From Deltaproteobacteria bacterium (GTDB taxonomy: Bacteria > Desulfobacterota > Desulfarculia > JACQYL01), in NCBI GenBank assembly GCA_016208165.1, contig JACQYL010000041.1, positions 1 through 64,000 of the forward strand: DNA of 64,000 nucleotides, in the 5' to 3' direction. Below, piece after piece: positions 1-64,000 of the stretch; within the stretch, counting starts at the first letter, position 1; each line of letters begins with the position of its first letter. A program made the translations under genes and the position numbers. The notes under the pieces were generated by a model. That model was not told the DNA's origin. It saw nothing but the letters and a program-made list of their open reading frames with translations, and searched no databases.

Positions 1-2300
1 TAACCGAAGGCGGACTGGGTGATGCCGATGACGGCTTGATCCGGGTCTCCGCTTTCGTCCAAAATGATGGCGTTTTTGCCTCCCAGCTCGGCGATGACTT
101 TCCTTATGATTCGCTGACCAGGATACACGTGTGAGCCTTTTCGAATCAGCCCCAGCCCAACTTCTTTGGACCCGGTGAACACCACGAGCGCCACTTCCGG
201 GTGCTTCAACAACGCGTCACCGAGTTCCTCGCCCGTTCCCGGCAGTATATTCAGGACGCCGTCGGGCAAGCCGCTTTCCCGAAAAAACCGGCTTAAAACG
301 AATGCCATGACGGGCGTCTGGCTCGAGGGCTTGAGAACCACGGTGTTACCGGCGACAATGGCGGCGCTCGTCATGCCTGTGGCAATGGAAAGCGGGAAAT
401 TCCACGGGGAAATAACCACCGCCACGCCCCGGGGTATCATTTCCACCTCGTTGATTTCGCCCGGAATCTGTTGCGTCTCGATTGTCTTTCCGAGCCGGAT
501 CGCATCCCTTCCGTAGTATTCGAGAAAATCAACGGCCTCACACACATCGGCGTCCGCCTCTCGTCTGATCTTCCCCGATTCTTTCATCATTAGGGCGATG
601 AGAAACGCTTTCTCGCGCCGCATGCGCTCCGCTGTCTCGAACAGAACTCGGGCCCGTTCCTCCGGCCGCACCCCCCTCCAGCTCAAGAACGCCCGATGCG
701 CGGCATCCACGGCGAGGTCGGCGTGAGCGGGTTCCGCCTTGGATACGAAGCCGATCACTTCTGATCGATCGGACGGATTGATGGATTCGAAACAATTACG
801 AGCCCGGACCTCTTTTCCATCGATTATAAGAGGGTGATCCTTTCCCAGGGAGTCTTTCACGTCTTCAAGCGCTCGGGAAACGAGATCGCGGTTCTCTTCC
901 ACGGAAAAATCCAGTACCGGCTCGTTCACAAAGGGCCTGCGGGAGGTGTCGGTTTCCGGCCTCGCGAAGGCTATCTTCGACGGACGTTCGGAAGAGAGGT
1001 GTTGTGGGGGTTTTAGAAGACCCTCGAGGGAAGATTTTTCGATACTACTGGTCTCAAGGGCCCTGAGGAAAGACTCATTGGCGCTGTTCTCCAGGATTCT
1101 CCTCACCAAATACCCCATTCCCGGTATGAGTTCGCCGTAGGGAATGTAAAGGCGGGTGGGAACTCCCATCTTTAGCAGAGGATCAGTAAGCGGTTCACCC
1201 ATGCCGTAGAGCAGTTGAAATTCGAAATGTTGCGCGTCCAGGGCCTCCGCCGCCGCCAGTGCGTTGGATAGGCTTCGTACGTTGTGGCTCGCAATCGCCG
1301 GTACGATGTACTCGTTGTGCTTGAGGAGGAGCCTCGACAGTCTCTCGAAATTCGCATCCGTCTCCCGCTTTCGGGCAAACACCGGCGCCGGCCACCCGAG
1401 ACGCTTGGCTTTGATGACCTCATAGTCCCAGTAAGCGCCTTTGACCAACCGGATGATGAGCGGGTGACGGCGGCTCTCCGCCCATTGGATCAGGGAACGG
1501 ATCCGCTGCTCGGAATCCCTGAGGTAAGCCTGTATCGCTATGCCTGCGTTGAAATGTTCGAATCGATTTTCGTCGAGCAATTCGGTCAGAATATCGGCGG
1601 TGATTCCGAGCGATTCGTATGTTTCCGCGTCCAGGGTCACAGTGGCATGGCAGGACTGCGCCATGGAAAAGATTTTTCGAAGCCGATTCTTGACCCTTTC
1701 GGCGGTCCCTTGCGGGTTGACCGGATCGAACTGGGAAAACAAGGACGACAGCTTAAGGGATATGCTGATGTCGGAACCGTCCTCGAGTGACGAAGAAAGC
1801 TTCTCGAGAAGGTTCAGATAATCGTGCATGTATCGGTCCGCCTCGACTTCACTGATGACCTCCTCGCCGAGAAAATCCACCGTAAACAGCAGCCCTCGCC
1901 GCTGAAGAGCTCGAATGGTTCCCAGGGCCTTGGTTACGTTGGACCCGCAGATGAAGTATCGAGCCAGCCGCTCGGTGGCGGAATGGATCATCTTCGCAGG
2001 AAGGGCGTCCGCCCCATAGCGGTCCAATAGCGACAATCCCTTTACCAGAGACGTCAGATGGGCTTCTCCCAAATATTCCTGAAGATGCCGGGTCGTGCTT
2101 TCAGCCCCCCGCAGAACCGGATATACGTCTATGAAACGCAAGACCTGCGTTTTGAACTCGTCGTTCCGGAAGCACTGTTCGAGCAATCTGGACTTCCACC
2201 ATCCCGGTGACCAGAGTGACGGTTTCTTCTCTTCCATGTAGGAGAACATCCGTTCTCCGATTTGCCGTATCCTGGCTTCCAACTCCATGGATTCCACCAT
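1..2300 (-). CDS. putA: Bifunctional proline dehydrogenase / glutamate-semialdehyde dehydrogenase, 3' truncated by window edge
   Basis: Oxidises proline to pyrroline-5-carboxylate (N-terminal PRODH domain) and then to glutamate (C-terminal aldehyde dehydrogenase domain). The frame opens at ATG 2300, preceded by GGAGA 7 bases upstream, and stays open to base 1 (about 766 codons). Near the edge it encodes ELGGKNAIIL and then ITQSAFGY in the same frame; this is the aldehyde dehydrogenase signature just before the catalytic cysteine, which should lie outside the window. The N-terminal half has the helical layout of PutA-type proline dehydrogenases (RLARYFICG, LLFTVDFLGEEV). No transcription partner is visible; the next gene is divergent. 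Domain order and length match fused PutA proteins of Desulfobacterota. The C-terminus and catalytic Cys cannot be checked here. Confidence 0.9.
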   Translation of the reverse strand, partial: MVESMELEARIRQIGERMFSYMEEKKPSLWSPGWWKSRLLEQCFRNDEFKTQVLRFIDVYPVLRGAESTTRHLQEYLGEAHLTSLVKGLSLLDRYGADALPAKMIHSATERLARYFICGSNVTKALGTIRALQRRGLLFTVDFLGEEVISEVEADRYMHDYLNLLEKLSSSLEDGSDISISLKLSSLFSQFDPVNPQGTAERVKNRLRKIFSMAQSCHATVTLDAETYESLGITADILTELLDENRFEHFNAGIAIQAYLRDSEQRIRSLIQWAESRRHPLIIRLVKGAYWDYEVIKAKRLGWPAPVFARKRETDANFERLSRLLLKHNEYIVPAIASHNVRSLSNALAAAEALDAQHFEFQLLYGMGEPLTDPLLKMGVPTRLYIPYGELIPGMGYLVRRILENSANESFLRALETSSIEKSSLEGLLKPPQHLSSERPSKIAFARPETDTSRRPFVNEPVLDFSVEENRDLVSRALEDVKDSLGKDHPLIIDGKEVRARNCFESINPSDRSEVIGFVSKAEPAHADLAVDAAHRAFLSWRGVRPEERARVLFETAERMRREKAFLIALMMKESGKIRREADADVCEAVDFLEYYGRDAIRLGKTIETQQIPGEINEVEMIPRGVAVVISPWNFPLSIATGMTSAAIVAGNTVVLKPSSQTPVMAFVLSRFFRESGLPDGVLNILPGTGEELGDALLKHPEVALVVFTGSKEVGLGLIRKGSHVYPGQRIIRKVIAELGGKNAIILDESGDPDQAVIGITQSAFG

Positions 2301-2583
2301 GCTGCGTTCTCCGCGGTCCACAGATGGGCGTGTCACACGTTCCTGGTGATTTCAGCGCACCGTTCATGAAAAAGAACCGGTTCCGTGAACGGCGCCGTCG
2401 GTACGCCGAGGCGCCGGCGGCAAATTCAATCTTGCATCAAGGGAGCGAAGATGTCAAAAGGGATGATGCTTCTGGAAAAGTCGACGAAATGCCTCGGCCG
2501 GACGCATGCGCAAATGAAGCGGGCATTTCAGCCTTTTTGAGGGCTTTTCAGCCACAACACACGTTGTTCCTGGAGAATACGCC

Positions 2584-3699
2584 ATGGCCAACCTGATCGT
2601 TTGTTGTTTTCCCGGAGACGAAATCGCCCTTTTCGGAAATGCGGTACTCGGCAAGAATGATGAACAGTGGAAGGCCCTTCTCGTGTGTCCCGATCCGTTG
2701 GCCGGTCAATCTTACGAACAGGCTGCAGGTGCGTGGCGTACATCCTGTGTGGAATTGGGAGTGGAACCCCTGAAAAGCCTGAACCTCCCCTTTCTTCCGA
2801 CGAAACAGTACGATTGGGGGGAACTCTCCGGCCTGATCCGGCCTTTCCTGAAATCCTGCGACAAGGTGTACGTTCCGGACCTCGAAGACGTTTCCTTCTT
2901 TCGACGGATGGTGAGTTTCTCCGCGGCGAGACACGCGACGTCCGTATGGGCGGAAGCGGTCTCAGGAGTCGGGGACGCCATTCACATATTGGATAGAAAT
3001 CAGATAAACCGACTTTTCGGAATCGCCAATCAGCACTATGCCCTGCGACTTCGGGAAAAAAGGTTAGTTACCCAGGACTTTCGATCGGTCCGGCAATACC
3101 GCTGCCTGAGCGGAGAGACGGCGCTCCGGTTCTCGCACCAGTGGCTGTCCACGAACACACCGGACATTATGGACGACGACCCGTGGGACATTGGGAATTC
3201 AGTTTTCGAGCAAGAACGCCACCGGCTGGAACTGGCCGCGCTCCAACAATTGGAGTGGAATACCCTGGTCGAGATCGGAGGATGCGTGGGCGCCTTTACC
3301 CATCGGTTGGTGGAGGCTTTCCCGGGGAAGGATATCTGCGTGTACGAGCCCAACGCTCACTTCGCCGCAACGCTTGCCCGGCGCCTGGGTCAACGAGTTC
3401 GAGTGGTTCACGGCGGCGTCGGGAACCTGACGGAATCGTTCGACGTGGTGTTCGCCTCGAGTGTACTCTACTATCTCAAGAGGTTCCCTTTGAGCCTGTT
3501 GGACAGCGCCAATCGCTATTTCGTTACGAGCCATATCCGATGGTATCACGAGGAGATCGTCGGGCCGGTCTTTTTGGCGGCGGGCTGGAACGCGGTTTAC
3601 GAGCACGAACTGCTCCCGGCCATCGAGGACTTCTGTTGCATACCCATTCTCCGGGAAGGAGCCTGCATAGTAGCCCATGAACGGCCGCACGCGGCGTAA
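2584..3699 (+). CDS. PIG-L/LmbE-like domain fused to NodS-like SAM methyltransferase
   Basis: 371 residues. Residues 1-160 look like a PIG-L/LmbE deacetylase fold, but the metal-binding PHPDDE motif is degenerate (CCFPGDEIALFG), so deacetylase activity is doubtful. Residues 190-340 form a class I methyltransferase: motif I LVEIGGCVGAFTHRL, an acidic motif II ICVYEPN and post-motif FDVVFASSVLYYL, closest in style to NodS-family N-methyltransferases. ATG 2584 follows TGGAGA at good spacing. It is divergent from putA and convergent with the first exported-protein cassette, so it is probably monocistronic. PIG-L/NodS pairs occur in glycan or glycolipid modification; a sugar-amine substrate is inference only. 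Confidence 0.7.
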   Translation: MANLIVCCFPGDEIALFGNAVLGKNDEQWKALLVCPDPLAGQSYEQAAGAWRTSCVELGVEPLKSLNLPFLPTKQYDWGELSGLIRPFLKSCDKVYVPDLEDVSFFRRMVSFSAARHATSVWAEAVSGVGDAIHILDRNQINRLFGIANQHYALRLREKRLVTQDFRSVRQYRCLSGETALRFSHQWLSTNTPDIMDDDPWDIGNSVFEQERHRLELAALQQLEWNTLVEIGGCVGAFTHRLVEAFPGKDICVYEPNAHFAATLARRLGQRVRVVHGGVGNLTESFDVVFASSVLYYLKRFPLSLLDSANRYFVTSHIRWYHEEIVGPVFLAAGWNAVYEHELLPAIEDFCCIPILREGACIVAHERPHAA

Positions 3700-3761
3700 C
3701 GGCTTGCCTGCGGTCCCAGCCCGCCGGGCAGGTGCGCGTGCGATGCTCTCCCGTTTGCTCG

Positions 3762-3797
3762 GAATAGAAAAGGCAGGGCCGTTCCGGGTCCTGCCTT
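3762..3797 (-). terminator. Intrinsic terminator of cassette A1
   Basis: AAGGCAGG (3770-3777) pairs with CCTGCCTT (3790-3797). Read on the minus strand the stem is followed by TTTTC. It lies just past the stop of the A1 exported protein, and close relatives of the same hairpin end the three other cassettes. Confidence 0.75.
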
Positions 3798-3821
3798 CCC
3801 CATACAGTGCTTCTTGAAAGC

Positions 3822-4460
3822 TTACTTTTTGATCTTCTTTCGAAATCCAACCAGGCCCAGAAGGCCCGCGCCGAACAGCCAGACGGCTCCAGGAATGGGG
3901 ACCACGCACTGGGTGGCTATGGCTGCGTAGGTTTTCAGCGGCAAGGGACAATTGACGCCGACAAGATCGTCCCCCGTAACGTTAAAATCAAAATACACGT
4001 TTTCCCAACAAGGGTTCGGCTCGATCTTGAACGACCACTCGGTGAAGTAGTATTTATATCCGCCGATCCACACTTCATATTGATCCGTAACCTCTAGATT
4101 CGTCACCTCAAATCCACCGGGAGTGGACACGGACACGTCGTACGCAACGTTGTAGGTGGACCCAAACTTTACCCACCCCTCCTTGTATGGGTTCATGTGG
4201 TCATAGTTGTTCGCAAGGATGGCGAGATCATGGCCCTGGTAGTCAGTGGTGAGTAAAGGTTGGTTGAGCGGCCCTGGGTTGGTTCCCCAATCCGTGGGTG
4301 ACATGTAAGGTGTGGCAGCGCCGTTCCAATGCCAATACGCCCACAGAGTGTTGTAGTCATCCGCCCAGTCCGGAAACCATCCGGGCGCTGAGTTTGCGTA
4401 TACCAACCCCGGCACCAAAAAGACGCAGAGAAACGCGACTAATAGAACCCTTCTCTTCAT
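3822..4460 (-). CDS. Exported protein A1 with VPxPxxxWL C-terminal sorting signal
   Basis: 212 residues. An N-terminal signal peptide (MKRRVLLVAFLCVFLVPGLVYA) is followed by an aromatic-rich secreted domain of unknown fold (EPNPCWENVYFDF near residues 145-157) and a C-terminal tail VPIPGAVWLFGAGLLGLVGF plus RKK. This tripartite tail (motif, hydrophobic helix, basic end) is the VPLPA/PEP-CTERM kind recognised by exosortases, so the protein is expected to be processed and placed at the surface or in the exopolysaccharide matrix. No exosortase gene is in the window. It is paralogous to A2 (9324-9941). Its leader carries a GEMM-I riboswitch and terminator, so expression should follow a cyclic dinucleotide signal. 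Confidence 0.85.
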   Translation of the reverse strand: MKRRVLLVAFLCVFLVPGLVYANSAPGWFPDWADDYNTLWAYWHWNGAATPYMSPTDWGTNPGPLNQPLLTTDYQGHDLAILANNYDHMNPYKEGWVKFGSTYNVAYDVSVSTPGGFEVTNLEVTDQYEVWIGGYKYYFTEWSFKIEPNPCWENVYFDFNVTGDDLVGVNCPLPLKTYAAIATQCVVPIPGAVWLFGAGLLGLVGFRKKIKK

Positions 4461-4487
4461 TGTTCGTCCTCCTTAGTTTTGCTGCAT

Positions 4488-4590
4488 AAAAAAAGCCGAG
4501 TTGCCTCCCTCCAGGCAACCCGGCTGTCTCTCTTGAGATCCGTGGCTTTCCGCACCCGACTCACAACGGGATTGGCTTTATCTGGCTATT
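4488..4590 (-). ncRNA. GEMM-I (cyclic-di-GMP-I type) riboswitch with overlapping terminator, copy 1
   Basis: Read on the minus strand: CCAGATAAAGCC, a CCCG/CGGG hairpin, GTGCGGAAAGCCACGG, an ATCTC/GAGA element, then GCCGGGTTGCC. These are the conserved GEMM-I aptamer blocks. The final block (4514-4524) also pairs with GCCGAGTTGCC (4495-4505), followed by seven T (minus strand), making an intrinsic terminator that excludes the aptamer's closing helix. Ligand binding should therefore favour read-through into A1 (an ON switch). Mechanism is inferred from base pairing; ligand identity (c-di-GMP or cGAMP) is not decided by sequence inspection. Confidence 0.9.
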
Positions 4591-4869
4591 CAAGTTGTCA
4601 AATAGTTACCTTGTAGTGTATCGGAATCCATTCAAGTCGTCAAGTAAAAAATGCAGTACAAAAAAAGATGGCAGAGGAAGGAAGACTCCCGGAATCCATC
4701 CTAGTTTTCCACGGCAAGATAGTCCCCTGCTTGCCATTTGAGAAATACTCCGCAGCCGGTAGGTCTAGCTGTTTGAACGCGTGGATACTTCTTGATCATC
4801 CGGCAATATCAGACGATGAAGCTAAAACCTTTGGAACACTTTCCGACTTGAGGGGCGGCATCGGGCCAA

Positions 4870-7611
4870 TCATATGGTACCCATCCCAAAATCGAATCCT
4901 TTTTTGCCCTCGTATCCACGCTTCATTTCCGCTATCCGTTCCTCTAATCCCTGTGCAATGCGGTCCTCGGGTCTTTCGCCTTTTCCCCGCCGCTCCAGTT
5001 CTCTCGGGTCAATCGGTTTGCCGAATACTACGGTGATCGGATGAAACCGTTTCAGAAACCTTCCCGGCGGCAGCGCCTGATCGGCGCCTTGTATCAACAC
5101 CGGAACCACTTTTACTGGAAAGTGATTCAGGATAAAGCCGATGCCGGACTTGAAGGCCTGCAGTTCACCTGTATGGGATCGCTGACCTTCGGGAAACCAA
5201 ACCAAGCTTCTTTCCCGCTTCAGGACTTCAGCTCCGAATGCAAGGCTGGAAAGCGCAGCCTTTTCCGGATCGATGGGGACCACTTGTCCCAGCCGGCTGA
5301 TAAAACGGTTGAACCAGTTGGCGAAAGCCGCACCCGTCCAGCCGCCCCAGTAGGTTTGCCGCAGGATCTGGAATTCAAGGGCCGCCGCAAGGGCGAACGG
5401 ATCGAGATAGCTGATATGGTTAGGGGCCATAACAAAAGGTCCTCTCAGCGGCAGGTGCTCTCTCCCTATTGTGTTCAAGCCAAAGGCGTTTTTTATAAGA
5501 AATCGGTTGAATAAGAAAAGAATTCGGACGACCATCGTCATACGAGGCCCCAACGGCTCGAGCCATCGTTCTCCCTGTCGGCTCAGAAAGCGCTCCGGAT
5601 ACTCAAAGAATGACACTTCCGGCCTGCGGGTGTCGACTGAACCGGAAGCTTCCGACACTTTTCGCAGCAGATCTCGCACGACGTCGATTTCGCCGATCGC
5701 TCTATCGTCGAGTTCCACACCGGTGCGTTGTGCAATTTCCAGCGTCAGATTCAACCAGCCCATGGAATCGATGCCCAGGTCGAGAAGAGGGCTTGCGTCC
5801 GGTGAAAGAGGCTGATCGTGATACCGGCGAGCCAACAGGTTCCAGACGTTTGTGGCCGCCCGATTGTTCAAAAGCTCACGGTCTTCGGTGGACATATCCT
5901 CGAATGATATGGGTCCGTGGATGTCCCGCCCTCCGGAATTTGCCCGATCTTTTGCCCGATCGTAGCGTTCGTGTAGCAAATGCCGCTTGACTTTCCCGAG
6001 TCGTGTTCGCTCCAGCGGCTCACGCGAAATCACAAAATCCGAAATCCGCTGATAGGAAGGTATCCGCTTCGATTCGGCTTCAATCGCCCGCTTCACCGCT
6101 TGGGGAATATCCTCAAGGCCGCGCTTGCGGATTTCGGACACCTCCGGTATGACAACCGCCGTGAGTTTTCCGTCTTCTTGAAAAATCCCGATCTCCCGAA
6201 TCATTGGACTTCGGCCGTAGGATGTTTCCACCTCCTTGGGCTGGATATTTTCTCCCCCCGGAGTGACGATGAGAGCGGAAAGGCGTCCGGTAATGAAAAG
6301 GTACCCATCATCATCAAAATAGCCGAGGTCCCCGGTCCGGAACCAGGCATCGTCGGTAAAACTTTCTTTGGTTCTTTCGGGCATGTTGTGATATCCGGAA
6401 AAAATGTTGGGACCCCTGGCCTGAATTTCTCCGGTTGGTTTCGTTTCAGTGCCGCGTTGTTGCAAGGCTTTCCCGCCGGCGGAAGAATCGATTCGGATCT
6501 CTACCCCGGATATGGGCCGGCCGACGCTCCCGATCCTGATCTTGCCGGGCGGGTCCAGGGTCAATAGGGGAGCCGTTTCGGTCAGTCCGTAACCCACGGA
6601 AACCTGCCAGCCCAGACCCTCCAATTTGCGCGCCAGCAACGGATCCAGAGCGGAGCCCCCGGAGGCCAGTATGGAAAGCTTAGGTCCGATCCTCTTGTGA
6701 AGAGGCTTGAAGAGCCATTTTCCGGCGGATAGACCGGCCCGTTCTCGTAGCCTCCCGGATAAGCCCACCAGGGAGTTGAAGAGATTTCCCGCTACGTTGC
6801 TTCGGGATCGGATCATGGACTCGATTCCTCCATACATTGCCTGATACAGACGCGGAACGCCGATGAGGATGGTCGCTTCCCCTTCCCTTACAGCTCGAAG
6901 AATTTCCGGCCCTGTCAAGGACCTGGGGAAAATGACCGGAACTCCGGAAGCCAACGGACCCAGCACTCCGATGACCAATGGGTAAGCATGGTGCAAAGGG
7001 AGCGGCAGGAGCATACGGTCGGCCTTGCCGATCAGACCGGTTTTGACTAGAGTGTCCAGTTGGAAGGTAATATTCTTGTGGGTCAGGGGCACCCCCTTGG
7101 GCGGGCCGGTGGTGCCCGAGGTGTAAAAAAGGATGGCCCGATCCGAAGCACGGGCGGAAGGGAGATCTCCCCCGTCGTCCAGCGCCGTCCGGCGCCAAAT
7201 TCGCTGGTCTTCAAGGTCGCCGTCGAGCAGAATCGTTTTTTCGTTCTCGGCGTTTATTCTTTTCAACCGTTCCATACCGCCGGCGTCGGCGAATATCCAA
7301 CGGGCGCCGCAATCCTTTAGTATTCCGGAGAGCACATCATCATCCAGTTGCGTATCCAAAGGAACCACCACTCCGCCGGCTCGGACGACGGCCAGACACG
7401 CCAGGATCCAATGAGCCCCGGCGCCGGCCAGAATCGCCACCGTATCCCCCACCGAAAGGCCGTCGTCTATCAAGCCCTGGGCCAGCGTTCGACTGGATTC
7501 CCCGAGTGTCCGGTACGTCCGCATTTCCATGCCCCCTTTTTGCACGGTCAAAACGGCCGGCTTTTCTCCGTATCCGGACAGCCCGTCGATCAAAGACATC
7601 AACGTTTCCAT
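4870..7611 (-). CDS. AMP-dependent acyl ligase / acyl carrier / PlsC acyltransferase fusion
   Basis: 913 residues in three domains. (1) Adenylating ligase, about residues 1-530: ATP-binding P-loop FYTSGTTGPPKGVPLTHKN, YGLTETAPL, and GYHNMPERTKESFTDDAWFRTGDLGY. (2) Acyl or peptidyl carrier domain, about 570-650, with attachment serine in LLDLGIDSMGWL. (3) Lysophospholipid-type acyltransferase, about 690-900, with NHISYLDPFAL (HX4D) and WFPEGQRS. The order suggests a fatty acid is activated, loaded on the built-in carrier and passed to a lysolipid, reminiscent of Aas with the domains reversed and a carrier added. It sits alone between cassettes A1 and B1 and has no riboswitch of its own. ATG 7611 is used; ATG 7599 is an alternative start. 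Confidence 0.85.
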   Translation of the reverse strand: METLMSLIDGLSGYGEKPAVLTVQKGGMEMRTYRTLGESSRTLAQGLIDDGLSVGDTVAILAGAGAHWILACLAVVRAGGVVVPLDTQLDDDVLSGILKDCGARWIFADAGGMERLKRINAENEKTILLDGDLEDQRIWRRTALDDGGDLPSARASDRAILFYTSGTTGPPKGVPLTHKNITFQLDTLVKTGLIGKADRMLLPLPLHHAYPLVIGVLGPLASGVPVIFPRSLTGPEILRAVREGEATILIGVPRLYQAMYGGIESMIRSRSNVAGNLFNSLVGLSGRLRERAGLSAGKWLFKPLHKRIGPKLSILASGGSALDPLLARKLEGLGWQVSVGYGLTETAPLLTLDPPGKIRIGSVGRPISGVEIRIDSSAGGKALQQRGTETKPTGEIQARGPNIFSGYHNMPERTKESFTDDAWFRTGDLGYFDDDGYLFITGRLSALIVTPGGENIQPKEVETSYGRSPMIREIGIFQEDGKLTAVVIPEVSEIRKRGLEDIPQAVKRAIEAESKRIPSYQRISDFVISREPLERTRLGKVKRHLLHERYDRAKDRANSGGRDIHGPISFEDMSTEDRELLNNRAATNVWNLLARRYHDQPLSPDASPLLDLGIDSMGWLNLTLEIAQRTGVELDDRAIGEIDVVRDLLRKVSEASGSVDTRRPEVSFFEYPERFLSRQGERWLEPLGPRMTMVVRILFLFNRFLIKNAFGLNTIGREHLPLRGPFVMAPNHISYLDPFALAAALEFQILRQTYWGGWTGAAFANWFNRFISRLGQVVPIDPEKAALSSLAFGAEVLKRERSLVWFPEGQRSHTGELQAFKSGIGFILNHFPVKVVPVLIQGADQALPPGRFLKRFHPITVVFGKPIDPRELERRGKGERPEDRIAQGLEERIAEMKRGYEGKKGFDFGMGTI

Positions 7612-7875
7612 GTAACGTTCACTTCCCTCGTATCGTCCAAGGCTCAGTCACAGCCATCGAACAGCGATGATCGGTAGCACTTACATCTAGATATAGACAG
7701 CTGCCCGGTACACTAGGGTAAATGCCGGTTTCGATGGAAGCATGGAAACTATTTGCTGTTGATCGTCATCCGCTCTTCAGCCTATCGCCGGCGAACAGAT
7801 GTGGACCGATGTCGAGGCCACCGGGAGACGGGATGTGGTTTCCCTTAATGAAGATGGATACGATGCAGCGGCAAC
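7612..7875. other. Intergenic stretch, no gene seen
   Basis: About 260 bases upstream of the ligase fusion and downstream of cassette B1. No convincing frame with a ribosome site was found; it presumably holds the promoter of the ligase fusion. Confidence 0.5.
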
Positions 7876-7920
7876 CGGAAAAGAACGAAGGCAGGACCCC
7901 TCGTTGGGTCCTGCCTTCGT
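7876..7920 (-). terminator. Intrinsic terminator of cassette B1
   Basis: Perfect 15-bp stem ACGAAGGCAGGACCC (7885-7899) with GGGTCCTGCCTTCGT (7906-7920), followed on the minus strand by TCTTTTCC. Same core as the terminators of the three sister cassettes. Confidence 0.85.
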
Positions 7921-7942
7921 TATAAAGGCACATTAGTAAAAC

Positions 7943-8545
7943 CTACTTTTTGGATCTTTTCTTGCGGAATCCCACCAAGCCCAGCAGACCGGAACCGAGA
8001 AGCCACAGCGCTCCGGGGATAGGTACGGCCTCGCACTCTTTCAGCTTGAAGGTCACGTCGAAGTAGCCCGTCTCCTCCCAGCCAAAGTTAGCCTCGTCCG
8101 GGCTGATGAAGGCCAGCAGCTCATAATTGAACGCTCCGTCGGTGAAGGAGAACAGGGTGGGATTGTCGAGATCCACCGCCCATCGCTTGCTGAACGAATT
8201 CCATGAGAAGTATCCGTAGGACTCTCCGGAGACGGCCTGACCGCCGGCCGAAGGCACTGAGAAATTGAACGTCAGGGTGAGAGGTATCGTGGCGTAATCA
8301 TCGAGGTTCAATGCGCTCTCGGTGTTGTACAGATAGAACAGGTTGTCGAAGTATACAGAGTCATACTCATCACAGTCGGGGCAGTAGAGATCGAAGGTTA
8401 CCGGGGACGAGGTCAATCCTCCCCCAAGAACCAATCCGGGGTCCGACGAGCCCACGGTGAGGCTATCCAGTTGAAACGTGACCGCCTGAGCCGGCAGGCT
8501 CAGCAACAATAAACCCAAAAACACCAAAACACACATTCGCTTCAT
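7943..8545 (-). CDS. Exported protein B1 with VPxPxxxWL C-terminal sorting signal
   Basis: 200 residues from ATG 8545, chosen because AAGGAGGGCGAA lies directly upstream; a longer frame to 8572 lacks this. Signal peptide MKRMCVLVFLGLLLLSLPAQA, then a secreted beta-rich domain beginning VTFQLDSLTVGSSDPGLVLG, then the sorting tail VPIPGALWLLGSGLLGLVGF and RKK. Close paralog of B2 (10295-10897), sharing long identical blocks such as NPTLFSFTDGAFNYELLA and GYFDVTFKLKECEA. Expected to be a surface or matrix protein handled by an exosortase. Expression is governed by the riboswitch at 8571-8670. Confidence 0.85.
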   Translation of the reverse strand: MKRMCVLVFLGLLLLSLPAQAVTFQLDSLTVGSSDPGLVLGGGLTSSPVTFDLYCPDCDEYDSVYFDNLFYLYNTESALNLDDYATIPLTLTFNFSVPSAGGQAVSGESYGYFSWNSFSKRWAVDLDNPTLFSFTDGAFNYELLAFISPDEANFGWEETGYFDVTFKLKECEAVPIPGALWLLGSGLLGLVGFRKKRSKK

Positions 8546-8570
8546 TTCGCCCTCCTTATGCTGAACGAAC

Positions 8571-8670
8571 AAAAAAGCCGAACTGCCTCCTACCAGGCAG
8601 CTCGGCTATCTCGTTTGAGATCCGTGGCTTTCCGCCCCCGTCTCGCAACGGGGTCGGCTTTTTCTGGTCC
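8571..8670 (-). ncRNA. GEMM-I riboswitch with overlapping terminator, copy 2
   Basis: Minus-strand blocks CCAGAAAAAGCC, a CCCCG/CGGGG hairpin, GGCGGAAAGCCACGGATCTC and GCCGAGCTGCC. The last block (8596-8606) pairs with GGCAGTTCGGC (8577-8587), which is followed by six T. Base changes between copies keep both the aptamer helix and the terminator stem (GAGCTGCC here, GGGTTGCC in copy 1), which supports both structures. Confidence 0.9.
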
Positions 8671-9266
8671 CCACCTCTCTCAAGAAGTCGGCGGGTAGTC
8701 ACTACATATAGTTGTATTGTACTCGCACCCCCCGCAAATCGTCAAAGAAAAAATGTATTACAAAATCATTTCCTTCTCAAGAAAACCGAACCTATCGAAA
8801 CTATTTGCAATCTTTCAGAGTAAAAACATGAGATTTTGATCCACGCAATTCACTTATTAGAGGATATCAAAAATGTATGAACGTTTTTAGGACATTTCTG
8901 CTTACAACTTATTCTGCTAAAATAAGAAAAGCTCCAACAGCGTTGAAGAGGTTATCCTATACCCCTGCTGACTAAACACGAGGATGGTGGTTTCCGGCAA
9001 AGGCCAAGCGGATTTTATTGAAGATAAAAAAAACCGTAAACCCGCAAGCTGGCTCGGCAGCTACGCCTAGCCCAAACGGAGCGTTGAGGCCGAGAGACTC
9101 CGGAGATGAATCGAATCCGGGCTCATTGACCCGCGGGACAAAATGTCCAACCCTACCTTGACGCACTGGACATAGGGGCGGATATCGAGGGCTTCATCCT
9201 TGATGATGGACTGCGAAAGAGTCCGGGCAGCCTTTCCGGCGCTCGTTAGTAAACCGAAGATGCGCA
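8671..9266. other. AT-rich intergenic region between cassettes B1 and A2
   Basis: About 600 bases with no convincing gene. The part next to the riboswitch (8700-8950) is clearly AT-richer than its surroundings and should contain the promoter for cassette B1. Nothing recognisable in 8950-9266. Confidence 0.5.
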
Positions 9267-9299
9267 CAAAAAAAGGCAGGACCACGATGGCCCTGCCTT
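9267..9299 (-). terminator. Intrinsic terminator of cassette A2
   Basis: AAGGCAGG (9273-9280) pairs with CCTGCCTT (9292-9299); the minus-strand tail is a run of T (A-run 9268-9274). Equivalent to the other cassette terminators. Confidence 0.8.
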
Positions 9300-9323
9300 C
9301 CACCTTAAGCTCTTTGTGAAAAC

Positions 9324-9941
9324 TCACATTCTGAACCTCTTGCGGAATCCCACCAGTCCCACCAGCCCCGCGCCCAGCAGCCAAACGGCTCCTGGAATGG
9401 GAACCACGCACTTGGTGGCCAGAGCTACGACATACTCCGGCAGGCAGTCCCCGGTGGCGCAATTCGTCATCCCTACCGGTTGATTGGAGACGAAGTCAAT
9501 AAATATCTTTTCAAAGCACGGATTCGGCTCCAGCTCAAAACTCCAAATGTAATAAAACTTCCCATATTCGTCCGAAAATCCGTAATCCAGCAATTCACCC
9601 ACATCGTTGTCGAAGCTACTCACAGCATACAGAGTGGGTGATGGCAGCGGCACCGAAATCGCAAGCAACACCCAACCGATCTTGAGAGGATTTAAGTTAT
9701 CGTAGTTGGCCGCCTCGATCTTGAAACCCGGCCCATTCGCCCACCAGGACATGTTCGGTTTAATCAGCGAATCCTCCGGGTTCGTACCCCAGTTGCTGGG
9801 ATTTCCCACCTTGTTGTTCCAGATCGCCCAGAGGGTAAGATCGCTGTCCTTCCAGTCCGGCCACGGAATGGCGTTGGCATATACCAGCGCCGGCACTAGA
9901 AAGACACAAAGAAACGTCAGTAATACGAGCCTCCTTTTCAC
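9324..9941 (-). CDS. Exported protein A2 with VPxPxxxWL C-terminal sorting signal
   Basis: 205 residues from GTG 9941 (GGGAG about 8 bases upstream). This start gives (M)KRRLVLLTFLCVFLVPALVYA, aligned with the A1 signal peptide, whereas the longer frame to 9989 adds an unrelated extension running into the riboswitch. The mature domain shares with A1 the DW...LTLWAIW start, the LEPNPCFEKIFIDF block and CVVPIPGAVWLLGAGLVGL with a basic end. Function unknown; likely a surface or matrix component anchored through an exosortase. Confidence 0.85.
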   Translation of the reverse strand: MKRRLVLLTFLCVFLVPALVYANAIPWPDWKDSDLTLWAIWNNKVGNPSNWGTNPEDSLIKPNMSWWANGPGFKIEAANYDNLNPLKIGWVLLAISVPLPSPTLYAVSSFDNDVGELLDYGFSDEYGKFYYIWSFELEPNPCFEKIFIDFVSNQPVGMTNCATGDCLPEYVVALATKCVVPIPGAVWLLGAGLVGLVGFRKRFRM

Positions 9942-9967
9942 TCTTCGCTCTCCCTTGTAACAGGCAT

Positions 9968-10067
9968 AAAAAAACCGCGTTACCCCCACTCAGGCAACCC
10001 GGCCATCTCCCTTGAGATCCGTGGCTTTCCGCACCCGCCTCACGACGGGGAAGGCTTTATCTGGACC
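9968..10067 (-). ncRNA. GEMM-I riboswitch with overlapping terminator, copy 3
   Basis: Minus-strand blocks CCAGATAAAGCC, a CCCCGTC/GGCGGG hairpin, GTGCGGAAAGCCACGGATCTC and GGCCGGGTTGCC. The last block (9993-10002) pairs, with one mismatch, to GGTAACGCGG (9975-9984) followed by seven T. Same ON-type layout as the other copies. Confidence 0.88.
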
Positions 10068-10237
10068 CTCAAATTTTCAAACATCTAAAAAATATTCTAT
10101 TCGCTACTTCGCCGGTCGTCAACAAAAAACGCAATACAAAACGGTTTACCCGCAGAAAATACGCCGTTTTGGCCTGTTTTCGTGATCTTACTTTGGAACA
10201 CACGAACGATCCTTGGACCAAGGCTTCTTCGTCATTC

Positions 10238-10268
10238 TGAAAAAGGGGCAGGACCCGAGGGTCCTGCC
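10238..10268 (-). terminator. Intrinsic terminator of cassette B2
   Basis: GGCAGGACC (10247-10255) pairs with GGTCCTGCC (10260-10268); minus-strand tail TTTTTC. Confidence 0.85.
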
Positions 10269-10294
10269 TTTTTGAGGCGTGTCGGTTAGGTTTA

Positions 10295-10897
10295 CTATTG
10301 AGACTTTTTCCTTCGGAATCCGACCAATGCCGCCAAACCGGACCCGAGGAGCCATAGCGCGCCGGGGATCGGCACGGCCTCGCACTCTTTCAGCTTGAAG
10401 GTCACGTCGAAGTAGCCCGTCTCAGTCCAACCAAAGTTGGCCTCACCGGGGCTGATCACTGCCAGCAGCTCATAATTGAACGCTCCGTCCGTAAAGGAGA
10501 ACAGGGTGGGATTGTCGAGATCCACTGCCCACCGCCGGCCGAACGGATTCAGTGAAAAGTATCCCACTGATTCCCCCGAGACAATCTGGCCGGCCGACGA
10601 AGGTAATGAGAAATTGAATGTCAGGGTCAGAGGTATCCACGCAAAGTCATCTTCCAGATTTAACGCGCTCTCGGTGTTATAGAGATAGAACAGGTCGTCG
10701 AAGTGCACGGAGTCATACCCACATTCGGGGCAGTCGAGGTTGAAGTTCACCGGGGCCCTGTAGTTCAGCCCTCCCCCGAGAACCAACCCGGGGTCCGACG
10801 AGCCTACTGTGAGGCTGTCCAGTTGAAAGGTGACGGCGTGAGCCGGCAGGCTCATCGCCAGTAAAGCAAGAAACGCCAAAACAACCACGCGCTTCAT
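10295..10897 (-). CDS. Exported protein B2 with VPxPxxxWL C-terminal sorting signal
   Basis: 200 residues from ATG 10897, preceded by GGAGGGCGGA. Signal peptide MKRVVVLAFLALLAMSLPAHA, the same secreted domain as B1 (VTFQLDSLTVGSSDPGLVLG), and tail VPIPGALWLLGSGLAALVGF plus RRKK. Differences from B1 are scattered substitutions, as expected for a duplication under protein-level constraint. Same predicted surface location and riboswitch control. Confidence 0.85.
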   Translation of the reverse strand: MKRVVVLAFLALLAMSLPAHAVTFQLDSLTVGSSDPGLVLGGGLNYRAPVNFNLDCPECGYDSVHFDDLFYLYNTESALNLEDDFAWIPLTLTFNFSLPSSAGQIVSGESVGYFSLNPFGRRWAVDLDNPTLFSFTDGAFNYELLAVISPGEANFGWTETGYFDVTFKLKECEAVPIPGALWLLGSGLAALVGFRRKKSQ

Positions 10898-10949
10898 TCC
10901 GCCCTCCTTGGTTTTGAAACGTAAGTGAACGCGCCGAGGCCCCGGCGGG

Positions 10950-11050
10950 AAAAAGCCGGCCTACCTCTCCCTCCAGGCAACCCGGCCGTCTCTATTGAGA
11001 TCCGTGGCTTTCCGCACCCGCCTCACGACGGGATCGGCTTTATCTGCCTC
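10950..11050 (-). ncRNA. GEMM-I riboswitch with overlapping terminator, copy 4
   Basis: Minus-strand blocks GCAGATAAAGCC, a CCCGTC/GGCGGG hairpin, GTGCGGAAAGCCACGGATCTC and GGCCGGGTTGCC. The last block pairs with AGGTAGGCCGGC (10955-10966, minus-strand reading) with wobble pairs and one mismatch, followed by five T. Upstream (11050-11110) the DNA turns AT-rich, consistent with a promoter. Confidence 0.87.
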
Positions 11051-11527
11051 CTAGTACTCCTTAGTACCCACTAAGTGCTTATAGTATATTTTACTTGTTC
11101 CCCCCATAATTCGTCAATGAAAAAGGAATTTTAAGAAACTGTTTCTTGCTTTTTGAAACAGAACTTGTTGAACCCATTCGTAATCTTTTGTACTAGCATA
11201 CGAAATCCATATTAATACGAAGAGACATCGAATCAAGCTAGGGAATATACTAGCTGTTGTAAGAAATATACTATGCCTTCTAGGAAATGTCTGCCCGACA
11301 CCTGTTCTCTGCAAAAAGATGAAAACTATAAAAAAGCAAAGCAACTTAATCTGTACCTATCGATAGGAAACAAGAATTCAATGAAAAAAAGCGCAGCCAA
11401 GACCATTTACAGACCGGTACCAGCCGGCGTTCGTTTGCGTAGTTCCAATTTCTTTCTACCCCTTTCAGAGTTCCACCTGTCCAAACGCGACGGTTGACAT
11501 TCTTTCCCGCATGAGGCAGACTGAATT
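11051..11527. other. Intergenic region between divergent cassette B2 and the TetR gene
   Basis: About 475 bases, AT-rich, no convincing gene. It must contain the promoters of cassette B2 (leftward) and of the TetR-family regulator (rightward). Confidence 0.5.
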
Positions 11528-11545
11528 CTACCAATCGTATGGTAG
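11528..11545. promoter_or_regulatory. Candidate TetR operator, CTACCA-N6-TGGTAG
   Basis: Perfect 6-bp inverted repeat with a 6-bp spacer immediately before ATG 11551 of the TetR-family gene, covering an upstream in-frame ATG at 11539. Position and symmetry suggest autorepression. Confidence 0.5.
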
Positions 11546-11550
11546 GTTCA

Positions 11551-12210
11551 ATGAAAACTGAAGCCTCGAAAAGCCGTAACGTGACTCGCCGGCAACTGCT
11601 CGATGTTTCCGCCAGGCTCTTTCATTGGAAGGGATTCCGCGGAACGTCCATGCAGGACATCGCTTCCGATTTGGGTATCAAGAAAGGCTCGATCTACTAT
11701 TACATCTCCTCCAAAGACGAGCTCCTCCTGGATATAGCCCGCGCCGCCATGAAACTGCTCATCGATGCCGGGGAAAAGGCCGCGTTCTCGACCCTCCCCC
11801 CCGAAGAAAAGCTGCGGGAATTGATTCGATCCCATGTGCGCCTGACCTGCGAGCATCCGGATCTGTTCGCGGTCACCCTTCACGATCTGACTCCCGCAAA
11901 CGCGTCTTCCTTTTGGAATGAAGCGGTCAAACTAAGGGACCGATACGAATCCCTGCTGCGTGGCATTATCAGAGCCGGTAAGCAGACCGGCGCTTTCAGA
12001 GAGGTCGATGAGAAACTCGCCGGCTTTGCTCTCCTCGGAATGATCAACTGGCTGATACGATGGTACGATCCCGGAGGTCCTCGCTCCCCGGACATCATCG
12101 CCGATCTCTGGTCCGATCTATTCTTGAATGGGCTGGGGGCGCCCCAACCGGACGAAGAACCACTTGAGAAGGAGTCCGAGGGCCGCATTCGCGCCGCTCG
12201 GGACAAGTGA
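11551..12210 (+). CDS. TetR/AcrR-family transcriptional regulator
   Basis: 220 residues from ATG 11551 (ATG 11539 adds four residues). The N-terminal helix-turn-helix is typical: RRQLLDVSARLFHWKGFRGT, then MQDIASDLGIKKGSIYYYISSKDELL. The C-terminal ligand domain is of the TetR_C kind seen in regulators of acyl-CoA degradation. It precedes an enoyl-CoA hydratase and a 3-hydroxyacyl-CoA dehydrogenase in the same direction, so a repressor sensing an acyl-CoA or acid is a reasonable inference. A palindrome at its start suggests autoregulation. Confidence 0.85.
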   Translation: MKTEASKSRNVTRRQLLDVSARLFHWKGFRGTSMQDIASDLGIKKGSIYYYISSKDELLLDIARAAMKLLIDAGEKAAFSTLPPEEKLRELIRSHVRLTCEHPDLFAVTLHDLTPANASSFWNEAVKLRDRYESLLRGIIRAGKQTGAFREVDEKLAGFALLGMINWLIRWYDPGGPRSPDIIADLWSDLFLNGLGAPQPDEEPLEKESEGRIRAARDK

Positions 12211-12357
12211 CCGGCCGACCGGGCCCAGACATCGGATCGGAAACAGAGGAAAACGGTGCTCCACAGGTATTATCTAACGATCGGTTGGTCAACGCCCTCC
12301 TGGAATCGTGACCAGGGCACTGCAAATCCATAGCGCAACCAAAGGAGGCACAATCAG

Positions 12358-13143
12358 ATGAGTGATTCGGTTTTATGTGAACGCAAAGAGGGTGTGGCAT
12401 GGATTACGTTGAACCGTCCGGACGCCTATAACGCCATCACCGTGGAATTCATGCAAAGATTGATCGGCTGCCTGGACGCAGCCGAAGCAGACGCGGACAT
12501 AGGAGTTGTGGTGATCACGGGCGCCGGGAAAGCCTGGTGCGCCTGAGGCGATCTGGGTGAACTGGGCGGGTTAGGAAATTCATCGATTAACCAGCGCAGG
12601 CGCTTTCTGGTGGTTTTCAGAAGTATGATCGAAACCGTGCGCCGCCTTTCCAAACCCGTCATCGCGGCGGTCAACGGCTATTGCATCGGAGGCGGGAATG
12701 AACTGCACGTAGCCTGCGACCTCAGCATCGCCTCTGAAAAGGCCAAATTCGGGCAGGCGGGCCCCCGGGTCGGATCCATACCGGTGATGGGAGCCACTCA
12801 GGTTATGCCCATGCTGGTTGGAGAGAAACGCGCCAAGGAAATCATTTTCCTATGCCGCACCTATACGGCGGAGCAGGCTGAAAAGATGGGCTGGATCAAC
12901 AAGGTAGTACCGCACGAGCAACTGCTGCCCGAAACGGAGCAGTGGTGCCTGGAGCTTTTGGCCATGAGTCCGACCTCGTTGGCCGTTTCCAAAAAAAGCA
13001 TCAATTTCTATTCCAACCTCGCCGTCCAGAATATGGAAGCGAATATCGAGGGCCTCGCCCTGTATTGGGGTACCGAAGAATCAAAAGAAGGCTTTGCAGC
13101 GTTCAAAGAAAAACGGAAAGCCGAATTCAAGAAGTACCTCTGA
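12358..13143 (+). pseudogene. Enoyl-CoA hydratase/isomerase-family gene with an in-frame TGA
   Basis: One reading frame of 262 codons interrupted only by TGA at 12544-12546. The frame begins at ATG 12358 after AAAGGAGG. Before the TGA: ERKEGVAWITLNRPDAYNAI and VVVITGAGKAWCA; after it: GDLGEL, then SKPVIAAVNGYCIGGGNEL with the second oxyanion loop, down to KAEFKKYL. The TGA stands where the family has Gly in the CAGGD loop next to the first oxyanion-hole residue, one transversion from GGA. Either a nonsense mutation, a sequence error, or recoding as selenocysteine. The downstream bases form only a weak 3-4 bp stem, so recoding is not supported by structure. The C-terminal piece could be translated from ATG 12610 but would lack half the active site. 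Confidence 0.7.
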
Positions 13144-13258
13144 CACGGCTCGAAAGCCGGAACGGCGCTTTACGGACAAGCCGCTTTTCCGGACCACCGC
13201 GAGAGGAACTTCCGGCCGGACGCTGCGCGCGGCCGAACGAACAGGCAAAGGAGAAGGC

Positions 13259-14113
13259 ATGGAACTGAAAAACGTTTGTGTGGTGGGCATGGGAACCATG
13301 GGCAGCCAGATCGGAATCGTCTGCGCCAGGGCGGGTTTCAACACCACCATGGTGGACGTATCTAAGGAACAAGTCGAAAACGGCCTCAAAAATATACGAT
13401 CTTTTCTCGGCGGCCAGGTGAAGAAACAAAAACTGGATCAGGATTCCATGGACCAGATCCTCAAGAGGATCACAGCGGGTACGGATCTTCGCGAGGCCGT
13501 CGTGGAAGCGAATATCGTCATTGAGGCGGTATTCGAAGACGTGAATATGAAAAAGGACATCTTCAAAAAAATAGACGGGGACAGTCCCAGGGATACCGTG
13601 GTCGCGAGCAATACATCCACCCTCTGGATCGCCGAACTGGCCGCCTCCACGTCGCGCCCCGAAGCCTTCATCGGAACGCACTTCCTGATACCTGCTGCTT
13701 TGACTCCCCTCGTGGAGGTGGTGCGGGGACCTGAAACGTCGGATGAAACGTGCAACAAAGTCATCGGGTTTCTCGAAACGTGCGGCAAGCAGACCGTGAT
13801 TGTTGCGGATTCCCCCGGTTTCGTGATCAATCGGTTGTATCTCCCCATGGTCAATGAGGCCTTCTTCGCTTTGGAGACGAATCTGGCCACGCCCGAGGAG
13901 ATCGACAGAAGCTGCACCAAAGGTCTGGGTTTTCCTCTCGGCCCGCTGGCTGCCGCCGACGCCTTCGGCCTCGATATACTTCTGGCGTGTCTGAACACGC
14001 TGCATAGAGAGTTGGGAGACAAGTACCGGCCCTGTCCCCTGCTCGTGAAGCTGGTGAAGGCAGGCCGCCTGGGCAGAAAGACGGGTAAAGGAGTCTACGA
14101 CTATCGAGGGTAA
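13259..14113 (+). CDS. 3-hydroxyacyl-CoA dehydrogenase
   Basis: 284 residues from ATG 13259 (AAAGGAGAAGGC upstream). NAD-binding Rossmann motif [12 protein letters not shown], then acidic [40 protein letters not shown] and [17 protein letters not shown], where the family usually has a catalytic His in HFF/HFMNP; here the H is kept in GTHF. C-terminal dimerisation domain with [15 protein letters not shown] and DAFGLDILL. Converts 3-hydroxyacyl-CoA to 3-oxoacyl-CoA. It follows the interrupted hydratase by 115 bases and probably shares its transcript, making a short beta-oxidation-type module under the upstream TetR protein. Confidence 0.9.
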
Positions 14114-14318
14114 GACCTGTTCCGCCAAGTCCGGGTAAACGGAAGGCCGGCCGTCGAATGAGGCTCCGGCTCTTTTCGGCTAAGGTCTTCAACGATTTCA
14201 GCGTCGGGGCTTCGTCCCGCGCGATCGAAAAGAACCGACGGGACGGTTCCGGGCAGCCGAAACATCCATGCGCATCCAACACCGGTTTCGAGGACCTCGC
14301 AGTATCGGGGTTCTCGAA

Positions 14319-16430
14319 CTATTTCCGATCCAGCAGGGCTCTGACCGCCTCGGCCACCTCCCGAGCAACCAGAGGCTTCATCAGAAACCGTCGGATCCCC
14401 AGCTCCGTCGCCTTTTCCTCCGACATGCCTTCGCTGTACCCGGTGCAGATGATGATAGGGATGTCCGGTCGGATCTGAAGCATTGACTTTGCCAATTCCG
14501 TGCCCGTAATCTGGGGCATGGTCATGTCCGTGATGACGATGTCGAAATCCCCCGGCCGGTCCCTGAACAGATCCAATGCCTCCCTGCTCGATGTCAGAAC
14601 CGAAACCCGATACCCCTGACGCTCCAGTGTCTCTCCCGCCACCGCCGCAAGGGCCTCCTCGTCGTCCACAAAAAGGATGTGTTCCGTGCCCTTCGGAATC
14701 GACCCGATCCCCACCGGTATTTCTTTCGCAACGCTCTCTTCCACCAGAGGCAGGTAGACACTGAACGTCGAGCCTATTCCGGGCGAGCTGTGTACGGTGA
14801 TCGCTCCGTCATGACTCTTTACAATGCCGTGAACCACGGCCAAACCCATGCCGGTACCCTCACCCGATTCCTTTGTTGTAAAGAAAGGTTCGAAGATGCG
14901 ATGGAGGGTCTCTTCGCTCATTCCCTCGCCGTTATCGAATACATTGAGCCTGCAATACAATCCACGTTTGAGCTCGATATGCTTGGCGGGCGCTTTCCCA
15001 TCAACGGCGACCCGATCGAGCCGAACACCCAGCACCCCCCCTTTCTTCCTCATCGCATGGGCGGCATTGGTGCACAAATTCAACAGCAACTGGTGTACTT
15101 GCGTCGGGTCAGCCAGTACAGTACCTGCATTCGCTTCCAGTTTTTGATGGATTTTAATGGTAGTCGGAATCGAGGCTCTCAACAACTTCATCGTTTCTTC
15201 GACGATGGATCCCACTTGAAGGGGCTTTCTCTCCGGATCGGTTCTTCGGCTGAAGCTCAAGATCCGGTATGTCAGTTCTTTTGCGCGATGAGCGGACTTG
15301 AGCACTTGCTCCAGGTCTCCTCTGGCGGATAGTCCGTCGGGGATCTCATCCAGTGCAAGCTCGACGTAGCCGATGATCGCCCCGAGGATATTGTTGAAAT
15401 CGTGTGCAATGCCTCCCGCCAGCGTACCAATGGCCTCCATTTTCTGCGACTGCCGAAGTTGGGACTCGAGTCGGGCCTTCTCCGCCTCGGACCGCCGTCG
15501 CTCGGAAATGTCGCGAGTAATCCCGTGAATCCCGGCGAATCGTCCGTTCTTGTCCCGAAACGGTCTGGTTGTCACCTCGCCCCAAATCCTGGAACCGTCC
15601 TTGCGATTGTGTTCCAGTTCCCATCGCTCGGAATCATTCGCCCTATGCCCGGCCTTCTCGTTACGGATTCTCCGTTTGTAGGCAGTCCTCACAATTCGCG
15701 CCGAAGAGGGGGAGAAGATGCCGTCCAGATTCATTTTCATCATCTCTTCCGCCGAGTATCCCGTCAGACCTTCGACAGTGGGGCTCACATACGCAAAGCG
15801 AAAATCGGGACCTAATGTAAAGATGACATCACCTGAGTTCTCTACGAGCAGCCTGTACTTCTCTTCACTTTCCGCCAGCTTGTCGAGAGTTCTGCTATTA
15901 TGAAAGGAAAGGGCCGCGATATCGGAAAACGCCATTGCAATCTCGGCATCCAGTTCCGAAAACCCCGTTTCTTTATTGGCAAGTCCAATCACACCTACGG
16001 TCTTTCTATGGACGTTCATGGGACAAAACATCATATTTTGAATGCTCACAGGCTGTCCGTGCTCTCTCCCCATGAACATGCTGCCGAGAAAGACGTTGCT
16101 GTACGTCACCTGAGCAGTCCAGTATGCTTTATCCCGTAAACGAACGATAGGCGCGGTCATTTCGGGTTCAACCGAATCGAAGCTTCCGCCATATGTCAAA
16201 AACAAACGTTCCAACTCGTGTTCGTCGTCACCTGAGACCTCAACATAGGCGACAGTCGCACCAATCGATTTCGTACACAAACCCAAAATCGTGCGCACTG
16301 CAGTCTCGAACTTCCGCTCCTGCAAAACGGTTCTGGACGCGGTCAGCAAGCATCGATACAGTTCGTTGGATGCCTTCAGGCCTTCACCCGATCGAATCCG
16401 CCCTGCAATATCTAGAACATGATCCAACAC
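14319..16430 (-). CDS. GAF-PAS hybrid histidine kinase with C-terminal receiver
   Basis: About 703 residues from GTG 16430 (GAGGGA upstream); the frame extends to TTG 16550, and the start is uncertain. No membrane segment, so a cytoplasmic sensor. Domains: GAF-like about 30-165, PAS about 175-300 (RLLVENSGDVIFTL, GYSAEEMM), HisKA with AGGIAHDFNNIL, HATPase (DNGEGM, GTGMGLAVVHGI), then a receiver (HILFVDDEEAL, phospho-acceptor in DIVITDMTMP). This is the soluble hybrid kinase type abundant in Desulfobacterota. No output partner is adjacent; it is convergent with the dehydrogenase gene. Confidence 0.88.
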   Translation of the reverse strand: MLDHVLDIAGRIRSGEGLKASNELYRCLLTASRTVLQERKFETAVRTILGLCTKSIGATVAYVEVSGDDEHELERLFLTYGGSFDSVEPEMTAPIVRLRDKAYWTAQVTYSNVFLGSMFMGREHGQPVSIQNMMFCPMNVHRKTVGVIGLANKETGFSELDAEIAMAFSDIAALSFHNSRTLDKLAESEEKYRLLVENSGDVIFTLGPDFRFAYVSPTVEGLTGYSAEEMMKMNLDGIFSPSSARIVRTAYKRRIRNEKAGHRANDSERWELEHNRKDGSRIWGEVTTRPFRDKNGRFAGIHGITRDISERRRSEAEKARLESQLRQSQKMEAIGTLAGGIAHDFNNILGAIIGYVELALDEIPDGLSARGDLEQVLKSAHRAKELTYRILSFSRRTDPERKPLQVGSIVEETMKLLRASIPTTIKIHQKLEANAGTVLADPTQVHQLLLNLCTNAAHAMRKKGGVLGVRLDRVAVDGKAPAKHIELKRGLYCRLNVFDNGEGMSEETLHRIFEPFFTTKESGEGTGMGLAVVHGIVKSHDGAITVHSSPGIGSTFSVYLPLVEESVAKEIPVGIGSIPKGTEHILFVDDEEALAAVAGETLERQGYRVSVLTSSREALDLFRDRPGDFDIVITDMTMPQITGTELAKSMLQIRPDIPIIICTGYSEGMSEEKATELGIRRFLMKPLVAREVAEAVRALLDRK

Positions 16431-16550
16431 AAATCCCTCTTTCTCGAAATTGGCAGCTCCGTGCTCGAATGAGACCAAACGGAACCGTGTCTGTATTCTA
16501 AGAATGGAGTTTGGGAGTCCTCCCCCCAAATAAACCCGGTTTTGCTGCAA

Positions 16551-17230
16551 ATCGTATCAAGGGGCTTATCCGGACCGGCGGCGGTCCAATCCCCCGGCAT
16601 CGGCGCCCTCTTTCGGCTCGAAGCGTCGGATCGCTCCGGGTCCGTTATTGAACGATTCAAGGTCATTTCGATTGCTTGCGAAACTTGGTCGTTTTTTTGC
16701 GGACAGTCCCCCTGCGTATGAAAAAAGCCGCGCAGTCCTGCCTATTGTTTTCGTTGAGCGCCGGCGGACAGGAATCTTTTTCCTGTTTACAGCAAATAGC
16801 AAGATGCGTACCAAAACATAAGTATATGATTTTTTACGAATAATTTCAGCGGCCCTCGACCCATTGTACTGAAATTGAGCAGTCGAACCCTCGCCGCTGT
16901 TCAGAAATCTGGCAGTTCCTAGTCTTTGAGATAACCCCGGCGCACCAAAGCTGAATTGCGCCGCAACCGCTTTTTTGAGGGTGATCCGCATTCGTCAAGG
17001 AGGATATGTATTCGGAGGAGGTGTGTCTGTATTCCCCGAGGCGCCTGCGGCACAGGCCATAGGATGGTTGGAGGCCCTCGGCTTGGTCAGAGTTTGGGCG
17101 GGCGCGACGATGTCCGTGACGGATAGGTCGGAATGGTGTATACGTACTGATTACGCCGGAAATTCAATAATCCTACCCCGTGTCGCGGATCTGAAATCCT
17201 ATATAGAGAACAGGCATTGAGTAGAGCGAA
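16551..17230. other. Intergenic region between divergent kinase genes
   Basis: About 680 bases. A frame at 16975-17220 and a minute frame at 17006 behind AAGGAGG exist, but neither resembles a known protein and codon use looks random, so neither is called. Promoters for both flanking kinases should lie here. Confidence 0.4.
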
Positions 17231-19726
17231 ATGAAACGCGAAAAGATCACATTTCTTTTTATCATCCCAACTGTCTTCTTGTCTTCAATCCTTCTGTTTT
17301 CCGGTACCGGTCGCTCTCAGGACGCCGGCGTAAAACAGATTGTCGTCAGAGGGGACGACAGCTACCCTCCGTACGAATTCCTCGATGACGACGGACAGCC
17401 CGTGGGGTTCAATATCGACGTCATCCGGTCTATCGCCATCGCCATGGGGGTGGAACTGAAGCTGCGGCTCGGGCCTTGGAAGGAGGTGCGTGGGGACCTC
17501 GAAGCAGGGAACATCGACGCACTTTCAGGCATGTATTACTCGAAAGAGAGAGATCGGCTAGTGGATTTCTCTCAACCCCACATCGTAGTGACCTATGCGG
17601 TGTTCATCCCGAGAGGTTCGCCCATCCGCTCCATCGACGATATCCAAGAACGACGGGTCGTCGTACAGGAGGGCGACATCGGCGATGACTATCTTACGAC
17701 AAAGAAGCTCGGCACCCGCATCATTCGGGTGGAAAATCCGGCCTCCGCTTTGCGTTTGCTCTCCGCGGGAGAGGCCGACTGCGCTCTCCTGCCCAGGCTG
17801 ATGGGGCTTTACCTGATTACCCGGCACGGATTCACGAATGTTGAAGCCGTGGGATCGCCTGTCCTGGAACGTAAATATTGCTTCGCGGTGCGTCAGGGAG
17901 CTGCCGGCCTTCTCACCGTGTTGAATGAGGGCCTCAAGATCATTCAAGAAACCGGCCAGTATGACCGGATTTACTCCAAGTGGTTCGGAGTCTATGAAAA
18001 GCGCTCTTCCTTCCGGAATTTGATGCGGTACGCCTTTTGGATTGTAAGTCCTCTGTTGATTCTGCTGGGTTTGGCATTGGCGTGGACCCGGTCCCTGAAA
18101 AGAACGGTGGCCGGGAAAACGGCGGAATTGACGCACGAACTGGCGAAACGCGAGCGGATCGAGGCCGCGCTGAGGGAAAGTGAAGACAAATATCGCATGC
18201 TGGTGGATAACGCCCTGGATCCGATCTTCATCCTTCAGGACGAGGTGATGAAGTTCGCCAATCCCGTGACTCTGAAGCTGTCCGGATACACCATCGAGGA
18301 GCTGGGCCGACAGCCGTTCACCATTCTCCTTTATCCCGAAGACCGGGAGCGCATCTTGAACCTCTATCATCGCTGTTTGAAAGGCGAGGACATGCCTTCG
18401 AATCTCGTGCTGCGAATTACCAACAAAAAGAAAAGAGAATTATCGCTCGAGAGCAAACAGGTCCTGATCCAATGGAACGGTCGTCCGGCGATACTGATCA
18501 TAGCGAGAGACGTCACTTTTCAACGTCAGGTGGAAGAGCAGTTGCGCCATTCTCAGAAAATGGAGGCCGTGGGCACACTGGCCGGCGGCATCGCTCATGA
18601 TTTCAATAACATCCTCATGGCGATCATTGGATACTCGGAACTGGCCATGGATAAGGCCCGCACACCCGAACGCGGCTCTCGGGAGATCGAGGGAGCGCTT
18701 GAAGCCGCAGTGCGAGCGAAGAGCCTGGTAGAACAGATTCTTACGTTCAGCCGAAAAACCGAGACCAAGCTAACGCCGCTGAATCTGAACGGGGTGCTGG
18801 AACAAAGCGTGAAAATGCTCGAACGGACCATTCCCAAAATGATCCGCATTGAAACCAAGCTCGATAAAACCTTGAAGCCGGTGATGGGAGACGCCGGTCA
18901 GCTGAATCAATTGCTGCTCAATCTGGGCTCCAATGCAGCCGACGCCATGCCGCAAGGCGGCTCCCTGAGGATCACGTCCGGCAACCTGGTGCCGGATGCG
19001 GTCACCATAAAGAACCGGATCCAATTGGAGCCCGGCGAATACGCGATGGTGGAAGTCACCGATACGGGCCATGGTATGGACGAAGAGATCATCGAGCGGA
19101 TTTTCGATCCGTTCTTTACCACAAAAGAGGTGGGGAAGGGCACCGGGCTTGGCCTGTCAGCCGCTTTCGGCGTTGTGAAGGCCCATGGAGGCCATATCAC
19201 ATGCTCGAGCAGGCCGGGCGCAGGCGCCACCTTCACCCTGTTTCTGCCGGTTCTTAAGGATGCAACGGTCCCCATGGCCGAGACGGAAACAGTGTCATGC
19301 GAAAACGGCCGTGGAAGCGAAACGGTTCTTGTGGTGGATGATGAAGAAGCGCTTCGGGATATCGGACGCAAAATTCTTGAAAAGAACGGCTATCAAGTCA
19401 TCGAGGCGAGCACCGGAGAGGATGCGTTGGCCGTCTTCGAGACCAACGGCGACCGCGTGGACCTCGTCCTAGTGGACCTGGGCATGCCGGGCATGGGCGG
19501 GCTCAAATGCATTGAGGCCCTGAGGCGCATAAAGCCGCGCTTGAAGATTGTCATTACGAGCGGCTACGCCTTGGGAGAATCCGAGCAGCGGCTTGTGTCT
19601 TTGGGCAAGGCGGCTTTTGTAGCCAAGCCCTATGCACTCGGAGACCTGCTGCACACCATCCGCACCGTGCTGGACGGTGATGATCAGCGTCCCTCTCCCT
19701 CTCGCCTCCGGAACGGATCTTTCTGA
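17231..19726 (+). CDS. Hybrid histidine kinase with periplasmic solute-binding (SBP family 3) sensor
   Basis: 831 residues. Signal/anchor 1-29; periplasmic amino-acid-binding-protein-like domain about 35-255 (DDSYPPYEFLDDDGQPVGFNIDV is the SBP_bac_3 signature); transmembrane helix about 266-286; PAS about 312-430; HisKA with AGGIAHDFNNIL; HATPase (DTGHGM, GTGLGLSAAFGV); receiver about 690-815 with VVDDEEALRDIG and LVLVDLGMP. The layout is that of BvgS/EvgS-like sensors with one binding domain. The ligand cannot be read from sequence. No receiver gene is adjacent; it is convergent with the DUF362 gene 36 bases away. Confidence 0.9.
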   Translation: MKREKITFLFIIPTVFLSSILLFSGTGRSQDAGVKQIVVRGDDSYPPYEFLDDDGQPVGFNIDVIRSIAIAMGVELKLRLGPWKEVRGDLEAGNIDALSGMYYSKERDRLVDFSQPHIVVTYAVFIPRGSPIRSIDDIQERRVVVQEGDIGDDYLTTKKLGTRIIRVENPASALRLLSAGEADCALLPRLMGLYLITRHGFTNVEAVGSPVLERKYCFAVRQGAAGLLTVLNEGLKIIQETGQYDRIYSKWFGVYEKRSSFRNLMRYAFWIVSPLLILLGLALAWTRSLKRTVAGKTAELTHELAKRERIEAALRESEDKYRMLVDNALDPIFILQDEVMKFANPVTLKLSGYTIEELGRQPFTILLYPEDRERILNLYHRCLKGEDMPSNLVLRITNKKKRELSLESKQVLIQWNGRPAILIIARDVTFQRQVEEQLRHSQKMEAVGTLAGGIAHDFNNILMAIIGYSELAMDKARTPERGSREIEGALEAAVRAKSLVEQILTFSRKTETKLTPLNLNGVLEQSVKMLERTIPKMIRIETKLDKTLKPVMGDAGQLNQLLLNLGSNAADAMPQGGSLRITSGNLVPDAVTIKNRIQLEPGEYAMVEVTDTGHGMDEEIIERIFDPFFTTKEVGKGTGLGLSAAFGVVKAHGGHITCSSRPGAGATFTLFLPVLKDATVPMAETETVSCENGRGSETVLVVDDEEALRDIGRKILEKNGYQVIEASTGEDALAVFETNGDRVDLVLVDLGMPGMGGLKCIEALRRIKPRLKIVITSGYALGESEQRLVSLGKAAFVAKPYALGDLLHTIRTVLDGDDQRPSPSRLRNGSF

Positions 19727-19762
19727 AGAAGGCTGTGCGCGCACTCCACAAAGCAGGAGCGA

Positions 19763-20830
19763 TCACTGAAGTGTAATCGCCTTTTCAGGACACATTTCCT
19801 GACAGCAGAAACAGGTAATACACGTATCCGCGTCCACCACCGGCAGGTCGTCCTGCATGGACAGGGCCGAGACCGGGCAGTGCTCGATGCAGGTCTGACA
19901 GGCGTTGCACAAGTCGGGGTCTGCTTTGGGCCGAAGCAGCGTCCTGCTGCGGATGAAGTTCTGTATGGCTTCGTTTTTGTGGAGGGCCTCGCCGCCCAGC
20001 GGTGGCAGCTTGAAGTCCGGGATGACCGTGAGGTCTCCGATAAGTTCGATAGCCCCTGAATCGAAATCGCCCAGACCCAATTCCTTTGCCTTTCTCATAA
20101 AACCAAGTTTGTGCGGCTCGAGACCCATCATTCGAGATATCGTGGCGTCCAGGGCCACGGCGTTGTCGGACGCCAGAATACGGTTGATGTTACGCAGATC
20201 TCGACCCGCCGGTCCGTTGCCTTCCATGCCCACCACGGCGTCCACGATGAAGAGATCCGGAACGCGCAGCCTGAACACATCTACGATCAGTTCGTGAAAC
20301 CGCTTCGGGTTGCCGGCCATGCGGTGCAACGCGGCTTTCTGTGCGCCTGGAAGGATGCCGAAGCTGTTCTTGATGGCCCCGGTGATCACGGTCAGCCCAT
20401 GGGTCTTGAATTTAGGCAAAGAGATGAACACGTCCGTTTCCATCACCGATCGAGAGACGCTCAGCCGATCCACGTAGTCGGGATTGAAATCCACCTCCAG
20501 ACTCTCGGTGCTGATATTCCGGTAATACGCTCCGGCCGCTTCCAGGAGGCCTGCCTGCCGAAAGCTGGCTTCATTGGCTCCGTAACTGAACGCGCCCGGA
20601 TTGTCGCCCACCACGATGGACGCCGGATTCCTCTTCTCCAGATGATGGATTACCGCCGCAAGCACGGCCGGATTCGTGACAATGCCCTCTTCAGCGTTCG
20701 ATGCCCGAAGAACGTTGGGCTTAACCAGTACCTTTTTACCTGAAACGTCGAGAGGAAAAAGCTCGAACGCGAGCCCCACGGCTTCCAGACATGTGTTGTA
20801 ATCCGCCGGATGGATCATGACTCGATGCAT
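19763..20830 (-). CDS. DUF362 protein with C-terminal 2[4Fe-4S] ferredoxin domain
   Basis: 355 residues; ATG 20830 follows AAGGA. The N-terminal DUF362 region includes KKVLVKPNVLRASNAEEG and SLPKFKTHGLTVITGAIKNSFG. The C-terminus holds two four-cysteine clusters: CNACQTCIEHCP and CITCFCCQEMCP, the second with an extra Cys. DUF362-ferredoxin proteins are common in anaerobes; biochemical role unknown, electron transfer likely from the clusters. Confidence 0.88.
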   Translation of the reverse strand: MHRVMIHPADYNTCLEAVGLAFELFPLDVSGKKVLVKPNVLRASNAEEGIVTNPAVLAAVIHHLEKRNPASIVVGDNPGAFSYGANEASFRQAGLLEAAGAYYRNISTESLEVDFNPDYVDRLSVSRSVMETDVFISLPKFKTHGLTVITGAIKNSFGILPGAQKAALHRMAGNPKRFHELIVDVFRLRVPDLFIVDAVVGMEGNGPAGRDLRNINRILASDNAVALDATISRMMGLEPHKLGFMRKAKELGLGDFDSGAIELIGDLTVIPDFKLPPLGGEALHKNEAIQNFIRSRTLLRPKADPDLCNACQTCIEHCPVSALSMQDDLPVVDADTCITCFCCQEMCPEKAITLQ

Positions 20831-21089
20831 AATGGATTCCTTATCGATTGACCCTTTGGATCGTAGTTCAGTGATACCGCTACGGAACCGCTAGGCAAGC
20901 ATCTTTCAGCCTTCCCATGAACTCGGGAGCGTCGTTTTCGTAGCGCATCTTGCGGACCCGAGGCAAAAGGGCGTCCGGTTAACAACCTTCGGGTACTGAT
21001 TTGGAACGGCGATCCCGCTCCGTTCCGATACCGATGCTTTTCACGCCGGCGTCGGAACGCTGATGAAGTCGAAAAAATCAAAAAACATC

Positions 21090-21175
21090 ATGTTACGTCA
21101 TTCCGGCGGAAGGCGGAAGCCCGTATTTTAAACAGGTTCTGGACCCCGGCTTTCACCGGGGTGGCGTCTTTGCGG
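21090..21175. repeat. CGTCATTCCGG-type palindromic intergenic repeat
   Basis: ACGTCATTCCGGCGGAAGGC, about 30 unrelated bases, then CTGGACCCCGGCTTTCACCGGGGTGGCG. The two arms are the halves of the widespread CGTCATTCCGGCGAAAGCCGGAATCC / GGACCCCGGCTTTCGCCGGGG dispersed repeat. Partial relatives occur near 47854 and 49885. Confidence 0.6.
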
Positions 21176-21334
21176 ATTTTTTACGATGCCATCAACGTTT
21201 CGTTTCGGTTTCCCCGGACGGTCCAAGCGGACATACGTTCTTATTTTTCCACAAAACGATCCGAATGTCCCCACCTATTTGGGCGTTGCACGATTCGCCC
21301 CTGAAAACGATGCACCCGGTTCACCTGATCGGCC

Positions 21335-21416
21335 TGTTTCATACGGAAGACCAGGGCACGATAATGTTTCAAAATATCTTGACATGAAACGTGCTTCTGA
21401 ATAGGATACGTTTCAT
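21335..21416 (+). promoter_or_regulatory. Sigma-70-type promoter with TGTTTCA/TGAAACA operator sites
   Basis: TTGACA (21379-21384), 17-bp spacer, TAGGAT (21402-21407). Overlaid is a perfect 9-bp inverted repeat ATGAAACGT (21384-21392) / ACGTTTCAT (21408-21416). Two more copies, TGTTTCAT (21335) and TGTTTCA (21365), lie upstream. The same motif stands in four phased copies before the sigma-54 promoter at 26077, so the activator encoded here probably binds both and limits its own transcription. Confidence 0.65.
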
Positions 21417-21475
21417 AATGTTCATGGCAGGGTCCGGTTCAAAGGCGCCCACGTCATGAAAGGAGGACTCGCGGT

Positions 21476-22882
21476 TTGGATTCGATCTCGTTCGGGAACA
21501 TCAAGGGCCTGTTTGATTCCACTGTAGAACTGTCCTCCCTAACCGACGAGCTGCCCTTGGGGCTGGTCATCATGGATCCCTATCGGCGAGTCCTGCTGCT
21601 GAACAGCGCCCTCGAAGCATTGGCCGGTTTCAGGAGGCACGAGGTGTTGGGCGTACCCTGCCGGGATGTACTGCGGGCCAGCGTGTGCGGCTCCAACTGC
21701 CCGGTCCTGCAAGCGGAGCAAAACAATGCGCCGGTGACTATCGAGGGAGACATCATCAACCGGGACCGTCAGAAGATCCCCGTACGCATAACGGCAGCTC
21801 CCTTGAGCGACCTCAAAGGCCGCGTCGTCGGCTTCATGGAGACAGTCGCCGACATCAGGACTCCTCTTGGATCGGTCGATCAGATCCCGCACCTGGACAG
21901 CCTCGGGCAACTCATAGGTCAGAGCGCAAAAATGAGAGAACTGTTCCGCCTCGTACCGGTGGTCGCTCAAACCGATTCCTCCCTCCTCATCACCGGTGAA
22001 ACAGGCACCGGAAAAGACGTCTTGGCCGAGGTCATCCACGAAGCATCCGATCGGGCCGACGGTCCTTTCATAAAAATCAATTGCGGCGCTCTGCCGGAAA
22101 CGCTGATGGAATCGGAGCTTTTCGGTCACAAGAAAGGCGCGTTCACGGGAGCGGTGAACGACAAGGCGGGACGTCTGCGTTTAGCCCACAATGGTACGCT
22201 TTATCTGACCGAGATAGGAGACCTCCCACTGCCGCTTCAGGTGAAGTTTCTGACCTTTCTGGATGACAAGGTGGTTTATCCTCTGGGGAGCACCAGCGGT
22301 TTCCAGGCGGACGTCCGGGTCATCGCCGCCACGCACCGTAACCTGGAACAGATGGTCGCGGGCGGCCTTTTCCGCCAGGATCTGCTCTTCCGCCTGAACG
22401 TTGTCCGCTTTCACCTGCCTCCTCTGAGAGAAAGAGGAAAGGATATCGGTCTTCTCCTGGATCATTTTCTGAAGGTCTATTCTTCCCGCTTCGGCAAGCG
22501 GATCGGTGGGGTGTCACAACAGGTTCGAAATATATTACTGAACTACGGCTACCCCGGAAACGTACGTGAATTGAGAAACATCGTTGAATACGCCACCAGT
22601 ATCTGTCCACTGGAAACCATCCAGACGGATCATTTGCCCGTCTACCTTCTGGAAGACGCCAGGGAAGCCCACCATGAAATTATCGGTCCGGCGGCTGTGG
22701 CCCCTTCAATGCATGACGCAAAGGGACGGACGGGGAGGATGAATTGGGCCGACAGCGAGCGGCAGCTCATCATCGATACGTTGTTCAAGGTTAACGGCCG
22801 TCGAAGCAAAGCCGCCGAAATCCTAGGCTGGGGCCGAACCACGCTCTGGCGGAAAATGAAGGAGTACGGGCTTGCATCCTGA
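21476..22882 (+). CDS. PAS-containing sigma-54-dependent transcriptional activator
   Basis: 468 residues from TTG 21476; no in-frame ATG is near, and AAAGGAGG sits 9 bases upstream. PAS domain about 25-130 with a cysteine set CRDVLRASVCGSNCP, possibly redox- or metal-responsive (inference). Central AAA+ domain with Walker A GETGTGKD, sigma-54 contact loop GAFTGA and LTEIGDLPLPLQVKFL. C-terminal Fis-type helix-turn-helix SKAAEILGWGRTTLWRKMKEYG. It lacks a receiver domain. Likely target: the sigma-54 promoter at 26077 with matching operator sites. It overlaps the next gene by 11 bases. Confidence 0.92.
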   Translation: MDSISFGNIKGLFDSTVELSSLTDELPLGLVIMDPYRRVLLLNSALEALAGFRRHEVLGVPCRDVLRASVCGSNCPVLQAEQNNAPVTIEGDIINRDRQKIPVRITAAPLSDLKGRVVGFMETVADIRTPLGSVDQIPHLDSLGQLIGQSAKMRELFRLVPVVAQTDSSLLITGETGTGKDVLAEVIHEASDRADGPFIKINCGALPETLMESELFGHKKGAFTGAVNDKAGRLRLAHNGTLYLTEIGDLPLPLQVKFLTFLDDKVVYPLGSTSGFQADVRVIAATHRNLEQMVAGGLFRQDLLFRLNVVRFHLPPLRERGKDIGLLLDHFLKVYSSRFGKRIGGVSQQVRNILLNYGYPGNVRELRNIVEYATSICPLETIQTDHLPVYLLEDAREAHHEIIGPAAVAPSMHDAKGRTGRMNWADSERQLIIDTLFKVNGRRSKAAEILGWGRTTLWRKMKEYGLAS

Positions 22883-23267
22883 TGTGATCCGGGAGCGAGA
22901 GCGGAGTCATGGAATAAAACTGCTCATTACTCTGTCCGAGAATGATGTAGCGCCCCGATTCGACCTGGCCACGGAAGTGGTGATCTGTACCATCGGGCCG
23001 GACGGATCGACCGAACAAACCAGAACCATCGTGTTGGCGCACGCTTCCGCGGAAGACCTCTGTCAAATGATTCTCGAAGAAGGCGTGGATGTGGTCATTT
23101 GCAACGGTATTGAAGAGCAATTCTACGAGTATCTGACCTGGAAGAAGGTCACCGTGCTGGACTCGGTGATGGGGCCGTGGGAGAAAGCCCTGGAGCGTTT
23201 TCGCACCGACCGACTGCAGCCCGGGGACATACTTTTCGATCGACCGGAGAAGAAACACCATGGGTAA
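22872..23267 (+). CDS. NifX/NifB-type dinitrogenase-cofactor-family protein
   Basis: 131 residues from TTG 22872, overlapping the end of the activator (AAGGAG 8 bases upstream); GTG 22884 is an alternative. The pattern LLITLSENDVAPRFDLATEV, then LAHASAEDLCQMILEEGVDVVICNGI and a C-terminal ERF segment is that of the small Fe-Mo-cofactor-binding-like family found widely outside nitrogen fixation. No nif genes are present, so a nitrogenase role is not implied. Overlap with genes on both sides shows translational coupling with the activator and the following kinase. Confidence 0.75.
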   Translation: MHPDVIRERERSHGIKLLITLSENDVAPRFDLATEVVICTIGPDGSTEQTRTIVLAHASAEDLCQMILEEGVDVVICNGIEEQFYEYLTWKKVTVLDSVMGPWEKALERFRTDRLQPGDILFDRPEKKHHG

Positions 23268-24904
23268 TACTTCTTTAGTCTCAGCAGCATCGCTCCCTGA
23301 GGAACCTCTGACGATGTCCGAGCAGGAAGGATTTCATCGACGCTACAAACTTCTTCGCCGAAATATGATCATCATTATTGTAGTAGTCACCGTTCTGCCG
23401 CTCTTTATGATGGCTTTGATCAACCATTACGAATATCAGAAAGTCTTGAGGCGCGAAATCATTCAGCCTTTGGGCGGCCTGGTCAGCAAGACCAAGCATT
23501 CGTTCGAACTGTTTCTGACGGAACGTCTTTCAGCCGTGAGCTTCATCGCATCGGCCTATTCCTTCGAAGAACTGGGCGACCAACAGACGCTGAATCGAAT
23601 CTTCCAGGTGATGAAGGAGGAATTCGGCGGCTTCGTGGATCTGGGACTCATCGACTCCTCGGGTCTGCAGGTCAGTTATGTGGGCCCTTACAATCTCAAG
23701 GGCAAGATGTACAAGGATCACGACTGGTTTCAGGAAGTGGCGGTTCGGGGTGAACATATCAGTGACGTGTTCATGGGCTATCGAAAGTTCCCCCATTTCG
23801 TGATGGCGGTGCGAAAGGAAAACGCGGCGGGAGTGAGCTGGATCCTCCGGCGTTCTCCAGACCTCTTCGAGATTCTATGGAAAAGCCCTTGACACGTTTC
23901 CCTTGCCCATGCCCCCTCTGAGCTATGAAGCCCATGTGACGGAGACAAAAGACCAAAAAGGCAGGGAAGTCCTCATGGCCTATACCTACTTTGCTTCCCC
24001 CTCCTTTGCCCTGATATTGATCAAACCAAGAAGCGAAGTCCTGCAATCCTGGTACACGCTAAAAAGTGAAATACTGCTCATCTTCGTGGCGAGTGTGATA
24101 GCGATTTTGCTGGTCGTATTCAAGATAACGGACCGACTGGTCAAGCAGATCGAAGAATCGGACCGGAAGCGTCTGATCAGCTACCACGAGATCGAACACA
24201 CCAACAAGTTGGCTTCCATCGGCCGATTGGCCGCGGGCGTGGCGCACGAGATCAACAACCCCATGGCGATCATCAACGAAAAGGCCGGATTGATGAAAGA
24301 TCTCATCGAGTCTATGTCCCAATTTGAACAAAAGTCCAAATTCCTTCAGTTGACACAATCGATACTGGCATCCGTAGACCGATGCAGCACTATAACCCAT
24401 CGATTGTTGGGCTTTGCCCGTCGGATGGACGTCGAGATCGAGTCATTGAATCTGAACGAGGTGATCGTTGAGGTGTTTGGCTTTCTCGAGAAGGAAGCCC
24501 TTCATCGAAACATCGATCTCGAACTGAAACTGGACGAGAAACTCCCGGAGATCCTCTCGGACCACGGCCAGTTACAGCAGGTCTTCCTGAACATACTGAA
24601 CAACGCCTTTTCCGCCGTAAAAGACGGCGGAAAAATCATCATCGCCAGTTGGGAACGGGAACAGCGCTTTGTCGGCGTATCGATCCAGGACGACGGAGTC
24701 GGTATGTCCGAAGAGACTCGAAAACGCATCTTCGAACCGTTCTTTTCCACGCGCAAAGGGTACGGGACGGGATTGGGCCTCTCCATCACCTACGGCATCG
24801 TTCAGAAGTTGGGAGGCAGGATAGAGGTCCAGAGCAAAGAAGGTGAGGGAACGACTTTTACGGTGCTATTACCTAAGAAATCCGGGCAACAGGGGGAGGC
24901 ATGA
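23260..24904 (+). pseudogene. Membrane histidine kinase broken by internal deletion and frameshift
   Basis: The first frame (23260-23892) encodes a transmembrane helix (MIIIIVVVTVLPLFMMALI) and a Cache-like periplasmic sensor up to FVMAVRKENAAG.SWILR, then runs out of frame and stops. The second frame (entering near 23843, clear from 23882) continues the same protein: SSGVLQTSSRFYGKALDTF, a second transmembrane helix, HisKA (GVAHEINNPMAII) and HATPase (DDGVGM, GTGLGLSITYGI). Compared with the intact paralog at 27238-29016, about 30-35 residues between the VLR and NREG equivalents are missing at the junction, so a deletion of roughly 100 bases changed the frame. The kinase half might still be made from ATG 23903 without its sensor. 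Confidence 0.75.
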
Positions 24905-24905
24905 C

Positions 24906-25310
24906 ATGCAAGGACTCAAAGTACTCCTTGTGGATGATGAAGAGGAATTCGCATCCACATTGGCTGAACGTCTTCGGCTCAGAGACATTGTAACCCTGGT
25001 GGCCAACGACGGGGAACAGGCGCTCCGAATCCTGGAAACCGAAAGGCCTCGCGTCGTGGTGTTGGATGTCATGATGCCGGGATTGGGGGGACTGGACGTC
25101 TTACAGCGAATCCGAAACAAACATCCGGAAATCAAGACCATTCTACTGACGGGCCGGGGATCCACCAAGGATGGGATTAAGGGTATGCGATTGGGGGCGT
25201 ACGACTACATGATGAAACCGGCCAAGATCGAGGAACTGATCGAAAAGATGAAAGAGGCGTTTGAGGCCTCCAAACTGGAAACGGATTCAAGCGAGGCCGC
25301 CGGGAAATGA
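24906..25310 (+). CDS. Single-domain response regulator (receiver only)
   Basis: 134 residues from ATG 24906 (GGGGGAGG upstream). Receiver fold: KVLLVDDEEEFAST acidic pair, phospho-acceptor Asp in VVVLDVMMPG, Thr/Ser switch LLTGRG, Lys in DYMMKPAKIEEL. No output domain, so it acts as a phosphoryl shuttle or by protein contact. It overlaps the following gene by 4 bases (ATGA) and follows the broken kinase directly. Confidence 0.92.
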   Translation: MQGLKVLLVDDEEEFASTLAERLRLRDIVTLVANDGEQALRILETERPRVVVLDVMMPGLGGLDVLQRIRNKHPEIKTILLTGRGSTKDGIKGMRLGAYDYMMKPAKIEELIEKMKEAFEASKLETDSSEAAGK

Positions 25311-25963
25311 GATCATGCGAAGTCGACTTCATCGGCAAGATCATCGCCGCTGTAAGTCACGAATTCATGAACGTGCTGGCGACCATTCGCGAGTCTTCCG
25401 GGTTGATGGAAGATCTGCTCTCTGTGCTCGGTACGGGTTTTCCGTATAAGGACAAGTTGACCAAGAGCTTCGCCATTACCCGGAAGCAGGTTTCCAGAGG
25501 AATGGAAATCGGAGCAAATCTGAACGCATTCGCCCACAACATGGACGCACCAAGGGCAAATCAGGACATCAACGCGCTGGTGCACCAAATCAGTTATCTC
25601 ATGGGACGTTTCGCCCGATTGAAACAGATCGAATTAGAGGTACAACCGGCGGAATCGCCCCTGCAGGTCGAGACTGATCCTTTTCGGCTTCAGCTGGTCA
25701 TTGCCAAATGCATCGAATCCTGCATGAAGCGTACTGCCAACGGCGGCGTGATCACTCTGAAATGCCGGAAAGGCGACCGGGAAGTGCGCCTCGAGTGCCG
25801 GGGCGAGCCGCTCACCGATCAGACGGGCGCGGCGCCCCTCCTCGATTCGGAAACGGCGGATCTGAAAGAGATCCTCCAGATGTTAGGCGCCGAGTTGTCT
25901 TGTTTCACCACAGGCAACCGGGGCGGCTTCGAGATCTCCATTCCCTATTCCGGCCTTCGGTGA
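25307..25963 (+). CDS. Histidine phosphotransfer / degenerate histidine kinase
   Basis: 218 residues. The dimerisation/phosphotransfer helix is clear: IGKIIAAVSHEFMNVLATI with the candidate phosphohistidine in SHEFMN. The ATPase half is degraded: the N-box asparagines are replaced (LVIAKCIESCM) and the G1 DxGxG motif is absent (RGEPL). It probably cannot autophosphorylate and may act as a relay protein for the adjacent receiver, with which it overlaps by 4 bases. No membrane segment. Confidence 0.7.
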   Translation: MRSCEVDFIGKIIAAVSHEFMNVLATIRESSGLMEDLLSVLGTGFPYKDKLTKSFAITRKQVSRGMEIGANLNAFAHNMDAPRANQDINALVHQISYLMGRFARLKQIELEVQPAESPLQVETDPFRLQLVIAKCIESCMKRTANGGVITLKCRKGDREVRLECRGEPLTDQTGAAPLLDSETADLKEILQMLGAELSCFTTGNRGGFEISIPYSGLR

Positions 25964-25966
25964 TGC

Positions 25967-26020
25967 TGTTTCATTTTGTCTCAAATCGCTACATCCGGTT
26001 TGTTTCTATATGTTTCATAA
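25967..26020 (+). promoter_or_regulatory. Upstream activator sites: four phased TGTYTC decamers
   Basis: Two tandem pairs of 10-base units: TGTTTCATTT TGTCTCAAAT (25967-25986) and TGTTTCTATA TGTTTCATAA (26001-26020). They lie about 60-110 bases upstream of the sigma-54 promoter at 26077 and on one helical face. The motif recurs at the promoter of the sigma-54 activator gene at 21476. Confidence 0.7.
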
Positions 26021-26076
26021 AGTTCCACACCCCTGCCCTGTACTGCCTAACGTCCTGTAATCGCTCATAATTCATT

Positions 26077-26095
26077 CTGGCACACTCCTTGCCAT
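26077..26095 (+). promoter_or_regulatory. Sigma-54 promoter (TGGCAC-N5-TTGCC)
   Basis: TGGCAC (26078-26083), spacer ACTCC, TTGCC (26089-26093): correct -24/-12 spacing with near-consensus bases. It is 120 bases before the GTG start of the tandem-receiver gene and downstream of the phased activator sites. Confidence 0.85.
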
Positions 26096-26214
26096 TTCAT
26101 ATAGTCAAATGGGTCCTTCCGGTCTTCGCTTCGGATCTCTATATCGAAATACCCGGACGGCCCATCCTCTGACCAACGCTTACCCCTAATGGCGCGAACA
26201 CAAAGGAGACCATC

Positions 26215-27072
26215 GTGAAGAAAGATAAACTCAAAGTGCTCTTGGTGGATGACGAGAAAGAATTTGTGGAAAGCCTTTCCGAACGGCTCGGGATGAGGAA
26301 CGTCGACGCCGAAGTCGCCTATGACGGAAAGCAGGCCCTCGAAGCCATCAAGCGGGAAAAGCCAGATGTCATGGTGCTGGACCTCAGAATGCCCGGCATT
26401 GACGGCCTGGAAGTCCTCCGCAAAGTCAGACAGAGCGATCCCGATATGGAAGTCGTGATTCTGACGGGCCATGGTACGGACAAAGACGAAGCAGAGGTCC
26501 TCAAGCTGGGAGCATCCGCTCTCTTGAAGAAGCCCGTGGACATCGACGAGTTGACTCGCGCATTTCGCAAGGAAAAACTCAAAGTGCTCTTGGTGGATGA
26601 CGAGAAGGAATTTGTGGAAAGCCTTTCCGAACGACTTGAACTGAGAAATCTGAGCGCCGAGATCGCTTATAACGGAGAAGAGGCTCTGCGGACCCTTAAG
26701 AAAGGACAGCCCGACGTCATGGTGCTGGACTTGAGAATGCCCGGCATTGACGGCATAGAGGTGCTTCGCAAAGTCAGGAAAGACCATCCCGACGTCGCCG
26801 TCGTGATCCTGAGCGGTCATGGAACGGAAAAGGATCAGAAAGAAGCCATGCGACTGGGGGCCTCCGCCTATTTGAAGAAACCGGTGGACGTCGATCAGCT
26901 GGTCGGCACCTTGCACAAGGTTTGGAACAGACTCAAAAAGTCCAAAAAGGCCGTGGACACCTTACTAATGGCCGCCGCCTTGTCACAGGCCGGCGAACCT
27001 GGGCTGGCTCAGGAGGCCATGGCCGACCTGTTGGATGAAGAAGACGAGGGCAGGGGGACGGGTCGGTCTTAA
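26215..27072 (+). CDS. Tandem-receiver response regulator
   Basis: 285 residues from GTG 26215 (AAAGGAG upstream). Two receiver domains, about 5-118 and 121-238, each with KVLLVDDEKEFVESLSERL, the phospho-Asp in MVLDLRMPGIDG, a T/S switch (LTGHGT, LSGHGT) and LKKPVD. A roughly 45-residue helical C-terminal tail has no DNA-binding motif. The two receivers are almost identical at DNA level at their starts, indicating recent internal duplication. First gene behind the sigma-54 promoter, leading a kinase, two further receivers and an exporter. Confidence 0.9.
   Translation: MKKDKLKVLLVDDEKEFVESLSERLGMRNVDAEVAYDGKQALEAIKREKPDVMVLDLRMPGIDGLEVLRKVRQSDPDMEVVILTGHGTDKDEAEVLKLGASALLKKPVDIDELTRAFRKEKLKVLLVDDEKEFVESLSERLELRNLSAEIAYNGEEALRTLKKGQPDVMVLDLRMPGIDGIEVLRKVRKDHPDVAVVILSGHGTEKDQKEAMRLGASAYLKKPVDVDQLVGTLHKVWNRLKKSKKAVDTLLMAAALSQAGEPGLAQEAMADLLDEEDEGRGTGRS
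26227..26640 (+). repeat. Internal duplication start copies within the tandem-receiver gene
   Basis: The segment starting at 26227 (AAACTCAAAGTGCTCTTGGT...) recurs at 26575 with near identity over about 60 bases, 348 bases apart, the length of one receiver. The remainder of each unit is diverged. Confidence 0.8.
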
Positions 27073-27237
27073 GAAGCTTAAGGCTCGTCACGGCGCCTCA
27101 AACCCCGTCCCAAAGAAACAGGAACCACTTCTTGTTATACGGGCAAGGCCAAAGAGTAAACGGTGCGACCAAGATTGACCTCATAGGAATTGCGATTCGG
27201 CACGATCCATCTAGTCTGCGTGCCGGCTGGATGCCAT

Positions 27238-29016
27238 ATGTTTAGCTATATTCGGGACCGAATCAAGAAGAACATACCCACAAACAAGCATTACAGATCA
27301 TTGATGAAAAGTATGCTTCTTCTTGGATTTATGCTTCCCTTTCTGCCGATGACTTTGGTGGGCGGCGTTATATACTATCAGTTCAGCAACGCTTACCAGA
27401 AAAACGTACTTGCACAGATGAGAGAGGCAACCCTGAAGAGCAAACACATCATCGACGATTTCTTGATGGAAAAGCTAAACGACATTCGATTCATCGCCGC
27501 GGCTTTCTCTTTGGATGACCTGCGGAAGGTATCGGCTTTAGAGGGAATTCTCGAACAGCTTAACACAGAAAACGAGTCGGTCTTTTCGGCTCTGGAGCTG
27601 GTGGATGGAGCAGGCATTCCTGTCGCAAACGCAGGAACGCCTCTTCCTCCTACCCAGCCGTACGCGGAGACCGCCTGGTTCCACGAGGCCATGCATGCCC
27701 GATACTTCATAAGCGACGTATCTTCGGATGCGCAGGGTCATTCCTATTTCACGATGGCGGTGAGAAAGGACGTGATGGGAGAGCAGAGGGTTTTGCGATC
27801 CATAATCCCCGTGGAAGCGTTCAACAGGTTGTTGGAGGAGGCCGGGATAGGAACTACTGGAAACGCCTTTATCGTGAACAGGGAAGGTCAATACCAGACG
27901 AAACCCCCTGAGGGCGAAGGATTCGGTGAGAAAGTCGTATTGGACCTCCTGTCGGACGTCTCCAAGCGCGCTAAAGCGGACATTTCGACAACTCAAGCTG
28001 CCGATTCTTCTGGGAACGAGACTACATACGCCGCGACCTCCCTCAAGAACGGAAACTGGATTATCGTCCGCCGACAAAGCGTCTCGGAGTCGCTTTCCGG
28101 TCTTAACACAGCCAAGCGCGTGACCCTCGCCACCATCCTTTTGTCCACGCTGTTTCTGGCGACCAACGCCTTGAGGCTGTCAAAGAAGACGGTCCGTCGC
28201 ATCGAGCTGGCGGACAAGAATAAACAGAAAATGAACGAGCAGATGTTTCAAACCGGTAAGCTTGCCTCGATCGGCGAATTGGCAGCGGGCATTGCTCATG
28301 AAATCAACAACCCGGTGGCCATCATGGTTGAAGAAGCGGGCTGGATTGACGACTTGCTGCAAGAAGAGGAATTCCGGGAAGGTAAAAACCTGGCCGAATT
28401 CAAACGATCCTTAGGGCAAATCCGGATCCAGGGAAAGCGGTGCAAGGAGATCACGCACAAACTGCTCAGTTTTGCGAGGAAAACCGACTTCACATTGCAG
28501 CGGGTTCGTCTCAACGAGTTGGTCGAGGACATTGTAGCCATTTCGGGAAAAAGGGCGAAATACTGCGGCGTGGTTGTTCGTACGGATATTCAAGACGGCA
28601 TTCCCGACCTGTATCTGCCCAAAACCGAAATTCAACAGGTTCTCCTAAACCTGATCAACAACTCCCTCGATGCCATGGGGGAAAAAGGGGGAACTTTGTC
28701 CATATGCGCATGGCTCCAAAACGGGAGCATTCTCCTAGAAGTATCCGACACCGGACGTGGGATTCCCAAAGAGAACCTTTCACGCTTATTTGATCCTTTT
28801 TTTACCACCAAGCCGGTTGGAAAAGGAACCGGCCTCGGTCTGTCCATCTGCTACGGGATCATCAAGAGACTGGAAGGGGAGATAGTTGTGAACAGCGTCG
28901 TGGGCGCCGGCACTACCTTTCTTGTCAGGATTCCTATTCCAAAGGAAAAGGACAAGGACGTCTTGAAGCCGGACAATGCCGCCGATTCTGATCAATTATC
29001 CGAACACCTTTCTTGA
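27238..29016 (+). CDS. Cache-domain membrane histidine kinase
   Basis: 592 residues from ATG 27238 (a TTG frame begins at 27190). Transmembrane helix about 28-50, Cache-like periplasmic sensor to about 290 (DGAGIPVANAGTP, YAETAWFHEAM, YFTMAVRKD, GNAFIVNREG), second helix about 300-318, HisKA with AAGIAHEINNPVAIM, HATPase with DTGRGI and GTGLGLSICYGI. No receiver is attached; cognates are probably the receivers at 26215, 29030 and 29409. Intact paralog of the broken kinase at 23260. Confidence 0.9.
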   Translation: MFSYIRDRIKKNIPTNKHYRSLMKSMLLLGFMLPFLPMTLVGGVIYYQFSNAYQKNVLAQMREATLKSKHIIDDFLMEKLNDIRFIAAAFSLDDLRKVSALEGILEQLNTENESVFSALELVDGAGIPVANAGTPLPPTQPYAETAWFHEAMHARYFISDVSSDAQGHSYFTMAVRKDVMGEQRVLRSIIPVEAFNRLLEEAGIGTTGNAFIVNREGQYQTKPPEGEGFGEKVVLDLLSDVSKRAKADISTTQAADSSGNETTYAATSLKNGNWIIVRRQSVSESLSGLNTAKRVTLATILLSTLFLATNALRLSKKTVRRIELADKNKQKMNEQMFQTGKLASIGELAAGIAHEINNPVAIMVEEAGWIDDLLQEEEFREGKNLAEFKRSLGQIRIQGKRCKEITHKLLSFARKTDFTLQRVRLNELVEDIVAISGKRAKYCGVVVRTDIQDGIPDLYLPKTEIQQVLLNLINNSLDAMGEKGGTLSICAWLQNGSILLEVSDTGRGIPKENLSRLFDPFFTTKPVGKGTGLGLSICYGIIKRLEGEIVVNSVVGAGTTFLVRIPIPKEKDKDVLKPDNAADSDQLSEHLS

Positions 29017-29029
29017 CAGGAAAGAGCCG

Positions 29030-29440
29030 ATGCGCGGAATAACCGTATTACTGGTGGATGACGAAATCCCCTTTGTAGAGACCGTAAACAGACGTTTAGC
29101 CAAAAGGGGAATCAACATCCTGACGGCTTTTAGCGGGGAGGAAGCCCTTGTGCAGCTCGACAACAATCCCGGCATCCAAGTTGTGGTATTGGACGTAAAG
29201 ATGCCGGGGATGAACGGCATTGAAACACTTGCCGAGATCAAGAGGCATCATCCTTTGGTCGAGGTCATTATCCTCACGGGTCACACAACCATCGAATCCG
29301 CTATCAGAGGCATGAGGCTGGGAGCCTTTGACTACTTAAGTAAGCCGTGTGAACTCGAAGAACTTGCAAATAAGATCCGGCTGGCAGTCCGGAAAGGAGG
29401 TCATAACAATGAAGAACATTCAAGTCTTGCTCGTCGATGA
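29030..29440 (+). CDS. Single-domain response regulator
   Basis: 136 residues from ATG 29030 (GGAAAGAGCC upstream), 13 bases after the kinase stop. Receiver motifs TVLLVDDEIPFVET, VVVLDVKMPGMNG, LTGHTT and FDYLSKPCELEEL. Its 3' end overlaps the next receiver gene by 32 bases. Confidence 0.92.
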   Translation: MRGITVLLVDDEIPFVETVNRRLAKRGINILTAFSGEEALVQLDNNPGIQVVVLDVKMPGMNGIETLAEIKRHHPLVEVIILTGHTTIESAIRGMRLGAFDYLSKPCELEELANKIRLAVRKGGHNNEEHSSLARR

Positions 29441-29831
29441 CGAAGCGGAGTTCATGGAAACGCTCATTAAGCGTATGAGAAAGCGTAACGTGGATATCGC
29501 AGGAGTAAAAAGCGGCGAAGAAGCGTTGTCGGCCCTGGATCGAAGCCCGGCCGACGTGGTGGTCCTGGATGTAAGAATGCCGGGCATGGACGGGATAGAA
29601 ACGCTCAAACAGATCAAGAAACGGCATCCGCTGACGGAAGTCATCATGCTTACCGGACACGCGAACATGGAAGTGGCGGTTCAAGGGATGGAACTTGGGG
29701 CTTTCGATTACCTGATGAAGCCGATGGATATTGATGAGCTTTTGTACAAGGTGGAGGATGCATATAAGGGAAAGACGATCCAGGAAAACAAACTAAGTGG
29801 ACTAAACAGTCGTACCGTATCTGTCAAATAA
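29409..29831 (+). CDS. Single-domain response regulator
   Basis: 140 residues from ATG 29409, preceded by AAAGGAGG inside the previous gene. Receiver motifs VLLVDDEAEFMET, VVVLDVRMPGMDG, LTGHAN and FDYLMKPMDIDEL. The overlap with the upstream receiver suggests coupled translation. Part of the kinase/receiver/TSUP operon. Confidence 0.92.
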   Translation: MKNIQVLLVDDEAEFMETLIKRMRKRNVDIAGVKSGEEALSALDRSPADVVVLDVRMPGMDGIETLKQIKKRHPLTEVIMLTGHANMEVAVQGMELGAFDYLMKPMDIDELLYKVEDAYKGKTIQENKLSGLNSRTVSVK

Positions 29832-29885
29832 AGGCTTTGCAGAGAAGCTACCGACCAAGAATCTCGAACTAGGAGGATTGTAGAA

Positions 29886-31193
29886 ATGGGTTTCTTCAAG
29901 CAGTGGGGCAGGTTCATGATGATAGGTGCAAAGGCCCATGCACAGTGGGAGATCGATGTATCGAGAACCATTCTGGGAGACAAAAAGCGAATGCTCATTC
30001 TCGGTTTGCTGACTCTGCCGGTGCTGTTGGGAGGCATTGCCCTAGCCGACCAGATAGGAGGGGTGCTTCCGGACGTATTGGGCGGGAAGAAGGCGTACAG
30101 TCCGGCGTTCTATTCAACGGGAATATTCGTGATCTCGATATTGATCGGGTTGGGCGCCGGCCTCATCACGGGCTGCATTGGCGCGGGGGGCGGTTTTGTC
30201 ATTGCTCCCGCCCTGATGAGCGCGGGTATCAAAGGAATACTGGCTGTGGGAACGGATCTTTTTCACATCTTCGCCAAAGCCATCATGGGAACGGTCATGC
30301 ATCGAAAATTGGGCAACGTGTCCGTCCCTCTAGCCGTGACATTCTTGATCGGCGCAATTGTGGGAGCAACGGCGGGCGGGCTGATCAATCGATTTCTGTA
30401 TGAGATCAATCCTGTGCTCAGTGACGCTTTTATAACAACAATCTACGCACTCATGCTGGGATTCCTGGGCTGCTACGCTCTCCTGGACTTCCTCAAGGCG
30501 CGGAAACGAAAAGCGGATAAGGATTTTCATGGGGCTGGAGCAGAGACTCCTGCCGCCAGAGACGAGGGGACCGAGACAGGCCGCCTCCCCATGAAACTTC
30601 AGTCCGTGGCGATACCCCCCATGGTCAAGTTCGACTACGATTTCACTCCGGGAGGAAGAAGCATTTCGTGGGTGTTTCTTGTGTTGAGCGGCGCTCTTGT
30701 AGGGCTTGCAGCAGGCATTATGGGGGTCGGCGGCGGATTTCTGACCTTCCCCATCTTCGTATACATGCTAGGTGTCTCTTCCATGACCACCGTTGGAACG
30801 GACATCTTCCAAATTGTCTTCACGGCAGGGTATGCCTCGGTCAGCCAGTACGCCATTTACGGTTTTATCTTCTACACATTGGCCATGGGCATGCTGCTGG
30901 GTTCGCTGCTGGGCATCCAGATCGGGGCCATGGTCACCAAAGTGGTGAAAGGTATTACGATCCGAGGGTTCTACGCCATGGCGGTTCTGGCGGGATTCGT
31001 CAACCGAATCTTTGCTCTGCCCGGTAAACTGGGAGAAATGGAAGTAATCCCCTTGTCCAAACAGACGGGGGCCTTCCTCGAGTCCATCGGCATCTATGCT
31101 TTTTTTATTGTGATCGGGATCTTCGGAGTCTGGGTGATAGGAACGTTTCTCAAAAACATCCGCGTGCTCAGAGGCGAGGAGGTGGCGGTATGA
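29886..31193 (+). CDS. TSUP-family (TauE/SafE) membrane exporter
   Basis: 435 residues, ATG 29886 after AGGAGG. Multiple transmembrane helices with the repeated glycine-rich TSUP signature: GLGAGLITGCIGAGGGFVIAPAL in the first half and LVGLAAGIMGVGGGFLTFP in the second. TSUP proteins move sulfite, sulfonates or other organic anions; the substrate here is unknown. A soluble loop of about 60 residues separates the two halves. Overlaps the following small membrane protein gene by 4 bases and sits behind the receivers in the sigma-54 operon. Confidence 0.88.
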   Translation: MGFFKQWGRFMMIGAKAHAQWEIDVSRTILGDKKRMLILGLLTLPVLLGGIALADQIGGVLPDVLGGKKAYSPAFYSTGIFVISILIGLGAGLITGCIGAGGGFVIAPALMSAGIKGILAVGTDLFHIFAKAIMGTVMHRKLGNVSVPLAVTFLIGAIVGATAGGLINRFLYEINPVLSDAFITTIYALMLGFLGCYALLDFLKARKRKADKDFHGAGAETPAARDEGTETGRLPMKLQSVAIPPMVKFDYDFTPGGRSISWVFLVLSGALVGLAAGIMGVGGGFLTFPIFVYMLGVSSMTTVGTDIFQIVFTAGYASVSQYAIYGFIFYTLAMGMLLGSLLGIQIGAMVTKVVKGITIRGFYAMAVLAGFVNRIFALPGKLGEMEVIPLSKQTGAFLESIGIYAFFIVIGIFGVWVIGTFLKNIRVLRGEEVAV

Positions 31194-31876
31194 TAGAAAA
31201 CAAGCGGAAATTCTACACTGGATTAGGGCTGATGGCCGCGTTTGTGGTGGTGTTGATCATCTTTTTCTCCCCGGTTTTTAGAGGTCAGAACGGCCTCGAC
31301 TACCTGGATAATCTGTACAACTCCATATCCAAGGGATCCGCCTACTACATCCCGAAGCTCAGGGATGAAATTCAACCGTTCAAAGGCGACCAGGTGGCAG
31401 TGAACCTCAAAATGGCAAACGATGAACAAGCCGAACAGACCTCTCGGCTTCTCAAGGCCGGCGGCGCCGAGGTCGTACAAGAGGCATCCCAGTTGAACGT
31501 CTCCGGAGATCTGGGCATGATCCTGGACAACTGCCTGGTGGACGCCGACGCCATGTATGAAAACAACGGGAGCAAAGTTTCCGGCAAGTATGGCTACGAA
31601 GAGCGAGTGGCCCTGTACAACTGGTGGAAAGCTTCCAAGGAGATGGAAAAGAGCTTGCAGAAGCAGAAACGATTCAAAGAAGCGGAGGTCGTCTCTCTGA
31701 TTCTGAAAAAAGCCGTTGAGACTTCCTATAACTACTACAAAATAGAACCACAAAATATTTCAGACAAGGTTTGGATAGTCCTCCTTTCCCTTGTCTTTTA
31801 TGTGGTTTATACCATGTGGTACGGCTTTGCCTTTATGTTCATGTTCGAAGGATGGGGAATGAAATTGGAGCATTAG
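31190..31876 (+). CDS. Conserved-type protein with two transmembrane ends and a central soluble domain, function unknown
   Basis: 228 residues. A membrane helix near 10-30, a hydrophilic helical region about 40-190 and a second aromatic-rich helix near 197-220 (VLLSLVFYVVYTMWYGFAF). No known motif was recognised. The 4-base overlap with the TSUP gene suggests a partner or accessory subunit of that transporter. Confidence 0.7.
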   Translation: MIENKRKFYTGLGLMAAFVVVLIIFFSPVFRGQNGLDYLDNLYNSISKGSAYYIPKLRDEIQPFKGDQVAVNLKMANDEQAEQTSRLLKAGGAEVVQEASQLNVSGDLGMILDNCLVDADAMYENNGSKVSGKYGYEERVALYNWWKASKEMEKSLQKQKRFKEAEVVSLILKKAVETSYNYYKIEPQNISDKVWIVLLSLVFYVVYTMWYGFAFMFMFEGWGMKLEH

Positions 31877-31966
31877 CTCACGAACGTCTGAAGCCGGCGC
31901 TGTCGCGATTATGAGCAACGAATCACCAGAAATCGGAAGAAAGACAGCGTCGGTCCAGTCATGAAC

Positions 31967-32003
31967 GGCTGAAGGCAAAACAGCGTTCGGTGAGCCTTCA
32001 GCC
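31967..32003 (+). terminator. Strong hairpin after the signalling/TSUP operon
   Basis: Perfect 10-bp stem GGCTGAAGGC (31967-31976) / GCCTTCAGCC (31994-32003). No T-run follows, so termination or 3'-end stabilisation is uncertain. Confidence 0.45.
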
Positions 32004-32134
32004 GCTTCACTGAACGTGCGACCGTCTATGAAAAAAGCGCCGCGGAACCACAGTTGAAAAGACCATACGGTTAGCTTAAGCTTTTGCTGACTCGGTAGCA
32101 TAAGAAAATACGCGTATATACGAAGAGCACACGC

Positions 32135-34735
32135 ATGAGCCGGATCGCCGATTTTGTCAGAAACCTGGCACCCCGAAGGAGAAATGCCGACACGGAGGGT
32201 GTGGAAGCCCTGCGGAACGACTTCAGGGCCCGGTATCACCGCTTCAAGCTTCTGCTGAATGCGAACAACAAGGCCCTGGAAATCATGGCGGAAATGGAGG
32301 AAGCGCTGAAAGGCCGCCAGCCTTTCGGCATGACTTTTGTCATGTCCCAATGCACCAGCGTCTCCACCAGTGTCTGGCAGATCATAAAGAACCTGAACGA
32401 ACTGGCTCCCGGTCCGTATGAGGAACTCTACGAGAGATTCAAAGAAATCCAGAAGCAAATCAACCCGTTTGTGCAACGGAAAGACACATCCGCAAAAGGA
32501 CCGTTGGTCATTCCCTTGAAAGAGGTGGACAAAGAAAAAACGGACCTTGTGGGCGCCAAGATCGCTAACCTCGGGGAAATCAGAAAGCACGTTTACCCGA
32601 AGGTGCCGAACGGATTCGTGGTTACAGCCACGGGGTACGAGCGGTTTATGCGACACAGCGATTTGCAGACCGAGATCGACCGCAAAATACAAGCCACGGA
32701 CACGGACCGCCTGGACAAATTGTACGCTCTGAGCGCCGAAATTCAGCAGATGATCATCCGGTCCCCTCTTCCGGAAGACCTGCAATCCGCCATCGCGGAG
32801 AGCTACAGAGCACTGGAGGAACAGGAGGGCAAAGGGTTCACTCTGGCCATGAGGAGCAGCGCTCTCGGGGAGGACTATATAGGAGCCTCCTTTGCGGGCC
32901 AATATCGCACGGAACTCAATGTCAGCGGCGAACACATTTTCCAGGCCTACAAAGAGATCGTCTCCAGCAAATACGGTCTGGCCGCCATGACGTATCGGTT
33001 GAACCGAGGCATCCGAGACGAGGACATCGCCATGTGCGTGGGGTGCATGACCATGGTGGACGCCCTTTCCAGCGGGGTAATGTATTCGAGGAATCCCGTC
33101 GACATCCGAGACGAAAGAATCGTAATCAACGCCGTTTGGGGGCTTCCCAAGACCGTTGTGAACGGCAGCTCTGCAACGGATCTGTTTGTGATCTCCAGAG
33201 GAGATCATATGGAAATCGTTCACAGAGACATCCCCGTTAAGGAGCAGAAATTCGTCTGCTATCCGCAGGAGGGTGTCTGCCGTCTGGAAATGACGGAAGA
33301 GGATGGTCAGAAGGCTTCCATAACGGACGACCAGGCCCGAGATCTGGCCCTTTTGGCTGTACGGCTGGAGGAATACTACGGCGGCCCTCAGGACATGGAA
33401 TGGGCCATCCGGCCCGATGGCCCCATCATGCTATTGCAGTGCAGGCCGTTACGGCAGACGGCCGGTCCATTGCAGCAGGACCCTGTAACCGAAAACAAGA
33501 GCCGTGACGTGATCTTTCATGACGGAGTCACAGCAAGCCCCGGCGTGGCCGCCGGTCCTGTATATATTGTCAAAAGAGACATGGATGCTCTCCAGTTTCC
33601 CAAGGGCGCCATACTTGTGACGACCCAGTCTTTGCCGCGTTGGGCAACGCTTTTGGGTCGGGCCGCGGGCGTAGTCACGGAACAGGGCGGCGTGGCGGGA
33701 CATCTGGCCAATGTGGCGAGGGAGTTGGGCGTGCCCGCATTGTTCGGCGTCCGGGAAGCGACCAATCTCCTTGAACATGATCAGCCGGTCACCCTTGACG
33801 CCGATGGACGCAAAGTATACCGGGGACGCGTCGAGGAGCTGCTCGAGAGACGGGAAAGTCCCAAAAGGCTTATGATAGGGAGTCCTGTATATGAAGCCCT
33901 GAAAGGCGCTTCGCAGCTTATTATCCCGCTCAACTTTCTGGATCCCGACGCCCCTTCGTTCAAACCGAAACACTGTAGGACGTTCCACGATGTGACCCGG
34001 TTCTGCCACGAGAAATCCGTACAGGAAATGTTCCAGTTCGGTAAGAAGCATCGTTTTCCCGAGCGTTCGAGCAAGCAGTTGCTGTGTGAAGTTCCCATGC
34101 AGTGGTGGATTCTGAATCTCGACGACGGATTCAAGGACGAGGTGAGCGGACGGTACGTTCGGTTGGAAAACATTGCGTCCATCCCCATGTTGGCCATATG
34201 GCGCGGTATAACGGCCTTTCCATGGGAAGGTCCTCCGGCGGTGGACGGCAAGGGGTTCATGTCGGTCATGTTCGAGGCCACTAAGAACACCGCACTGGTT
34301 CCGGGTGTCCGGTCCAGCTACGGGAACCGGAACTACTTCATGATATCGAGGCACTACTGTAGCCTGAGTTCCAGATTGGGCTTCCATTTTTCCACTGTGG
34401 AAGCCCTGGTCGGAGACCGGCCGGGTGAAAATTATCTGAACTTCCATTACAAAGGAGGCGCCGCGGATTTCGAGCGGCGGCTGAAAAGAGTTCTTTTCCT
34501 GAAAGATATCCTGGAACAATACGAGTTCAGGGTGGAAATACGAAAAGACGCCTTACTGGCGCGGGTGGAAGCAAGGGAAGAGACCTTCATGGAAGAGCGC
34601 CTCAGAATTCTGGGTTACTTGACCATTCATACCCGTCAGTTGGATATGATCATGGCGAATCGGAACTCGGTGCAACAATACCGGTGGAAAATAGACAAGG
34701 ACATACACGCCATACTCCAAGCACGCGCTTCATGA
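32135..34735 (+). CDS. PEP-synthase-like protein lacking the usual PEP-binding barrel
   Basis: 866 residues. N-terminal helical domain about 1-110; PPDK/PpsA-type ATP-grasp domain about 130-450 (AMRSSALGEDYIGASFAGQY, MYSRNPVD, QDMEWAI, LQCRPL); swivelling phosphohistidine domain about 475-580, with the catalytic His in VTEQGGVAGHLANVARELGVP. The last 290 residues do not show the PEP/pyruvate TIM barrel of PpsA or PpdK (no TNDLTQ-type signature) and look like a separate domain (MQWWILNLDDGF, AIWRGITAFPW). So it may phosphorylate a His and then another substrate. Follows the TSUP operon with 258 bases between. Confidence 0.8.
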   Translation: MSRIADFVRNLAPRRRNADTEGVEALRNDFRARYHRFKLLLNANNKALEIMAEMEEALKGRQPFGMTFVMSQCTSVSTSVWQIIKNLNELAPGPYEELYERFKEIQKQINPFVQRKDTSAKGPLVIPLKEVDKEKTDLVGAKIANLGEIRKHVYPKVPNGFVVTATGYERFMRHSDLQTEIDRKIQATDTDRLDKLYALSAEIQQMIIRSPLPEDLQSAIAESYRALEEQEGKGFTLAMRSSALGEDYIGASFAGQYRTELNVSGEHIFQAYKEIVSSKYGLAAMTYRLNRGIRDEDIAMCVGCMTMVDALSSGVMYSRNPVDIRDERIVINAVWGLPKTVVNGSSATDLFVISRGDHMEIVHRDIPVKEQKFVCYPQEGVCRLEMTEEDGQKASITDDQARDLALLAVRLEEYYGGPQDMEWAIRPDGPIMLLQCRPLRQTAGPLQQDPVTENKSRDVIFHDGVTASPGVAAGPVYIVKRDMDALQFPKGAILVTTQSLPRWATLLGRAAGVVTEQGGVAGHLANVARELGVPALFGVREATNLLEHDQPVTLDADGRKVYRGRVEELLERRESPKRLMIGSPVYEALKGASQLIIPLNFLDPDAPSFKPKHCRTFHDVTRFCHEKSVQEMFQFGKKHRFPERSSKQLLCEVPMQWWILNLDDGFKDEVSGRYVRLENIASIPMLAIWRGITAFPWEGPPAVDGKGFMSVMFEATKNTALVPGVRSSYGNRNYFMISRHYCSLSSRLGFHFSTVEALVGDRPGENYLNFHYKGGAADFERRLKRVLFLKDILEQYEFRVEIRKDALLARVEAREETFMEERLRILGYLTIHTRQLDMIMANRNSVQQYRWKIDKDIHAILQARAS

Positions 34736-35140
34736 ACAGAATTGTGAAACCGTCCGGCACGCTCCAGGCGCGGCGAATGCTCGGTCAAATCTCAACGATT
34801 CGTTGTGGGAAGGAAGCCACGCAAAAGAGGTCGGCCGTTTCGCCTTTTGCAGGCCGCATTTTCAAAAGCAAGACAGTTTTTCCTTTTCCGGCCCGATCTT
34901 TTCGTCGTTCATCCGAAAGGGCCAATGCATTCGTGAAGAATCGCGGATGACAAGGTTCTAAGAAGCAGCACCCGGCGCCTGAAGCACCACGCTCTAAAGG
35001 TTGAATGCGTTTGGCGATCGTCTAGTAGCTCAGCACGTTGGATTGCGCGTATCTCCCTGCCCAAGCTTTTCGAATGGATGCAAGGCTGTGAAGCATCCCC
35101 AAGGGACGGACATTCATTCGGTGGATTTTTTTCGTAGTCC
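34736..35140. other. Intergenic region, no gene seen
   Basis: About 400 bases between the PEP-synthase-like gene and the candidate RNA. Short frames here have no ribosome site or recognisable product. Around 35022-35080 there is a faint tRNA-like string (TAGCTCAG, TTCGAAT) that does not fold as a tRNA. Confidence 0.4.
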
Positions 35141-35142
35141 CC

Positions 35143-35171
35143 TTGTGTCATGAGTACAAAGGACTTAAATT
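35143..35171 (+). promoter_or_regulatory. Candidate sigma-70 promoter for the structured RNA
   Basis: TTGTGT (35143-35148), 17-bp spacer, TAAATT (35166-35171). Moderate match only, but correctly placed for a transcript ending at the terminator near 35522. Confidence 0.4.
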
Positions 35172-35177
35172 ATGATT

Positions 35178-35525
35178 GAAAGCACCGATATAAGTAACAA
35201 CGGACTGTAGAGCCTCCGGCTTCAACACAAAAAATGAAAACTAAGCGCGGCCGATGGGCCCGCAAAGTTAAGATTAGAAATAAGGAAGCCCGGGAAGGCA
35301 CAGTCCGAGTATCTGGGGTGTACGTGCATCTTCTCTCCGAGCGGTTATCATCTTGGCGGTGAAGTTACTTTGCACGAGAGGATAACGGCACTACCGGAAC
35401 TCATAAGGCAGAGGACCTGTTGGAGAGTTCACCTGTGATCCTAACGCGAGAACTAGTCAACAAACCCTAACCCGGCCACGGAGGACCCGTAGCGAGCGTC
35501 ACTGACTGCGGGTCCGCTTTTTTGC
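35178..35525 (+). ncRNA. Candidate structured noncoding RNA, about 350 nt, unknown class
   Basis: No plausible protein frame, but dense pairing potential. CGGACTGT (35201-35208) is exactly complementary to ACAGTCCG (35300-35307), enclosing a junction with small hairpins (AGCC-TCC-GGCT; GCGGCC/GGGCCCGC). Downstream, CTCTC/GAGAG and GTTATC/GATAAC (35344-35349 with 35381-35386) cross each other, a possible pseudoknot, followed by GTTGGA/TCCTAAC. The 3' end is a strong intrinsic terminator. It does not match RNase P, tmRNA, SRP, 6S RNA or group I/II introns by the motifs I know. Boundaries approximate. Confidence 0.5.
35485..35522 (+). terminator. Intrinsic terminator of the candidate RNA
   Basis: GGACCCGTAG, a 13-base loop, CTGCGGGTCC (10-bp stem with one wobble) and then GC followed by six T. 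Confidence 0.85.
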
Positions 35526-35721
35526 ACCGCTCCGGGGAAGGCGGTGACTCTCGTGGGCCGATCTTCCCTGGGATCCGATTAGCCCCTACAATTCCGGCCC
35601 GCACCCCGAATCCGGTCTTTCCCGGCTCCAAAAGCCCATCTCTGGTCGCGCCTCAAAGCTATGCTATCGGTTTTTTCAATCGATTTTTCTTTTATTTATC
35701 GGGAATATCCTTACCATGCCC

Positions 35722-35750
35722 TTGTCCGGACGGGAGTTGTCGCATAGAAT
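35722..35750 (+). promoter_or_regulatory. Candidate sigma-70 promoter of the selenopeptide cluster
   Basis: TTGTCC (35722-35727), 17-bp spacer, TAGAAT (35745-35750), about 90 bases before the peptide start codon. Confidence 0.5.
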
Positions 35751-35841
35751 AGTATTTAAGGCGGCTCGGGGAGGTTCTCTTTTTTTCAGGTAACCGGGAA
35801 CGGGGTCGAGTATCGTCCGTCACCTTTTGAAGGGAGTCTGT

Positions 35842-36093
35842 ATGGACAAGCAAAAACTGAAAAAGATTCTGGCGGGGTTCAGCATCGCTGGACTTTTGGC
35901 AGGCGCCGGATGTGCGGGTGCGCCATCCGGTTCCTCATCCTGAACCGGTTCCAAATCCGGTGCAGGTGGCACCGTAATCGAAGAAAAAAAGCCGGCCGAC
36001 ACCTCGGGCAGCGGTTCCCAATCCGGTGCAGGAAGCGTTGAAGAAAAGGAAGAGGAGAAACCCGGTACCAGTTCCTGAACGGGTTCCAAGTAG
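35842..36093 (+). CDS. sbtA: Selenocysteine-containing RiPP precursor peptide (selenobiotic SbtA type), two in-frame TGA codons
   Basis: 83 codons from ATG 35842 (GGGAG upstream) to TAG 36091. TGA at 35941-35943 (codon 34) and 36076-36078 (codon 79) are read as selenocysteine (U). Leader MDKQKLKKILAGFSIAGLLAG is the type preceding radical-SAM-modified Cys-rich peptides. The core has three imperfect repeats: SSUTGSKSGAGGT, SGSGSQSGAGSV and SSUTGSK-stop, separated by acidic/lysine linkers. A SECIS-like hairpin starts 15 bases after each TGA. The radical SAM maturase gene follows. The family of predicted selenopeptides next to a radical SAM enzyme is known from comparative genomics; the modification and product are unknown. 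Normal gene finders would miss this gene. Beyond the TAG the repeat still continues (GAGST) to TAA 36109. Confidence 0.85.
35941..35973 (+). promoter_or_regulatory. SECIS-like element 1
   Basis: TGA 35941-35943, then 15 bases, then stem GGTGC (35959-35963), loop AGGTG, stem GCACC (35969-35973). The apical loop has the GGU expected of bacterial SECIS and lies about 20 bases from the UGA, within the usual range. An alternative stem ACCGG/CCGGT (35944-35961) starts right after the TGA and would compete with it. Confidence 0.7.
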
Positions 36094-36108
36094 GGTGCAG
36101 GTAGCACC
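36076..36108 (+). promoter_or_regulatory. SECIS-like element 2, spanning the stop codon
   Basis: TGA 36076-36078, 15 bases, stem GGTGC (36094-36098), loop AGGTA, stem GCACC (36104-36108). Identical geometry to element 1. The TAG stop (36091-36093) lies between the UGA and the hairpin, so the hairpin is outside the coding sequence yet conserved. Confidence 0.7.
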
Positions 36109-36288
36109 TAAGAGCAAAGACTCAGGTTATACTGGAGCGTTTCAAGCATGGGCATCGTCCGTGCGGTTGGCGCTGAATCGAGCTTCCGGGCGAGGAGTGA
36201 CCTAATACCCATTCTTCAGGTCTGCGCCGGCCTGGGCGCCAAGTTGGTCGCATGACTGTAAAACCGTTCTTATTCCCCGAGGGATGAT

Positions 36289-37932
36289 ATGGAGCCTCCA
36301 TCGCCCCACAACGACAAAAAGAGACCGCCCGAGCCCCCGATCCTTTCTGAGCGGTTTCAGAAGATCTTTCCCAAGTGCTGTTCCATCATGGGTCCCCACT
36401 CCCTGGACCGCGTGCTGAACGAGCACACGGCGCAAGCCGGTCCGGAATTCTTCCCGGATTTGCTGGAAACCCATGGAAGCCGGCCCGGTCTGCCGGCGTT
36501 TCTGGCGGACCTGGCCCGCGTGGAATGGGCCTTTCATCAAGCTCGAACCTACACGAACGAGTTCGATACGGATGTCGATGCATTAGAGCTCAACCCGACG
36601 GTTCAAGTCATCGAAACGGCCTGGACCGATCTCGATGCCCTGTTCCACGAAACGGGCGCCCCCCCCTCCATTTCCCCGCGGCCGGGCAAGACACTGGTGC
36701 TCGTCTGGAAGGACTTCAGCCGGGGAGAACCCCGGATCGGAACCGCATCGGACGAAGATCTGCTGGCCCTGAAGATGGTGTTGGAACAAACGGATCCGGC
36801 GAACACGGCCGCGGCGGAGAACGTCCCTGTGGGTGTGCCGGATAGAGCTCTGAAGCGCGCGGTTCGTCAAGGTATCCTGCTCGCTCCCCGGTCCGCTATC
36901 CGAAGGGACCCGGCCTGTTTTCCCATCAGCGACCAATGGGACGAACGATTTCTGGCCTCCCCCGTGTTTACCTTGCAGTGGCATGTCACCCAGGCCTGCG
37001 ATCTGCACTGTAAACACTGCTACGATCGGAGCGATCGATCACCCATGAACCTGGAGCGGGCTGTTGCCGTGTTGGACGAGTTGCGAGTCTTTTGCAAAGA
37101 GCGGCACGTGAGCGGACAGGTTACCTTTACCGGCGGCAATCCCCTCCTCTTCCCGAAATTTACAGAGTTGTACCGGGCGGCGTCCGAACGCGGATTTGTT
37201 ATCGCCCTTGCGGGCAATGTCGCCGCCAGGGAACGGCTGGAAGAACTGAAAGCTATTCAAAAGCCGGTTTTCTACCAGGTGAGCCTGGAGGGGTTGGAGG
37301 AACACAACGACCGGATCCGCGGTTCGGGATATTTCCGCAGGGTCATGGATTTCCTCGACCTGCTCCGGGAGATGGACATCTATTCCATGGTGATGCTTAC
37401 CCTCACCAAAGACAACATGGATCAAGTCCTGCCTCTGGCCGAACGCCTTCGCGGACGAACGAACGCTTTCAATTTCAATCGTCTCTCCATGGTGGGCGAA
37501 GGTGCGCAACTTGAGCTTCCCGATCGCGAAGCCTACGCTGAATTCCTGGAATCCTATGTGGAAGCGTCGGAACAAAACCCCATCCTTGGATTGAAGGATA
37601 ACCTGATCAATATCCTGTATCACCGCAAACAGAAAACGCTGTTTGGCGGATGCGCCGGCTACGGATGTGGAGCCGCCTTCAACTTTGTCACCCTGCTTCC
37701 GGACGGTGAAGTCCACGCCTGCCGCAAGTTCCCTTCCCTCATCGGCAATCTGTTCGAACAAAGCCTCGCTGAAATCTACGACTCGGAACCCGCCCGCCGC
37801 TATCGTGCGGGTTCCGAAGGTTGCCGCTCCTGCGCCATCCGCCCGGTCTGCGGCGGCTGTCCGGCCATTGCATACAGCCGGCGCCTCGACGTGTTCAACG
37901 ATCGAGATCCCTACTGTTTTATAGACTCATAG
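36289..37932 (+). CDS. sbtM: Radical SAM/SPASM peptide maturase (selenobiotic SbtM type)
   Basis: 547 residues, ATG 36289 after GAGGGATG. The N-terminal 220 residues are a family-specific extension, possibly for peptide recognition. The radical SAM core starts with WHVTQACDLHCKHCYDRSD, i.e. CX3CX2C binding the catalytic 4Fe-4S cluster. A C-terminal SPASM-like domain is cysteine-rich: CAGYGCG, ACRKFPSLIGN, CRSCAIRPVCGGCP and a last Cys in DPYCF, enough for auxiliary clusters. It lies 196 bases after the selenopeptide and is the expected modifying enzyme, acting on the Sec/Gly/Ser repeats (inference). The reaction, such as a thioether-like selenoether, cannot be read from sequence. Confidence 0.88.
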   Translation: MEPPSPHNDKKRPPEPPILSERFQKIFPKCCSIMGPHSLDRVLNEHTAQAGPEFFPDLLETHGSRPGLPAFLADLARVEWAFHQARTYTNEFDTDVDALELNPTVQVIETAWTDLDALFHETGAPPSISPRPGKTLVLVWKDFSRGEPRIGTASDEDLLALKMVLEQTDPANTAAAENVPVGVPDRALKRAVRQGILLAPRSAIRRDPACFPISDQWDERFLASPVFTLQWHVTQACDLHCKHCYDRSDRSPMNLERAVAVLDELRVFCKERHVSGQVTFTGGNPLLFPKFTELYRAASERGFVIALAGNVAARERLEELKAIQKPVFYQVSLEGLEEHNDRIRGSGYFRRVMDFLDLLREMDIYSMVMLTLTKDNMDQVLPLAERLRGRTNAFNFNRLSMVGEGAQLELPDREAYAEFLESYVEASEQNPILGLKDNLINILYHRKQKTLFGGCAGYGCGAAFNFVTLLPDGEVHACRKFPSLIGNLFEQSLAEIYDSEPARRYRAGSEGCRSCAIRPVCGGCPAIAYSRRLDVFNDRDPYCFIDS

Positions 37933-38071
37933 AGAATCCTCCTGTATTCTGTTTGGAAAAGATCCCTGCCTCTCCCCGGCGGCTTCGCTCGAGGATCGGG
38001 TGGCGCTCCTTGAGGCGTGACCCGCTTTGCCCGCAGGAAGCCCAACATCGGTTCGAAAGGAGTGTCCAACC

Positions 38072-38740
38072 ATGTCCAATGCCGACGAGTTGCTTAAAGA
38101 ACTGAGAACGTTGAACGAGCCTTTCGAAAAAAGGTTTCTCGATCATCACTACGTGGAAGCCATTGAATCGGGTCAACTCAAGGAGAGCGCCCTGAGCGCA
38201 TTCGCCGCGGAACAGTACCATATCATTACCAGCGATCTGCGCAGCATCGCCTTCCTCTATTCAAGAGAGACATCATCCACCGGGCAACAGTTCTTCTGGG
38301 ACGTGTTGCAGGGAGAAAAAGAGGCTCTGAAAAACCTGATCTATTTTTCAGCGGCTCTCCACCTGTCCGATTGGGACATGGAGATGCACGAGCCGGCCGC
38401 GGGAGCGCAGGCTTACAAAGCGTTTATGGCCTGGCTGGCCGTGTTCGGAAGTTCGGCCGAAGTGGCCGCCGCCCTGATTGTAAACCTGCCGGCCTGGGCC
38501 GCCAATTGCGCCCGGATGAGCAGGGGCCTGAAGATCCATTACGGACTGAAGGATGCGGATGTGGCCTTTTTCGATCTTTTTAGTTCGCCGTCTTCCGACT
38601 TCCAGCGCATGGCTGTTGCGGTGATGGACGAGGGACTGCGCCGGGGAGTGGAGATCCGAGCCGTCCGGCGCTCGGCAAGGCTCGTTCAGGAGTACGAACT
38701 CATGTTCTGGGACACGCTGTACGAGCATTCGCGAGCATAA
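38072..38740 (+). CDS. TenA/PqqC heme-oxygenase-fold protein, copy 1
   Basis: 222 residues from ATG 38072 (AAAGGAG upstream; the frame also extends to 38027). All-helical TenA/PqqC-like fold: FLDHHYVEAIESGQLKESAL, FAAEQYHIITSDLRS, WDVLQGEKEALKNLIYF, VMDEGLRRG. Thiaminase-type cysteine motifs are not evident, and the His/Asp pattern of diiron members of this fold is incomplete, so enzymatic activity is uncertain. Located 139 bases after the maturase and 31 before a second member, it probably belongs to the peptide cluster. Confidence 0.75.
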   Translation: MSNADELLKELRTLNEPFEKRFLDHHYVEAIESGQLKESALSAFAAEQYHIITSDLRSIAFLYSRETSSTGQQFFWDVLQGEKEALKNLIYFSAALHLSDWDMEMHEPAAGAQAYKAFMAWLAVFGSSAEVAAALIVNLPAWAANCARMSRGLKIHYGLKDADVAFFDLFSSPSSDFQRMAVAVMDEGLRRGVEIRAVRRSARLVQEYELMFWDTLYEHSRA

Positions 38741-38771
38741 ACATCTCGAATCGGCGCCATGCGAGGAAACC

Positions 38772-39437
38772 ATGAGTTTCAGTGAACGACTGCGCGGAAG
38801 CGCCCATCACATCTGGGAAGCCAATTACCGCCACCCCTTTGTCCAGGCCATAGGAAAAGGAGATCTTGCGGAAAAGGCGTTCCGCTTTTATCTGGCCCAG
38901 GATTATGTATATTTAAAAGAGTACTGTCGTTTCCTCGCCCTGGCCGCTGCGAAGAGTCCGGATCTCGAATCCATGGGCCTGTTTTCCCACCTGCTGGAAG
39001 TTACCTTGAAGGTCGAGATGGATCTGCACCGGTCCATATGCGCGGAGTTCGGCATGTCCCCGTCGGATCTCGAAAGGGTCCGGCCCGCTCCCATCTGCCA
39101 GGCCTACACCGGTTACCTGCTGAAGACAGCCTACGAAGGCGGTTTTCTGGACCTCATGACGGCGTTTCTTCCCTGCGCCTGGGGGTATGTCGAGATCGGC
39201 CAAAGGCTGAAGGAACAGGGCCTACCCGACCACCCCCATTACGCCAAATGGATCGAAACCTATGCTTCGGTAGAATTCCTCGAACTGAACGAGGAACTGA
39301 AGAAACTGCTGGACCGGCACGCCGGAGGAATTTCCGAGCAGCAGGCCGACCGGCTGCAGGAAATCTTCGATTTTTCGAGTCGCTGGGAGGGCCTGTTCTG
39401 GGACATGGCCTGGATACAGAGCGACTGGCCTGATTGA
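38772..39437 (+). CDS. TenA-family protein, copy 2
   Basis: 221 residues, ATG 38772 with GAGGAAACC upstream. Closer to classical TenA than copy 1: HPFVQAIGKGDLAEKAFRFYLAQDYVYLKEYCRFLALAAAKSP, CAWGYVEIGQRL and W...YASVEFLELNEELKKLLD. TenA proteins hydrolyse aminopyrimidines for thiamine salvage; no thi genes are nearby. With a radical SAM peptide system upstream it may instead process the modified peptide, as PqqC does for PQQ. That role is inference. Confidence 0.8.
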   Translation: MSFSERLRGSAHHIWEANYRHPFVQAIGKGDLAEKAFRFYLAQDYVYLKEYCRFLALAAAKSPDLESMGLFSHLLEVTLKVEMDLHRSICAEFGMSPSDLERVRPAPICQAYTGYLLKTAYEGGFLDLMTAFLPCAWGYVEIGQRLKEQGLPDHPHYAKWIETYASVEFLELNEELKKLLDRHAGGISEQQADRLQEIFDFSSRWEGLFWDMAWIQSDWPD

Positions 39438-39747
39438 TGATATGAGCAGGCGCCGGATTCGTCGGATCCCGGAACATCTTCCGGCCGCTCGCTCTTCCAT
39501 ACGACAATCTCAAGACAATCCGGGACAGATCTCCGGCCGGGGACGTCTTCCGGGGCATCCATGATGTTGCCTATGTCCGTTCCGCGGCATTCGCATGGTA
39601 CTCGGGAAACCGGATGTTTCCCCTTCGACCCATCCGCTCCGCCGGAGGCGGTGAGGGACCGCTTGGAGCGATTGAAGGGAGGCCGAGGGATCCGCCTCCG
39701 TCGGATTAACGTTTCTCTCGGAACCCAGGCTTTTCTTCTTGACTTGA
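39438..39747. other. Intergenic region upstream of the amylase-locus TetR gene
   Basis: About 310 bases; no gene seen. Contains the promoter region of the TetR gene at its right end. Confidence 0.5.
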
Positions 39748-39763
39748 TATACTGATCGGTATA
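39748..39763. promoter_or_regulatory. TetR operator 1, TATACTGATCGGTATA
   Basis: 16-bp palindrome with one mismatch, overlapping a TATAAT -10 box (39760-39765), 25 bases before the TetR gene. Matches operator 2 at 40380 in 15 of 16 bases. Confidence 0.8.
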
Positions 39764-39787
39764 ATCAGACCGTGGGAGCAGGGATCT

Positions 39788-40354
39788 ATGGACAACCGAA
39801 AAAACCTTCTCACGTGCGCTTTGAACCTGTTTTCCGCCCGAGGCTACGATGCGGTGGGGGTACAGGAGATCGTGGAGGCGGCCGGCGTGACCAAGCCCAC
39901 CCTGTACCACTACTTCGGAAATAAAAGGGGCGTGCTGGAGTCCCTCCTGGCCGAGCATTTCAAGGAGCTGTTTCTGAAGCTCCGATCCGAGGCGGACTAT
40001 CGGGGCGACCTGCCCCTCACCCTCAATCGCGTGGCGGCGGTCTACTTTCGCTTCGCTGAACGGCATCCGGTCTACTACCGGATGCAGCTCTCCATGTGGT
40101 TCGCCCCCCCGGAAAGCGAAGCGCTCAAGACGGTGGCCAGGCTGAACGAAAAGCAGCAGGACCTCCTCGAGCATCTCTTCATCTGTGCGGCCAAGGACCA
40201 CGGGAACATGAAGGGAAGGCACCAGGCCTACGCCGCCACCTTCCTGGGCATGATCAACACCTACATCGCATTGGCGCTGAACGGCTATGTGGTGCTGGAT
40301 CCGGTGCTGACCCACCGGTCCGTTCATCAGTTCATGCACGGGATCTTTTCGTAA
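39788..40354 (+). CDS. TetR/AcrR-family regulator of the amylase-family gene
   Basis: 188 residues. Helix-turn-helix: LFSARGYDAVGVQEIVEAAG and VTKPTLYHYFGNKRGVLESL. It stands between two near-identical palindromic operators, one over its own -10 box and one between its stop codon and the next gene. Direct inference: it represses itself and the downstream GH13 gene. Effector unknown. Confidence 0.9.
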   Translation: MDNRKNLLTCALNLFSARGYDAVGVQEIVEAAGVTKPTLYHYFGNKRGVLESLLAEHFKELFLKLRSEADYRGDLPLTLNRVAAVYFRFAERHPVYYRMQLSMWFAPPESEALKTVARLNEKQQDLLEHLFICAAKDHGNMKGRHQAYAATFLGMINTYIALALNGYVVLDPVLTHRSVHQFMHGIFS

Positions 40355-40379
40355 TCAGATCGTTTTTTTGTCCCGAAAC

Positions 40380-40395
40380 TATACCGATCGGTATA
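40380..40395. promoter_or_regulatory. TetR operator 2, TATACCGATCGGTATA
   Basis: Perfect 16-bp palindrome 20 bases before the amylase-family start codon. Same sequence as operator 1 apart from one base. Confidence 0.85.
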
Positions 40396-40415
40396 TCGTT
40401 TCACGGAGGTTCGAC

Positions 40416-41777
40416 ATGACACACTGGGCGCGGGAATCCATCTTCTACCACATCTATCCCCTTGGGTTCTGCGGAGCCCCGCCACGAAACGATTTCACCT
40501 CCCCCGCCGTACCGCGCCTGGAACGCCTCCACGAGTGGATCGGCCACTGGGAGGAGCTGGAAGTCAACGCCCTTTATCTGGGTCCGGTGTTTGAATCCAC
40601 CGCCCATGGGTACGATACGGCGGATTTCCAAAAGGTCGACCGGCGCCTGGGAACCAACGAGACCCTGGCTCGTCTGGTGCATGCTCTCAAGCAAAGACGT
40701 TTCCGGGTCATCCTGGACGGCGTTTTCCATCATGTGGGACGCAATTTTCCGGCTTTCCGGGACGTCCGTCAACGGCTCGATACGTCCGATTTCAGGCATT
40801 GGTTTTCCGGCCTTTCGTTCAACAGCGCAAGTCCCTTCGGGGATCCCTTTTCCTACGAAGGGTGGAACGGTCACTTCGACCTCGTCAAACTGAATCTGTC
40901 CAACCCCGACCTGAAAGCCCACTTGTTTCAATCCGTCGAAAGCTGGATCCTGGAATACGGCATCGACGGTCTGCGTCTCGACGCCGCGGACTGCCTCGAT
41001 CCGGAGTTTCTGCGGGCCCTGGCCTCCTTTTGCAAAAAGATCCGTCCGGATTTCTGGCTCATGGGTGAGGTCGTGCGCGGGGACTACCGCCGATGGGCCA
41101 ACGCGCAAATGCTCGATTCGGTGACCAACTATGAATGTTATAAAGGCCTGTATTCGAGCCACGTGGACCGGAATTATTTCGAAATCGCCTATGCGCTTCA
41201 CCGCCAATTCGGAGAAAACGGCCTCTATCCTGACCTGCCCTTGTACAACTTTGCGGACAACCACGACGTGAACCGCGTGACGAGCAACCTCACGGAACGT
41301 CGCCACCTGTATCCCCTGTACTGCCTGCTGTTCACCATGCCCGGCGTTCCCTCCATCTACTACGGCAGCGAATGGGGGATCGAGGGCAGAAGAAGCTCGA
41401 ACGGAGACCGGGCCTTGAGGCCGGCTCTCGATCTCACGAAAACGCGCAGCCAATGCCCTTATCCCGACCTCGCTCGAACCATCGCCCGACTCGCCCGGAT
41501 TCGCAAGGAGAGCCCGGCCCTCAAGTACGGGAATTACCGACAGCTTCTGGTGTCCCATGAACAGCTGGCGTTCCTCCGGCATACACCCGACGAAGCCGTC
41601 GTTACTGTCCTGAACGCCGCCGGAAAAACCGTCCCCGTCCGATTTCCCTCGCCCTTCCCCAGGGGCGTCCGCCTCACGGACCTGCTGAATCCGGGGGAGG
41701 AATTCCAGGTCCGGGGAGATGTTGTGGATATCCCCGCAGTGTATCCGCACTGGGCCCGCATTCTCCGCGCCGGGTGA
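40416..41777 (+). CDS. GH13 alpha-amylase-family glycoside hydrolase
   Basis: 453 residues from ATG 40416 (CACGGAGG upstream; a longer frame to 40368 would run through the operator). The four GH13 regions are visible: LDGVFHHVG (I), IDGLRLDAADC with the nucleophile Asp (II), MGEVV with the acid/base Glu (III), FADNHDVNR (IV). No signal peptide, so cytoplasmic. It begins WARESIFYHIYPLGFCGAP as in maltodextrin-type enzymes. Substrate probably alpha-glucan or trehalose-related. Transcription is probably controlled by the adjacent TetR protein. Confidence 0.92.
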   Translation: MTHWARESIFYHIYPLGFCGAPPRNDFTSPAVPRLERLHEWIGHWEELEVNALYLGPVFESTAHGYDTADFQKVDRRLGTNETLARLVHALKQRRFRVILDGVFHHVGRNFPAFRDVRQRLDTSDFRHWFSGLSFNSASPFGDPFSYEGWNGHFDLVKLNLSNPDLKAHLFQSVESWILEYGIDGLRLDAADCLDPEFLRALASFCKKIRPDFWLMGEVVRGDYRRWANAQMLDSVTNYECYKGLYSSHVDRNYFEIAYALHRQFGENGLYPDLPLYNFADNHDVNRVTSNLTERRHLYPLYCLLFTMPGVPSIYYGSEWGIEGRRSSNGDRALRPALDLTKTRSQCPYPDLARTIARLARIRKESPALKYGNYRQLLVSHEQLAFLRHTPDEAVVTVLNAAGKTVPVRFPSPFPRGVRLTDLLNPGEEFQVRGDVVDIPAVYPHWARILRAG

Positions 41778-41790
41778 GATGTCAGGAAAT

Positions 41791-41822
41791 GGGGGGAAAA
41801 CTTTTAAAAAAGTTTTCCCCCC
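41791..41822. repeat. GGGGGGAAAACTTT hairpin repeat, copy 1
   Basis: Perfect 14-bp stem GGGGGGAAAACTTT (41791-41804) / AAAGTTTTCCCCCC (41809-41822) just after the amylase stop codon; could terminate transcription. Related hairpins occur at 43733, 45273, 45392 and 49788. It is followed by 41823-42118, which holds no gene. Confidence 0.75.
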
Positions 41823-42118
41823 ACCGTCCCCCCTTGCAAAACTATTTCAGCGGGCGCCACCCTACGGGAGGCGCTCTTCCTCGATCAGACAGAAGAAAGA
41901 ACCCCCCGCGAGTTCTTTTCATGATAGAGTCTTTACATCGATGCGGGAAGCGACTCCTAATGGTGGGGTTGAACCGATCGATTTGTCTCTCCTGCTGTGC
42001 ATTCTTCTCCTCTATCCCTGTGTCGGCGAACCCGAGCTTGTCGAGGGGTGAGAGGGCCGGAGGAGGGCTCATCGATAACCTGCTCGTAACCTCCCCCTTC
42101 CGAAGGAGGAACACGTCC

Positions 42119-42631
42119 ATGGGAAACCTGTCTCAAGACACCAAGGTGTTCATCTTCCTTATTTTCGTGTCCGTGCTGCACATGGCGTATTACTACCCTC
42201 AAATGCCCGAATCCCTGGCTTCCCATTTTGACATCGCCGGAAAAGCCGAGAACTGGACCGGTAAGGACGTTTTCTTCCTCACGTACGCGGGGGTTGTGGC
42301 CCTTATGGCGCTCCTGTTTCTCGGCAGCCGATTCATCATGGAGAAACTGCCCGAAGCATTGATCAATCTTCCCAACAAGACATACTGGCTTGCACCCGAA
42401 AGAAAAGCGGAGACCTACTCGTATCTATCCACGCAACTGACCTGGTTCGGTTGCGCTTCTGTCCTCTTCATCATCGGTTGCATGCATCTGGCCATCCGAT
42501 CCAACCTCACCGGCGAAAACACCATTGCTCCCGGCATCTGGCTGCTGACCACGGCTTATCTCATCTTCACCCTGTTTTGGATCGTACGGTTTGTACGGCG
42601 CTTTATGAAAAAGGAGCCGGAGCGGATGTAG
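42119..42631 (+). CDS. DUF1648 membrane protein
   Basis: 170 residues from ATG 42119, preceded by AAGGAGGAACACG; a longer in-frame start at 41774 would run through the hairpin repeat. DUF1648 signature in PQMPESLASHFDIAGKAENW, with transmembrane helices near 8-25, 55-75, 110-130 and 140-160. DUF1648 occurs in SdpI-like immunity and sensor proteins; a function here is not known. Confidence 0.8.
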   Translation: MGNLSQDTKVFIFLIFVSVLHMAYYYPQMPESLASHFDIAGKAENWTGKDVFFLTYAGVVALMALLFLGSRFIMEKLPEALINLPNKTYWLAPERKAETYSYLSTQLTWFGCASVLFIIGCMHLAIRSNLTGENTIAPGIWLLTTAYLIFTLFWIVRFVRRFMKKEPERM

Positions 42632-42755
42632 TCCCTCCTTCAGCCCGGCCTCCGCGTCTCGGCCGCCTTACCAAGGCCGGAACTCGCGTGTTGAATGAGC
42701 GCCTTCGATTTGATAGTCTCTATTTAGATCCGTACTGTGAGGAGAATTCACCGAG

Positions 42756-43565
42756 ATGGTCCTTGGAAACACGGCTTTTCTGAAGGTCCTATTCCTGATC
42801 GCAGCATGCGCGGTCGCTTTCCCCGGCTGTCTCGGGGGAGATCCGGACTCCCTCGAACGGGTCCGTAAAGCCGGGGAAATCAGCTTCGCCATGGGCGCAG
42901 GCTTTCCTCCTTTCAGTTTCTACAACGACAAGAACGAGTTGGTGGGATTCGACGTAGACGTGTCCCTGGAAGTGGCCAAGCGATTGGGCGTAAAGCTGAA
43001 GCCGGTTACCGTCAAATGGAGCGGTATCATCGACGGATTGCTGGCCGAGCAATACGACGGCATCCTCGGGAGCATGGCCATCACGGAAGAACGGGAGAAG
43101 CTCGTCGATTTTTCGCTGCCCTACTACTATTCCAAGTCCCGACTTGTCGTCCGAAACGACGCCTCTTACCAATCCCTGGCGGATGTGGAAGGCAAAATCA
43201 TTGGGGTGGTCGAAGGCACGACGTACGTCGAGGACGCCCGAACACTGAAGGCGGGCGAGGTCCGCCTGTTCGGTGACGAGCAACAGAGCCTCCTCGCCCT
43301 GCAGGTGGGAGAAGTGGACGGCGTGATCACGGACATGGTGGTCGCCGGCAACCCTAGAGTGAGAGACCTGTATCAGGTTCGGCCGGTAGGTCCGGCGCTG
43401 CACAGCGAAGCCATCGCCGTGGCGTTTCGCAAGCAAGACGGTTCGTTACGGAAAAAAGTGAACGATATCCTGAAAGATATGATGGACGACGGCGCGTTGG
43501 ACGAGCTGATAAAGAAGGTGGCTACCGGAGCGTACAACGTCCCCCCCACCGGGACGCCATCGTGA
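42756..43565 (+). CDS. SBP family 3 amino-acid-type binding lipoprotein
   Basis: 269 residues. Lipoprotein signal with lipobox near residue 25 (AFPGC), then AGEISFAMGAGFPPFSFYNDKNELVGFDVDV, the family-3 binding-protein signature, and AITEEREKLVDFSLPYYYS. Binds a small polar ligand, probably an amino acid, in the periplasm. No permease or ATPase genes are adjacent, so either an orphan or it serves a distant transporter. ATG 42756 has GAGGAG 12 bases upstream. Confidence 0.88.
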   Translation: MVLGNTAFLKVLFLIAACAVAFPGCLGGDPDSLERVRKAGEISFAMGAGFPPFSFYNDKNELVGFDVDVSLEVAKRLGVKLKPVTVKWSGIIDGLLAEQYDGILGSMAITEEREKLVDFSLPYYYSKSRLVVRNDASYQSLADVEGKIIGVVEGTTYVEDARTLKAGEVRLFGDEQQSLLALQVGEVDGVITDMVVAGNPRVRDLYQVRPVGPALHSEAIAVAFRKQDGSLRKKVNDILKDMMDDGALDELIKKVATGAYNVPPTGTPS

Positions 43566-43732
43566 GTAAAACGAGTGACCTGAGAGAAACATTAACAAGT
43601 TTCTCTTAGACTCCCTTCCAATTTTTCAAGCGAGAACCTTACGGGCCCCGGAATTCACGGCCCCGAAATTCGTTTCTCCCTTAAGCCTCTCCGCCGGCGG
43701 TGAGGCGCGCGTCGAGAGTTTTGAAAAGAGGG

Positions 43733-43770
43733 TGCGGGGGGAAAACGTTGGAAAAAGTTTTCCCCCCGCA
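43733..43770. repeat. GGGGGGAAAAC hairpin repeat, copy 2
   Basis: Perfect 14-bp stem TGCGGGGGGAAAAC (43733-43746) / GTTTTCCCCCCGCA (43757-43770). Lies immediately before the MBOAT start codon and could mask its ribosome site; no clear Shine-Dalgarno is visible. Confidence 0.75.
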
Positions 43771-43778
43771 AATCATGT

Positions 43779-45239
43779 ATGATTTTCAGCTCCGTCTTCT
43801 TCCTGTTCGCCTTTCTGCCCATCGTCATTCTGGGACATTTTTTCCTTCCTGAAAAATTCAGAAATCTGTTTCTCCTTTTGGCGAGCCTGCTGTTCTATTT
43901 TTGGGGCGAGAACTGGCTGGTCTTCATTGTCATTGCTTCCGTGACGGCCAACTATGCTTGCGGCATCCTCATATCAGGAGCCTACAAACCCGGCCCCATC
44001 GCCCCTGCCCCCGAGGCGCGGAAACACCGTCTGCGTAAGAAAACGTTTCTGGCGCTTTCCATTGCGGTGAACCTGGGACTGCTCGTCTATTTCAAGTACG
44101 CCAACTTCATGGTCCTGGACGTGCTCGGGGAGCTTATCGGGGCGAACGCACGATTATTCGACGGATGGCAAGAGATTCTCCTGCCTCTGGGCATCAGTTT
44201 CTACACGTTTCAGTCCATGAGTTACGTCATTGACGTATACAGGGGGAAAACGGCCGCCACCCGGAGCTTCATCGATTTTGCCTGCTATGTCACCTGCTTC
44301 CCTCAGCTCGTAGCCGGACCCATTGTTCGATACCGTGATATAGCGGGCCAACTGGTCCGACGCATCGTCACGCCGGAAGGCTTCGCCGAGGGCATCGGCC
44401 GTTTCGTGACCGGGTTGAGCAAGAAGGTGATCATCGCCAACACGGTGGGCAAAACCGCGGACGCCGTTTTTGCCCTTCCACCGGACAACCTCGATGCGCC
44501 CCACGCCTGGCTGGGGGTGCTGTGCTACACCCTCCAGATCTATTTCGACTTTTCCGGCTATTCGGATATGGCCATCGGTCTGGGGCGCATGCTGGGCTTC
44601 CGATACCTCGAGAACTTCAATTACCCGTACGTCGCTTCATCCGTGCAGGAGTTCTGGAGACGGTGGCATATATCCCTCTCCACCTGGTTCCGGGACTACC
44701 TTTACATCCCATTGGGCGGAAACCGGGGCTCTCGACTCCGCACCTATCTCAACCTGTGGACCGTATTTATCCTGTGCGGCCTCTGGCACGGAGCGAGCTG
44801 GAATTTCCTGGCATGGGGAGCTTACCACGGGCTTTTTCTGGTATTCGAACGCGCCGGCTTCAATCGCATCCTCGAACGCGCGCCCAAGGTCGTCGGTCAT
44901 GTCTATACCGTGTTTGTCGTTATGACGGGCTGGATGCTCTTTCGGGCCGATACCCTGAACCATGCCTGGCTGACGGCCAGAGCGGCGTTCGGATTCGGCG
45001 CCGCCCTTCCTCAAGCCGTGTCGATCCGGTATTATCTGGGCAACGACGTGCTCGCAGCCGTCGGCCTGGGCATCCTGTTTTCCATGCCCGTGACGTCCTA
45101 TGTAGGGTCCAGGGCGCCGTTTCTCCGATTCCATCGATATCACTGGGCGCGCTACATCGCATTGGCCCTTTTGCTGCTGGTCTGTTCCATGCGCCTAGCG
45201 AATGACGTGTATAACCCGTTTATTTATTTTCGATTTTAG
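43779..45239 (+). CDS. MBOAT membrane O-acyltransferase (AlgI/DltB-like)
   Basis: 486 residues with about a dozen membrane helices. Starts MIFSSVFFLFAFLPIVILGHF like AlgI proteins. The catalytic region carries EFWRRWHISLSTWFRDYLYIPLGG and LCGLWHGASWNFLAWGAYHG with the conserved active-site His. It transfers acyl groups across the membrane to a polysaccharide or cell-wall sugar. The AlgJ/AlgX-like gene downstream is the natural partner, so this pair probably acetylates an exopolysaccharide. Confidence 0.92.
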   Translation: MIFSSVFFLFAFLPIVILGHFFLPEKFRNLFLLLASLLFYFWGENWLVFIVIASVTANYACGILISGAYKPGPIAPAPEARKHRLRKKTFLALSIAVNLGLLVYFKYANFMVLDVLGELIGANARLFDGWQEILLPLGISFYTFQSMSYVIDVYRGKTAATRSFIDFACYVTCFPQLVAGPIVRYRDIAGQLVRRIVTPEGFAEGIGRFVTGLSKKVIIANTVGKTADAVFALPPDNLDAPHAWLGVLCYTLQIYFDFSGYSDMAIGLGRMLGFRYLENFNYPYVASSVQEFWRRWHISLSTWFRDYLYIPLGGNRGSRLRTYLNLWTVFILCGLWHGASWNFLAWGAYHGLFLVFERAGFNRILERAPKVVGHVYTVFVVMTGWMLFRADTLNHAWLTARAAFGFGAALPQAVSIRYYLGNDVLAAVGLGILFSMPVTSYVGSRAPFLRFHRYHWARYIALALLLLVCSMRLANDVYNPFIYFRF

Positions 45240-45272
45240 TAATGCAGGAGCGGATATCATGTCGTTTCTGAA

Positions 45273-45413
45273 GGGAACTTTAAAAAGTTTCCCTCAGACT
45301 CTTTTCAAATTCCTTGAGCAGGCCCCACCGCCTTCGGCGGAGCGGCTAAGGGGATTATCCTGTAGCGCCTCCCGCAGGGTGGCGTCTGCTCGAAAACTTT
45401 TTCAAAAGTTTTC
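45273..45413. repeat. Paired hairpin repeats, copies 3 and 4
   Basis: GGGAACTTT/AAAGTTTCCC (45273-45293) and GAAAACTTTT/AAAAGTTTTC (45392-45413) bracket a GC-rich stretch containing GCCTTCGGCGGAGC and GCGCCTCCCGCAGGGTGGCG. The same GGCGCC/GGAGGCGC sequence follows copy 1 at 41852-41876, so these hairpins are ends of a larger dispersed element of about 100-150 bases. Confidence 0.6.
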
Positions 45414-45425
45414 CCTCTGTGGTTG

Positions 45426-46661
45426 ATGACAATGAAACAAAACAATCCTGCCGATGTTCATCGTTTTCTGAATGTGATGTTTGTGGCCCTCCTGTTCGCA
45501 CCCATGTTGGGTATGATGGCGGGTATAGGCACTTCCACGCCCGAAGCGTTCCGGGAAATCGAGAATCGAGAGCCGGCTTCCTTTCCCAATACGGAATGGA
45601 CCTGGTCCGGTATGGCGGCGCTTCCAGAAGCGTTGGACCGCTGGTTTTCCGACGGGTTCGGCTTCAGGAGCTTCCTGATCGACTTGAACGGCCGACTGGA
45701 CGTCCAGGTTCTGAAGGTGTCCCCGGATCCGGAGCGCGTGGTTTTGGGGCGCCAAGGCTGGATGTTTCTGGGCGATCTGCACGAGCGTGTATTTTCCAAA
45801 CACACCGGACAGGCGGCGGTTTCGGAAGTTGCTATCCGGCGATTTGCGGAAGACCGGCGGATGGAAAAAGAATGGCTCCAACGCCTATACGTTGAATACG
45901 TGGTGGTGATCACTCCGGACAAGCACACGATCTATCCGGAATACCTGCCGGAATGGGTGCGTTCCCCGCGCCCCTCGGAGGCCGCGGACCGGGCGGTCGA
46001 GCTGCTCGAGACCATCGGGGTGAGCACCATCGATCTGCGTCCCGCCCTGCGGACCGCCAAGAAAGACTACGGCGACTTCCTGTACCACAAAACCGACACC
46101 CATTGGACCGAGCTCGGGGCCTACGTGGCGTATGAGCATGCCATGAAAGGCATGGAACCTCTCCTGGGTCCGCTGAAAAGACTCGAAATGAAAAACTTCA
46201 TGGTCCGGGACTACGATTTCGGAGGCGATCTATCGACCATGGCCCGAGTGGACCCGTATGTTCACGATCACAATGTGTTCATGACGTACGAGCAGAATCT
46301 CAACACCGTTTCAGCCTGCGAAGTTTCGGAGAAAACGCCGCTCAAGTTGCTGTGGGAGGATTCGAGAAGAAACGTGCCTCGCAATGCGAACGTCGAAATC
46401 ATCAACCCCAATGGTTTTAACGACTTCCGGGTGCTTTTCATGCGGGATTCCTTCCTCACCCGCCTGACCCATCTGTTCGATCAATCCTTTCAGCAATGTG
46501 TGTATACGGACGAAACGTACGAACAGGGGCTCCCCATGAAAGACATGGTCACCCGATACCGGCCTGACATCGTCGTTTTTCAGCTCGCGGAACGGAAGAT
46601 CCCGGAGTACCGCCCGAAGACGGATGCGCGCAAGGCATCGAGTTCGGACCTGGGCCCATAA
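45426..46661 (+). CDS. AlgJ/AlgX-like SGNH acetyltransferase
   Basis: 411 residues (ATG 45426; ATG 45432 also possible). N-terminal membrane anchor near 10-30, periplasmic SGNH-type domain: VVLGRQGWMFLGD, YVVVITPDKHTIYPEYLPEW, FLYHKTDTHWTELGAYVAYEH (DxHW catalytic pair) and LFMRDSFLTRL (serine block). Such proteins pass the acetyl group delivered by an AlgI-type MBOAT to the polymer. Its place 186 bases behind the MBOAT gene supports that pairing. Confidence 0.88.
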   Translation: MTMKQNNPADVHRFLNVMFVALLFAPMLGMMAGIGTSTPEAFREIENREPASFPNTEWTWSGMAALPEALDRWFSDGFGFRSFLIDLNGRLDVQVLKVSPDPERVVLGRQGWMFLGDLHERVFSKHTGQAAVSEVAIRRFAEDRRMEKEWLQRLYVEYVVVITPDKHTIYPEYLPEWVRSPRPSEAADRAVELLETIGVSTIDLRPALRTAKKDYGDFLYHKTDTHWTELGAYVAYEHAMKGMEPLLGPLKRLEMKNFMVRDYDFGGDLSTMARVDPYVHDHNVFMTYEQNLNTVSACEVSEKTPLKLLWEDSRRNVPRNANVEIINPNGFNDFRVLFMRDSFLTRLTHLFDQSFQQCVYTDETYEQGLPMKDMVTRYRPDIVVFQLAERKIPEYRPKTDARKASSSDLGP

Positions 46662-46834
46662 ACGATTGGTAATCGTTCACCGGGGGGAATCCGCCTCCGG
46701 CGAGAGCCGCGAGGGAAATGCAAACGGCAGGGGCGTATGGCAAAACGCCCCCACTGTGTCAGGCGCTACTTCGTTCTGATTTCAAATAGGGGGCCTTGCA
46801 GATGTCACGGCGCGTTTTGCGCACCGTGCAACTG

Positions 46835-47776
46835 CTACGGCTTGGGGGTTTTGCTCAAGATCATGGAAATCGCTGTTTCCAACGAGCGGTTGAACTCGTC
46901 CGGACGATTCATCATCAAAAAATGATCCGCGCCTTTCAGAATGATAGCGTCAAAAGAAGACATGTGGCGTCGGTTGGCTTCATAGTTCACCGGCCACACA
47001 TCCGCGTTCACGGCTACCACCGGAATGCGGATTTGATCAAATAGTTCGGCCGCTTCCTTTGTAATGTACAGGGTCATCATGTTGTTCATGGCGCTTAAGG
47101 CAACAACCGGCGGCGCAGCGGAAATATCCGACAGAATCCACTCGCGTAGCTGGGGATCGGCGTCGGGTGAAATCATCTCCCCGACAAACTGCCGACTCGC
47201 GGTCCCAAAATCCTTTTCCAAAGGAGCGATCAGCTTTTCGAGTGCTTCTCGAGTCATCGGGTATTCGATGTTCTGAAGGGTATCCACACCGATGAGCCCC
47301 AGGACCCGGTCCGGCATCAGCCGGGCGGCTTCGGCAATCACCACGCCTCCCATGGAATGCCCGATCAGAATGACGTTTGAACTCCCCGTCGCCTCGGTCA
47401 CGGCTTGAACATCCTCCCCGAACGCCTTCATGGTGTACACGAAACGCGACGCGCCGGAGTGGCCATGCCCCGCAAGGTCAAGCGACACAACCCTATGTGT
47501 CTTGGAGAAAACCGGCGCCTGGGCGGACCAGTAGCGAGCGTCGCAGCTCCAACCATGCACGAACACCAGAGTCGGCTCTCCGGCCCCATGGATCTCATAC
47601 GAAATGAGCACGCCATCATTGGAGGGAACTACATGCGGCCATTCAGCCTGTGCCGGAGCCGCGCCAAAGGCCAGAACCAGCACCGCCAAACAGGCGAGGA
47701 ACCTGACCATACATCCGCTAACCGGTTTGAAGTACGTTTCTTTCCTTACACGGCGTATCTCTGCTGCATGTTTCAT
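46835..47776 (-). CDS. Secreted alpha/beta hydrolase
   Basis: 313 residues; ATG 47776 has AAAGGA upstream, ATG at residue 23 would give a cleaner signal peptide (MVRFLACLAVLVLAFGAAPAQA). Fold motifs: LVFVHGWSCDARYW, nucleophile elbow IGHSMGGVV, acid in VVAVNADVWPVN and His in LKGADHFLM. Esterase, lactonase or hydrolase of small substrates in the periplasm; the exact substrate is unknown. Confidence 0.88.
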   Translation of the reverse strand: MKHAAEIRRVRKETYFKPVSGCMVRFLACLAVLVLAFGAAPAQAEWPHVVPSNDGVLISYEIHGAGEPTLVFVHGWSCDARYWSAQAPVFSKTHRVVSLDLAGHGHSGASRFVYTMKAFGEDVQAVTEATGSSNVILIGHSMGGVVIAEAARLMPDRVLGLIGVDTLQNIEYPMTREALEKLIAPLEKDFGTASRQFVGEMISPDADPQLREWILSDISAAPPVVALSAMNNMMTLYITKEAAELFDQIRIPVVAVNADVWPVNYEANRRHMSSFDAIILKGADHFLMMNRPDEFNRSLETAISMILSKTPKP

Positions 47777-48555
47777 GATTCGTTTTTCCTTTGCTCTGAC
47801 ACAATGATTTCGTGTTTATTGACAGGGTGGTCTTGAAAACCGTTTGTTCCCACCGTCATTTCGGCGAAAGCCGGAATCCGGGTCCTTTCAAAATCGGCCG
47901 GCCCCAGGTTTCCACTGAAGCATGATCAAATTATACACAATAGCTTCTGCATGTTAAGGCAAGATTCGATTGTGATAGAAAAAATAAGGCGGTTAGGTGC
48001 ACAGATAGGAAGCGAAAAGGTAGGCTCTATATGAACTTATATAGTAACTATTTAAAATTAAAACCGTTATTGAATTCCGTATCGCCAAGGCTCATCTATG
48101 AAACTCCTGTCTGACATTGATTTCAGGACTCTTCAGTGTGAAGAAGAAACGGGCCGTGTAGTGGAGAGTGAGGGTGTGTCCGTCCATCGAACCTATTACC
48201 TGTGTGCGGACACGATCCTTTAGGGCCGAGGGAGACCACGGGCAGGAATTCAACACGATGATTTCTACAATACGAAAGTTATTTGGTTTTCCAATGGTTT
48301 CCAGGTATAGTTCTTATTGTAAGGAAGATATGGATCCCGGCAATCGAGGAAGGGATTCAAATGGAGTTCACGCCGACCGGCAGATAAATGGCGTTTTGGG
48401 TTTGAGCGGCGCCGGTCTTCTATCTTCGATCTCTCTCATCTTTCGACTGGGGGACCTTCAGAGCGAGAAACCATCAAGAACGATCCACGTGAGCCAAGAG
48501 CCGCCTGACCCCTTATCCTACGCCTGAACACACGAAATTTCGGAGGGAGTTTCCC
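47777..48555. other. Intergenic region with a CGTCATTTCGGC repeat fragment
   Basis: About 780 bases. 47854-47893 holds CACCGTCATTTCGGCGAAAG and CCGGAATCC, a copy of the dispersed CGTCATTCCGG repeat. 47930-48110 is AT-rich, likely promoter DNA. A frame at 48168-48527 has no ribosome site and no recognisable product and is not called. Confidence 0.5.
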
Positions 48556-49761
48556 ATGGATTTTACGGTTTCTGAAAGAGCGAAGACCATCACTGGGATG
48601 ATGGACGAGTTCGTGAAAAAGGAACTCATTCCGATGGAGCCCGAGTTCTTGAGTCGACCGTTCGTCGACCTGCTTCCGGATCTCGAGGAGAAACGGCAGA
48701 TGGTGCGTCGTATGGAGCTGTGGGCTCCGCCCCATCCGCCCGAATACGGGGGCATGGGGCTCGATCTCATGGATTACGCGTTGGTTTCCGAGGTGCTGGC
48801 TCAGTGCCCTTTTGGAGTGTACGTGTTCGGCTGTCAGGCTCCGGACGCGGGCAACATTGAGATTTTGCACAAGTACGGTACCGACGAGCAGAAAGAAACG
48901 TACCTGCGGCCTCTGGTGGCGGGCCGGATCCGAAGCTGCTTCTCCATGACCGAGGTCGATCTACCGGGATCGAATCCGGTGATGATGGACACCAAGGCGG
49001 TCAAGGACGGTTCGGACTACGTGATCGACGGCCAGAAATGGTACACCAGCGCGGCGGATCGGGCCGCTTTTGCCATTGTCATGGCCGTAACCAACCCCGA
49101 AGGTCCTCCTTATGAGCAGGCCAGCATGATCATTGTTCCCACGGATATTCCGGGGTTCAATAGGATCCGGAACATACCCGTCATGGGACACGTGGGCACG
49201 GACTGGGCCAGCCACGCTGAGATCCTGTACCAGTCCTGCCGTGTTCCGCAGAAGAATCTGTTGGGCCCGGAAGGAAAGGGGTTCGTCATCGCCCAGGAGC
49301 GCCTCGGACCGGGTCGAATCCACCACTGCATGCGCTGGCTCGGCATCTGCCGGAGGGCTTTCGAACTCATGTGCTCGCGCGCCCTCACCCGGCCCATGGG
49401 ACCCGGAGAGATGCTCGGCGACAAGCAGATCATCCAGTCCTGGATCGCGGATTGCGCCGCGGAGATGCAGGCCGCCCGCCTTATGGTGCTTCACGCCGCG
49501 TGGAAGATGGAAACCCTTGGGCAAAAGGAAGCCAGGGAAGAGATTTCCCTCATCAAGTTCTTCACGGCGGGCGTGCTTCAGAGAGTGGTGGACCGGGCTC
49601 TTCAGGTGCATGGAGGTCTGGGCATGACGGACGACACGCCGCTGGCGTACTTTTACAGGCACGAACGGGCGTCCCGGATCTATGACGGCGTGGATGAGGT
49701 GCACAAGGTGGCCGTGGCGAGACGCATTCTGAGGGAACGCCGGGGCAGGACCGTTAAGTAA
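48556..49761 (+). CDS. Acyl-CoA dehydrogenase
   Basis: 401 residues, ATG 48556 after GGAGGGAG. Flavin enzyme of the acyl-CoA dehydrogenase family: CFSMTEVDLPGSNPVMMDT, YVIDGQKWYTSAA, RLGPGRIHHCMRWLGICRRAFELM, and a C-terminal QVHGGLGMTDDTPLAYFYRHERASRIYDG. Closest in layout to the ACAD10/11-like class. An APH-fold kinase, the partner type fused in ACAD10/11, is encoded convergently downstream, which suggests use on 4-hydroxyacyl-CoA or branched acids (inference). Confidence 0.92.
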   Translation: MDFTVSERAKTITGMMDEFVKKELIPMEPEFLSRPFVDLLPDLEEKRQMVRRMELWAPPHPPEYGGMGLDLMDYALVSEVLAQCPFGVYVFGCQAPDAGNIEILHKYGTDEQKETYLRPLVAGRIRSCFSMTEVDLPGSNPVMMDTKAVKDGSDYVIDGQKWYTSAADRAAFAIVMAVTNPEGPPYEQASMIIVPTDIPGFNRIRNIPVMGHVGTDWASHAEILYQSCRVPQKNLLGPEGKGFVIAQERLGPGRIHHCMRWLGICRRAFELMCSRALTRPMGPGEMLGDKQIIQSWIADCAAEMQAARLMVLHAAWKMETLGQKEAREEISLIKFFTAGVLQRVVDRALQVHGGLGMTDDTPLAYFYRHERASRIYDGVDEVHKVAVARRILRERRGRTVK

Positions 49762-49787
49762 GGAAGAACAGGTCTGATGAGTGGTAC

Positions 49788-49820
49788 TTGGGGAACCCTT
49801 TTTGCAAAAGGGTTCCCCAA
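49788..49820. repeat. TTGGGGAACCCTTTT hairpin repeat, copy 5 / bidirectional terminator
   Basis: Perfect 15-bp stem (49788-49802 with 49806-49820) between two convergent genes. It belongs to the same hairpin family as 41791 and 43733. From 49860 to 49925 it is followed by CATTCCGG/GGAATCC repeat DNA. Confidence 0.75.
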
Positions 49821-50068
49821 CCCTCCCAAAACCTTTTAAGCAGGCCTCATTCCGGCTTGCGAGGCTGCGTCATAAGTCCGGAAAGGTCATTCCGGACGAA
49901 CGTAGTGAGATCCGGAATCCGGGAAAATTTAGTGAATCCATGTGGTTATGGGAATATCCTCGTGCGCCGTTTTATGGGCCTTGGGCGGAGTGGCAAATTA
50001 GGACAGGCCGTCTTCCGCCGAAAAAACACCGTAGATGATTGGATTCCCGGGATCTCGCGGGCGCCGGT

Positions 50069-51151
50069 TTACTTTTGGCGCTTCGAATCCTCGAGTAGTT
50101 TTTCGACCTGAGACCATCCCAACTCGGCTAAAGGCCGGGCCATCCTGCCCATCTCCTCCGCCTGTTTGCTCGCCGCCGTGCCGTCGATGTGACGCTTCAC
50201 GATCCCCTGGAGAATCGCCGCCAGGCGAAACATATTGTAGGCATGGTAGTAGCGCCAGTTCTCGATTGTTTGCCGGCCGGTCCGCCGGCAATATGCGGAT
50301 ATGTATTCCTCCTCTTCCGGGATGCCCAGACTTCTCAGGTCGATTCCGGCGATCCCGTTGAAGATATCCCTCGGCATCTGGTATATCATGCCATGGTAAC
50401 TGAAATCCGCCCGAGGGTCTCCGAGAGTGGACAGCTCCCAATCGAGGATGGCAATAATCCGCGGTTCTTTGGGATGAAACACCAGATTGTCGATTCGAAA
50501 GTCACCGTGGACGATGGAGGTTTCATCGCTCTCCGGAATATGCTGCGGCAGCCACTCGATAAGACGGTTCATTTCGGGGATTTCTTCGGTTTCCGAGGCC
50601 CGATACTGCTTGGTCCATCGGGCTGCCTGGCGGGCGATGTAGTTGCCCGGTTTCCCATAGTCTGAAAGCCCGAGCGCTTCAAAATCCACGTTATGCAGCG
50701 ATGCAATCGTCTTATTCATGAATAAGTATATTTCGCGGCGCTCTTTAGGCTCCAGCCCCGGCAACGCCGAATCCCAGAATATCCGTCCCTCCATGCAATC
50801 CATGACGAAGAAAGGCGTGCCGATGACTTCCGGATCCTCGCACAGAAGGTACGTCCTTGGCACCGGTACATCCGTCTCCGCCAGTGCGGTGATGACGCGG
50901 TACTCGCGATCCACGGCATGGGCGGACTGCAGCAGCTTTCCCGGAGGTTTGCGCCGGAGCACATACCGTTTTCGCGGTGTGTCGATCCTGTACGTGGGAT
51001 TGGACTGACCGCCTCGGAACTGGACCACTTCCGCCGGACCCGCATATCCATGCACATATGCGCTCAGGTAGCGGTCCAAGGCTTTCGAGTCGATTTCGAG
51101 GCCTTCCTTGGGAGGCATCACGCCTGAGAACGCTTTTTGCCTGTCTTCCAT
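50069..51151 (-). CDS. APH-fold phosphotransferase (ACAD10/11 kinase-like)
   Basis: 360 residues from ATG 51151 (AAAGGG upstream; the frame runs back to 51265). Aminoglycoside-phosphotransferase fold: FRGGQSNPTYRIDT, YVLRRKPPGKLLQSAHAVDREY, catalytic HGDFRIDNLVFHP and metal-binding ILDWELSTLGDPRAD. This subfamily is the kinase half of ACAD10/11, phosphorylating 4-hydroxyacyl-CoA. The acyl-CoA dehydrogenase encoded at 48556, tail to tail, fits that pathway. Confidence 0.87.
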   Translation of the reverse strand: MEDRQKAFSGVMPPKEGLEIDSKALDRYLSAYVHGYAGPAEVVQFRGGQSNPTYRIDTPRKRYVLRRKPPGKLLQSAHAVDREYRVITALAETDVPVPRTYLLCEDPEVIGTPFFVMDCMEGRIFWDSALPGLEPKERREIYLFMNKTIASLHNVDFEALGLSDYGKPGNYIARQAARWTKQYRASETEEIPEMNRLIEWLPQHIPESDETSIVHGDFRIDNLVFHPKEPRIIAILDWELSTLGDPRADFSYHGMIYQMPRDIFNGIAGIDLRSLGIPEEEEYISAYCRRTGRQTIENWRYYHAYNMFRLAAILQGIVKRHIDGTAASKQAEEMGRMARPLAELGWSQVEKLLEDSKRQK

Positions 51152-51439
51152 AGCCGAGCCCTTTGTGAAGTGATGACTAGGATTCGTACTCGGTGGCGCG
51201 GCGCATTCATCGCTCCCGCTGATCCGAGGAGCATGCCGCGGCGGAGACGCCGTCCCCATGAACAATTCTCAGGGAAAAGCAACGGGATTATACCACTCAA
51301 AGCTGTAACAGGGAATAAGAGGTTTCCGATTACTTCTCTTTGGGCCTCGGTCTTACTATGTTCAGTTCGGCGTTCGGCCTGCCTCGAAACCTGCCTGCCC
51401 TGTCAGCCTACACTCTTGTAGGAAAGATCCCTTTCATTA

Positions 51440-52525
51440 TTACGTGCCGGAGGACTTGAGTTCCTTTATTTTTTTGAGGATGTATCTGCAACGTTGCATG
51501 TAATAGTCGATCTTCTTGTAATTCGGGTCGAAGTCGTAGACGATCTGCCACTCTTGAAGCGCTTCTTCGAGCTTCTCCTGCTTGTAAAGCTGGATCCCTC
51601 TTCGATAGTGCAAATCCTTGAGGCGGGCGATGGTTTCGTCAAGTTGCTCGGACAAGCCATCGTAGTTGGGATCCAATTCGGCGACCTTCTTGAAGGCGAC
51701 ATACGCTCCGCTGTAATCCTCCTGGGAGAAAAGCCGGCGTCCCCACAAAACCAGGCTTTCCTTGTAGTATCCTACGACCTCTTTGTTATCGGGATCGGCA
51801 CTGACCACCTTATGGAATTCAAAAGCGGCTGATTCGTAGTCCTGCTCCCGATACAAGTTCATGCCGTGTTCGAGGTACGACTTGGCCACATCCTCGGTTT
51901 CGTCTTTCGAAACCTCTTCCGTCGGCTTGGACTCCTGCTTCTCGGCTTTTCTCACTTCGACGCCGGGAATCAGGATCTTTTGCCCGATAACCAGTTTTGC
52001 CGGATCGTCGATCTTGTTGTAATCCGCCAGAGCGCGAAATTTCGACGTATCGTTAAAGTACAGCTTGGCGATGGTCGAAAGGGTTTCTCCCTGGCCGACC
52101 TTGTGGACGTGAATCCCCGTCGGCTCCGGGGGCGTTTCAAAAAACTTGGCCAGGGCGTCCTTTCTATTCGGGTCCAGCCGCAACGCAATGAGAAAATATC
52201 GTTGCGCTGCCCTGGGCAGCCCTTTATTCCAGGCTTCGATTCCTTCGGAGTAGGCTTTTTCGGACGCTTGGGCGATGAGTGTGTCCAGTCGACGGATGGA
52301 GTCCTGGGCCTCCGTTGCGTCCGGTCTCCACGTGTGGGCGAGTTCCCAAGACTCCCTCGCCTCTTTCAGTTCGCCCGACTGTTCGTGCTGCCGGGCGAGC
52401 ATGGCATACCTTTCGTACCCGTCGGGGGACACGGAATCAACCTTCGTTGTTGGAAGCTCGGCACATGAAGACACCATCGCCGCCAGGGCGACAGCAAGAA
52501 TTAGCGCATATCCGAGTCGCTGCAT
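51440..52525 (-). CDS. TPR/LysM lipoprotein
   Basis: 361 residues, ATG 52525 with AGGA upstream. Lipoprotein signal with lipobox MVSSC at residue 21; TPR-like repeats about 35-125; LysM domain about 140-190 (HKVGQGETLSTIAKLYFND, KLVIGQKILIP); TPR repeats about 215-350. LysM binds peptidoglycan or related glycans, TPRs bind proteins, so a cell-envelope scaffold is likely. Third gene of an overlapping operon with the cyclase and deacetylase. Confidence 0.88.
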   Translation of the reverse strand: MQRLGYALILAVALAAMVSSCAELPTTKVDSVSPDGYERYAMLARQHEQSGELKEARESWELAHTWRPDATEAQDSIRRLDTLIAQASEKAYSEGIEAWNKGLPRAAQRYFLIALRLDPNRKDALAKFFETPPEPTGIHVHKVGQGETLSTIAKLYFNDTSKFRALADYNKIDDPAKLVIGQKILIPGVEVRKAEKQESKPTEEVSKDETEDVAKSYLEHGMNLYREQDYESAAFEFHKVVSADPDNKEVVGYYKESLVLWGRRLFSQEDYSGAYVAFKKVAELDPNYDGLSEQLDETIARLKDLHYRRGIQLYKQEKLEEALQEWQIVYDFDPNYKKIDYYMQRCRYILKKIKELKSSGT

Positions 52526-53517
52526 CGCAAATCCTGTTCTTGAAAGGCGGTCACCCGCCGTCTAAATTCATCGATATCCGTGGAATTGAAAACCTGCGTC
52601 CGGGAAATGGAATAGCGCGGCTCGAAAAACGGGTTGGCTCTTCCCTGGACGGTGAAGGCGGCCAGGTATCCGGCGTTCTCCGCAGCCTTTACTACCGAAG
52701 GGTTAGTGCGTCCAAACGGGTACGCTAGAAAGACCGTCTGGTGATCCAGATGTTCTTCTATGATTCTCTTAGGCGCCGTAAGTTCCTGGGTCACCCAAGC
52801 CAGATATTGCTCGGGGGTCATTCCGGCTCCTTTGGACGTGAGGTCCGCGTGACTCTTGCTGTGGGATTCGATTTCGCACCCGGCTTCCTTGAGTTCTTTT
52901 AGCTCGTCCCAGCGGAGGGCGCGTTTTCCGCTTTCCACAAAGTCCGTGTACACGAAGAGAGTGGCCGTGTAGCCGTATTTGCGGAGAATGGGCCACGCGA
53001 CGTCATAGAAAGAACGGTAGCCGTCGTCCACCGTTAGCACTACCGATTTCTTGGGAATGGTCTTTTCAAGCCGGCAGAAGTCATAAAAATCCTTGAGGGC
53101 GATCACGCTATAGCCGTTGTCGCTCAGGAAGCGCATTTGCTCGTCGAACACATCGGCGGCCACGCAGAGGCTGTCCCGGCATACCTCTCCAAATCGGTGA
53201 TACACCAGAATGGGAACGGTCTGGTAGCCGTCGGGATAGAGGCCGCCCCTTCGATCGTATCGGAGCGGAATGACGACCTCGTCTCCGGGGCTGATCGCAT
53301 CCTTCTTATTGTACTCCCGGATGATCCAGCCGTCCCGTTCGTCTCCGAGATAATCTTTTGCCAGGCTTGGAATCGTATCTCCTTCGGCGGCTGTGAGGAT
53401 CACGAAATCGCTCGAGCGGATCACGGATGGAGTTGGAATGCCGGGAGGCGGAGTGACGCATCCCGCGAACACCAACACCAGGATGATCGCCGGCAGAGAC
53501 GGGTTGAAGCGGTTCAA
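52501..53517 (-). CDS. LysM-containing polysaccharide deacetylase lipoprotein
   Basis: 338 residues from TTG 53517 (AAAGGA upstream; the start overlaps the cyclase stop as TTGA). Lipobox VFAGC at residue 20; LysM-like segment about 40-85 (TAAEGDTIPSLAKDYLGDERDG); NodB deacetylase domain about 100-320 with motif 1 LTVDDGYRSF and motif 2 HSKSHADL, which supply metal-binding Asp/His. Removes N-acetyl groups from an envelope or secreted glycan. Its last 25 bases overlap the TPR/LysM gene. Confidence 0.9.
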   Translation of the reverse strand: MNRFNPSLPAIILVLVFAGCVTPPPGIPTPSVIRSSDFVILTAAEGDTIPSLAKDYLGDERDGWIIREYNKKDAISPGDEVVIPLRYDRRGGLYPDGYQTVPILVYHRFGEVCRDSLCVAADVFDEQMRFLSDNGYSVIALKDFYDFCRLEKTIPKKSVVLTVDDGYRSFYDVAWPILRKYGYTATLFVYTDFVESGKRALRWDELKELKEAGCEIESHSKSHADLTSKGAGMTPEQYLAWVTQELTAPKRIIEEHLDHQTVFLAYPFGRTNPSVVKAAENAGYLAAFTVQGRANPFFEPRYSISRTQVFNSTDIDEFRRRVTAFQEQDLRCSDSDMR

Positions 53518-54917
53518 GGTACGTTCCTTTCTGTTTCCGAACGCAGCACACGATACACCATGACCGGCTTTTCTCGCCCCTTGACGTGGATTTCGCCCAC
53601 TTCTTCCGTCCGGATCATGGATGATGCACGCTGGTAAAGCGTGCTGCTGATGAGAATATCGCCGGGCTTCGCCATTTGTGTCAGCCTGCTGGCAACGTTG
53701 ACCGTGTCTCCCATTACCGTGTATTCCATCCGAGTCTGGGAGCCGACATTTCCGGCCACCACTTGGCCCAAGGTTGCTCCCATGCCCACCCTCAACTGGA
53801 TGCCGTTCCCGATGGCTGCGTTATAGTCCGCCATCCGGTCGCGGAGGTCTATCAGGGCGCGTACGGCGTTGATCGGATGGTCCGGGTCCGCCACGGGTGC
53901 GCCGAAAACGGCCATTACGGCGTCACCGACGAATTTGTCGATATAGCCTCTGTGTTTGACGATTACTTCGGTGGCGAGGGAAAAATATCCGTTCAATAAG
54001 GCGAGCAGTTCCTCCGGAGGTATGCGCTCGGTCAGGGTTGTGAATCCCCGGATGTCGGCGAAGAATAGACTGACTTCGTGGTTGGCGCCTCCCACCCAGA
54101 TCTGGTCCGGGTTCTCGAGGATCCGGTCAACAATGTGGGGCGACACGTAACGACCAAAGGATTCCTCGATCACGCGTTTCATCTGGAGATCCCGAGCCAT
54201 ACCGTTGAATGCGTTGGCGAGGTCGCCCATCTCGTCGTTCTTATGGACATCAACGTGGAAATCGAAATTTCCGCCGGCAATTTCGCGGGTGCCCCGCACC
54301 AGAGATTGGATCGGTTTGAGTAAAACGGTGCTCAGGATCAGGGACAATCCTGCGCCCACGACCATGAGCACGACCGCCAGCCCGATCACGAACCAGGTGG
54401 CCTGCGATATGTCCCGATCGATATAGTTTCTCGAAAGGATCAGATGGACGGTGCCTATTCTCATGTCCGGGTACTCGACCGGGCTGACAAATTCAAGGAG
54501 GGATTCCTTTTGATCGATCAGGTGGTGCAGGGTGACCCGGCCCAACTCGTCCGTGGAATTGGTATTTCGGGGGGCGACATAAAAAGTTCCCAGTTTCTCG
54601 AGGTTGTTGTGGGCGCGAATAATACCGTCCTTGTCCAATACCATGGCCTCGACTACCTGCGGATTGCGGCTGACGTCCCGAACCAGGAGAGACATGGCCA
54701 GTTCGTCTGCGTAGAGGAGCGGTTCGGCGCAGGCCTGGGCCTGATAAGAAGCCACGAATACGCCGAACTGGACCAATTGGTCCAGGTATTGCTTCTTTTG
54801 ACGCCGGATCATCACTGTCCCGATAACGGTAGTCATGCTGATGATCAGAACCGTGATGACGGCGAACAATTTGTATCGAATGGAAATCCGGACGTTTCCT
54901 TTTCCCATCAGGGACAC
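53514..54917 (-). CDS. Membrane class III adenylate/guanylate cyclase with HAMP domain
   Basis: 467 residues from GTG 54917; ATG 54908 is an alternative. Two membrane helices (about 14-34 and 176-198) bracket a periplasmic sensor; HAMP about 200-250; cyclase homology domain about 280-450 with FFADIRGFTTLTERIPPEEL (first metal Asp), YIDKFVGDAVMAVFGAP (second metal Asp) and TVMGDTVNVASRL. Makes a cyclic nucleotide, probably cAMP. First gene of an operon with two envelope proteins. Confidence 0.9.
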   Translation of the reverse strand: MSLMGKGNVRISIRYKLFAVITVLIISMTTVIGTVMIRRQKKQYLDQLVQFGVFVASYQAQACAEPLLYADELAMSLLVRDVSRNPQVVEAMVLDKDGIIRAHNNLEKLGTFYVAPRNTNSTDELGRVTLHHLIDQKESLLEFVSPVEYPDMRIGTVHLILSRNYIDRDISQATWFVIGLAVVLMVVGAGLSLILSTVLLKPIQSLVRGTREIAGGNFDFHVDVHKNDEMGDLANAFNGMARDLQMKRVIEESFGRYVSPHIVDRILENPDQIWVGGANHEVSLFFADIRGFTTLTERIPPEELLALLNGYFSLATEVIVKHRGYIDKFVGDAVMAVFGAPVADPDHPINAVRALIDLRDRMADYNAAIGNGIQLRVGMGATLGQVVAGNVGSQTRMEYTVMGDTVNVASRLTQMAKPGDILISSTLYQRASSMIRTEEVGEIHVKGREKPVMVYRVLRSETERNVP

Positions 54918-55401
54918 CGTGGGGCTGGTTCGTTGGTCGCGCGATGGCGCCGGCCGTTCGGACGGAAGAGGCCGATACCTGGGATCAACGACGCACCGGA
55001 AGTAAACAAGTTTCGTGGAATAGCGGCCGGCTTAAGCCCATGCACGGTCGTCGAACGCAAGGCTCCGGCCTCCCGGCTCCGATCTACATTCCCGGATTAC
55101 GGAAATCAGAAAAACAGAATAAACCTATTGTACCTAATTTAGCCACGGGAATACAAACGGGTTGATGGGGTGGATAAAGCGAATGTTTCAAACGCCTCCG
55201 GCTCTCCTGATTCGTTCGCCGGGCGGGTATCGGAGCTTGCGGAACTCAAAGACGGCTTTCCACCCGTATCGAGCCTTCCGAAAGGTCTTTGTTTCCTCGC
55301 CACAGACCACTCGCGCCTCGCCGTCATTCCGGTTTCAGCCTTCGCTTCTAGCCGAACACCAACTCAGCGCATTGCCGTTATATCGTCAACATAACATTCA
55401 G

Positions 55402-55416
55402 TTGACAAATTGTCGA
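55402..55416. promoter_or_regulatory. Candidate activator-binding palindrome upstream of the sigma-54 promoter
   Basis: TTGACAAATTGTCGA, an inverted repeat with TGACA/TGTCG arms, 180 bases upstream of the -24 element. The distance suits a sigma-54 enhancer site. Unsupported by other copies in the window. Confidence 0.35.
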
Positions 55417-55594
55417 GAATGGATTCCGTTTCCTTCCGCTCCGGGCCGCCGGCGCGCCCACAAAACCAGTTTGCATTCATCCTTTTCAAGCCGCCGTTCC
55501 TGGAAGCCAACCTCCGGGTTCTAAAAGGGAAACCGCCGTCCTCCCGTCAGATCCCTGCTTCCCGATCTCGCGACCCCTCTTTCCCGGTCCCGGA

Positions 55595-55612
55595 TTGGCA
55601 CAGGCGTTGCAT
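55595..55612 (+). promoter_or_regulatory. Consensus sigma-54 promoter (TGGCAC-N5-TTGCA)
   Basis: TGGCAC (55596-55601), spacer AGGCG, TTGCA (55607-55611): a full match to the -24/-12 consensus. It reads into a 26-codon gene with an ideal ribosome site 70 bases downstream. Confidence 0.9.
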
Positions 55613-55681
55613 TATACGCGGGCAAGGGACGAAAACAGAAAAGGGCCACTTTCGATCCAACCGCATATTTAGGAGGCTGAA

Positions 55682-55762
55682 ATGAGCGCAGAATCGTTTG
55701 TATCCGTGATGCTGGTCTACTCCGTGGTGATCGCATCGGTGATTTCGATGTTCTTCGCATAA
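55682..55762 (+). CDS. 26-residue single-pass membrane microprotein
   Basis: ATG 55682 to TAA 55762, preceded by TTAGGAGGCTGA, a very strong ribosome site. Product MSAESFVSVMLVYSVV, then IASVISMFFA: nearly all hydrophobic after a short polar start, i.e. one membrane helix with no charged tail. Transcribed from the consensus sigma-54 promoter at 55595; a GC-rich hairpin follows at 55817. The neighbouring convergent gene is a sigma-54 activator, the natural regulator. I do not recognise a family; it could be a small transporter subunit or a membrane regulator. Confidence 0.7.
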   Translation: MSAESFVSVMLVYSVVIASVISMFFA

Positions 55763-55816
55763 ATTCCGCCTCCTCCTATTCCTTCCATCCCCACCTCATT
55801 CCTTCTTCGCGCCACT

Positions 55817-55834
55817 GGGGGGCTCCTGCCCCCC
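55817..55834 (+). terminator. GC-rich hairpin after the microprotein gene
   Basis: GGGGGG, a 6-base loop, CCCCCC; only a weak T-rich tail (ATCCTCATTTC). Confidence 0.4.
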
Positions 55835-55967
55835 ATCCTCATTTCAGGGACCAGGTGATTTTCCAAGGCCCGCCGGCGCAACGGCGCAAACCGTCCTGCG
55901 TTCGCCGATCCTCTGCGGAATCGCCATCGCCGGACCTTTCCCTCCTCGGTCGAGGAAAACCGGAGCG

Positions 55968-57518
55968 TCAGTTTCTGCTGATGCCCAACTTCCGCATTCT
56001 CGCGTCAAAGGTGGTTCGTTTCATGTCCGCATCTCGAGCCGATCGGGTGACGCTCCATTTGTTTTTTTCCAGCAGTTCCAGGAAATACCGCCGTTCCAGT
56101 TCCCTCCAACTATACTCGGACAGGGGCTCCTGCGGGCCGGCGTCGGGGGATACGGCTCCCGCTGACGCGTCATTTTCCTTCCCGTCCCGGTTTTCGACGG
56201 GCTCCGGGGGATCGTCTTGAAGGAACTGTGGGGGAAGATCTTCCACGTCGATGGCGTCCGAGGCCGCTATGACCAGAATGTATTTGACGAAATTCTCGAG
56301 TTCGCGAATGTTCCCCTTCCAGGGATAATCACGAAGGCGCTGCAAGGCTTCTTTCGATACTTTTTTCTGAGGAATGCCCAGACGCAGCGTCTCCCGTTTG
56401 ATAAAGTGGTTTAACAGCAGAGGGATATCCTCGGGCCTTTCCCTTAAAGCCGGGAGACGCAGCGGCAACACGTTGAGACGGTAGAAAAGGTCCTGTCTGA
56501 ACTGTCCCTGGGCGATGGCCTCTTTGAGATCCTTGTGCGTGGCTGCGATGATGCGGACGTCGATTTTCTTGGTGCTGCTCCCTCCGAGCGGCTTGATCTC
56601 TTTGTTTTCAATGACCCTCAATATCCGCGCCTGCAACTGTAAGGGCATGTCCCCGATTTCATCCAGGAATACGACGCCGCCGTTGGCTGTTTCGAACAAC
56701 CCTTTTCTGTCCTTGTCCGCGCCGGTAAAGGCGCCTTTTTTGTGCCCGAAGAGCTCGCTTTCCAGAAGCGTCTCGGGTATGGCGCTGCAGTTCTGGACGA
56801 GAAACGGTTTCGAGCGCCGCTCGCTCAGGCGATGTATTTCGTTGGATATAACGTCCTTACCCGTGCCGCTTTCTCCGGTGATCAGCACGGGGAAATCGGT
56901 CATGGCGTAATCACGGGCCAGTTTCAGCGCGTTCAGGAAAGAAGGGCTTTGACCGATAACGGTTACCTGATCCCTCAGTCCCCGGATGATCTCCTCGAGG
57001 CGCCGGTTTTCGTGAATTTGATCCTGATAGGCGAGGGAACTGGCAATGGCGATAGACCCTATATTGACGAGGTTCTGCAGCAGCTTGAGGTAGTCTTCGT
57101 CCAGATTGAGTCGGGTTCGATTCGCGCTCGTATCGATGAGCTGGAGGGCCCCGTACACTTCTCCATTTCGGAGGAACAAGGGAAACGTGAGTATAAGGGT
57201 GCTTTTGACCTCAAACCCTTTCTCAATGGCGCCGTGGTGCCTGGGGTCCACACCGGGCCGTCCGATGGTCATCTTCCGGTTTTGGATCACCCACCCCACG
57301 AAACTGGGCTTGTGAGCACTGATACGAACTCCACGAATCAGCTCGTTCTCTTCCCCTGTCGCCTCCACACATACGATCTCATCCCCTTCTTTAACCCAAA
57401 TCGAGCCGCGCTCCACGTTTTGGAGGTCGAGCAGCGCCGTCAGAAAGTTTTTCTGAAGTTCGGACGGATCCATTTCCTTGGCCAAGGCGTCACGAAACTC
57501 GGAAGAAGAAAGCTCCAT
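55968..57518 (-). CDS. GAF-containing sigma-54-dependent activator
   Basis: 516 residues from ATG 57518 (GGAGG 5 bases upstream; the frame extends to 57629 without support). GAF domain about 20-190 (LLDLQNVERGSIWV, YGALQLIDTSANRT); AAA+ domain about 215-445 with GESGTGKDV, GAFTGA and FLDEIGDMPLQLQARILR; Fis-type helix-turn-helix at the end (WSVTRSARDADMKRTTFDAR). A soluble sensor of a small molecule. Its 3' end faces the microprotein gene with the consensus sigma-54 promoter, a likely target. Confidence 0.92.
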   Translation of the reverse strand: MELSSSEFRDALAKEMDPSELQKNFLTALLDLQNVERGSIWVKEGDEIVCVEATGEENELIRGVRISAHKPSFVGWVIQNRKMTIGRPGVDPRHHGAIEKGFEVKSTLILTFPLFLRNGEVYGALQLIDTSANRTRLNLDEDYLKLLQNLVNIGSIAIASSLAYQDQIHENRRLEEIIRGLRDQVTVIGQSPSFLNALKLARDYAMTDFPVLITGESGTGKDVISNEIHRLSERRSKPFLVQNCSAIPETLLESELFGHKKGAFTGADKDRKGLFETANGGVVFLDEIGDMPLQLQARILRVIENKEIKPLGGSSTKKIDVRIIAATHKDLKEAIAQGQFRQDLFYRLNVLPLRLPALRERPEDIPLLLNHFIKRETLRLGIPQKKVSKEALQRLRDYPWKGNIRELENFVKYILVIAASDAIDVEDLPPQFLQDDPPEPVENRDGKENDASAGAVSPDAGPQEPLSEYSWRELERRYFLELLEKNKWSVTRSARDADMKRTTFDARMRKLGISRN

Positions 57519-57659
57519 GTGTACCTCCACCGGCGTATTGCAGGCCCCGCCGTTCCGTTTTCCTGGTTTACAGAAAACGGGGGGCGTCCGGGAAATCCAG
57601 GAGTTGCAGGGGGCTCGCACGCCCGGCAATGGGCAGTGCGGTCATTCTCGGGATAGTTG

Positions 57660-58115
57660 AAGAAAGTCCGGGGGAACCTCTCCGAAGTTGCCCTTCTCGG
57701 AACACAATCCGTTCCAATGGTACGCTATCGACCCATGCCGCGCGTTACGCGGATCGTGTCGCCGATACCCTAACATAGGTGGGATCACAGATGTAAGCAA
57801 AATCCTTATACATTTGCGCGGATTCCGCAGTAAGTTTCCAGAATAATAGACAAATTACGTTTCGTTGAACAAAGGCTTTATCAGATCGTCATATCTGCCG
57901 ATATGTCTCTATAGGTCCTGGCGGTAGAGCCTAGGGCGCATCGGGGTTCTGTTTCCCACGCTCTCTGCACGAGGCCCTTTTGTGATGCGCAGAGCCATCG
58001 ATAGGGCGGCATGTCGCGCCGCCCTGGATTTCTGTCCGCGGTCAGAGCAGTCTACCGCCGAGGCGCGGACCGGCGCCGGTGTCCCGCGTGGCGTCCGAAC
58101 GTTTTTGGAGGTCCG
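57660..58115. other. Intergenic region between divergent activator and hybrid kinase
   Basis: About 450 bases without a called gene; an AT-rich part at 57780-57910 is the likely promoter area for the two divergent genes. Confidence 0.5.
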
Positions 58116-61100
58116 ATGAAGAAAGGTCCGGAAAAGATCAAGTCTCGCATCCTTGTTCCGCTGGCCGTAGTGCTGCTGGTATTGATCGGCATTTCCATCA
58201 TTTCCATCGACCGGCTCTCCGGAATGCTCATCGACGAGGAGATGAAGGATCGGCTGAAGGCGGTTCAGGGGCTGTTCGAGCAGGAGTTGGACCATGATGC
58301 GCGGCTGCTGAGCGGGCTCATCGACGGCTTGGCGCGGAACGAGAACCTCCGGACAGCTTGGAGGAACAAGGATCGGGAACTGCTCCTTCACTATGCAACG
58401 TCCCTCTTGGAAGACATGCGTTCCAAGTATCGGGTAACTCACTTCTATTTCATCCAAGCGGACGAAGTCTGCTTTCTGCGCGTGCACAATCCTCCCTGGT
58501 ATGGGGATACCATTTCGAGATTTACCCTGAACGAGGCGCGCGCGACGAATCGACCGAATTATGGCATCGAGTTGGGACCGCTTGGTACCTTCACCCTTCG
58601 AGTGGTGCACCCATGGTCGGTGGACGGAGGGCCGGAGGGTTTCATCGAACTCGGCGAAGAAATCGAACACTTGACGCCGGCGTTGTCCAAAATCCTTGGG
58701 GCGGAGCTGTTCTTCATGGTGAACAAACGCTTTCTGGATCGGGGGAAATGGCGGGAAGGGCTGACGGCGCTTCAGCGCGATGGGCAATGGGATTTACTAA
58801 GCGACCGCGTCGTCGTCGGGCGCGATTCCAAAGACCTTCGACCTGAACTAGTGGCGGCCCTCGACCATCCCGGACATGGCCTCGGGGAGGAACTCTCGGA
58901 GCTGAAGAGCGGCGATCTGACCTACCGGGGAGGGTTTGTGCCTCTGCTGGACGCCGGGGGGCGCATCGTAGGCGACATCGCCGTTCTCCGGAACGTCACG
59001 AAAGAGAGAATGCTGCATGACGGGTTGCGGATGCTGCTCATTTCGTTCGGTCTGGCGCTTGGAATCACTCTGATCGGTTTCTTCTACATCCTGGTAAGTC
59101 GGATAGAGCGAAAGCTCGGACGATTTCATGTCTCTCTGTCAGAGGAGATACAGGAGCGCAAACAAGCCGCCGAGGCCCTGGCGGCCTCCGAGAAACAGCT
59201 TCGAAGCATACTTGAGTCGAGTCCCATCGGAGTCGGAATCTGCAGCATGAATGACGCGCGGATCGTTTTCTCCAATTCGCAGAACGCGCGACTGTTCGGC
59301 AGCACCGTCGAGGGGCTGATAGGAAGCGACGCCAGGAGATTCTGGTGGGACGAGGATCAACGGAAGCAGTGTCTGGAGGTGTTGAAGAAAGAGGGTCGCG
59401 TTCACAGTACGGAAGCCAGGGCCCGAAGGACCGATGGATCCGCTTTCTGGTGCCTTCATTCCTGGGAGTCCATTCAGGTGGACGGCGAGGATTGTGTGCT
59501 TTTCTGGACCTACGACATTGACCGAATCAAACAGAGTGAAGTGGAATTGCGTAAAGCCCGCGACGAGCTGGAGCGGCGCGTTGAAGAGCGAACGTGTGAG
59601 CTATCGAAAAGGATCGCTGAAAAGGAAAGGACGGAGCACGCATTGCGTGAAAGTGAAGAGAAGTATCGAAGCATCTTGGAAAATATCGAGGAAGCGTATT
59701 ACGAGGGGGATCTGGCCGGAAACTTTACCTTTGTAAATCCTGCGGCCTGCAGACTTCTGGGGTACGGCGAGGAGGAAATGATCGGCATGAACAACCGGAG
59801 GTATACCGATCCCGAGGACGCAAACGAAATGCTCGAGATCTTCAAGGAAGTATATCGTACGGGCAAACCGGCCGCCTATCATACCTATGAAGTTATCCGG
59901 AAGGACGGCGCGAAACGCGTGGTCGAAGGATCCTCTTCCTTGATGAGGGACGCGAATGGGAAACCGATCGGATTCCGGGGTCTCGTGCGGGATACGACGG
60001 AGGAGATACGATCCAGGGAGGTGTTACATCAGAGCAGAGAGCGATTGGCTTTGGCGGTGGACATCAGCGGCGCCCGCATCTGGGAATGGAACCTCAAGAC
60101 GGATGAGTTCAAACTGGATGACAGGATCTTAACGGATCTGGGCTATGCACTGAAAGAGTCTCCCCTGAAGTCGGCGGATGTCAAAGCCATCACGGATAGT
60201 TCCGCGCTGCCGGGAATAGAAGCCGGCCTGATCGAGCATTTTCGAGGGGAAACATCCGTTTATGACCATGAATATCGTATCCGGACCCGGTCCGGTGAAT
60301 ACCGGTGGATCCACAACCGCGGCAAGGTGGTCAAATGGGACCAGCAAGCCAAACCCGAACTCATGGTCGGGTCCATGATCGACGTTACCGATCGGAAGCG
60401 CGCCGACGAAGCCAGGGAAAATCTCGAGGCCCAGTTGAGGCAGGCGGAGAAAATGCAGGCCATAGGGACGCTTGCAGGCGGTATTGCCCACGATTTCAAC
60501 AACATCCTGGGTGTGATCATCGGCCAGGCCGAGATGATCGAAATGTTCGATGCGAAAAAAGACGCAAATCTCCTATCGAGGGTGAGGGAACTGATCAAGG
60601 CGGCGGATCGGGCCAAGGAACTCGTGGAACAGATCCTCGCGTTCAGCCGTCAAAGGGCTCAGAAAATAGAGCCGGTTCAACTGAGTTCCATCGTAAAAGA
60701 GGCGGCTAAGTTTCTGAGGGCGACCATACCATCTACCATAGAAATCCGACAAACCATCCACGGGCCGACGGGAAAGGTATCCGCCGATCCCACCCAGATG
60801 CATCAGATCCTGATGAACCTCTGCGCCAATGCAGCGCACGCCATGAGAGAGAGCGGCGGAATTCTTGAACTCGAACTGAACGAAGTGCATCTGGATGAAA
60901 CAGCGGCGGGACACATCGATGGAATCACGCCCGGGCCGTATCTGAAGCTGTCCGTGACGGACACGGGTCACGGCATGGACCCCGACATCCAGAAGCGGAT
61001 TTTCGTCCCCTATTCCACGACGAAGAAAGCCGGCGAAGGCACGGGGCTTGGGCTTTCGGTGGTTCATGGAATCGTGAAGCTCCACGGCGGAGGCATCTCG

Positions 61101-61613
61101 GTTTTCAGCCGACCGGGTTTTGGAACCACGTTCAGCGTGTACCTGCCTCGTATCCGCAGCGAAGCCGAGGAAGGGCGCCGGGCGGGGACGTCCGCGCACG
61201 TGGCGTCGGGCAATGAACGGATATTGTTTGTGGACGATGAAGCGGATCTGTCGAAAATCGCAAAAGAAATGTTGGCTCGTCTCGGCTATCAGGTAACAGC
61301 CGAGACGAGCAGTACCAATGCGCTGAATCTGTTCAAAGCCAAACCGACGCAATTCGATCTTGTCATAACGGATCTGACCATGCCCAAACTGAGCGGTCTC
61401 CAATTGGCCCAGGAGCTGACGCGGATCCGTTCGGATATTCCCATCATCCTATGCACGGGATTCAGTGACGGATCGGTGGTGGAAAAGGCCAAGGGCGTCG
61501 GTATCCGATCCTTCCTCAACAAGCCGGTGGGCGTTCGCACCCTTTCCAAGGTCGTCCGTCAGACCCTCGATGATCGCAATTCCGTACAAATGGTATACGC
61601 GGACGAGGGCTGA
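58116..61613 (+). CDS. Large membrane hybrid histidine kinase: Cache sensor, three PAS domains, receiver
   Basis: 1165 residues from ATG 58116 (TTGGAGG upstream). Transmembrane helices near 12-32 and 305-327 bracket a periplasmic double-Cache-like sensor (FYFIQADEVCFLRVHNP, GIELGPLGTFTLRVVHPW, dCache_3 style). Three PAS domains follow (about 355-470, 515-640, 650-775) with a coiled coil between the first two. HisKA: AGGIAHDFNNIL; HATPase: DTGHGM and GTGLGLSVVHGI; C-terminal receiver with LFVDDEADLSKI and LVITDLTMP. The receiver probably phosphorylates onward through a separate relay. No cognate output gene is adjacent. Confidence 0.92.
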   Translation: MKKGPEKIKSRILVPLAVVLLVLIGISIISIDRLSGMLIDEEMKDRLKAVQGLFEQELDHDARLLSGLIDGLARNENLRTAWRNKDRELLLHYATSLLEDMRSKYRVTHFYFIQADEVCFLRVHNPPWYGDTISRFTLNEARATNRPNYGIELGPLGTFTLRVVHPWSVDGGPEGFIELGEEIEHLTPALSKILGAELFFMVNKRFLDRGKWREGLTALQRDGQWDLLSDRVVVGRDSKDLRPELVAALDHPGHGLGEELSELKSGDLTYRGGFVPLLDAGGRIVGDIAVLRNVTKERMLHDGLRMLLISFGLALGITLIGFFYILVSRIERKLGRFHVSLSEEIQERKQAAEALAASEKQLRSILESSPIGVGICSMNDARIVFSNSQNARLFGSTVEGLIGSDARRFWWDEDQRKQCLEVLKKEGRVHSTEARARRTDGSAFWCLHSWESIQVDGEDCVLFWTYDIDRIKQSEVELRKARDELERRVEERTCELSKRIAEKERTEHALRESEEKYRSILENIEEAYYEGDLAGNFTFVNPAACRLLGYGEEEMIGMNNRRYTDPEDANEMLEIFKEVYRTGKPAAYHTYEVIRKDGAKRVVEGSSSLMRDANGKPIGFRGLVRDTTEEIRSREVLHQSRERLALAVDISGARIWEWNLKTDEFKLDDRILTDLGYALKESPLKSADVKAITDSSALPGIEAGLIEHFRGETSVYDHEYRIRTRSGEYRWIHNRGKVVKWDQQAKPELMVGSMIDVTDRKRADEARENLEAQLRQAEKMQAIGTLAGGIAHDFNNILGVIIGQAEMIEMFDAKKDANLLSRVRELIKAADRAKELVEQILAFSRQRAQKIEPVQLSSIVKEAAKFLRATIPSTIEIRQTIHGPTGKVSADPTQMHQILMNLCANAAHAMRESGGILELELNEVHLDETAAGHIDGITPGPYLKLSVTDTGHGMDPDIQKRIFVPYSTTKKAGEGTGLGLSVVHGIVKLHGGGISVFSRPGFGTTFSVYLPRIRSEAEEGRRAGTSAHVASGNERILFVDDEADLSKIAKEMLARLGYQVTAETSSTNALNLFKAKPTQFDLVITDLTMPKLSGLQLAQELTRIRSDIPIILCTGFSDGSVVEKAKGVGIRSFLNKPVGVRTLSKVVRQTLDDRNSVQMVYADEG

Positions 61614-61624
61614 ACACACATAAG

Positions 61625-61752
61625 CCCGTTGAAAAACGATGAGATGCAAGGCGCGCAAATCCCGAGGAGTGAGGCGTACATAGAGTACGTCGCAGTGACG
61701 AGGGATGAAGCGTCACGCCGTTGGCGTGACCGCAGATCGCGTTTTTCAACGG
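61625..61752. repeat. CCGTTGAAAAACG palindromic repeat element, about 128 bp
   Basis: Ends are inverted copies: CCGTTGAAAAACG at the left and CGCGTTTTTCAACGG at the right (61738-61752). Inside is a near-palindromic GAGGCGTACATAGAGTACGTCGC core with AAGGCGCGC. It matches the type of small mobile-looking palindrome common in Desulfobacterota intergenic DNA, where the arms vary and the core GGCGTAC...GTACGTC is kept. No transposase. Confidence 0.7.
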
Positions 61753-61872
61753 CCTGTTCTGCACATAATAATGCCGGACTATTATGGTGCGGACGTCTCC
61801 ACTTGTGTCGTAGTGACCGGATTGTCGTTTCCCGTACACCCGTCCTTTTCAACTAAGAAAGAAAGGAGTAGA

Positions 61873-61935
61873 ATGATGTTTATGCGTGTCGAGGGTAGCC
61901 TTCCGGCCGATACTTATTCGGATTGTATTGTTTAG
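61873..61935 (+). CDS. Possible 20-residue peptide ahead of the binding-protein gene
   Basis: ATG 61873 behind AAGGAGTAGA, product MMFMRVEGSLPADTYSDCIV, stop 61935. Strong ribosome site but no recognised family; could be a leader peptide or chance. Confidence 0.25.
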   Translation: MMFMRVEGSLPADTYSDCIV

Positions 61936-62052
61936 CCAAAAAAATGGAGGGAATGCGGAAGACATTATTGCTTGCGGTATGCGGAATTTCACCGGCAACC
62001 GCACCAATGGACGTGATATTGGAACAATGATTTAAGGAATTTGGATAAAAAC

Positions 62053-63228
62053 ATGAAATCGCTTCCAACACTACTGCTGTGCATAATGACGATCGGCTCG
62101 TCAATCGTGTGCAACGCGGAACAACCGGCGATTAAAATAGGGGCTCTCTATAACATCACAGGGGATATGGCTCCCATTGACCTCCCGGCGTCTCGCGGAT
62201 CGCGGCTCGCCGCCAAACGGATCGACGAAAAAGGAGGGTTGCTCGACGGAAAAACCCTCGAGCTGATCGTCGTCGACACCAAGACCGATATGAAAGAGGC
62301 GTCCAAGGCGGCCGAACAGCTCGTCTCCATGGGTGTTGCGGCAGGGTTGGGATACGGCGATACCGACTCCGTCCTCGCCGCCGGCCCTGTGTTCCAACAG
62401 CACGGCATCCCATTCCTGACCTCGGGAGCCACGGATCCTTTCCTGCCGGAGGAGATCGGTCCCTGCCTGTTCATGGTCTCCTTCGGCGACGACGATCAGG
62501 CTCGCGCCATGGCGGAATTCGCTTACGCGACCCTCGGGACCCGGAACGCGGCGATATGGACCAACGGCTCTTCGCGGTTCACCAAGATTTTGTCGAAGTT
62601 CTTCAAGGAACGTTATCGATCGCTCGGCGGCAACGTGCTGGAGGATCGATCCTTCGACGCCGGTCAAACAGACTTCTCCGCCTTCATCCAAAGCCTGAAG
62701 AAAAGCTCCCCCCGGCCGGACGTCCTCTTCATCTCCGGACTTCCGTCCGATGCGGTTCCCACGGTAGGTCAGGTCAGGAAGGCGGGAATCCGGCTTCCCA
62801 TACTCAGCGGAGACGGTTTTGACGCCGATCTGATCGAACGGCTTCCACAGCCGGAAGAGGCCGACGGCGTCTATTTCTCCACTCACGACTATCGCGGATC
62901 GAACAGACCGGAAGTGACGGCTTTTGTGGACGCCTACGAGAAAGAATACGGGAAGGCTCCGGAAAACGCCTTCGCCGCTCTCGGATACGACGCCGTGAAT
63001 CTCCTGGCCGACGCCGTCAACCGGGCCAAAACCACCGAGCCCAAGGCCGTGGCAAAGGCGCTGGCGGAGACCCATGACTTCAAAGCCGTAACCGGGGAAA
63101 TCTCGTTTACCCGGCCCGGCCGGGCGCCCGTGGCTATTATAGGCATCCCAAACGGGACGTATCGGTTGATGAAAACCTGGACCGGGGGCAACCACACCTT
63201 GCCTCGAAGGGACCCGGCCACGAAATAG
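62053..63228 (+). CDS. Branched-chain amino-acid-type ABC substrate-binding protein (LivJ/K-like)
   Basis: 391 residues from ATG 62053; a TTG start at 62041 is possible, and the ribosome site is weak in both. Signal peptide MKSLPTLLLCIMTIGSSIVCNA, then IKIGALYNITGDMAPIDLPASRG (periplasmic binding protein type 1), LAAKRIDEKGGLLDGKTLEL, PFLTSGATDPFLPEE and GYDAVNLLADAVNRA. No permease or ATPase genes are adjacent, so either a solitary receptor or separated from its transporter. It precedes a GNAT gene by 13 bases. Confidence 0.88.
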   Translation: MKSLPTLLLCIMTIGSSIVCNAEQPAIKIGALYNITGDMAPIDLPASRGSRLAAKRIDEKGGLLDGKTLELIVVDTKTDMKEASKAAEQLVSMGVAAGLGYGDTDSVLAAGPVFQQHGIPFLTSGATDPFLPEEIGPCLFMVSFGDDDQARAMAEFAYATLGTRNAAIWTNGSSRFTKILSKFFKERYRSLGGNVLEDRSFDAGQTDFSAFIQSLKKSSPRPDVLFISGLPSDAVPTVGQVRKAGIRLPILSGDGFDADLIERLPQPEEADGVYFSTHDYRGSNRPEVTAFVDAYEKEYGKAPENAFAALGYDAVNLLADAVNRAKTTEPKAVAKALAETHDFKAVTGEISFTRPGRAPVAIIGIPNGTYRLMKTWTGGNHTLPRRDPATK

Positions 63229-63241
63229 GCTTGCGCCGACT

Positions 63242-63916
63242 GTGAGGGAGAAATTGGCCACGGTGCTTCTGGAAAAAAGCGGCATTGCGTACTCGATTCT
63301 CGATCCGGACGAACTCGACGAGGCGGCTCGCCTGGTGGGCTCGGTGTTTTCCGCCGGATCGCCGGTCACTCGATATTTGGAGGTTTCCGCCGGGGATTTT
63401 ACCCGATTCGTGAGGTTGCTCGCCCCGAAATTTCAGGAAGAAGGTCTGTCCGTTGTGGCCCGCGATCGGGAAACTCGAGAAATGATCGGAGCCCTGTTGA
63501 ACGAGGATCCGGGCGCCGAACGCCCTCCTGGGGCCAGGACCCACGAAGGAGCCGAGCGGATGGCGCCGGGCGGCGCCCCTCTCGAGGAGCTGAATCGCCG
63601 GTACTTTCACGGCCGGGTATTGGAGCCCAATATCTATGCCCACTTCTTCTTCCTGGCCGTATCGCCCCGATACCAGGGAAGGCGCATCGCTCAACATCTC
63701 GTTGACCTGTGCGAGCGGTCGGCCCGACGCAGGGGATACAAAGAGGGGGTCGTCGAGGCCACGAATCTCATCTCTCAACACGTGTTCCGAAAAGCGGGGT
63801 TCTCGGTTCGGGTGGAAATACCGTACGCCGTGTTCGAACACAACGGCAAGCGGCCTTTGGAAGGCCTCAAGGACCATCCCAGCGCCATGCTGATGGTCAA
63901 GAAATGGGACTCCTGA
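63242..63916 (+). CDS. GNAT-family N-acetyltransferase
   Basis: 224 residues in the frame from GTG 63242; another GTG at 63260 follows GAGGGAG more loosely, so the start is uncertain. GNAT acetyl-CoA-binding region: HFFFLAVSPRYQGRRIAQHLVDLCERSARRRGYKEGVVEAT (core RxxGRR/A variant QGRRIA), then HVFRKAGFSVRVEIPYAVF. Acetylates an amine of unknown substrate. Probably co-transcribed with the binding-protein gene. Confidence 0.8.
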   Translation: MREKLATVLLEKSGIAYSILDPDELDEAARLVGSVFSAGSPVTRYLEVSAGDFTRFVRLLAPKFQEEGLSVVARDRETREMIGALLNEDPGAERPPGARTHEGAERMAPGGAPLEELNRRYFHGRVLEPNIYAHFFFLAVSPRYQGRRIAQHLVDLCERSARRRGYKEGVVEATNLISQHVFRKAGFSVRVEIPYAVFEHNGKRPLEGLKDHPSAMLMVKKWDS

Positions 63917-63930
63917 GGGAAAAGGGATCC

Positions 63931-64000
63931 GTGCACGTTGACGAACTCCTCCAAATAACACAACGAAAAGAAAGGAGGTTGCGCACCATACGCCGGGGTT
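63931..64000 (+). CDS. Start of an unidentified gene, 3' truncated by window edge
   Basis: Open frame from GTG 63931 (AAAGGG upstream), 14 bases after the GNAT stop, reading (M)HVDELLQITQRKERRLRTI into the edge. Too short to identify; probably part of the same operon. Confidence 0.4.
   Translation, partial: MHVDELLQITQRKERRLRTIRRG

Follow-up and report, generated by a model that had tools for sequence, protein, structure and literature searches.

The analyzed stretch of 64,000 nt (the window) harbors a short precursor gene, sbtA, followed by sbtM, which encodes a radical SAM/SPASM maturase. The positions of both genes and of the features within them are given in Table 1.

Table 1. Features of the sbtA-sbtM locus (positions in the window)
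Feature	Position	Strand	Basis
Shine-Dalgarno-like AAGGGAG, 5 nt upstream of the sbtA ATG; good ribosome site	35830..35836	+	sequence
sbtA, codons 34 and 79 predicted to be Sec; TAG stop 36091-36093	35842..36093	+	translation; TIGR04081
sbtA leader, residues 1-25, covered by TIGR04081; hydrophobic, signal-peptide-like, GAGC close to the end	35842..35916	+	profile match
sbtA repeat 1, UGA-bearing	35927..35973	+	repeat comparison
sbtA UGA codon 34 (predicted Sec)	35941..35943	+	translation
SECIS-like hairpin 1, CGGUGC-AGGUG-GCACCG	35958..35974	+	20 nt UGA-to-loop
sbtA repeat 2, without UGA	35993..36039	+	repeat comparison
sbtA repeat 3, UGA-bearing	36062..36108	+	repeat comparison
sbtA UGA codon 79 (predicted Sec)	36076..36078	+	translation
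sbtA UAG stop; its G is base 1 of hairpin 2	36091..36093	+	translation
SECIS-like hairpin 2, GGGUGC-AGGUA-GCACCU, beyond the coding sequence	36093..36109	+	20 nt UGA-to-loop
sbtM, 547-aa radical SAM/SPASM maturase with an RRE-like (beta3-alpha3) unit predicted at the N-terminus	36289..37932	+	TIGR04082, Pfam, AlphaFold

With TGA translated as selenocysteine (U), sbtA has 83 codons before the TAG and encodes an 83-aa precursor, MDKQKLKKILAGFSIAGLLAGAGCAGAPSGSSSUTGSKSGAGGTVIEEKKPADTSGSGSQSGAGSVEEKEEEKPGTSSUTGSK. The gene contains three imperfect 47-nt repeats in register (100, 64, and 81% identity). TGA occupies the equivalent place in repeats 1 and 3, and GGC is found there instead in repeat 2. 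The Sec residues of the core thus lie in S/G-rich repeats (SSSUTGSK and TSSUTGSK), and the relatives are similar. A first-pass annotation of this DNA had described the strong ribosome site, the three repeats, and the two in-frame TGA codons at equivalent repeat positions, and all of these were recovered. It had also predicted a premature end by standard gene calling, and a standard caller does halt after codon 33. Its end of the gene at 36111 (TAA 36109-36111) has to be corrected, as this frame passes the in-frame TAG. Pyrrolysine at the TAG was rejected: the best PylS score in the genome was 23.6 bits against a curated cut-off of 178. Since no PylS of the genome exceeded the cut-off and the relatives end at the same place, we consider the TAG to be the true stop.

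The sbtA leader matched TIGR04081 (SbtA family thio(seleno)oxazole RiPP precursor) with an E value of 5.3e-11 and 42 bits (cut-off 30.5), and residues 1-33 alone reached 45.6 bits. SbtM matched TIGR04082 with 741 bits (5.8e-223, cut-off 350) and was the sole match above the cut-off in the whole genome. Pfam matches to Radical_SAM and SPASM were found as well. The leader typical of radical-SAM-modified peptides, the neighboring CX3CX2C radical SAM/SPASM gene, and the assignment to the SbtA/SbtM class, for which a profile search had been suggested in the first-pass annotation, are therefore supported by curated models. The description of the gene as "unannotatable" did not hold: NCBIfam has models for the class, and the selenoprotein table of a 2026 review includes TIGR04081, under the name "selenobacteriocin", among the predicted families and assigns it two Sec (PMC13188914). 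The chemistry had been regarded as not established, but PMC11002830, with reference to Lewis et al. 2021, reports thiooxazole formation by an SbtM. The locus is clearly a fresh member of an already named family, and this type of system is already known. It shares with the known SbtA/SbtM system the leader and maturase models, the gene order, the core Sec-UGA with SECIS, and the presence of two Sec, and differs only in details, namely the length of 83 aa, the UGA-less repeat, and the position of the last SECIS past the stop codon.

In SbtM, the CX3CX2C motif is formed by C237, C241, and C244, and the SPASM cysteines are also present. C237, C241, C244, C455, C460, C478, C512, C515, C521, C524, and C543 were invariant in 35 SbtM homologs. 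The AlphaFold model (pLDDT 88) gave CteB, SuiB, and SkfB as top matches among solved folds. Like SbtM, these maturases of ranthipeptides and sactipeptides are radical SAM and SPASM RiPP enzymes. They form thioethers, however, and SbtM scores far under the cut-offs of their families. Ahead of the radical SAM barrel, residues 106-194 of the model build a unit of three strands and three helices, which may be a leader-binding RRE. Since a single-sequence fold of the N-terminal part (pLDDT 34) was of no use, this suggestion comes from the aligned full-length model only.

Both UGA codons of sbtA are followed by a 6-bp hairpin at a distance of exactly 20 nt from the UGA to the loop, with the loops AGGUG and AGGUA. 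This agrees with a published model for SECIS elements (PMC13188914), which we applied as a hairpin 16-37 nt past the UGA with a G within the first two loop positions. Repeat 2 retains a degenerate remnant of the hairpin with wobble pairs and the loop AGGAA. When the two UGAs were considered one at a time, 1.2-1.3% of codon shuffles had an equally good hairpin at the expected place; among synonymous shuffles, the values were 2.6 and 3.9%. Fold stability was unremarkable compared to shuffles (z -0.4 and -1.0). The case for SECIS elements in the window thus rests on position, loop, and conservation, not on fold energy. A loose SECIS-type DNA pattern was left out of the evidence, because its genome-wide count was close to the control.

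Decisive for the putative SECIS hairpins was the comparison of sequences across relatives. In 80 loci, 83% of the UGAs (n = 136) were followed by a SECIS-like hairpin, compared to 15% of the Cys codons in equivalent repeats (n = 48) and 10% of codon-shuffled controls. With the register fixed (20-nt spacing, 5-nt loop), 55 of 133 UGAs had fully paired arms, while re-dealing the arms among the sequences gave a mean of 13.3 and a maximum of 20. Each of the five pairs in this alignment was represented by two to four pair types. We conclude that the two UGA codons of sbtA almost certainly encode selenocysteine.

Together with 29 further loci, the comparison set comprised 82 distinct SbtA precursors. 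At least two UGAs with hairpins were present in 62 of them, two or three UGAs being usual. Five precursors had Cys throughout and no UGA, and several combined Cys and Sec. Cys versions of the repeats, which the first-pass annotation had proposed to look for at the TGA positions, occurred in relatives L031, L066, L082, L092, and L138; homologs with real stops at both TGA positions, which it had named as evidence against the class, did not occur. Sampling of 395 genomes from the phylum of the window gave 39 with SbtM; the cultured Malonomonas rubra and Desulfospira joergensenii both have the sbtA-sbtM pair. A search inside the window's own GTDB family returned the genome itself as the single hit. 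Only sbtA and sbtM recurred across the SbtM loci, and no transporter, protease, or immunity gene was conserved next to them. At 25 loci (e.g., L050, L060, L067, L074, L086, and L093), several of them on short contigs, SbtM was present and no SbtA leader was recognized in the DNA covered. These loci may have a divergent precursor or one that is encoded elsewhere.

According to the recent review, bacterial SECIS elements are placed within coding regions (PMC13188914). The last SECIS-like hairpin of the SbtA family is not entirely inside the coding region. For 45 UGAs with a stop-type codon not more than 9 codons away, the hairpin extended across or past that codon. UAG overlapped the 5' arm of the hairpin in 21 of these 45 cases, typically as AUAGUGC...GCACUAU. 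In 12 of the 45, the next stop-type codon was a UGA two or three codons on, and some of these second UGAs could be Sec themselves. In L048, L065, L068, L070, L072, L089, and others, a Sec-UGA with hairpin was followed 2-3 codons later by a UGA that is probably the stop. If a stop UGA lies this close to a Sec-UGA in some members, the cell must read two neighboring UGAs differently. The Nitrospirota precursors L037, L039, L052, and L055 had a recognizable SECIS only for the last UGA and none for the upstream UGAs, and in L044 only the first UGA lacked a recognizable SECIS, the later UGAs having one. In L028 and L101, the UGAs at codons 40 and 46 appear to share a single hairpin, 35 and 17 nt away. 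On the basis of these patterns we consider it reasonably likely that, in the SbtA family, the last Sec is inserted by a SECIS straddling or following the stop codon, often with the UAG paired in the stem, that some stops are UGAs 2-3 codons after a Sec-UGA, and that upstream UGAs in Nitrospirota have no recognizable SECIS. The position of the last SECIS across or after the stop codon is a less documented aspect of the family.

Decoding of the UGAs as Sec depends on the genes for selenocysteine synthesis and insertion, for which the first-pass annotation had suggested a search. The tRNA-Sec (selC; 77 bits, confirmed by ARAGORN), selB (384 bits), and selD (362 bits) were found in the genome; absence of the machinery, which would have spoken against the class, was thus not observed. 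The result for selA was less straightforward. The gene (L017:1319-2592, contig 48) matched with 536 bits over its C-terminal part, and in the assembly it is interrupted: an N-terminal piece of 65 codons and a C-terminal piece of 355 codons lie in different frames, with the change near 1510-1525, and about 40 residues near the N-terminus are missing compared to Aquifex SelA. No second selA copy was found. The interruption may be an assembly fault or a real lesion. In case of a real lesion, the Sec system would have been lost, the UGAs of sbtA would be real stops, and a fossil sbtA would yield a 33-residue leader fragment. This appears very unlikely to us, although the interruption and the lack of a second copy would fit. 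The 355-codon part of selA has an uninterrupted frame and closely resembles Aquifex SelA, and one small gap in an assembly of 142 contigs is more easily explained by an assembly fault. Furthermore, selB, selD, the tRNA-Sec, both hairpins, and SbtM are intact, and the genome encodes two formate dehydrogenases with an in-frame TGA at the active site (ARLUHSS and ARIUHSA). In the formate dehydrogenase with RLUHSS, the TGA is followed by a strong hairpin with the AGGU motif in the loop, as in sbtA. We prefer the reading as an assembly fault, because all selA-dependent parts are intact.

Taking all data together, we propose with a probability of about 0.86 that sbtA and sbtM form a selenopeptide (RiPP) cassette of two genes, with Sec decoding and formation of a selenooxazole, followed by probable export and, most likely, a metal- or redox-active product. 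Decoding and the role of the repeats are deduced from sequence evidence and the modification from a characterized homolog, while export and function are inferred. The hairpin 20 nt past codon 34 would recruit SelB with Sec-tRNA so that the UGA is read as Sec, and codon 79 would be decoded likewise by the second hairpin, which extends from the stop codon into the 3' flank. Termination at the UAG would then give the 83-aa precursor with two Sec. Each UGA would be served by its own SECIS, and the UGA-less middle repeat would keep only the decayed hairpin. If the Sec-UGA recoding of 30-40% in E. coli (PMC4513850) also held here, we estimate that about 10-15% of the products would be full-length after two serial UGAs, the rest ending before Sec.

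SbtM would bind the leader, probably by its N-terminal domain, and its 5'-deoxyadenosyl radical would abstract a hydrogen from the Sec residue; a four-hydrogen oxidation would then close Sec onto the adjacent backbone to give a selenooxazole. In the work described in PMC11002830, Cys and Sec peptides lost four hydrogens through the action of an SbtM, and the Cys product was identified as a thiooxazole by NMR. Formation of another link or heterocycle from the Sec peptide, such as a selenoether or an oxazolone-selenoamide, is unlikely in our view. The thioether-forming enzymes CteB and SuiB are the nearest solved folds, and thiooxazole and oxazolone-thioamide are hard to distinguish (PMC12538549, PMC12668002), but the score of SbtM for its own curated family is about 5 times that for the next maturase family, and the modified peptide of an SbtM system showed the absorbance at about 305 nm that is common to thiooxazoles.

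Export and leader removal of the putative selenooxazole peptide would probably be carried out by general machinery, since the leader is signal-peptide-like (lipoprotein-like in the window and in many relatives) and the conserved neighborhood includes no transporter or protease dedicated to the peptide. SbtA leaders are basic and then hydrophobic, with a median peak hydropathy of 1.87. A lipobox-like pattern was present in 34 of 83 leaders, including that of the window, and an AxA-like site in another 29 of 83, both as raw counts of loose patterns. Because of this looseness, we regard the use of general machinery for export as no more than moderately likely. As a working hypothesis, the product would most likely be an exported metal- or redox-active peptide, because an SbtM yields thiooxazole and copper binding is described for thiooxazole peptides from a different class of enzymes (PMC12668002). 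These peptides, the bufferins and captophorins, are Cys-derived thiooxazole metallophores and share the heterocycle reported for an SbtM product, but they are made by MNIO (multinuclear nonheme iron enzyme) proteins from non-SbtA precursors and with Cys instead of Sec. The name "selenobacteriocin" in the table of PMC13188914 would rather suggest a bacteriocin as the mature product. We consider this improbable, as neither an immunity gene nor a transporter or peptidase is conserved near sbtM and the leader is signal-like.

Natural products that contain selenium are very rare. The SbtA family appears to yield peptides with several Sec in Desulfobacterota, Nitrospirota, and others, from precursors that are cut off by standard gene calling. 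The repeats with or without their own UGA and SECIS represent a natural test set for the action of SelB at multiple UGAs in a short message, including a SECIS that overlaps the stop codon.

Upstream of sbtA, 1.1 kb (34740-35840) contained no convincing gene and had a strong terminator-like hairpin at about 35480-35525. This region is present in a single copy in the genome and gave no Rfam match above chance and no phage match. Two adjacent TenA/PQQC-family genes lie downstream of sbtM (38075-39434), one a good thiaminase II and the other divergent. They were rejected as operon partners, since the pair was not conserved beside sbtM in relatives. A defense system was also considered and rejected, as only weak viperin-like radical SAM matches were found. 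On the minus strand of the window, four c-di-GMP-I riboswitches are located in a stretch of 6.5 kb (4511-11048).
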